From IMG/VR virus record IMGVR_UViG_3300030002_000106, positions 1-24,534 of that record: DNA of 24,534 nt. One strand, written 5' to 3'. Below are positions 1-24,534 of the stretch, in pieces; the stretch's first letter is position 1, and each line of letters opens with the position of its first letter. A model generated the notes under the pieces. It saw only the letters and a program-made list of their open reading frames with translations, did not search any database and was not told where the DNA came from. Origin of the DNA: a virus. Both the position numbers and the translations under genes were made by a program.

Positions 1-2
1 CC

Positions 3-1289
3 TATAACCGTCGTCAGGCCGATATGCTCTGGCCGAATGACGTGTGGGTCGCTGACGGACATACCTTTGATGCTGAGGTGATCAACCCTCTTACCGGGCA
101 GATCTTCCGCCCCGAAATCACCATGGTCATTGACTGGGGCACACGTCGCATCGTCGGTTTTTCGGTCAACCTGGCCGAGTCCACCTTGGCCACGTTGGAC
201 ACCTTACGTGACGGCGTAAGTCGTTGCGGCATGTACAAAGTGTTCTACGTCGACAACGGCAGTGGCTTTGACAACGCCGTCGTCTACGAAGTGAACGACC
301 GCCTGGGCGGCACTATCACTCACTCGCTGCCTTACAACTCTCAGGCACGTGGCGTGATTGAGCGCCCCCACAAAACCATCCTGGTCAGGCTCGCCAAAAC
401 CTTCGACAGCTACATCGGCGCCGACATGGATAAAGAGGCAGGGACGAAAACGCACAAACTGTCCCGCAAACAGCTTGCGCTGGGCATCGCGCCGACTGTT
501 GTACCTGAATTCTCTGTGTTCTTTGCTGCACTGCAACAGGCGCTCGACGACTACAACCGCCGCCCACACCGTGGTCTACCGAAGTTTCGTGACCTTGCGA
601 CCATGCGCAAACGCCACCAGAGCCCGATGGAGTCTTGGAAGTCGGCCGAGGCCGAGGGCTGGGAGCCGCTGCTGGCTGATGCAAACATCGTGGAAAGCCT
701 TACCCGTCCGCAGGTCGAGCGCACCGTCCACCGTTGCCAGGTGCAATGGAACAGTGGCACCTACTTCCTTAAAGATCTAGACGGTTTCCACGGTGAACAG
801 GTCCGCGTGGCCTATGACTTCCGTGACGCCAGCCGTGTTTGGGTCCACTCCCTTGAGGGTGATCTGATCGGCGAGGCGTTGCTCGATGGCAACGCCAGCC
901 CTGCCATGCCGAAAACCATGCTGGAAAAAGCCAGCGAGAAACGCGAACGCGGCCAACTGTCCCGCCTAGTGAAAAAAGCCAAGACCATCACCGGCCAAGA
1001 CGTGGAAATGCGCGTCATCGCGCCACAGTCGAGCCAATACGACCTGTCGCCAGATCAGCTTGCCGAGGCCAAGCGCTTTGCCCAACTGGCTGCACCACAG
1101 GCCTCGGCCTTCGAATTACCAACCGATCCAACCGCCCGTTACCGCCTCTGGCACCAGATCGACGCCCGCATCACCAGCGGGGAATCGCTGACGGCCGAGG
1201 AAACACAGTGGCATGCCCGCTACCCGCAACACCTGGACTTCAAATCTATTCAGCAAATGTTCGCGTTCGCCGACCAAGCCCGCGCTTAA
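3..1289 (+). CDS. A: Mu-type DDE transposase (gpA), 5'-truncated by the window edge
   Basis: Catalyses strand transfer of phage DNA during replicative transposition. The frame is open from base 3, so the N-terminal DNA-binding domains lie upstream; 428 residues are visible. The integrase-core signature is clear: a first Asp in WVADGHTFD (codon 54-56), a second in YVDNGSGFD (codon 252-254) and Glu in GVIERPHK (codon 360-362), giving D-x35-E spacing between the last two. The motif LDDYNRRPHRGLP is typical of rve-type cores. The part after about base 690 matches the position of the Mu transposase C-terminal beta-barrel and the B-interacting tail. Gene B follows after 24 bases. No catalytic residue is missing in the visible part. 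An in-frame ATG at base 24 is internal, not the true start. Confidence 0.96.
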   Translation, partial: YNRRQADMLWPNDVWVADGHTFDAEVINPLTGQIFRPEITMVIDWGTRRIVGFSVNLAESTLATLDTLRDGVSRCGMYKVFYVDNGSGFDNAVVYEVNDRLGGTITHSLPYNSQARGVIERPHKTILVRLAKTFDSYIGADMDKEAGTKTHKLSRKQLALGIAPTVVPEFSVFFAALQQALDDYNRRPHRGLPKFRDLATMRKRHQSPMESWKSAEAEGWEPLLADANIVESLTRPQVERTVHRCQVQWNSGTYFLKDLDGFHGEQVRVAYDFRDASRVWVHSLEGDLIGEALLDGNASPAMPKTMLEKASEKRERGQLSRLVKKAKTITGQDVEMRVIAPQSSQYDLSPDQLAEAKRFAQLAAPQASAFELPTDPTARYRLWHQIDARITSGESLTAEETQWHARYPQHLDFKSIQQMFAFADQARA

Positions 1290-1313
1290 CCCAAGACCTT
1301 TAGGAGTCGCATT

Positions 1314-2033
1314 ATGAGTGTTACCAAAATCGTTCCCCTGACCAATGTCGGCCTCTTGTCCGCCGCCATCGCCCGCACTCAAGCCCGCCCAGCGGGCCTG
1401 CCTGGCATGGTGGTGATGTACGGCGCAAGCGGGCTGGGCAAAAGCGTGGGCGCGGCCTTTGCCGCCAACCACCACCGTGCCTATTACGTGGAGTGCCGCG
1501 ATACCTGGAGCAAGAAGGCTTTCCTGCTGGCGATCCTGCGTGAAATGAGCATCCAGCCAGAGCGCACCTTGTCGCAGATGGTTGACCAGATTGCCGAACA
1601 GCTTTCCCGCAGTGGCCGTCCGCTGCTCATCGACGACGTGCAGTACCTGCTGGAAAAAGCTGTCGCCAACGTGCTGACCGACATCTACAACGCCAGCCAA
1701 GGGACCATCGTGTTGATCGGGGAAGAAGGTGTTCCGGGCAGCCTGGCCAAGTTGGAACGCCTGCACAACCGCGTGCTGGAGTGGGTGCCTGCACAGCGCG
1801 CCACCCTTGATGACTTGCGCGCTCTAACCCAAGCCAGTTACCCAACACTGCGCTTTGCCGATGACCTGCTGGAGGATCTGCGCACCAAGGTCGGCGGATG
1901 CCTTCGCCGTGTGGCCGTCAACCTGTACAGGGTCTACAGCGAAACCCAAGCTCAGGCTATCGACAGCATTGACCTTGCAGGCTGGGGCTCTCGCGGCTGG
2001 TTTACCGGCGAAGCGCCGTCGCGGAGGGCTTGA
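1314..2033 (+). CDS. B: Mu B-like AAA+ ATPase, transposition target capture
   Basis: ATP-dependent DNA-binding protein that captures target DNA and activates transposase A. The sequence shows Walker A GASGLGKS at residues 37-44 and Walker B LLIDD at 104-108, followed by an AAA-like region with TIVLIGEEG. The C-terminus (about 165-225) fits the small helical domain of the family. At 239 residues it is shorter than Mu B (312), and the Walker A box lies close to the N-terminus, so the N-terminal helix-turn-helix domain of Mu B is absent. The start is supported by AGGAG at about 1302-1306. It lies directly between the transposase and the next early gene, and its product works with A. Confidence 0.95.
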   Translation: MSVTKIVPLTNVGLLSAAIARTQARPAGLPGMVVMYGASGLGKSVGAAFAANHHRAYYVECRDTWSKKAFLLAILREMSIQPERTLSQMVDQIAEQLSRSGRPLLIDDVQYLLEKAVANVLTDIYNASQGTIVLIGEEGVPGSLAKLERLHNRVLEWVPAQRATLDDLRALTQASYPTLRFADDLLEDLRTKVGGCLRRVAVNLYRVYSETQAQAIDSIDLAGWGSRGWFTGEAPSRRA

Positions 2034-2036
2034 GTT

Positions 2037-2648
2037 ATGCCTAGAGCAAGAGCTGATCTAGTGATGGTGGGCGGCAAGCCCCCGCGCCAGCATATTTGGG
2101 AAGCCATTCGGAAGATCAACGCCAGCTCTAAAGAGCTGACGACCTACGCTGTTGCACGTAAATCGGGCCAGGACGACCAAGCGGTACGCGCCTATTTTCG
2201 GGATATGGCAAAGGCCGGGATTGTCAGCAAAGTGCGCAACCTTGCGCGCCTTGATGCCGAGTGGACACTCCTTAAAGATGAAGGTGTGGAAGCGCCACGA
2301 GTAACCCGTGGCGGCAAAGTTACCAAGCTTGGCGATGGGGTCGAGAACGTCTGGCGGGCATTACGCATCCTTGGCGAGTTTACCGCCGCCGAGGCAGCAG
2401 TCGCCGCCAGCGTCAATGGCGTATCCATCAGCGAGTTTGGCGCCCATGTCTATTTGTCGGGCCTGGCAAAGGCGGGTTACGTGACCCGTCGAGGCGGTAC
2501 AGCAGGTTTTAAAACCCGCTTCTGCCTGATCCCGTCGCGGTATACCGGCCCCAAGCACCCGATCTATCAGCGTGACTTCAATCAGGTCTATGACCCGAAC
2601 TTGGACCAGGTGGTTTGGCGCAAGGCTGACCAGGCGGTGACCCAATGA
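2037..2648 (+). CDS. Early-region protein with tandem winged-helix-like segments
   Basis: A 203-residue protein of unknown function. Residues about 15-75 (RQHIWEAIRKI...YAVARKSGQDDQAVRAYFRDMAKAGIVSKV) read as a winged helix-turn-helix. A second similar segment at about 105-165 (VENVWRALRILGEFTAAEAAVAAS...YLSGLAKAGYVTRRG) ends in a wing-like basic stretch. The C-terminus has a GPKHPIYQRDFNQVYDPN stretch. It probably binds DNA, as regulator or replication/transposition accessory. It starts 3 bases after B and its stop overlaps the next gene by 4 bases, so it is translationally coupled in the early operon. The fold is inferred from sequence pattern only. Confidence 0.82.
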   Translation: MPRARADLVMVGGKPPRQHIWEAIRKINASSKELTTYAVARKSGQDDQAVRAYFRDMAKAGIVSKVRNLARLDAEWTLLKDEGVEAPRVTRGGKVTKLGDGVENVWRALRILGEFTAAEAAVAASVNGVSISEFGAHVYLSGLAKAGYVTRRGGTAGFKTRFCLIPSRYTGPKHPIYQRDFNQVYDPNLDQVVWRKADQAVTQ

Positions 2649-3025
2649 ACCAGGTCAACCTTGCTGCCTGGGGCCAGGACGTACCTCTGTTTGTGCGCTT
2701 GCTCGCCGCCGAAGTTGCCGCCAGTAACAAAACCAAGGCCAGCCAGCGCATAGGCATGAGCCGAACAGCCGTAAGCCTGATCCTGGCCAACCGCTACAGC
2801 TCACCCAGCACATCTGGTGTCGAGCGCCGCGTAATGGAAACCCTCGGCCGCATTGAGTGTGTCGCCCTGGACGAGACCGTCACCACGGACCAGTGCCAAA
2901 GCTACCGCGAAAAACCGGCCCCCACCCACAACCCGCAGGCGATGCAGCACTGGCGCGCCTGCCAACACTGCCCAATCAACCCCGACTGCTGCTACCAGGA
3001 GAACGCCCATGCTCGCCTCCATTAA
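2645..3025 (+). CDS. Small HTH DNA-binding protein with Cys-rich C-terminus
   Basis: A 126-residue protein. Residues about 20-60 (LAAEVAASNKTKASQRIGMSRTAVSLILANRY split around the turn) resemble a Cro/LacI-type helix-turn-helix. The C-terminal third contains Cys in the pattern CRACQHCP...DCC-type spacing (CQHCPINPDCC), which may bind zinc or a metal cluster. The ATG overlaps the stop of the preceding gene (ATGA arrangement), and the next gene starts inside its 3' end. The role is not recognised; position and domains suggest an early regulator of phage transposition or transcription. Confidence 0.82.
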   Translation: MNQVNLAAWGQDVPLFVRLLAAEVAASNKTKASQRIGMSRTAVSLILANRYSSPSTSGVERRVMETLGRIECVALDETVTTDQCQSYREKPAPTHNPQAMQHWRACQHCPINPDCCYQENAHARLH

Positions 3026-3332
3026 CCGCACGCAATTGAAAGTCCTGACCCCAACGCTGGCAGACCGTTTGCGAGTGTTCAACGCGGCCGCCCGCAATTT
3101 GCAGGCCCACGGTATTCGCGTGCAGGGCTTTCATCCGGCTGATAACCGCCTGGTGATCACTCCGGAAGCGGGTCAGCGCCTGATCAACCTAGGCCATACC
3201 GAGGGCTATCAACGCCATGGCACGGCCGGTAGCACACGTTTCTACGTGCAGTTCCAGGGCGTGACTCTGGAATGGCGCGAACCCATTAGCGCTTCCCGTC
3301 CTGCTGACTGGTCGCGACTGACTCTCCACTGA
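3009..3332 (+). CDS. Conserved-looking small early protein, function unknown
   Basis: A 107-residue product beginning MLASINRTQLKVLTPTLADR. The start at 3009 is chosen because AGGAGA lies just upstream (about 2998-3003), whereas more upstream in-frame starts lie inside the preceding gene without such a site. The protein is basic and has no transmembrane stretch or recognisable catalytic motif. It overlaps the 3' end of the HTH gene by 17 bases and is followed after 11 bases by the DUF3164 gene. It is likely an accessory early protein of Mu-like Pseudomonas phages; no function is claimed. Confidence 0.78.
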   Translation: MLASINRTQLKVLTPTLADRLRVFNAAARNLQAHGIRVQGFHPADNRLVITPEAGQRLINLGHTEGYQRHGTAGSTRFYVQFQGVTLEWREPISASRPADWSRLTLH

Positions 3333-3343
3333 GGAACCTTGTA

Positions 3344-3964
3344 ATGACACAACAACAAACGATTCCCGAAGGCTACCGCGTCGACGCGCAAAAGCGGCTG
3401 ATCCCGGAAAGCATGATCAAACCTATCGACCTGGAGCGTGATGCCCTGGTGCTTGGTCTGGTTGAAAAGGCTCGCGCCGCCAGCGACGTGCTGGCGAAGT
3501 TCAAGGCCTCGGCGTTCGGCGATATCGAAGCCTTTGTCGAACTAAGCGCCGAGCAGTACGGCGCCCAGATTGGTGGCAAGAAGGGAAATGTCAGCCTGAT
3601 CAGCTTCGACGGGCGCTTCAAGATCATGCGTGCCGTACAGGAAAGCATCGCTTTCGACGAACGCCTCCAGGCCGCACGCGCATTGATTGACGAATGCCTA
3701 CGGGACTGGACCACCGGAGCGCGCCCCGAAGTGGTCACGCTGGTAAATGACGCCTTCCGGACTGACCAAAAAGGCGACATCCGCACAGCCCGCGTCCTGG
3801 CGTTGCGCCGTATGGAAATCACCGACGAGCGCTGGCAGCGCGCCATGCAAGCTATCGGCGATGCCTGTCAGGTGGTTGGCTCCAAGTCCTACATCCGTGT
3901 GTATCAGCGTGTCGGTGACACCGACCAATATGAACCTATCAGCCTTGATATTGCGGGGGTATGA
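3344..3964 (+). CDS. DUF3164 family protein
   Basis: A 206-residue protein matching the DUF3164 pattern common in early regions of Mu-like phages: an N-terminal IPEGYRVDAQKRLIPESMIKP segment naming its own substrate region, a long helical middle (about 25-65), and the conserved GGKKGNVSLISFDGRFK segment at about 75-96. This is followed by an LIDECLRDWTTGA helix and a C-terminal YIRVYQRVG strand. The family function is not established; its location with A and B suggests a link to replication or transposition. The start follows GAGGAACCTTGTA (about 3331-3343). Confidence 0.9.
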   Translation: MTQQQTIPEGYRVDAQKRLIPESMIKPIDLERDALVLGLVEKARAASDVLAKFKASAFGDIEAFVELSAEQYGAQIGGKKGNVSLISFDGRFKIMRAVQESIAFDERLQAARALIDECLRDWTTGARPEVVTLVNDAFRTDQKGDIRTARVLALRRMEITDERWQRAMQAIGDACQVVGSKSYIRVYQRVGDTDQYEPISLDIAGV

Positions 3965-3965
3965 G

Positions 3966-4196
3966 ATGCCGACAGTCACCGTCCGCTGTTTTTTCAGTAC
4001 CGGCGCATATCACGCCAGAGCACCAGGCTACAAAACCACAGCTTCATCGGCGGAGTCGGCAAAAAAGGCAGCCGACCGGCTGATCAAAAAGCTGCGCCCT
4101 AACGCTGCCATTGACAGCGTGGATGAGATTCAAGACGGCGGTGCCGCTTCTTTGACGCTCTATCACTACCACTTCGAGCAAGCCGACGAGGCCTGA
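3966..4196 (+). CDS. Small hypothetical early protein (76 aa)
   Basis: The product begins MPTVTVRCFFSTGAYHARAPGYKTTASS and carries AESAKKAADRLIKKL, an amphipathic helix. The ATG at 3966 overlaps the region just after the preceding stop, with a G-rich run upstream (about 3955-3959). There is no recognisable domain and no transmembrane segment. It lies in a tight run of small early genes, separated by 2 bases from the next. Unknown function. Confidence 0.72.
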   Translation: MPTVTVRCFFSTGAYHARAPGYKTTASSAESAKKAADRLIKKLRPNAAIDSVDEIQDGGAASLTLYHYHFEQADEA

Positions 4197-4198
4197 AC

Positions 4199-4615
4199 AT
4201 GCAGCGCTATCACGACTCAGCCAAAGACCCATTGCCAATCCATTCGCCACAACACGACATCGAGCGCGCCAACCTCGACCGCCTGACTGCGGAGTTTCTG
4301 GCACGCGGCGGGAACGTCCAGCACGTCGGTCACCAGATGAGCAGCGCCCCGGCGACGTTCACCATCAACCCGGAGCGGTCGCCGGTTTATGCCCATCTGT
4401 TTGCGCCTGCGGCCCCTGTAGCAGTCCCGGAGACAGTGGTGTCAGTCGAGGTCGAGGATTCTTTCCAGGACGCCGATAAGCATGCGGCATTGATCATGGC
4501 CGATGCGGTCATGGGTAACTCGCCTAAGTGGATCGCCCGTAAGCACCACATGACAGAGAAGCACGTGCGTCAGGTTTCGCGCGATTACCACATCACTTTC
4601 CACACTCAACGGTAG
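4199..4615 (+). CDS. Hypothetical early protein with C-terminal HTH-like segment
   Basis: A 138-residue protein. The N-terminal half is low in recognisable features. The C-terminal stretch at about 103-134 (MGNSPKWIARKHHMTEKHVRQVSRDYHI, in two halves around TEKH) looks like a helix-turn-helix: a helix, a short turn and a recognition-type helix. That suggests DNA binding, but no family is recognised. It starts 2 bases after the preceding stop and is followed by an AGGA site and the next gene 8 bases later. Confidence 0.75.
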   Translation: MQRYHDSAKDPLPIHSPQHDIERANLDRLTAEFLARGGNVQHVGHQMSSAPATFTINPERSPVYAHLFAPAAPVAVPETVVSVEVEDSFQDADKHAALIMADAVMGNSPKWIARKHHMTEKHVRQVSRDYHITFHTQR

Positions 4616-4623
4616 GACGCCCT

Positions 4624-4845
4624 ATGGCCAAGATAACCATCACCTTGGAAGACCGCCGCGAAGGCAACGGCAAGCCATCGGTAGCCGTCGATATGACAGG
4701 TGTACCGACTACCCACTTGGGGACACCTCACCAGACCGAAGCAGTGCGCATGTTCAACAAGCTGTTCGACCTGGTCGCCAGTGAAAAGATGTTGGGTGCC
4801 ATTCCTGCGTGTCGCTGGCAACCCGGCACTACAACCCGCCACTAA
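4624..4845 (+). CDS. Small hypothetical early protein (73 aa) ending at a hammerhead ribozyme
   Basis: The product begins MAKITITLEDRREGNGKPSVAV, a beta-strand-rich N-terminus, and has a central helix (AVRMFNKLFDLVASEKM). The start has AGGA at about 4613-4616. The TAA stop (4843-4845) is the first part of a 68-base repeat, and the ribozyme begins at the next base. The function is unknown. Confidence 0.75.
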   Translation: MAKITITLEDRREGNGKPSVAVDMTGVPTTHLGTPHQTEAVRMFNKLFDLVASEKMLGAIPACRWQPGTTTRH

Positions 4846-4910
4846 GCGAAACCGCCCCGGTCATCCGGGACGGTCTGCCAGGCGTGGTTGCCTGGTACTG
4901 ATGAGCAGCC
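4846..4910 (+). ncRNA. Type II hammerhead ribozyme, copy 1
   Basis: All conserved core positions are present. GAAA is at 4848-4851 and CUGAUGA at 4898-4904. Stem II (open end) is G4905-C4847 and C4906-G4846. Stem III pairs 4851-4860 with 4865-4874 (A15.1-U16.1 closing pair, one C-A mismatch at 4855/4870) around loop TCAT. The cleavage triplet GUC ends at C4875, so cleavage is expected between 4875 and 4876. Stem I pairs 4876-4883 with 4890-4897 without mismatch (one G-U) around loop GTGGTT. The trailing AGCC (4907-4910) could pair with GGTT of loop I as the tertiary contact. It sits between the stop of the 73-aa gene and the start region of the Cys-rich protein. Self-cleavage is inferred from the fold, not measured. 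Confidence 0.94.
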
Positions 4911-4931
4911 GAGGGATAAATGGAGAAAATC

Positions 4932-5129
4932 ATGAGCGAGCAACGAGCGCCATATCCACGGTCAGCAAACAATGCTGACCAGATGAACTTGCCCGAAGGC
5001 AAGACCTGCGGAGATTGCGTGTTTTGCAACCGCTGTACGTTGATGTTCGGTCACATCCCCGCAGATGAATCATGCGACTGGAGCCCTTCACGCTTTCGTG
5101 AGGCCGTGCCAGCCGCCGTAATTGCGTAA
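4932..5129 (+). CDS. Small Cys-rich, probably metal-binding phage protein
   Basis: A 65-residue protein with C26-x2-C29-x2-C32-x2-C35 and a later C48 in SCDWSPSRF. The CDWxPSRF ending after a Cys cluster is a pattern I associate with small unknown phage proteins. A zinc or iron-sulphur site is likely but unproven. Start 4932 is preferred over the in-frame ATG at 4920 because GGAGA (4922-4926) is well spaced for 4932. It is the first gene after hammerhead copy 1 and would be translated from the 3' cleavage product. It is one of two genes bracketed by the ribozymes. Confidence 0.78.
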   Translation: MSEQRAPYPRSANNADQMNLPEGKTCGDCVFCNRCTLMFGHIPADESCDWSPSRFREAVPAAVIA

Positions 5130-5175
5130 CCCTAAACACAATACCTGTATCACCCGAACCCTGAGACCTGACGAT

Positions 5176-5847
5176 ATGGACCACAACAAAGCCCTAGATA
5201 AAATCAAGAAGCTGCTGCGCCTGGCAGCCAGCGATAACCCGCACGAAGCTGCCACTGCAATGCGCCAGGCCCGTGCTTTGATGGAAAAGTACCGCCTGGA
5301 AGAGTCAGATATTCAGCTCTCCGAGGTGTTCGAATGTGCCGCCCGCAGTGGCTCAAAGATGACCCCGCCGCAATGGGAAGCCAACCTGGTTGGCGCCGTG
5401 ACCCAGGCCTACGCCTGCAAAGTCCTGTTCATGGCGGGTATCGGTGAATGGCGCTTTATCGGCGAAATGGCCGAGCTGGCCAGCTACACCATGGCCTTGT
5501 TACTGCGCCAAGTCCGCCAGTCTCGCCGCGACTTCATTGGCACCCAGTTAAAGCGCTGTAAGCCTGCGACCAAGACCAAGCGCGCCGACGTGTTCTGTGG
5601 CGCCTGGGTATCGGCAGTGCGCCGACAGGTCATGGCGTTTGCTGGCAACGATGAGCCTTCACCGGCAACAGCGGCGTACATGCTTAAGCACCATGCCGAG
5701 ACGGAAAAGCTTGATTGCCGCGACCGCAACGCCAGCAAGGGCAACGGTGTGCGCTCCCTGACTGACGCTATGCACGGGGTTCTCGCGGCTGGCGATGTCC
5801 GTCTGAACCACGGTGTGAATGGCCAGGAACAACTTGCCCTGCATTAA
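5176..5847 (+). CDS. DUF2786 family protein
   Basis: A 223-residue protein. Residues about 5-45 (ALDKIKKLLRLAASDNPHEAATAMRQARALMEKYRL, in two runs around SDNP) match the DUF2786 N-terminal signature. A middle segment (about 75-130) resembles the part of the family preceding a GAW-type helix (FCGAWVSAVRRQV). The C-terminus RNASKGNGVRSLTDA is basic and Gly-rich. Family function is not established. The start at 5176 is chosen because the DUF2786 domain begins right after it; an upstream in-frame TTG would overlap the preceding gene and lacks support. Its TAA stop is the first part of the second ribozyme repeat. Confidence 0.87.
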   Translation: MDHNKALDKIKKLLRLAASDNPHEAATAMRQARALMEKYRLEESDIQLSEVFECAARSGSKMTPPQWEANLVGAVTQAYACKVLFMAGIGEWRFIGEMAELASYTMALLLRQVRQSRRDFIGTQLKRCKPATKTKRADVFCGAWVSAVRRQVMAFAGNDEPSPATAAYMLKHHAETEKLDCRDRNASKGNGVRSLTDAMHGVLAAGDVRLNHGVNGQEQLALH

Positions 5848-5912
5848 GCGAAACCTCCCCGGTACGCTGGGGCGGTCTGCCGGACGTGGTTGTCCGGTAC
5901 TGATGAGCAGCC
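5848..5912 (+). ncRNA. Type II hammerhead ribozyme, copy 2
   Basis: The architecture and length are the same as copy 1. GAAA is at 5850-5853 and CUGAUGA at 5900-5906; stem II is G5907-C5849 and C5908-G5848. Stem III pairs 5853-5862 with 5867-5876 (one T-C mismatch 5856/5873, one G-U) around loop TACG. Cleavage is predicted between C5877 and 5878. Stem I pairs 5878-5885 with 5892-5899 around the same GTGGTT loop. Relative to copy 1, two stem I pairs changed by double substitution (A-U to G-C; G-C to A-U), and the mismatched stem III pair of copy 1 is restored as C-G. AGCC (5909-5912) is conserved. It starts right after the DUF2786 stop, and the next gene starts 4 bases past its end. Confidence 0.95.
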
Positions 5913-5916
5913 ACCC

Positions 5917-6195
5917 ATGACAGACGAAACACCCAAACAGCGCAAAACCCGGCTGGCACGCGAGCGTAAACGTGCCCAGCGTAAGCGCGACAGCGACAAG
6001 CGCCTGACCATGGGTGCCAGCAAGCTCAAGATGGAAGTCTATAGCGGCACCAAAAACGAGCTGGAACAGATCCGCGCCGCCGGTAAGTTCGACGAAACAG
6101 ACCATGCGCTCACGATGACCATTCATGGTGTCGCCGCACTGTCCCGAACCGACCCAGCAGCGTTCCAGGTACTGATCAAAGGAGTAAGGCAGTGA
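5917..6195 (+). CDS. Small basic hypothetical protein downstream of ribozyme
   Basis: A 92-residue protein whose N-terminal third is dominated by Lys/Arg (KQRKTRLARERKRAQRKRD). It then has KLKMEVYSGTKNELEQIRAAGKF, a strand-then-helix pattern reminiscent of short ribbon-helix-helix proteins, and ends with an Ala-rich helix. Nucleic-acid binding is likely from composition. The ATG at 5917 follows the ribozyme 3' strand, where GATGAG in the ribozyme core is the only purine-rich run near the start, so translation and the ribozyme fold may compete. The stop overlaps the gemA start by 4 bases. Confidence 0.78.
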   Translation: MTDETPKQRKTRLARERKRAQRKRDSDKRLTMGASKLKMEVYSGTKNELEQIRAAGKFDETDHALTMTIHGVAALSRTDPAAFQVLIKGVRQ

Positions 6196-6608
6196 CTACA
6201 CGTAACCTGCAATTGAGCAAGATCCACATCGCCAAGAAGGACCTTGGGCTGGATGACGAAACCTACCGCGCCTTGTTGGGCCGCGTGGCGGGTGTGCGTT
6301 CGGCTAAAGACCTGACTCCACGCCAGACCGGCGCGGTACTGGCCGAGTTCGCCCGGTTGGGTTGGGAGTCTTCGCCTGCTAAAAAGCCAGGCCGTAAAGC
6401 GCCTGTTGCGGCACCAGATAGGGAAAAACTGGTGGGCAAGATCGAGGCCTTTCTCGCCGAGGCCAAGCGCTCCTGGGCGTATGCTGACGGGATGGCCTTG
6501 CGCATGTTCAAGGTCGAGCGCGTGGAATGGCTCGACCCTGGCCAACTGCAAAAAATGGTTGCAGCGCTGACCTACGACGCCCGCCGACATGGGAGACCTG
6601 AGCGATGA
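6192..6608 (+). CDS. gemA: GemA/gp16 family regulatory protein (DUF1018)
   Basis: A 138-residue protein beginning MTTRNLQLSKIHIAKKDLGLDDETYRALLGRV, the classic GemA/gp16 N-terminus, followed by SAKDLTPRQ and a C-terminal half with SWAYADGMALRMFKVERVEWLDPGQLQKMVAAL. In Mu, GemA modulates host gene expression and DNA topology. The start is GTG at 6192, supported by AAAGGAG at about 6178-6184, and overlaps the previous stop (GTGA). The stop is coupled to mor. GemA next to mor is the expected Mu-like order at the end of the early region. Confidence 0.93.
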   Translation: MTTRNLQLSKIHIAKKDLGLDDETYRALLGRVAGVRSAKDLTPRQTGAVLAEFARLGWESSPAKKPGRKAPVAAPDREKLVGKIEAFLAEAKRSWAYADGMALRMFKVERVEWLDPGQLQKMVAALTYDARRHGRPER

Positions 6609-7042
6609 ATGAAGAATTGTTCCCAGATGACATTGATCAACTGGACGCCAAGAAGGTATTGGCGAATATGCAGGACCCTACGGTTATATCCCGCTGGGAA
6701 GGCTCTTTGCGGGAAATGGTGGAGATTGCCGAGGCCAAGCTTCTGGTTGAGATCAAGCCTGGGGTGGAAGCCGCCGAGCTGGCGCGACATGTCGTCTTTG
6801 CAATTTGTTCGGTGATGGGCGGCAAGGTGGTGTACTTGCCACGGGGAGACGCACTCAAGCGGGCTTTACGGGATGCCAAGATCTATCGGGACTGGAAGGA
6901 TAACAATACCCCGATCCCTGACCTGGTCAGCAAGTACGACCTTGCGAACCAGACAATTTATGACATCATTCGCCGACAACGGGCGTTGCACCGCAAGAAT
7001 GAGCCCGATCTATTTGGTTATGATGAAGGGACGATGCATTGA
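6605..7042 (+). CDS. mor: Mor-family transcriptional activator
   Basis: A 145-residue protein of the Mor/C family that activates middle or late phage promoters. The family hallmarks are the GGKVVYLPRGDALKRALRD segment at about 72-90, the dimerisation region before it, and a C-terminal helix-turn-helix (PIPDLVSKYDLANQTIYDIIRRQ, split by ANQT). The start follows GGGAGA (about 6592-6596) and overlaps the gemA stop. No second Mor/C-type gene is visible in the window, so this protein may control the late operons directly. The downstream secreted-protein gene overlaps its stop (TGATG). Confidence 0.94.
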   Translation: MNEELFPDDIDQLDAKKVLANMQDPTVISRWEGSLREMVEIAEAKLLVEIKPGVEAAELARHVVFAICSVMGGKVVYLPRGDALKRALRDAKIYRDWKDNNTPIPDLVSKYDLANQTIYDIIRRQRALHRKNEPDLFGYDEGTMH

Positions 7043-7575
7043 TGAAAGGACTAGTAGCAATCAGCACTCTGGCAATACTCATTGGTTTTACCGGATGCTG
7101 CTTTGCCGCTGATCCGGGGGACGTATCAATTGAGCAAGCGACCACAGAGGCGGTAGAAAATCGTGAATTCGCTAATGTTCTATTGGTACAGGCTCATCAG
7201 GCCTGTACGGTAAAAGATTGGCCGAAACAGTCTTCCATCATGCAAGTGATCAATAACCGACTCAAAGAGCAGCCAACAAACAACCTGAAGTACAGCGCTC
7301 GGTTTGTTCATTCAAGTTGCCGACAGATGCTTCTTGATGTGTCTTTTATTAATGGCGCTTGCTTTAGTACCCCCCCAACACAGCATGAAATCGATTATTC
7401 AAAAAAAACATGGGCAGAGGATTCATTCAGTTGTGATGCCGAGATTGCCAACCCAGATCTGACGCGCGCTGAGCCAGCTAAGGAGCAGACAGAGGCAGAG
7501 TGGGAAGCGGAACGAAAGAAAGAAGGCGTATCCGATGAGGATATTGCTTTCATGAAGCATCTTCGCAGCTTGTAA
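7042..7575 (+). CDS. Secreted hypothetical protein, candidate moron
   Basis: A 177-residue protein with an N-terminal signal sequence: MKGLVAISTLAILIGFTGCCFA then ADPG. Cleavage is either by signal peptidase I after CFA or, less likely, as a lipoprotein at FTGC. The mature part has several Cys (QACTVKDW, SSCRQM, GACFST, FSCDAE) that could form disulphides, and a charged Glu-rich C-terminus. Base composition is clearly lower in GC than its neighbours (27 of 60 bases G or C at 7321-7380). It is coupled to mor but followed by its own terminator. This fits a late-acquired cargo gene acting in the host envelope; the function is not recognised. Confidence 0.85.
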   Translation: MKGLVAISTLAILIGFTGCCFAADPGDVSIEQATTEAVENREFANVLLVQAHQACTVKDWPKQSSIMQVINNRLKEQPTNNLKYSARFVHSSCRQMLLDVSFINGACFSTPPTQHEIDYSKKTWAEDSFSCDAEIANPDLTRAEPAKEQTEAEWEAERKKEGVSDEDIAFMKHLRSL

Positions 7576-7583
7576 GTCTCAAG

Positions 7584-7606
7584 CCCCGCCCCGAGCGGGG
7601 TTTTTT
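7584..7606 (+). terminator. Rho-independent terminator ending the early/middle operon
   Basis: The stem is CCCCGC (7584-7589) with GCGGGG (7595-7600), loop CCCGA, followed directly by six T (7601-7606). It lies 9 bases after the stop of the secreted-protein gene and before the late-region leader, so it separates early/middle from late transcription. Confidence 0.93.
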
Positions 7607-7627
7607 CTTAAACCCCGCTGATACTCA
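7605..7627 (+). promoter_or_regulatory. Putative late promoter/leader element, copy a (Plys position)
   Basis: A 23-base stretch containing AAACCCCGCTGATACTCA that is identical to 16019-16041. It begins at the T-tract of the terminator and precedes the lysis genes, the place of Plys in Mu. GATACT within it could serve as a degenerate -10 (4 of 6 to TATAAT) with no good -35, as expected for an activator-dependent promoter. Its role is inferred from duplication and position. Confidence 0.6.
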
Positions 7628-7655
7628 ACAAATCTCCCCCATACGCGAAGCTGGC

Positions 7656-7673
7656 GCCGTTCCCCCCAACGGC
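7656..7673 (+). promoter_or_regulatory. Leader hairpin before the first late gene
   Basis: GCCGTT (7656-7661) pairs with AACGGC (7668-7673) around a loop of six C. The 3' arm overlaps the GGCAGG run (7671-7676) that is the only Shine-Dalgarno-like sequence before the ATG at 7685, so the fold may modulate translation. The comparable position in the gene I leader also has a hairpin. Confidence 0.5.
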
Positions 7674-7684
7674 AGGTTCGCACC

Positions 7685-8026
7685 ATGCATTCCGCTCTCG
7701 CTCCCCCGAAAGTCGCCCGGCCTCGATGGCCACGCCAATTTGCCCAGCTCATTCTCGCCGCTGGTGATGATGCTGCGCGGGCGGTGCTGTGGGCCAAGGT
7801 TCCGGCCGACTGGCGGGAGTTGGTGCAACTGCATATCGCGCAGGCTGACGGCCGTACCGAGCAGCACGTGCGCCAACAGGAGAGATTGCGTCCCGCTGTA
7901 AGAACCGTCACTCCGACCTTTGCCGAGTACCGGCCACCCGTCCATGTACCCGGCAACGCTGTGGTCGCCGCTCAACACCTGGCCGCATTGCGGGCCACCA
8001 TCCACTCACCGCGAGTATCCCAATGA
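7685..8026 (+). CDS. Hypothetical first gene of the late operon
   Basis: A 113-residue soluble protein, Ala/Arg-rich, with RWPRQFAQLILAAGDDAARAVLWAKVPADWRELVQLHIA (helices around the GDD turn) and a Pro-rich C-terminal third (FAEYRPPVHVPG). No family is recognised. It is the first gene after the terminator and the 23-base late element, and its stop overlaps the holin-like gene by 4 bases, so it likely belongs to the lysis operon. Confidence 0.72.
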   Translation: MHSALAPPKVARPRWPRQFAQLILAAGDDAARAVLWAKVPADWRELVQLHIAQADGRTEQHVRQQERLRPAVRTVTPTFAEYRPPVHVPGNAVVAAQHLAALRATIHSPRVSQ

Positions 8027-8316
8027 CTTCCACCGCACCGAAGCGGCGTCCCCGCACGCCCCGTATGACCTTCTGGGCACTGATCACCATCGCCTTGCTG
8101 TTCTGCCTGGCCATCGTCGCCCCGACCAAGCTGCCCGTCGTCCTCTATAAATGCGGCCTGGTCACACTGGGCTGCGTGCTGGGCTACTGGCTGGATCGAG
8201 CGTTGTTCCCGTACGCCCGGCCGGACATGGTCCCGAACTGCGACCAATCCATGGCAGGTATCCGCCGCGCCCTGGTCGTGCTGGGCTGCGTCCTCGGCCT
8301 GACGCTGGGGCTCTGA
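8023..8316 (+). CDS. Holin-like inner-membrane protein
   Basis: A 97-residue protein with a basic N-terminus (PKRRPRTPRM), a first hydrophobic segment at about 17-35 (FWALITIALLFCLAIVA), a second at about 40-60 (VLYKCGLVTLGCVLGYWL), a short polar loop, and a third at about 82-97 (RALVVLGCVLGLTLGL). Size, membrane topology and position directly before the endolysin are those of a phage holin. It would form the membrane lesion that times lysis. Holin families are diverse and the assignment rests mainly on context. Confidence 0.78.
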   Translation: MTSTAPKRRPRTPRMTFWALITIALLFCLAIVAPTKLPVVLYKCGLVTLGCVLGYWLDRALFPYARPDMVPNCDQSMAGIRRALVVLGCVLGLTLGL

Positions 8317-8317
8317 C

Positions 8318-8956
8318 ATGCGCCGCTCTCGTTCTCTTCTATATATAGCTGCGGCATGCTTGGGCGTGCTGGTTGTCATGGCTGCAAGCCCTCCGGTTAA
8401 GGCAGAGATCCCGGACCAAGCGGAGCGCTACCGTCGCGACCTAACCCGTATCGCCCAGGCCGAGTGGGGCTTGGATGCTCCGGTGTCCACCTTCGCCGCA
8501 CAGATCCACCAGGAAAGCCGCTGGAAGTTCGACGCGAAATCGCCGGTCGGTGCGCAAGGCTTGGGCCAGGTGATGCCCTCGACCGCCACCTGGCTCGCCG
8601 AGTTGTTTCCCAAGGCTCTCGGCAAGATAGAGCCGTATAACCCGGTTTGGTCCATGCAGGCGCTTGTCAGTTATGACCGCTGGCTGGCGAACCGCATCCA
8701 GGCGCGTGGCCCCTGCGAACAAGGGGCGCTGATCCTTTCCGCCTATAACGGCGGTTTGGGCTGGGTGATCAAAGACCGCAAGTTGGCATCGGCTAAGGGT
8801 GCCGATCCGCTGACCTGGTTCAACTCCGTCGAGCGGTTCAATAACGGCCGCTCGGCTGCTGCGTTCAAGGAAAACCGTCAATACCCGCGCCTGATCCTGT
8901 TGCGCTGGGAAGCCCTCTACGTTGCTGATGGCTGGGGCCAAGGGGTGTGCCAATGA
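8318..8956 (+). CDS. Endolysin, lytic transglycosylase (SLT) domain
   Basis: Cleaves the peptidoglycan glycan strands in the periplasm. The 212-residue protein has an N-terminal hydrophobic signal or SAR-like segment (LLYIAAACLGVLVVMAAS, about 7-24). This is followed by an SLT fold with the catalytic Glu at residue 66 in IHQESRW, the GAQGLGQVMPSTA motif at about 78-90 and the ILSAYNGGLGWV motif at about 136-148. These are the three classic SLT motifs. It lies between the holin-like gene and Rz, with overlapping ATGA to the latter. A true cleavable signal (PPVKAE) is possible instead of SAR anchoring. Confidence 0.94.
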   Translation: MRRSRSLLYIAAACLGVLVVMAASPPVKAEIPDQAERYRRDLTRIAQAEWGLDAPVSTFAAQIHQESRWKFDAKSPVGAQGLGQVMPSTATWLAELFPKALGKIEPYNPVWSMQALVSYDRWLANRIQARGPCEQGALILSAYNGGLGWVIKDRKLASAKGADPLTWFNSVERFNNGRSAAAFKENRQYPRLILLRWEALYVADGWGQGVCQ

Positions 8957-9597
8957 ATGGCTTGCTCGACCTACTCAGGCCCGCCGCCTGGTACGTGGGC
9001 ATCATCGCTGCCGTGGTGTTCGGCCTGCACCTTAACTGGCAGGACGGCTATGACCAGGGTTACGCCAAGGCCTTGGGCGAAGGGGAAACAGCTATTGCCA
9101 AGCTGCGCCTAGAACATTCCCAGGAACAGCAACGTATCGCCGATGCAACAGCTAAAGCCGCCAAACAGGCGGTTGAGGATCTGCGCGTCCAGCAGGATCG
9201 GGGCGATCTGCTCGCCACCCAGCTCGCCGACGCAAAGGATTCGTTACGCAACAACACCGACCAACTCAAGGGAGAGATTGCCCGTGTCACGACCCTGTAT
9301 CGCCGCACCCTCGAATCGGCGCCTGAGCCTTTGCCTGTTGGCATGTTCACTGTTGGCTTTGTCCGCGTGTGGAATAAAGCCAACGGAATCGGCACCGCAG
9401 TGCCTGCCCAGCAAGCCCGACAAGCCGCCAGCGGAATTGCTACGTCGCCCGATGGAGCCGGAGCCGCTGACAGCCTCGACTCAGGTGTCACCCAGCCGCT
9501 TGTCCTCGCCAACCAGATTCGCAACGGCGAGCTGCACAGTTCCTGCCGGGCTTCGCTCAACCGCCTGATCGATTGGACACTTAATGGAAGTAACTGA
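8953..9597 (+). CDS. Rz: Rz-like inner-membrane spanin
   Basis: A 214-residue protein with one N-terminal membrane segment (AAWYVGIIAAVVFGLHLNW, about 11-29) followed by a long coiled-coil helix (about 45-120, rich in Glu, Gln, Lys, Ala), then a linker and a C-terminal domain with two Cys-poor helices. This is the i-spanin layout: anchored in the inner membrane, spanning the periplasm, and joining Rz1 to disrupt the outer membrane. The start at 8953 overlaps the endolysin stop (ATGA). The Rz1 gene is embedded in another frame of its 3' half. Confidence 0.85.
   Translation: MNGLLDLLRPAAWYVGIIAAVVFGLHLNWQDGYDQGYAKALGEGETAIAKLRLEHSQEQQRIADATAKAAKQAVEDLRVQQDRGDLLATQLADAKDSLRNNTDQLKGEIARVTTLYRRTLESAPEPLPVGMFTVGFVRVWNKANGIGTAVPAQQARQAASGIATSPDGAGAADSLDSGVTQPLVLANQIRNGELHSSCRASLNRLIDWTLNGSN
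9284..9568 (+). CDS. Rz1: Rz1-like outer-membrane lipoprotein spanin, embedded in Rz
   Basis: A reading frame wholly inside Rz encodes a signal with RR, a hydrophobic run and lipobox: NRRLSLCLLACSLLALSAC, with the lipidated Cys at residue 29. The mature part is short and Pro-rich (KPDKPPAELLRRPMEPEP). These are hallmark Rz1 traits. GTG at 9284 is chosen as start because GGGAGA (about 9270-9275) lies at a good distance; TTG at 9278 or a downstream CTG are alternatives. The protein would partner Rz in the spanin complex. Confidence 0.75.
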   Translation: MSRPCIAAPSNRRLSLCLLACSLLALSACGIKPTESAPQCLPSKPDKPPAELLRRPMEPEPLTASTQVSPSRLSSPTRFATASCTVPAGLRSTA

Positions 9598-9805
9598 CTT
9601 TGCCAGTCACCTGGAGGCGATCCATAACGAATCCTCCTTGGCGGCACATTTGGCGCAACGTGAAGTATTGACCGGCCCTTCGGCCGAGTTCTGCACAGGA
9701 GAGGATTGCGATATGCCAATCCCGGAACAACGCCGTGTGGCCATACCAGGTGTGCAGCTTTGCGCGCAGTGCCAAACGCATCGCGAAAAGAGAGGCCGTC
9801 GATGA
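9584..9805 (+). CDS. TraR/DksA-type zinc-finger protein
   Basis: A 73-residue protein with the DksA/TraR C4 pattern: FCTGEDCD (C-x4-C) followed after about 20 residues by LCAQCQ (C-x2-C), with the conserved IPEQRR and VQLCAQCQ context. Small TraR-like proteins are typical between lysis and packaging genes of Mu-like phages and may alter host RNA polymerase in the manner of DksA. The N-terminal acidic coiled tip is short. The ATG overlaps the Rz stop by 14 bases and the stop overlaps the next start. Confidence 0.9.
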   Translation: MEVTDFASHLEAIHNESSLAAHLAQREVLTGPSAEFCTGEDCDMPIPEQRRVAIPGVQLCAQCQTHREKRGRR

Positions 9806-10110
9806 CGACGATTGAAATGCCTGCGTGGCAACTGGTGAGTATTGCCGTAACCATCCTCGGTGCCTTCGCTGGACTTGTGAAGGTTATGGTCATGCAAATG
9901 GAGCGCCGACTGGATCAGCGCTTTGCAATAACAGACAAGGACAGTGAGCGCCTGCGCACGCTGGAAATATCCTTTGAACGGCTGCGGGGTGACATGCCCG
10001 TGCACTACGTGCGCCGGGAAGATTACGTGCGCGGCCAAACCGTGATCGAGGCCAAGCTTGATGCGTTGGCACTCAAGCTAGAAACCGTTCAATTAAAAGG
10101 ACTGAAGTAA
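9802..10110 (+). CDS. gp25-like membrane protein (DUF2730)
   Basis: A 102-residue protein with one N-terminal membrane helix (LVSIAVTILGAFAGLVKVMVM, about residues 9-29) followed by a long charged helix with coiled-coil character. The topology and the place between the TraR-like and gp26-like genes match Mu gp25/DUF2730. The start at 9802 overlaps the preceding stop (ATGA). The function in the phage cycle is unknown. Confidence 0.8.
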   Translation: MTTIEMPAWQLVSIAVTILGAFAGLVKVMVMQMERRLDQRFAITDKDSERLRTLEISFERLRGDMPVHYVRREDYVRGQTVIEAKLDALALKLETVQLKGLK

Positions 10111-10418
10111 TGAACATCGACGCCGCCAAAACGCGCCGGGAATCCCTGCGCTGGTACATCATCAAGACCCTGGACACCTCGCGCCCCGTAGATCCTCATG
10201 AGGCTATCGTGTTGTCCACCATCCAGGGCATCTATCCCGATGCCACCACCATGGAGCTACGCCGCGAACTCGACTACCTGGCCGACCGTAGTCTGGTGAC
10301 GCTGGACAAAAAGCCCAACGGCGTGTGGATCTGCGGCCTGACCCACTGCGGGGTCGACATTGCGGAATACACCATCGCCTGCAATCCAGGCGTTGCCCGA
10401 CCAGAAAAGTACTGGTGA
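10110..10418 (+). CDS. Mu gp26-like protein, winged-helix fold
   Basis: A 102-residue protein: RRESLRWYIIKTLDTSRP then HEAIVLSTIQGIYPDATTMELRRELDYLADRSLVTL (helix, helix, strand pattern around DATT), then a strand-like GVWICGLTHCGVDIAEYT. It resembles a winged helix and sits in the usual place of gp26, immediately before the terminase small subunit. The start overlaps the gp25-like stop (TAATG). It probably belongs to the packaging module; the exact role is unknown. Confidence 0.8.
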   Translation: MNIDAAKTRRESLRWYIIKTLDTSRPVDPHEAIVLSTIQGIYPDATTMELRRELDYLADRSLVTLDKKPNGVWICGLTHCGVDIAEYTIACNPGVARPEKYW

Positions 10419-10422
10419 CCCC

Positions 10423-10935
10423 ATGCCCCCACGCAGCAAGGTTGCCAGTCTGCCCAAGCCGGTCAAGACCTGGCTCGACAAGGCCCTAGCCGAAAACAAC
10501 TTCAGCGATTACGAAGCCCTGGCCAACGAACTGTCGAGCCAGGGTTTTTCGATCAGCAAGTCGGCGCTACATCGCTATGGCCAGGACTTCGAATCCAAAC
10601 TCTCGGCCTTGAAGATGGCCAGCGAGCAGGCCCGTGCCGTGGTGGCTGCTGCTCCGGATGAAGAAGGCGCGGTCAACGAAGCGCTGATGCGTCTTGTCCA
10701 GGAACACCTGTTCAAACTGCTGATGAGCGATGGCGACCAGATGGACTTGCCGAAGGTCGCCAAAGCTGTGGCCGAGTTGGGTAAGGCCTCGGTTGTGCAG
10801 AAGAAATGGCAGGCGGAGTGGAAGGAGAAGGTCGAAACGGCGGCGGCGCGCGTTGATAAGATCGCCAAGAAAGGAGGCCTGACACAGGCGACCTCCGATG
10901 AAATCCGGCGCGAGATCCTGGGGATGGCATCGTGA
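10423..10935 (+). CDS. Terminase small subunit-like protein (gp27, DUF3486)
   Basis: A 170-residue protein of the DUF3486 family: N-terminal SKVASLPKPVKTWLDKALAENNFSDYEALANEL, then GFSISKSALHRYGQDFE, the helix-turn-helix-like signature of the family, and a long helical C-terminal half with QKKWQAEWKEKVE. In Mu-like phages this gene product recognises phage DNA ends for headful packaging. The ATG at 10423 is the first start after the gp26 stop. The stop overlaps the GTG of the large subunit. Confidence 0.9.
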   Translation: MPPRSKVASLPKPVKTWLDKALAENNFSDYEALANELSSQGFSISKSALHRYGQDFESKLSALKMASEQARAVVAAAPDEEGAVNEALMRLVQEHLFKLLMSDGDQMDLPKVAKAVAELGKASVVQKKWQAEWKEKVETAAARVDKIAKKGGLTQATSDEIRREILGMAS

Positions 10936-12485
10936 GTCTGCCCCTCGTCCTGGACAGCACCGCCACGTTGCTTGCCCCAGCAGTCTTACTCGACTATCAG
11001 AAGGAGTGGATCGGTATACGCGCCCCGCTCAAGGTTGGCGAGAAATCCAGGCGTATCGGTCTCACATGGGCCGAGGCGGCAGACAACGTTCTGGTAGCCG
11101 CGTCCGAAAAATCGGCGGGCGGTCAAACTGTCTATTACTTGGGCTACAACCAGGACATGACCGTGGAATATATCCAGGCCTGCGCCATGTGGGCGCGGGC
11201 CTACAACTACGCGGCCGAGCAAATAGAAGAAGGCATTTGGCCCGATAGCGACCCCGACAAACACATCAAGACCTACACCATCGTGTTTCCCAGCGGCCAC
11301 CGCATCGTCGCGCTGACCAGCCGACCGTCCAACCTGCGGGGTCGTCAGGGCGTTGTCGTGATCGACGAAGCCGCGTTCCATGCGGACTTGGCCGAGCTGC
11401 TGAAAGCGGCCATGGCTCTGTTGATCTGGGGCGGTGAAGTCCATGTGATCAGCACCCACGACGGCACGGAGAACGCCTTTAACGACCTAGTCAACGAAAT
11501 CCGGGCTGGCAAGCGCAATGGCGAAGTGTTCCGCTGCACTTTCGGTGAAGCCGTTGCCGATGGTCTGTACAAGCGTGTCTGCCTTCGTAAAGGTATTGAG
11601 TACAGACTTGAGGATGAAATCGCCTGGGTGAATGGCGTTTACGGTTTCTACGGCGATGCAGCCGACGAGGAGCTGGACTGCGTACCATCCCAGGGTGGCG
11701 GTGCCTTCCTCAGCATGGCCCTGGTTGAGCAGCGCAGTAACCGTGACGTGCCGGTACTGCGCCTGGCATACCCGCAGGGTTACGAAACCATCGCCGAACA
11801 CTTGCGCCTGGCCGAGTCTCTGGAGTGGTGCGAAGAGCATTTGCTCCCGCTGCTTTCGGCGATTCCCCTGGACGTTCAGAGCTTCTATGGCATGGACTTC
11901 GGCCGCTCCGGCGACCTCTCGGTTTTCTGGCCGTTGCTCAAAGAACAGAACCTGCGCAAGCGCACGCCCTTTGTGGTCGAGCTGCGTAACGTCCCGTTCA
12001 AGCAACAACTTCAGATTAAGTTCTACATTATTCGTCGCTTACCCAACTTCCTCAAAGGCGCCGATGACGCCAGGGGTAACGGCTCGCAACTGTCAGAAGA
12101 CACTGCGGTCGAGTTCGGCTTCAACCGCATTGAGCGGGTGATGCTCACCGAGGGCTGGTATCGGGACAACATGCCACCGTTCAAGGCAGCCCTGGAAGAC
12201 GACACCTTCTACGACATCCCCGCCGACAAAGACGTGGTCAGTGACGTTCGGGCTTTCCGCATGGTCAAGGGCGTAGCCCGCATCCCTGAAAAACGGACCA
12301 ACGAAAAGGGCGAAAAAGCCGGACCCAAGCGCCACGGTGACGCAGGTATCGCCGCCGTCCTGGCCGACTACGCGTCCCGCCAGGACGTCGAGATCATCGA
12401 ATATCACCGAGTCCAGCCCGCATCCCAGCATGATCGCGAGATCCAGATCGGCGCCGGTTGGCGCTCCAAAAAAGGCATTTGGTAA
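10932..12485 (+). CDS. Terminase large subunit (gp28)
   Basis: A DNA-packaging ATPase and nuclease of 517 residues. The Walker A position is the degenerate form KSRRIGLTW (about 38-46) and Walker B is VVVIDEAAF (about 141-149, D145 E146), followed by a coupling motif HVISTHDGT. The nuclease domain starts with YGMDFGRSGDLS, in which D322 is the expected metal ligand, and ends with the acidic KRHGDAGIAAVLAD motif near 468-481. The start is GTG overlapping the small-subunit stop. Length and order are as in Mu. Confidence 0.95.
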   Translation: MSLPLVLDSTATLLAPAVLLDYQKEWIGIRAPLKVGEKSRRIGLTWAEAADNVLVAASEKSAGGQTVYYLGYNQDMTVEYIQACAMWARAYNYAAEQIEEGIWPDSDPDKHIKTYTIVFPSGHRIVALTSRPSNLRGRQGVVVIDEAAFHADLAELLKAAMALLIWGGEVHVISTHDGTENAFNDLVNEIRAGKRNGEVFRCTFGEAVADGLYKRVCLRKGIEYRLEDEIAWVNGVYGFYGDAADEELDCVPSQGGGAFLSMALVEQRSNRDVPVLRLAYPQGYETIAEHLRLAESLEWCEEHLLPLLSAIPLDVQSFYGMDFGRSGDLSVFWPLLKEQNLRKRTPFVVELRNVPFKQQLQIKFYIIRRLPNFLKGADDARGNGSQLSEDTAVEFGFNRIERVMLTEGWYRDNMPPFKAALEDDTFYDIPADKDVVSDVRAFRMVKGVARIPEKRTNEKGEKAGPKRHGDAGIAAVLADYASRQDVEIIEYHRVQPASQHDREIQIGAGWRSKKGIW

Positions 12486-14041
12486 TGGCTGAATCCAAAA
12501 TCGTCGACCAGTACGGTCGCCCGATCCAGTACGACAAACTCACCGAAGAGCTGGCCGCTGCCCACACCACCGGCATACGCCAGGTTTGGCACCAGTCAGT
12601 GGCCAGCGGCCTTACGCCTGGTCGACTTGCATCCATCTTGCAGGCGGCCGCCGAAGGCACAGCCCATGACTACCTGACCCTCGCCGAGGAAATGGAAGAG
12701 CGGGACCTGCATTACGCTTCGGTATTAGGCACCCGCAAGCTGGCTATTGCGGGCTTGGCTATTCGTGTCGAAGCTGCCAGCGACGATGCCGAAGATGTGC
12801 GCCGTGCAGATCAACTCAAGGAAATAGTGGACTCTCCAGAGTTTGGCGAACTACAAGCCGACCTGACGGATGCCATGGGCAAGGGCTATGCCGTCTCAGA
12901 AATCATGTGGGACCGCAGTGGAAAGACCTGGAACCCGTCGCGCTTTGAGCCACGGGACCAGCGGTTTTTCCAGTTTGACCGAGAGACCGGCCGGGAGCTG
13001 CGACTCCTGGATGAAGCCGACATGCTCAATGGCGTCGCATTGGCCCCGTACAAGTTTATTGTCCACCTGCCTCGCATCCGTTCGGGCCTGCCGATCCGGG
13101 GCGGCCTGGCGCGCCTGGCAGCCGTTGGCTACATGTGCAAGGCCTGGACCTGGAAGGATTGGATGGGCTTTGCCGATATCTTCGGTATGCCCATGCGCGT
13201 GGGGCGATACGGCCCAGGTGCCAGCAAAGACGACATTAATACCTTGATGTCGGCGGTGGCCAACCTCGGCAGCGATGCGGCGGCGGTAATACCGGACAGC
13301 ATGAAGATCGACTTCACCCAAGCTGCGAACGTGGCCGGTGCGGGGGACTTCTTCAAGGGCTTGGCCGAGTGGTGGGATAAACAGGTCAGCAAAGCCGTGG
13401 TCGGCCAGACCATGTCCACCGACGACGGCTCCAGCCAGGCCCAGGCTACGATCCACAATGAAGTTCGCCTGGATCTGCTGCAAGCCGATGCGAAGGCCGA
13501 ATCCAATACGCTGAACCGCTACTTTGTGAGGCCTTGGTGCGATCTGAACTTTGCACCTGGTCGTCCGTATCCGCGTCTTATTCTTGATGTGCCAGAGCCA
13601 GAAAACACCAAGATCTTGATCGAGGCGCTCGAAAAGCTCGTGCCGCTGGGGTTGAAGGTCGAGCAGTCGGTAATCCGTGACAAGCTCAATATCCCGGCTC
13701 CAGCCAAGGGCGCCGAGCTGCTGGGCGGCCCGCCGCCCGTTGCCACTCCTGTTCTTGCACAGGCGATCAACAGCGAGCAATTGCCAGCCAAACCGGTGGT
13801 AATGCCAGACATCGTGGATAACCAGGTGCGGACGCTTGAGCGGACTGTGGGGGTCTATATGGATGACATGGTCGAGCAGATCAAGGAGCTGCTCGACACC
13901 GTCAGCAGCTTGGAAGAGTTCCGAGATCGGCTGATCGAAGCCTATCCAGCAATGACCACCAGCCAACTGGCGGATGCCATTGCCGATGGTCTGACCGCCG
14001 CCAGCCTGGCTGGCCGCGATGACATTCTGAGAGGCCTGTAG
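12485..14041 (+). CDS. Portal protein (gp29, DUF935)
   Basis: A 518-residue DUF935-family portal. Recognisable parts are the N-terminal RQVWHQSVASGLTPGRLASIL, the EMEERDLHYASVLGTRKLAI segment that is highly typical of the family, and VSEIMWDRSGKTW. WKDWMGFADIFGMPMRVGRY and VGQTMSTDDGSSQAQATIHNEVR follow. It forms the head-tail connector channel with the terminase during packaging. The ATG at 12485 overlaps the stop of the large terminase gene (TAATG). It is followed after 2 bases by gpF. Confidence 0.95.
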   Translation: MAESKIVDQYGRPIQYDKLTEELAAAHTTGIRQVWHQSVASGLTPGRLASILQAAAEGTAHDYLTLAEEMEERDLHYASVLGTRKLAIAGLAIRVEAASDDAEDVRRADQLKEIVDSPEFGELQADLTDAMGKGYAVSEIMWDRSGKTWNPSRFEPRDQRFFQFDRETGRELRLLDEADMLNGVALAPYKFIVHLPRIRSGLPIRGGLARLAAVGYMCKAWTWKDWMGFADIFGMPMRVGRYGPGASKDDINTLMSAVANLGSDAAAVIPDSMKIDFTQAANVAGAGDFFKGLAEWWDKQVSKAVVGQTMSTDDGSSQAQATIHNEVRLDLLQADAKAESNTLNRYFVRPWCDLNFAPGRPYPRLILDVPEPENTKILIEALEKLVPLGLKVEQSVIRDKLNIPAPAKGAELLGGPPPVATPVLAQAINSEQLPAKPVVMPDIVDNQVRTLERTVGVYMDDMVEQIKELLDTVSSLEEFRDRLIEAYPAMTTSQLADAIADGLTAASLAGRDDILRGL

Positions 14042-14043
14042 AC

Positions 14044-15246
14044 ATGGCAGTCTCACACGGCTCTCTACCATTCAAGGAACAGATCGAACACGACTATGCT
14101 TTCGTGGTGGCGGGTGCTGCGAAACGGGATCTGCTGACCGACCTGCGGGGTGCCGTAGAGAAGTCCATCGCCAGCGGCGCCACCCTGGAACAGTTCCGCA
14201 AAGACTTTGACCAGGTCGTCGGTAAACACGGGTGGCAGTACCAGGGCGAGCGCGGTTGGCGCACCAATGTCATCTGGGAAACCAACCTGCGCCAGTCTTA
14301 CAACGCTGGCCGCGAAGCTCAGATGGCCCACCCGGAGTTGCGCAAGCGCCGCCCCTACGCGGTTTACCGTCATGGCGACAGTGCGCACCCACGGCCTATG
14401 CACCTGTCCTGGAACGGCATCACGTTGCCGCTCGATGACCCTTGGTGGGCAACTCATACCCCGCAAAACGGTTGGGGCTGCAAGTGCAAAAAGTTCATGC
14501 TCTCGGCCAGGGACGTTGAGCGCCAAGGGCTGACGATTGGTCCAGCACCGGCCACTGAGTGGGAAGATCGGGTAATCGGCAAGAACAGCTCTGGTGGTCC
14601 ACGTACCGTGCGAGTGCCCAAGGGGATCGATCCAGGCTTTGAATATGCACCTGGTCAATCACGCTTGGCCAACTCCGTGCCCCAGCTGCGCACCCATGAT
14701 CTGATTCCAGCACCATCAGCAGCTCCGGCACCGACAACCGGTTTGCCCAACCGGCAACCAAGCGGACCTTTGCCGCAGCCTCGGCAGATCCCGGCAAAGC
14801 GTCTGCTCCCAGCCAAAGCCTCCACCCCTAAAGCGGTGACCCAGTTCCTGGGCGAGTTCGGCGCCACCGACGCCGAACCAGCGGTGTTCCGAGACGTGAC
14901 GGGTGATGCCCTGGTCATCGGGCGGGAGATGTTCAGCGATGCCAAAACCGGTGCAATAGCGTTGGCCCAACAGGTCAAGGCTCGCGAGTTGCCTCTCTTA
15001 GCTGAAGCCATTAAGGCTCCTGATGAGATCTGGGTGCGCTTGGAATGGCAGCCAGACCAGGGCAAAGCGGTGTTGCGCCGTCGATACCTGGCACACGTCC
15101 AGGTCAAGGGAAAGGCAGATCCCGCTGTTGCTGTATTCGACCAGGGCGCAGATGGCTGGACTGGCGTCACCGGGTTTGTGGATGACAGCGAGCAGTACCT
15201 CGAGGCATTGCGCCTAGGCGTCCTGCTTTACCGACGTACCGAATAG
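14044..15246 (+). CDS. F: Minor head protein gpF fused to a PBECR2-like nuclease domain
   Basis: A 400-residue protein. Residues about 1-175 form the phage head morphogenesis domain, seen in WETNLRQSYNAGREAQM, HPRPMHLSWNGITLPLDDPWWA and the closing PQNGWGCKCKKF at about 140-150. After a Pro/Thr/Ser-rich linker (about 215-262) comes a second domain (about 265-400) ending EQYLEALRLGVLLYRR. This matches the phage Barnase-EndoU-ColicinE5/D-RelE-like nuclease family PBECR2 found at the C-terminus of gpF proteins. The second domain may be injected with the DNA. The catalytic residues of this family are not firmly known to me. The start is 2 bases after the portal stop. Confidence 0.88.
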   Translation: MAVSHGSLPFKEQIEHDYAFVVAGAAKRDLLTDLRGAVEKSIASGATLEQFRKDFDQVVGKHGWQYQGERGWRTNVIWETNLRQSYNAGREAQMAHPELRKRRPYAVYRHGDSAHPRPMHLSWNGITLPLDDPWWATHTPQNGWGCKCKKFMLSARDVERQGLTIGPAPATEWEDRVIGKNSSGGPRTVRVPKGIDPGFEYAPGQSRLANSVPQLRTHDLIPAPSAAPAPTTGLPNRQPSGPLPQPRQIPAKRLLPAKASTPKAVTQFLGEFGATDAEPAVFRDVTGDALVIGREMFSDAKTGAIALAQQVKARELPLLAEAIKAPDEIWVRLEWQPDQGKAVLRRRYLAHVQVKGKADPAVAVFDQGADGWTGVTGFVDDSEQYLEALRLGVLLYRRTE

Positions 15247-15256
15247 GGAGGACGAC

Positions 15257-15820
15257 ATGGCCGGTTCAATGCTTGAGGTTTCCGTCGATACAAGTCCAGT
15301 CGGCAAGGCCCTCGATGATCTGTTTGAGCGACTGGGCGACCTGACAACGCCGCTCAATGACATTGCGGAATACCTGCACCAATCCACTGATGACCGCTTT
15401 CGCCAGCAGGTCGCTCCAGACGGTTCGCCCTGGGCTCCACTTGCCCCCTCAACCCTGGCACGTAAGAAGGGAGGTCGCATCCTGCGCGCCAAGGGTACGC
15501 TACAGGACACATTGCGCCACAACGTCAGTCGCAATGAGCTGTCTTTCGGCACTGACCGACCATACGGTGCCATTCACCAGCTCGGTGGTAAGGTCGAGCA
15601 TGCGGCCAGGTCACAGCAGGTCTACTTCCGTCAGGGTAAAGATGGATCGGTGGGCAACCGCTTTGTGAAGAAGAGCAAATCCAACTTTGCGCAGTGGGTT
15701 ACTCGTGGTGCGCATGACTCCGAGATCAAGGCAAGACCCTACCTAGGCCTATCATCAGACGACGATATCGAGATACTCACGATCATCCAGGACTACCTTA
15801 TGGAGCCAATAAAAGAGTAA
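15257..15820 (+). CDS. G: Virion morphogenesis protein gpG (tail completion)
   Basis: A 187-residue protein of the virion-morphogenesis family: DIAEYLHQSTDDRFRQQVAP, DGSPWAPLAPSTLARKKGG, ILRAKGTLQDTLRH, FGTDRPYGAIHQLGGKV and the C-terminal ARPYLGLSSDD. These are the consecutive family motifs. It is thought to complete the head-tail junction. The start has GGGAGGAC (about 15246-15253). It is the last gene of the operon before a 252-base gap. Confidence 0.93.
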   Translation: MAGSMLEVSVDTSPVGKALDDLFERLGDLTTPLNDIAEYLHQSTDDRFRQQVAPDGSPWAPLAPSTLARKKGGRILRAKGTLQDTLRHNVSRNELSFGTDRPYGAIHQLGGKVEHAARSQQVYFRQGKDGSVGNRFVKKSKSNFAQWVTRGAHDSEIKARPYLGLSSDDDIEILTIIQDYLMEPIKE

Positions 15821-16018
15821 CGGTGCAGAATCCCACAGGCGCGCTGATCTAGCCTTGCGGGTACATCCGCCGCGTGCGGGGTGGCTGAACAGCGTTAGAC
15901 CTGCGTTAGATTTAGTTGTAGCCCTATTCACTCCGTCTTCGCGAGATCCCTTCGGTCCACTCGCTGTGTATAGAATGGATTCACCGACTACCCCTTCGCC
16001 GCCTTCCCAAGGCGCAAA

Positions 16019-16041
16019 TTCTTAAACCCCGCTGATACTCA
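16019..16041 (+). promoter_or_regulatory. Putative late promoter/leader element, copy b (PI position)
   Basis: All 23 bases are identical to 7605-7627 and include AAACCCCGCTGATACTCA. It lies 31 bases before the protease/scaffold gene, the place of the late promoter PI in Mu. A CGCCTT-CCC-AAGGCG hairpin just upstream mirrors the terminator that precedes copy a. The promoter role is inferred. Confidence 0.6.
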
Positions 16042-16049
16042 CCAACTTC

Positions 16050-16069
16050 GCCAAGTCTCACAGACTGGC
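16050..16069 (+). promoter_or_regulatory. Leader hairpin abutting the gene I start
   Basis: GCC(A)AGTCT (16050-16058, one bulged A) pairs with AGACTGGC (16062-16069) around a CAC loop. The 3' arm overlaps the GGCGG run (16067-16071) just before the ATG at 16073, leaving no free Shine-Dalgarno. Possible translational control; structure only predicted by eye. Confidence 0.5.
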
Positions 16070-16072
16070 GGC

Positions 16073-17059
16073 ATGAAAACTCAACTCGCCGTTAACTCAG
16101 AAATCTACAGCTCCGTCGAGCTTTCCGATGGGAAAGCGCCCGAGTGGGTAGAACTTATTCCCGCCGGTCCCTCTGTCGTCGGCCGTGATGGCCGCGCATG
16201 GCTGTTCGACGATACAGCGCATCAGTTTGTGCAGACCAATTTCTCCAGCCGGGCAATCGATCTGCCTATCGATTGGGAGCATGCCACCCAGCGCCGTGCC
16301 CCCAAGGGGGAAGAAGCACCCGCAAGTGCTTGGATCAAACAGTTGGAAATCCGCGACGGCGCGTTATGGGGCCAGGTCGACTGGACGCCACGTGGCGGAC
16401 TCCAGGTTGAGGGCAAAGAGTACCGCTTCCTTTCCCCCGTCTTCGATTACGACGATGAGACCAAACGCATTGTCCGCATGGTCAGCGCAGCCCTCACCAA
16501 CATACCCAATCTCGTAATGACAGCACTCAACCAAGAGCAAATGGAGAACGTCCCTGTGAAACCCTCACCAGAGCTTTTAAAGCTGCTCGGTCTGCCTGAC
16601 ACGGCGACCGCTGAACAAGTCTTCACCGCCACCACCGCAAAACTCAATGCCACCAGCCAGGCGCTCAACAGCGAGGCGGGCAACCTGGAGCGGTTCGTGC
16701 CTCGCGCTGACTATAACGCGCTGGAATCCCGAGCATTGAATGCCGAGCAGGCCCTTACTACTCACAAAGCGGCCGAACATACCAAGGCAGTGGACGCGGT
16801 CATTACCCAGGCTACCCAAGCCGGGAAGATCACCCCGGCCACCGTCGACTACCACCGCGCCATGTGCCAGGACGAAGCCGGTCTGACGCGCTTCAAGGCT
16901 TTCGTCGATGCCGCACCAATCGTTGCGGACCCGACCAGCTTGGGTGAGCGCAAGCCCAAGGAAACCTCTACCGCCCTCAACTCCGAAGAGCAAGCCATGT
17001 GCGTGCAGTTTGGGCTTGATCCGGCCGAGTTCGCCAAAACCAAGCAGAGCGAGGTTTAA
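16073..17059 (+). CDS. I: Mu I-like prohead protease/scaffold
   Basis: A 328-residue protein. The N-terminal half (about 1-150) matches the Mu-like I protease: EWVELIPAGPSVVGRDGR, LPIDWEHATQRRAPKGEEAPASAWI (in two runs), GLQVEGKEYRFLSPVFDYD and ALTNIPNL. The C-terminal half is Ala/Glu/Thr-rich, helical and scaffold-like, as in Mu, where an in-frame internal start makes the scaffold Z. Candidate internal starts are ATG at about 16541 (MENVPVK) or a nearby codon, without proof. It processes and shapes the prohead. It is the first gene after the PI-like element. Confidence 0.92.
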   Translation: MKTQLAVNSEIYSSVELSDGKAPEWVELIPAGPSVVGRDGRAWLFDDTAHQFVQTNFSSRAIDLPIDWEHATQRRAPKGEEAPASAWIKQLEIRDGALWGQVDWTPRGGLQVEGKEYRFLSPVFDYDDETKRIVRMVSAALTNIPNLVMTALNQEQMENVPVKPSPELLKLLGLPDTATAEQVFTATTAKLNATSQALNSEAGNLERFVPRADYNALESRALNAEQALTTHKAAEHTKAVDAVITQATQAGKITPATVDYHRAMCQDEAGLTRFKAFVDAAPIVADPTSLGERKPKETSTALNSEEQAMCVQFGLDPAEFAKTKQSEV

Positions 17060-17062
17060 CCC

Positions 17063-17458
17063 GTGCCGCTGACTCAAGATCGCAATACGCCTATGAAGGA
17101 CACCGAAATCCTGGTGGTTCCTGTCACCGCTAACGTCCGCATCTTCGCGGGGTCTCTGGCTGTCGCTACCGCAACTGGCTTTGCTGCACCTGGTTCAACC
17201 GCTCTGGGCCTGTCCTACCTAGGCCGTTTCGAGGCATCAGTAGACAACCGAGGCGGCGCCGCTGGTGCTGCCCAAGCCGAGATCCGCCATGGCAAGGCGT
17301 TTCTCTGGGCCAACGACGGCACCATCACCCAGGCGCACCTGTTCAAGCCAGCCTATATCGTCGATGACGAAACCGTAGCTGCTGCTGACGCAGGCGGCAC
17401 CCGATCCGCCGCTGGACGCATCGTTGGTATTGATACCAACGGCGTGTGGGTTGAGTAA
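17063..17458 (+). CDS. Capsid decoration/cement-like protein (DUF2190-like)
   Basis: A 131-residue, beta-rich protein with Ala/Gly repeats: ALGLSYLGRFEASVDNRGGAAGAAQAEI, KAFLWANDGT and the ending GRIVGIDTNGVWVE. Small proteins of this type sit between the protease and the major head protein and coat the capsid. GTG at 17063 is used as start because GAGG lies about 9 bases upstream; ATG at 17093 is an alternative. The family assignment is tentative. Confidence 0.75.
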   Translation: MPLTQDRNTPMKDTEILVVPVTANVRIFAGSLAVATATGFAAPGSTALGLSYLGRFEASVDNRGGAAGAAQAEIRHGKAFLWANDGTITQAHLFKPAYIVDDETVAAADAGGTRSAAGRIVGIDTNGVWVE

Positions 17459-17487
17459 CTCCCTCTATATATAGGAGCGCATTGCGC

Positions 17488-18393
17488 ATGTTGGTTAACA
17501 AGTCCTCTATTCAGGCAGCTTTCGTTGCTCTGAAAACCCTTTTCAATAACGCCTTTGGGTCTGCACCCAGCTCCTGGGAAAAGATCGCCATGAAGGTGCC
17601 AAGCACCACTGGCAGCAACATGTATGCCTGGCTATCGGCGTTTCCGAAGATGCGCCGTTGGGTTGGCGCGAAGCACGTTAAAAACCTCAAAGCGTTCAGC
17701 TACACCGTGGAAAACGAAGACTTTGAAGCGACTGTCGAAGTTGACCGTAACCACATCGAAGACGATCAGTTGGGCATCTACGCGCCCCAAGCGCAGATGG
17801 CAGGCTTCTCGGCCAAGCAGTTGCCGGACGAAATCGTATACGAGCTGGTGAACGGTGCCTTTGGCAACCTGTGCTACGACGGTCAATATTTCTTCGATAC
17901 TGACCATATCGTCGGCAATGGAAGCGTCAGCAACAAGGGCACGGCGGCACTTTCCATCGCAACCCAGGCAGCCGCTAAGGCAAGTTACGGCGCAGCACGT
18001 ACGGCCATGGGCAAGTTCAAGGACGATGATGGCCGCCCATTGGATGTGCGCCCAACAATCCTCCTGGTCGGTCCTGGTCTGGAAGACACCGCCAAGGCTT
18101 TGTTGACTGCTGATCGTCTGGAAGACGGCAAGGTCAACCTTTACAAGGGCACTGCCGAGCTGGTTGTCTCGGGTCGCATCACCTCCGACACGGCCTGGTT
18201 CCTCTTAGACACCAGCAAGCCCGTTCGCCCCTTCATCTATCAGGAGCGTAAAGCGCCGGTCTTTGTCCAGCAGACCGATCCCGAAGCTGATGATGTCTTC
18301 AGCCGCAAAAAATTCAAGTTCGGGGCAGAAGCGCGGGCAGCTGGTGGTTATGGCTTCTGGCAACTGGCTTTCGGCTCCACTGGCGAAGCGTAA
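17488..18393 (+). CDS. T: Major head protein gpT
   Basis: The main capsid subunit, 301 residues. It starts MLVNKSSIQAAFVALKTLFNNAF and contains MKVPSTTGSNMYAWLSAFPKMRRWVG (two runs), LKAFSYTVENEDFEATVEVDRN, YDGQYFFDTDH, RPTILLVGP and the C-terminal RAAGGYGFWQLAFGS. This is the full set of Mu gpT family motifs. The ATG at 17488 is preferred over TTG at 17482 because AGGAG (17473-17477) is better spaced. It is expressed with protease I and the decoration protein. Confidence 0.96.
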   Translation: MLVNKSSIQAAFVALKTLFNNAFGSAPSSWEKIAMKVPSTTGSNMYAWLSAFPKMRRWVGAKHVKNLKAFSYTVENEDFEATVEVDRNHIEDDQLGIYAPQAQMAGFSAKQLPDEIVYELVNGAFGNLCYDGQYFFDTDHIVGNGSVSNKGTAALSIATQAAAKASYGAARTAMGKFKDDDGRPLDVRPTILLVGPGLEDTAKALLTADRLEDGKVNLYKGTAELVVSGRITSDTAWFLLDTSKPVRPFIYQERKAPVFVQQTDPEADDVFSRKKFKFGAEARAAGGYGFWQLAFGSTGEA

Positions 18394-18403
18394 GGGGGGC
18401 GTC

Positions 18404-18922
18404 ATGACGACTGTCATTGTTATTACAGCCAAGCGTAATGGCTTCCGTCGCTGCGGCGTTGCTCACTCCGATCAGCCGACCACCTGGCAACAGGACGACT
18501 TCACGGATGAGCAATGGGAGGAACTGTTCAAAGAACCTCAATTGTTTCTTGCCATCTATGAGCAAGATACTGGCCTGGGACTGGAGCAACGCAATGCACT
18601 CACGTCGTCCGCCGCGCTACCGGAAGCGTCCAACACCGCACAAAACGCTCAGTCGCAGACGTTTAAAGCAGACTCTCCGACTCTGGGTGATGGAGTGCTT
18701 CTGCCCGGCGCCTCGGATGCAGGCAGCCTTGATTTACTTTGGGACGATGCCCTCCTGGAAGACCGAGCACGTGGGGTAGCCAAGGCGCAAGCAGCGGCAG
18801 ACCTCGAACTTGATTCGCTCTGGGAAGAAGCCCTTCTCGAAGATCAGGCGCATGAGGCAACGAAGACAGCCGCAGCCAAGCCGCCCACTAAGCCTGGCAA
18901 GGCCAAGGCAGGTAAAGAGTGA
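18404..18922 (+). CDS. HI1506-related (FluMu N-terminal domain) protein
   Basis: A 172-residue protein. Residues 1-60 (MTTVIVITAKRNGFRRCGVAHS, then FTDEQWEELFKEPQLFLAIYE) match the HI1506/FluMu N-terminal domain found after gpT. The rest is a low-complexity acidic linker with an imperfect duplication, LDLLWDDALLEDRA and LDSLWEEALLEDQA, each followed by an Ala/Lys-rich stretch, ending in a Lys/Pro-rich tail. The start has GGGGGG at 18394-18399. Its role is unknown, probably head assembly. Confidence 0.85.
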   Translation: MTTVIVITAKRNGFRRCGVAHSDQPTTWQQDDFTDEQWEELFKEPQLFLAIYEQDTGLGLEQRNALTSSAALPEASNTAQNAQSQTFKADSPTLGDGVLLPGASDAGSLDLLWDDALLEDRARGVAKAQAAADLELDSLWEEALLEDQAHEATKTAAAKPPTKPGKAKAGKE

Positions 18923-19407
18923 ACATCTCGCTACCGAGTGCGGCTCAACTGATGCACCGATTTGGTGAGGAAGAAATCACCGTGTTGGCCGTCAAACCGC
19001 CGCGCAACCCCATCGAATCGGACCTGCTGTTGGCCGCTGCCGAGGGGAAACCTCTCGACGGATGGTCCCCCGAAGAGGTGGAAACAGCCGTCGACGCGTT
19101 GGCCAGGATTGCTGATGCAGTCAGCCGCGCTCGTAGCGAGGTATCGTTCTACTTGCGCTTTCGCAAGGTTGGTATCGATGCGCCGGAATGGGTCACGGAT
19201 GACCTGCCTGAGTTGGCCCGGTATCACCTGCAGGGCACGGCCGTTGAAGAGTCAACCATGCGCCTACGTTATCGCGACATCATCAAGCGCCTGGAAAAGC
19301 TGGCGACTGAGGATGAAGCACGTGGTGCATCTGAGGCGGGTGACTCCGGGTTGAAAATTGCCCATCAGCCTCGGCTGTTCTCGCGCAATAGCTTGGGGCC
19401 GTTGTGA
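18919..19407 (+). CDS. gp36-like head-tail protein (DUF1320)
   Basis: A 162-residue protein of the DUF1320 type: LPSAAQLMHRFGEEEITVLA, ETAVDALARIADAVSRARSEVSFYLRFR, LPELARYHLQGTA and RYRDIIKRLEKLA, in the usual order. The family is thought to be a head-tail connector. The start is GTG overlapping the preceding stop (GTGA). The stop overlaps the next gene. Confidence 0.9.
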   Translation: MNISLPSAAQLMHRFGEEEITVLAVKPPRNPIESDLLLAAAEGKPLDGWSPEEVETAVDALARIADAVSRARSEVSFYLRFRKVGIDAPEWVTDDLPELARYHLQGTAVEESTMRLRYRDIIKRLEKLATEDEARGASEAGDSGLKIAHQPRLFSRNSLGPL

Positions 19408-19958
19408 TGCTCGGCGAATTGGAAGATGCGGTGTTGGCACGGCTTGCCGAGCTGAAAAAAGCTGTTCCGCGCCTTCGCCTGGAGACCTACGGCGGCGAGC
19501 TAAGCGATCCAGACCTGATGGCCGGTCTGATCGCTGGCGGGCCTTCGATCTTGATTACCACGCCCAAGATCAGTTTCAAGCCCCGATCTAACCGTCGTTA
19601 CTCGGCTGAACTGGTATTCCGCCTGGTCGTTTCGGCTGGCAGCGAGCGCAGGAACACCCCCAAGGCTAGCGACCCTGGCAGCTATTGGCTGTGGGGCGAG
19701 AGCCTGGCGCTGCTCACCAACTGGCAGCACCAAACCGACGGCGCCATGGTCAGGCCCACGGAGTTTAACAACCTGGTCAATGGCAAGTTTCAGGCTCAAC
19801 ACCTGTCGGTGTTGGGTCAGTCGTTCGCCATTGATCTTGACTGGATGATCCCAGAGCCAAACTGGCCTGACTTCCTGAGCATGTCCATGGAATACCACAC
19901 CCCATCGGATAACACCGTGCCGGTGGCCACCGACAACATCGAATTGAGGAACGTGTAA
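19407..19958 (+). CDS. gp37-like protein (DUF1834)
   Basis: A 183-residue protein. It starts MLGELEDAVLARLAELKKAVP, the DUF1834/Mu gp37 N-terminus, followed by LITTPKISFKP, YSAELVFRLVVSAGSERR and WLWGESLALLTNW. The C-terminal DLDWMIPEPNWPDFL is also a family trait. It likely acts in tail terminator or connector assembly. The ATG at 19407 overlaps the preceding stop (TGATG). Confidence 0.9.
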   Translation: MLGELEDAVLARLAELKKAVPRLRLETYGGELSDPDLMAGLIAGGPSILITTPKISFKPRSNRRYSAELVFRLVVSAGSERRNTPKASDPGSYWLWGESLALLTNWQHQTDGAMVRPTEFNNLVNGKFQAQHLSVLGQSFAIDLDWMIPEPNWPDFLSMSMEYHTPSDNTVPVATDNIELRNV

Positions 19959-20149
19959 TGCGCGTTAAAGCCGCACCTGGTCATCGGGTGCCCACGGAAG
20001 AAGATCCGTACAAGTACATCGAAGATGCCAAGGCGGTCGACGTGCCGGACACCTCTTACTACCGGCGCCGGGTGGCGACGGGTGAACTGCTGGCCGCTGA
20101 AAATACACGCGGCAGTGCCAAACAACCCGCACAGGAATCCGCCGAATGA
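19958..20149 (+). CDS. gp38-like small protein (DUF2635)
   Basis: A 63-residue protein beginning MRVKAAPGHRVPTEEDPYKYI and containing VPDTSYYRRRVATGELL. This is the DUF2635 signature of small proteins placed right before the tail sheath gene. The start shares the last A of the previous stop (TAATG) and its stop overlaps the sheath start (ATGA). Function unknown, likely tail assembly. Confidence 0.9.
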   Translation: MRVKAAPGHRVPTEEDPYKYIEDAKAVDVPDTSYYRRRVATGELLAAENTRGSAKQPAQESAE

Positions 20150-21246
20150 GCATTTCCTTTGACACCATCCCGGCTTCGATTCGCAAGCCGGGCGTTTACA
20201 TGGAGTTCAATACCAGCCTAGCGGTACGGACATTGCCAACCAACAAGCAGAACGTCTGCCTGATCGTTCCCCTGGGCGAAGGTGCGACGGTAGCAGCCAA
20301 TGTGCCGACACCGTTCTATAGCGCGGCAGAGGCAAAGGCATTATTCGGCGGGACCGTTGCTGAGGAAATGGCTGATGCATTCATCACCGCCTATCGGTAT
20401 GCCTCGGTCTCGGCTGTGGGTGTGGTGGTTGAAGGTGATGCAGAGCCCGACATCAAGCCCGCGTTGGACTCGACGGCCATGGGTGGTTTCAACATTCTGG
20501 TGCCTGCCTGGTTCAGCCAGGTCGCGCTCACCGCACTTCGCACGCACATCCAGACATACACCAGCTCGATGGAACAACAAGGCATCATCGGTGTGGCGGC
20601 GTTGACCGGAACCTTGTCGGCTGCGACCACCTTGGCCACGTCGATCAACTCCGGCGCGATCAGCTTGGCAGTACTGCCAGGTACTCCATCGACTGCGCGT
20701 CAGGTCGCCGCTGCTTATGCCGCAATGATCGCCTCGGAAGAAGATCCGGCCCGGCCGCTGAACACACTTGTACTGACCGGCATCAAGGTGCCGCCAGTCA
20801 CACAGCGCCTCGGTCGCACGGAGCAAGAGACCGCCCTGGCCAATGGCGTCACGCCGCTGGAGGTCGCCGCCGGTGATGTCATCCAGATCGTCCGTGCAGT
20901 GACCACCTATACCAAGTCTGCGGCCGGTGCCACGGATGTGTCGCTGCTGGATCTGACTACCATCCGCACTCTGTATTACGTGCGCACGGCCTGTCGTGAC
21001 CGTATCCGCCTTCGCTTCCCGCGTTCCAAGCTCTCCAAGAAAACCCCTGAAGCTGTGCGCGGCGAACTGATGGACGTACTGCTCAAGCTGGAAGAGCTGG
21101 AGATCGTCGAAGAGGTTGAAGCCAACGCGGCCGGACTGGTGGTCGAGCGTTCGGCCCAAGACGTAAGCCGCCTCAACGCAACCATTCCCACCGATGTCGT
21201 CAACGGCCTGCATGTGTTCGCCGGTCGCATCGACTTGCTTTTGTAA
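20146..21246 (+). CDS. L: Contractile tail sheath protein (gpL)
   Basis: A 366-residue sheath protein, the contracting tube of the myovirus-type tail. It starts MSISFDTIPASIRKPGVYMEF, the conserved N-terminal arm of Mu-type sheaths. LVPAWFSQVALTALRTHIQ, VAAAYAAMIASEEDPARPLNTLVL (in two runs) and DVSLLDLTTIRTLYYVRTACRDRIRLRFPRSKL (in two runs) follow, then a helical C-terminal domain. Length is shorter than Mu gpL (about 495) but with the key regions. It is coupled to gp38 and followed by the tube gene. Confidence 0.94.
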   Translation: MSISFDTIPASIRKPGVYMEFNTSLAVRTLPTNKQNVCLIVPLGEGATVAANVPTPFYSAAEAKALFGGTVAEEMADAFITAYRYASVSAVGVVVEGDAEPDIKPALDSTAMGGFNILVPAWFSQVALTALRTHIQTYTSSMEQQGIIGVAALTGTLSAATTLATSINSGAISLAVLPGTPSTARQVAAAYAAMIASEEDPARPLNTLVLTGIKVPPVTQRLGRTEQETALANGVTPLEVAAGDVIQIVRAVTTYTKSAAGATDVSLLDLTTIRTLYYVRTACRDRIRLRFPRSKLSKKTPEAVRGELMDVLLKLEELEIVEEVEANAAGLVVERSAQDVSRLNATIPTDVVNGLHVFAGRIDLLL

Positions 21247-21259
21247 AAGGTGAACTTAG

Positions 21260-21631
21260 ATGGCTGATAACTACGTAGGGCAGATCGTCCTGGAGATCAA
21301 CGGCACCGACTATGAGGTGACTAGCGTTGAGCCGAGCCTCAAGACTGGGCGCAAAGTCGTCAAGACCATGAACCGTACCGGTCGACCTTCTGGCACGGCA
21401 AAGGGCATTGAAGAGCACGAGCTGAAAATCGCGGTACCCATCCCGAAAACCGGCGAGCCGGATTGGCGCGCGCTGATGGATGCGAAGCTGACCATCTATC
21501 CGCAGGACGGAGGAAGCAAGCGCCAGACATGGACCGGCTGCTCCCTGATGGAAATGGGTAGCAAGTACCAGGTCGAAGGTGAAGCCACCCGCGATCTGAC
21601 CATCGCCGCGCTGAACTATTACACGGAGTAA
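21260..21631 (+). CDS. M: Tail tube protein (gpM)
   Basis: A 123-residue beta-rich protein. It begins MADNYVGQIVLEINGTDYEV, with KTMNRTGRPSGTAKGI, LKIAVPIPKTGEPDWRALMDAKLTI and EGEATRDLTIAALNYYTE, typical of Mu gpM-type tail tube subunits. It forms the inner tube inside the sheath. AAGGTGAA (21247-21254) supports the start. It is followed after 4 bases by the chaperone gene. Confidence 0.92.
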   Translation: MADNYVGQIVLEINGTDYEVTSVEPSLKTGRKVVKTMNRTGRPSGTAKGIEEHELKIAVPIPKTGEPDWRALMDAKLTIYPQDGGSKRQTWTGCSLMEMGSKYQVEGEATRDLTIAALNYYTE

Positions 21632-21635
21632 TGCA

Positions 21636-22022
21636 ATGACTGAGCATTCAAGCAAGCGCTGGGAAGGCCTGAGCATCACCCGCGAACTCCAGATGGGCGT
21701 GTATTACTCCGGCCTGCGTCACAAGACCTTCACCTTGCGTGTGCCTGTTGCCGGTGATTTGGTCGCCGCGCAGGAGCTGCATCCTGGTGCGCCATTTCAA
21801 CTGGTTACCCTGGAGGTCTATCGCCGTCAGTTGTTGTCCCTGGGCGAGATCCCTGCTGAGGCGCTGACTACTGAGTTGCTCCTGGGAGAATTGACCGAAA
21901 GCGACCTGGCCATTATTGCCGATGCCGATGCTGAGCTGGAAAAAAAGCTCGCGCCGCCGAGCGCGGCAACGCCGACTGGCGACGAATCGAACACGCCTTC
22001 GTCCGCCACGGCTACCGGTTAG
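21636..22022 (+). CDS. Tail assembly chaperone, zero-frame product (gp41-like)
   Basis: A 128-residue protein of the phage tail assembly chaperone type: RELQMGVYYSGLRHKTFTLRVPVAGDLVAAQEL (two runs), then YRRQLLSLGEIPAEALTTELLLGELTESDLAIIADADAELEKKL (two runs). The last is the conserved 'E/D' helix region. The C-terminal tail after the AAAAAAAG tract is Ala/Ser/Thr-rich and lacks structure, as expected when the functional alternative is a frameshift fusion. GGAG lies at about 21626-21629. Confidence 0.9.
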   Translation: MTEHSSKRWEGLSITRELQMGVYYSGLRHKTFTLRVPVAGDLVAAQELHPGAPFQLVTLEVYRRQLLSLGEIPAEALTTELLLGELTESDLAIIADADAELEKKLAPPSAATPTGDESNTPSSATATG

Positions 22023-22147
22023 AAGAGCTGCGCCAGATGACCAGAGCCGAGATCGATTCGCGTATTGATCTGATCATCGGCAAGGTCAAAGGCACCCGCT
22101 ATGTCAGTCAGCGTCAGCGCAAACCGCTGCCAAAACCCAAAGAATAG
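21636..22147 (+). CDS. Tail assembly chaperone, -1 frameshift fusion (gp41-42)
   Basis: Reading shifts by -1 at A AAA AAG (21941-21947) after zero-frame residue 104. It then continues for 66 codons, ARAAERGNADWRRIEHAFVR, then an LEELRQMTRAEIDSRIDLIIG segment, ending at TAG 22145-22147. The downstream frame has no start codon of its own with a ribosome-binding site, is protein-like, and fills the gap before the tape measure gene. This is the conserved arrangement of tail chaperone pairs. The 170-residue fusion is expected to be the minor product that recruits the tape measure protein. In Mu itself the shift is reported as -2, so the mechanics differ here. Confidence 0.88.
21941..21967 (+). promoter_or_regulatory. 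-1 programmed ribosomal frameshift site
   Basis: The heptamer A AAA AAG (21941-21947) is in the correct zero-frame phase (GAA AAA AAG). It is followed after a 5-base spacer by a possible GC hairpin, GCCGC (21953-21957) with GCGGC (21963-21967). The alternative hairpin GCTCG/CGAGC (21947-21962) starts directly after the heptamer. Confidence 0.87.
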
Positions 22148-22199
22148 GCTCGATACCGGGCCTTTCCTGTTCCTGTAAGACCGTTACTGGGAGTTGTTC

Positions 22200-24431
22200 A
22201 TGTCCGATCTGCGCGTCGCGCTTCGTTTCCAGGCCCATGCAGGCAACAGTCGGCGGGAGATCGAGCAGATCAATCGTGACCTACGCAAAGCGGGTAAGGA
22301 AGGCGCCAAATCCTTGGCCGATGAAAGCTGGAAAGCCTCATCGGCCATTAGCAAGGTCGGCCAGGTCGGGGCCAACAGTTACAAAGTCATCCGTAGCGCC
22401 ATGCGTGAAACAGCCAGGGCCGGTTCCGGCACGCGCATCGAGGTCAGCAAGACCACTGCCGAACTAAAGGACATGGCCAACGCTGCTCGCAAGGCCGCTC
22501 GCGATGCGAAAACAGAGTTGCAAAGTACCGACCGGCAAGGCGTGCAGCCTTTGCGTCAGAGCGTCGACAAGACAGAGGCATCTTTCCGGCGCATGGCGCA
22601 GAACAGCGGTCGTAGTCTGCGCACCTTGAAAACAATCGCGATGGGCGTGCGCCAGGAGTTTGACCGCATCAAAGGACTGGGCGGCAGCATGCAAGGGCGA
22701 CTGGCGGGGTTAGGTGTTGGAGTTGGAGTAGTCGCTGGGTTAAAAGCCAACTCCGAACTAGAGCGGGTACTGATCCGTACCAAACAGACGGCGGGAATGA
22801 CCAACGAGGAAAAAGACGAGTGGCACACAGAAGGCTGGCGAATCGCTAAAACTTACGGTGCCAGTCGTGCAGACGTAGATACCGGATTTAATACGCTAAT
22901 TGCATCTGGCGTAAACTACGACGCGGCGAAGAAAACTGGCGATGCCATCGGTCAGGCTAATGCTATTACTGGCGCAAACCCTGCAATCTTAGGCAAAGCA
23001 GTTGTTGCTGCATCCGGCGCCTTCAACATTAACTTGAATAAAGAAGGTGCCGCGCTTGATCTGCTCCAAAAGATGACAGTTGCTGGAAGGCTTGGTAATG
23101 CTGAGCTCGAAAACTTGTCTGACTTGTTTCCAAAAATCGGAGGGGCCGCAGCGGCAGCGGGTATGTCAATCGAGCAAGCCTTGGCATTCACGGAATCGCT
23201 TTCCAAGGTTGAATTACAACCCGATAGGCTTGGAACGTTAGCCGAGTCAACGTTGCGCGTATTCAGCAATAAGCAATACAGAGATCAAGTCGCCAAAGTA
23301 ACTGGCGTTAATTTTTATAACAAAGATAAAAGTTCACGTAACCCGGAAGAGGTTTTCGGCGAAATAAAGCGTAAATATGAAGCGATGAAAAACGATGAGC
23401 AACGCGCCAAGTTCATGGGCGTTGTTTTCAAGGGTATGGACCAGGACACCGTGCGTGGCTGGCGCAGTATGCTAACTGGCGACCGACTGGATGACTTAAA
23501 GTCAGGTGCTAAAACGCTGGGTAACGCTGAGCCCATTTACAGCAAAGACTTGAAAGAAAACACTGAAAGCGCAAGTGGTACTGCCGCACGCATGAAGGCG
23601 ACACTGGCCGAAGCTATGGATCGTATGGCAACGCCTTTGAATAAGGGCCTTGCCGATATGGGCTCCTACCTGCTGGACGACCTGAACTTGTCTGGCGCGC
23701 AAATGCTGGCCGGTGGTGCTGCTCTAGGTGTCGGTGGTTACTATGCCGCTCGCGGTGCAAAATCTGGCGCAGGGGCTTTGCTGAATAAGTTCATGGGTGG
23801 CCCGGAGACTTTGAAGAACATCGCAGTGGGCAAGGTTCTAGAAGAAGCAACAGGTGTTACCTCTGTGTTCGTTACAAACTGGCCGGGTGGCATGGCGCTG
23901 GGTGGGGCTGGACTTCCAGATATAAATGTGGGGGGAGGAAAAAGAGGCCGAGGTGGATTTAACCTTCCTCCCGTGCCGAAAATCGGTCCCTTGGTTTTGG
24001 GCTATGAGTTTTCTCAGTTGGGCGGTTCCACTGGGCAGAACAGCGATGCGGACCGCTTAGCGATGGTGTCCCGCAACAAGCTGATTAACGACGGCGAACG
24101 CACCTATCAAACGGCCTTCTATCGCAATCGTCTCGACCTAGCCGGGCAGAACCCAAACCAGACTTCGGACTGGTTGTCGTCTCAAGCCCAACGCCTGGCG
24201 CACCAGCAGACCGGGATGACAGCCGCAGGCCTGCTAATCGACGGCGCCAATCAGTGGGCGTCAGGTATCGCTAATCGTGCCGTCAACGCAGGGGCAGAAA
24301 CTCCAGCAGCGGCAGCGCGCCTGCAACGGCTGCTTGACCAACCCTTGGTCATCGAACTACGCATGGACTCCAACATGATCCAGGCCGAGGTCGAGCGACG
24401 TACCGATATCCAAATGAGGCGCGGCCGATGA
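22200..24431 (+). CDS. Tail tape measure protein
   Basis: A 743-residue tail length ruler. N-terminal part (about 1-160): basic, helical, MSDLRVALRFQAHAGNSRRE with coiled-coil character. A Gly-rich hydrophobic segment (LAGLGVGVGVVAGLKANSELERVLI, in two runs) leads into the conserved minor tail/TMP domain (about 175-430), with ANAITGANPAILGKAVVAA and PKIGGAAAAAGMSIEQALAF. A second hydrophobic stretch (MLAGGAALGVGGYYAARG) follows. The central part (about 22720-23560) is far lower in GC than the flanks. The ATG at 22200 with GGGAG (about 22190) is preferred over TTG 22194. Confidence 0.92.
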   Translation: MSDLRVALRFQAHAGNSRREIEQINRDLRKAGKEGAKSLADESWKASSAISKVGQVGANSYKVIRSAMRETARAGSGTRIEVSKTTAELKDMANAARKAARDAKTELQSTDRQGVQPLRQSVDKTEASFRRMAQNSGRSLRTLKTIAMGVRQEFDRIKGLGGSMQGRLAGLGVGVGVVAGLKANSELERVLIRTKQTAGMTNEEKDEWHTEGWRIAKTYGASRADVDTGFNTLIASGVNYDAAKKTGDAIGQANAITGANPAILGKAVVAASGAFNINLNKEGAALDLLQKMTVAGRLGNAELENLSDLFPKIGGAAAAAGMSIEQALAFTESLSKVELQPDRLGTLAESTLRVFSNKQYRDQVAKVTGVNFYNKDKSSRNPEEVFGEIKRKYEAMKNDEQRAKFMGVVFKGMDQDTVRGWRSMLTGDRLDDLKSGAKTLGNAEPIYSKDLKENTESASGTAARMKATLAEAMDRMATPLNKGLADMGSYLLDDLNLSGAQMLAGGAALGVGGYYAARGAKSGAGALLNKFMGGPETLKNIAVGKVLEEATGVTSVFVTNWPGGMALGGAGLPDINVGGGKRGRGGFNLPPVPKIGPLVLGYEFSQLGGSTGQNSDADRLAMVSRNKLINDGERTYQTAFYRNRLDLAGQNPNQTSDWLSSQAQRLAHQQTGMTAAGLLIDGANQWASGIANRAVNAGAETPAAAARLQRLLDQPLVIELRMDSNMIQAEVERRTDIQMRRGR

Positions 24432-24534
24432 GCTGGGCAGAAACCTTGCTGGACGCATCCTTTCGAGGTGTACCGCTCCAGGTCGTCGGCGAGAACCTTC
24501 AGTGGCAACGAGCGCTATCCGAACATGGCGTGCC
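24428..24534 (+). CDS. N: Tail/DNA circularisation protein N-terminus (gpN), cut by window end
   Basis: Only 35 codons are visible: MSWAETLLDASFRGVPLQVV then GENLQWQRALSEHGV. The DASFRGVP start is the hallmark of the DNA circularisation protein N-terminal domain (Mu gpN), which follows the tape measure gene in Mu-like phages and forms part of the tail hub. The start overlaps the tape measure stop (ATGA). The remainder lies outside. Confidence 0.85.
   Translation, partial: MSWAETLLDASFRGVPLQVVGENLQWQRALSEHGV

Follow-up and report, generated by a model that had tools for sequence, protein, structure and literature searches.

The 24,534-base IMG/VR virus record analysed here (the window) carries two ribozymes, HHR1 and HHR2, both within the early operon of a Mu-like phage of Pseudomonas. 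Judged by sequence and predicted fold, the segment 5845-5912 encodes a type II hammerhead ribozyme, in line with the preliminary description of this DNA, which had placed a second hammerhead there, and with an Rfam match to RF02276. HHR2 is probably the second member of an orthologous pair that acts in cis as mRNA punctuation of the early operon. The identity of the ribozyme, the conservation of its core and fold, and its position are established at the level of sequence.

Two hammerheads in the early region

Exactly two Rfam matches were found in the window with cmscan, both to RF02276 (Hammerhead_II), and no other Rfam family matched anywhere in it. HHR1 is matched at 4844-4914 with 69.1 bits (E 1e-12) and HHR2 at 5846-5916 with 63.2 bits (E 3.6e-11), the gathering score being 37; the HHR2 alignment covers the full length of the model (1-66). 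With a purpose-built covariance model (R1) HHR2 scores 92.8 bits, E-values from such models being rough.

The layout of the window is that of D3112/DMS3-type (Casadabanvirus) transposable phages, as observed by comparison with annotated relatives. The early region runs in the order transposase, AAA ATPase, DUF3164, several small ORFs, HHR1, the phrog_10154 ORF, the DUF2786/DUF7168 gene, HHR2, the phrog_4093 gene, gemA and mor. Pseudomonas genomes carry prophages with close DUF2786 homologues, and both ribozymes were present in all four relevant prophage loci checked. The features of the region are listed below.

4624-4845, + strand: ORF upstream of HHR1; its stop codon TAA (4843-4845) overlaps the HHR1 5' end
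4844-4911, + strand: HHR1, type II hammerhead ribozyme copy 1 (RF02276), predicted cleavage between 4875 and 4876
4876-5877, + strand: RNA of 1002 nt expected from cleavage at the two predicted sites
4932-5129, + strand: small ORF between the ribozymes, phrog_10154 (phrog E 7.6e-29), ATG at 4920 or 4932
5176-5847, + strand: DUF2786/DUF7168 gene, phrog_421 (Pfam E 5.5e-14 and 1.4e-21)
5846-5913, + strand: HHR2, type II hammerhead ribozyme copy 2 (RF02276, model R1)
5853-5862 with 5867-5876, + strand: HHR2 stem III, loop UACG at 5863-5866 (sequence, folding, covariation)
5877/5878, + strand: predicted HHR2 cleavage site after C17 (GUC 5875-5877) from hammerhead geometry, 5'-OH expected at 5878
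5878-5885 with 5892-5899, + strand: HHR2 stem I, loop I GUGGUU at 5886-5891; covariation at pairs 1.5-2.5 and 1.7-2.7 within the close family
5900-5906, + strand: HHR2 core strand CUGAUGA; core invariant save N7 in 82 distinct copies
5907-5908, + strand: 3' strand GC of HHR2 stem II, paired with 5848-5849 in the hammerhead fold
5909-5913, + strand: HHR2 3' tail AGCCA, predicted pseudoknot with UGGUU of loop I (the pseudoknot of PMC3088659; compensation in L019, L023 and L026)
5917-6195, + strand: phrog_4093 gene (phrog E 3.8e-37)
6192-6608, + strand: gemA (GemA, PF06252; Pfam E 2.7e-28)
6605-7042, + strand: mor (PF08765; Pfam E 6.6e-21), next after gemA

HHR2 has the conserved core, namely GAAA (5850-5853) together with CUGAUGA and an NUH cleavage site, and it has the type II topology, with stems I and III closed by loops and stem II open (from the cmscan alignment and the covariation of stems I and III). 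The half containing stem III (5846-5877) folds with -14.6 kcal/mol. Stem II is only 2 bp long and invariant apart from two U-G pairs, and gives no covariation evidence. In the Rfam Hammerhead_II structure line positions 2-3 are paired with G10.1-C10.2, which produces a G-G pair; by the geometry of hammerheads (C11.1-G10.1, G11.2-C10.2) this stem II pairing would lie one position further along or back.

The UGGU of loop I and the AGCC of the tail are complementary in nearly all copies, and in L019, L023 and L026 a loop GTAGTG occurs with a tail AGCTA, so that pairing is retained; none of the pseudoknot pairs is significant in the covariation test described below, which had too little power for them. 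In the flanking context, the minimum-energy fold of HHR2 is predicted to swap stem I for a longer helix between loop I and the tail: within 5886-5915, loop I and its flank (GUGGUUGU) can form 8 bp with GCAGCCAC around the tail, in competition with stem I. The folding of HHR2 may thus be inefficient or regulated.

The ribozymes lie tightly between genes. The Shine-Dalgarno GAGG of the phrog_10154 ORF directly adjoins the HHR1 tail. At HHR2, the stop codon TAA of the DUF2786 gene (5845-5847) overlaps the ribozyme 5' end, base 5845 belonging to the stop codon, and the phrog_4093 ATG follows 3 nt past the tail with no Shine-Dalgarno before it; the phrog_4093 3' end in turn overlaps the gemA start.

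Conservation among relatives and history of the two copies

Relatives were gathered without a ribozyme bait (by the DUF2786 gene and by GemA) and with one (by a DNA pattern), and a covariance model built with the true hammerhead pairing was then used for searches; the virus records among the relatives may be fragments. The covariation alignment comprised 135 distinct sequences, with columns set by the conserved core and the boundary between stems III and I picked partly by pairing. The test was our own R-scape-style Python implementation with a FastTree tree and an APC-corrected G statistic. In its null, parsimony substitutions were re-placed at random columns on the same branches, and the cut-off was E<0.05.

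Significant covariation was found for 8 of the 16 stem pairs and for 0 of the 1575 other column pairs, which answers the preliminary description's proposal of covariation statistics on related phages. For the close family (51 sequences) the test ranks pair 1.5-2.5, with E=0, and pair 1.7-2.7, with E=0.055, above all others, and these are the very stem I pairs singled out there. The GemA-derived alignment has 97.7% of its cells paired, falling to ~28-41% when the partner is slid by 1-3 columns, and contains 160 double-changed cells compared with 41 in shuffles. All 12 fixed core positions are invariant in the 82 distinct copies of this set, as are U16.1 and C17, and N7 is the sole core position that varies (U in 63, C in 17, A in 2). 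The stem III pair 15.5-16.5 is the only one that often tolerates mismatches. Related phages with a lost core or broken stems next to retained flanking genes, named beforehand as what would speak against a selected fold, were sought in 73 GemA loci and none was seen. Selection on the hammerhead fold is thus supported by the alignments. The minimum-energy z-scores of the two 68-mers are modest (-2.5 and -1.7) and were left out of the evidence.

The comparison of the two copies was recomputed without gaps (4843-4910 against 5845-5912) and reproduces the reported identity of 58/68, with exactly ten differences; shifting the register by up to 3 nt yields no more than 22 matches. In 68-mer numbering the differences are G12T, C20A, A21C, T22G, C24T, A28G, A38G, G40A, C49T and T51C, and the structural reading given to them holds throughout. 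Two stem I pairs are changed on both strands, from A-U to G-C (A38G with T51C) and from G-C to A-U (G40A with C49T). In stem III, A28G mends a C.A mismatch and G12T breaks a G-C pair, C24T turns G-C into G-U, and three changes (positions 20-22) fall on the four bases of the tetraloop. The core, loop I (GTGGTT) and the trailing AGCC are the same in both copies, and the cleavage implied at 5878 agrees with the site predicted by hammerhead geometry.

These changes had also been taken as evidence, from within one genome, that the fold is selected. Selection itself is borne out by the wider alignment, but the idea of fresh compensated changes in one genome is not: most of the closest relatives share the copy-1-type and the copy-2-type stem I, which makes the pair of compensated changes one old paralogue divergence. 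The independent evidence for selection, as read from sequence, is therefore the wider alignment and not the copy-1/copy-2 comparison. Among close relatives each copy groups with its counterparts, HHR1 with HHR1 and HHR2 with HHR2, in a poorly resolved tree. Mean identity between orthologues is 0.875 and 0.887, compared with 0.856 for the two copies of the same genome and 0.828 for different copies across genomes. A recent duplication of the ribozyme within the genome was rejected, the copies being position-specific orthologues in close relatives. The gene right after HHR1 varies among relatives (DUF2786 itself, phrog_10154, or another small gene), and that after HHR2 is phrog_4093. In one relative (L173) the ribozymes at 4489 and 5655 group together (support 96), unlike other close pairs; gene conversion between them is possible, to judge from this grouping.

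A type II hammerhead lies at most 1.7 kb upstream of gemA in all 73 GemA loci for which 1.5 kb or more of upstream sequence was available, one copy in 42 and two in 31, and in 0/73 was one found downstream of gemA in the stretch examined; these loci come from the best 80 of 551 matches, and the statement thus covers the clade nearest the window. Conversely, GemA is present in 42 of the 50 virus records retrieved by the hammerhead pattern alone. Among 13 named transposable phages, D3112, DMS3, JBD24, LPB1, LESphi4, RcapMu and Vibrio martha 12B12 have one hammerhead each, and none was found in Mu, VW-6B, Klebsiella Kp4866-3, Mannheimia 3927AP2, Rhizobium RR1-B and BalMu-1, so the ribozyme is not essential to the gemA-mor layout. 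The DMS3 hammerhead lies at 8950-9021 of its record. The order stop codon, ribozyme, start codon is seen in most of 237 contexts, with the upstream stop codon overlapping the ribozyme 5' end in most of them and a start codon at most 70 nt past the ribozyme in 226.

Dense arrays also occur. A 57-kb virus contig without GemA (L243 / L068, IMGVR_UViG_3300017605_000570) has 24 type II hammerheads in 7.6 kb (9932-17520, minus strand); the stretches between ribozymes mostly contain about one small ORF, with its stop touching the next ribozyme, and an AGGTG Shine-Dalgarno follows many of the ribozymes. From its sequence, the array looks like an operon punctuated gene by gene. Two further arrays, with 9 matches in 6.1 kb (L045, IMGVR_UViG_3300046664_000025, 6146 bp) and 8 in ~7 kb (L073, IMGVR_UViG_2974780444_000001), have a different stem II and tail (GGC...GCCAGCC). 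The actinophages Sentinel (Streptomyces phage, MT701597.1, 44569-44617) and Salutena (NC_054657.1, 45437-45480) have short stretches that match the ribozyme half made up of stem I and core, and these overlap annotated ribosome-binding sites.

Proposed role and alternative readings

In the proposed mechanism, the RNA would fold upon transcription of the early operon and cleave after C17, between 4875 and 4876 and between 5877 and 5878. The polycistronic message would thereby be split in three: the upstream early mRNA, the 1002-nt mRNA carrying the small ORF and the DUF2786 gene, and the phrog_4093-gemA-mor mRNA. Each new 3' end would keep the 10-position stem III hairpin with a 2',3'-cyclic phosphate, and each new 5' end a 5'-OH with the flush 8-bp stem I hairpin. 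From general bacterial RNA biology, ends of this kind would be expected to slow 3' exonucleases and 5'-end-sensing RNase E, and both types should hinder exonucleases and 5'-end-dependent decay here, so the stability and expression of each part could differ. Cleavage in vivo, end protection and separate regulation are what we infer from these features. The stop codon that overlaps the ribozyme and the nearby start codon give the layout of a gene separator, and the array of 24 hammerheads lends the punctuation reading striking support. Around HHR2 the + strand lacks terminator-like sites, and promoter-like sites are not in excess. Stem III was considered as an intrinsic terminator and rejected, as it has no T run and terminator-like sites in the region occur solely on the - strand, at shuffle level.

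The RNA might instead mainly control translation of phrog_4093-gemA, the pseudoknot holding the start codon and tail and cleavage being the switch, which we consider unlikely. The ATG lies 9-11 nt past G10.1 in 56 of 58 phrog_4093 members, a Shine-Dalgarno four-mer precedes it in 0/58 as against 74/88 other genes, and the overlap of phrog_4093 with gemA would fit as well; but an ordinary Shine-Dalgarno does follow HHR1, as it does most other hammerheads. The tight AUG spacing suggested the core strand CUGAUGAG itself as a Shine-Dalgarno. Its anti-Shine-Dalgarno duplex energy (mean -2.2 kcal/mol) equals that of random positions, which makes the core an unconvincing ribosome site. Nor is the spacing a general class, since nearly all cases belong to the phrog_4093 family and it is thus a trait of one lineage, and the core AUG (CUG-AUG-A) was rejected as an upstream ORF, its frame and N7 differing among relatives. 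Because the missing Shine-Dalgarno is conserved in phrog_4093, we entertain, as a similarly doubtful idea, that the HHR2 3' half (stem I, the loop I/tail pseudoknot and the AUG) is a Shine-Dalgarno-independent initiation element for phrog_4093-gemA-mor, with self-cleavage setting when it is usable; if true, one RNA would be first a ribozyme and then a translation switch for the phage middle-gene activator. In D3112 (orf17; L158, 3068-3185) and DMS3 (DMS3-17; L242, 9022-9136) the annotated start of gene 17 is ~115 nt too late: a reading frame 45 codons long or more begins, as in phrog_4093, at an ATG immediately past the ribozyme (AGCCACCC-ATG).

On the model of retrozymes and circular satellite RNAs, the 1002-nt RNA might be excised and then circularised by RtcB or reverse ribozyme ligation, a reading that would suit the 5'-OH and cyclic phosphate ends chemically and the same-strand pair found ~0.75-1.2 kb apart in most of the closest relatives. 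It is made improbable by the single ribozyme of 42 of the 73 GemA relatives (best 80 of 551 matches) and of D3112, DMS3, JBD24, LPB1, LESphi4 and RcapMu, by the varying gene content between the copies, and by the fact that circular or spliced products of clustered prophage hammerheads were sought and none found (PMC3088659). Still less probable is a hammerhead-like element that no longer cleaves and is kept for protein binding, pausing or attenuation. Stable stems I and III would serve it, but mere binding or stem function would not predict an invariant core with a free N7, as found in the 82 distinct copies. Finally, hairpins are common in GC-rich DNA, and yet a resemblance due to chance or to coding constraint has next to no probability: the Rfam E of ~1e-11 and the loss of pairing on sliding by 1-3 columns speak against it, the covariation result already refutes it, and coding is excluded because upstream genes end at the ribozyme 5' end and orthologue lengths differ by single bases. 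Punctuation of the early message remains the reading that we favour.

Comparison with known systems

A 2011 paper (Perreault et al., PMC3088659) described type II hammerheads together with their pseudoknot and the way they cluster around prophage genes. Cleavage in vitro was shown there for type II and for clustered prophage hammerheads, and in E. coli for one Agrobacterium triple. Its authors suggested that transcripts are processed to mRNAs the length of an operon or a gene, and they saw no circles. Among bacterial hammerhead and twister ribozymes, the strongest gene associations are with Mu-like phage genes, for a reason stated as unknown (Eckert et al. 2023, PMC10085705). The RNA type and its association with Mu-like phages are thus already published and not new. 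We found no dedicated paper on hammerheads in Mu-like, D3112-type or transposable phages or with gemA in a search that covered literature outside subscription.

HHR2 shares with type II RF02276 (PMC3088659) the permuted fold, the core and the two-base-pair stem II, with a loop I/3' tail pseudoknot predicted as well, and occurs, like that family, in bacteria and prophages; it shows no structural difference and is an ordinary high-scoring member. In the clustered prophage hammerheads of Azorhizobium, Agrobacterium and Clostridium scindens (PMC3088659, Figure 3) several ribozymes on one strand flank short gene blocks. HHR1 and HHR2 likewise flank 4932-5847, as do the pairs in most close relatives, whereas the block here consists of DUF2786 and a variable small ORF in a D3112-like early region. 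The phage group is that of the Mu-like association (PMC10085705), and what is spelled out here beyond that statement is the fixed place upstream of gemA and the duplicated form.

For the Mu-like association, PMC10085705 states that it is an open question why phages retain hammerhead ribozymes. The fixed place after a stop codon upstream of gemA-mor (73/73, best 80 of 551 matches), together with the presence of just one copy in DMS3 and in D3112, makes the question testable with one point mutation, and the pair offers two position-specific paralogues to compare, with a Shine-Dalgarno after copy 1 and none after copy 2. A counterpart already annotated in GenBank, in Pseudomonas phage LESphi4 (OQ594957.1), is an RF02276 hammerhead at the orthologous site, directly after the upstream gene and before phrog_4093-gemA-mor, as is HHR2; unlike the window, LESphi4 has one copy and no DUF2786 block.
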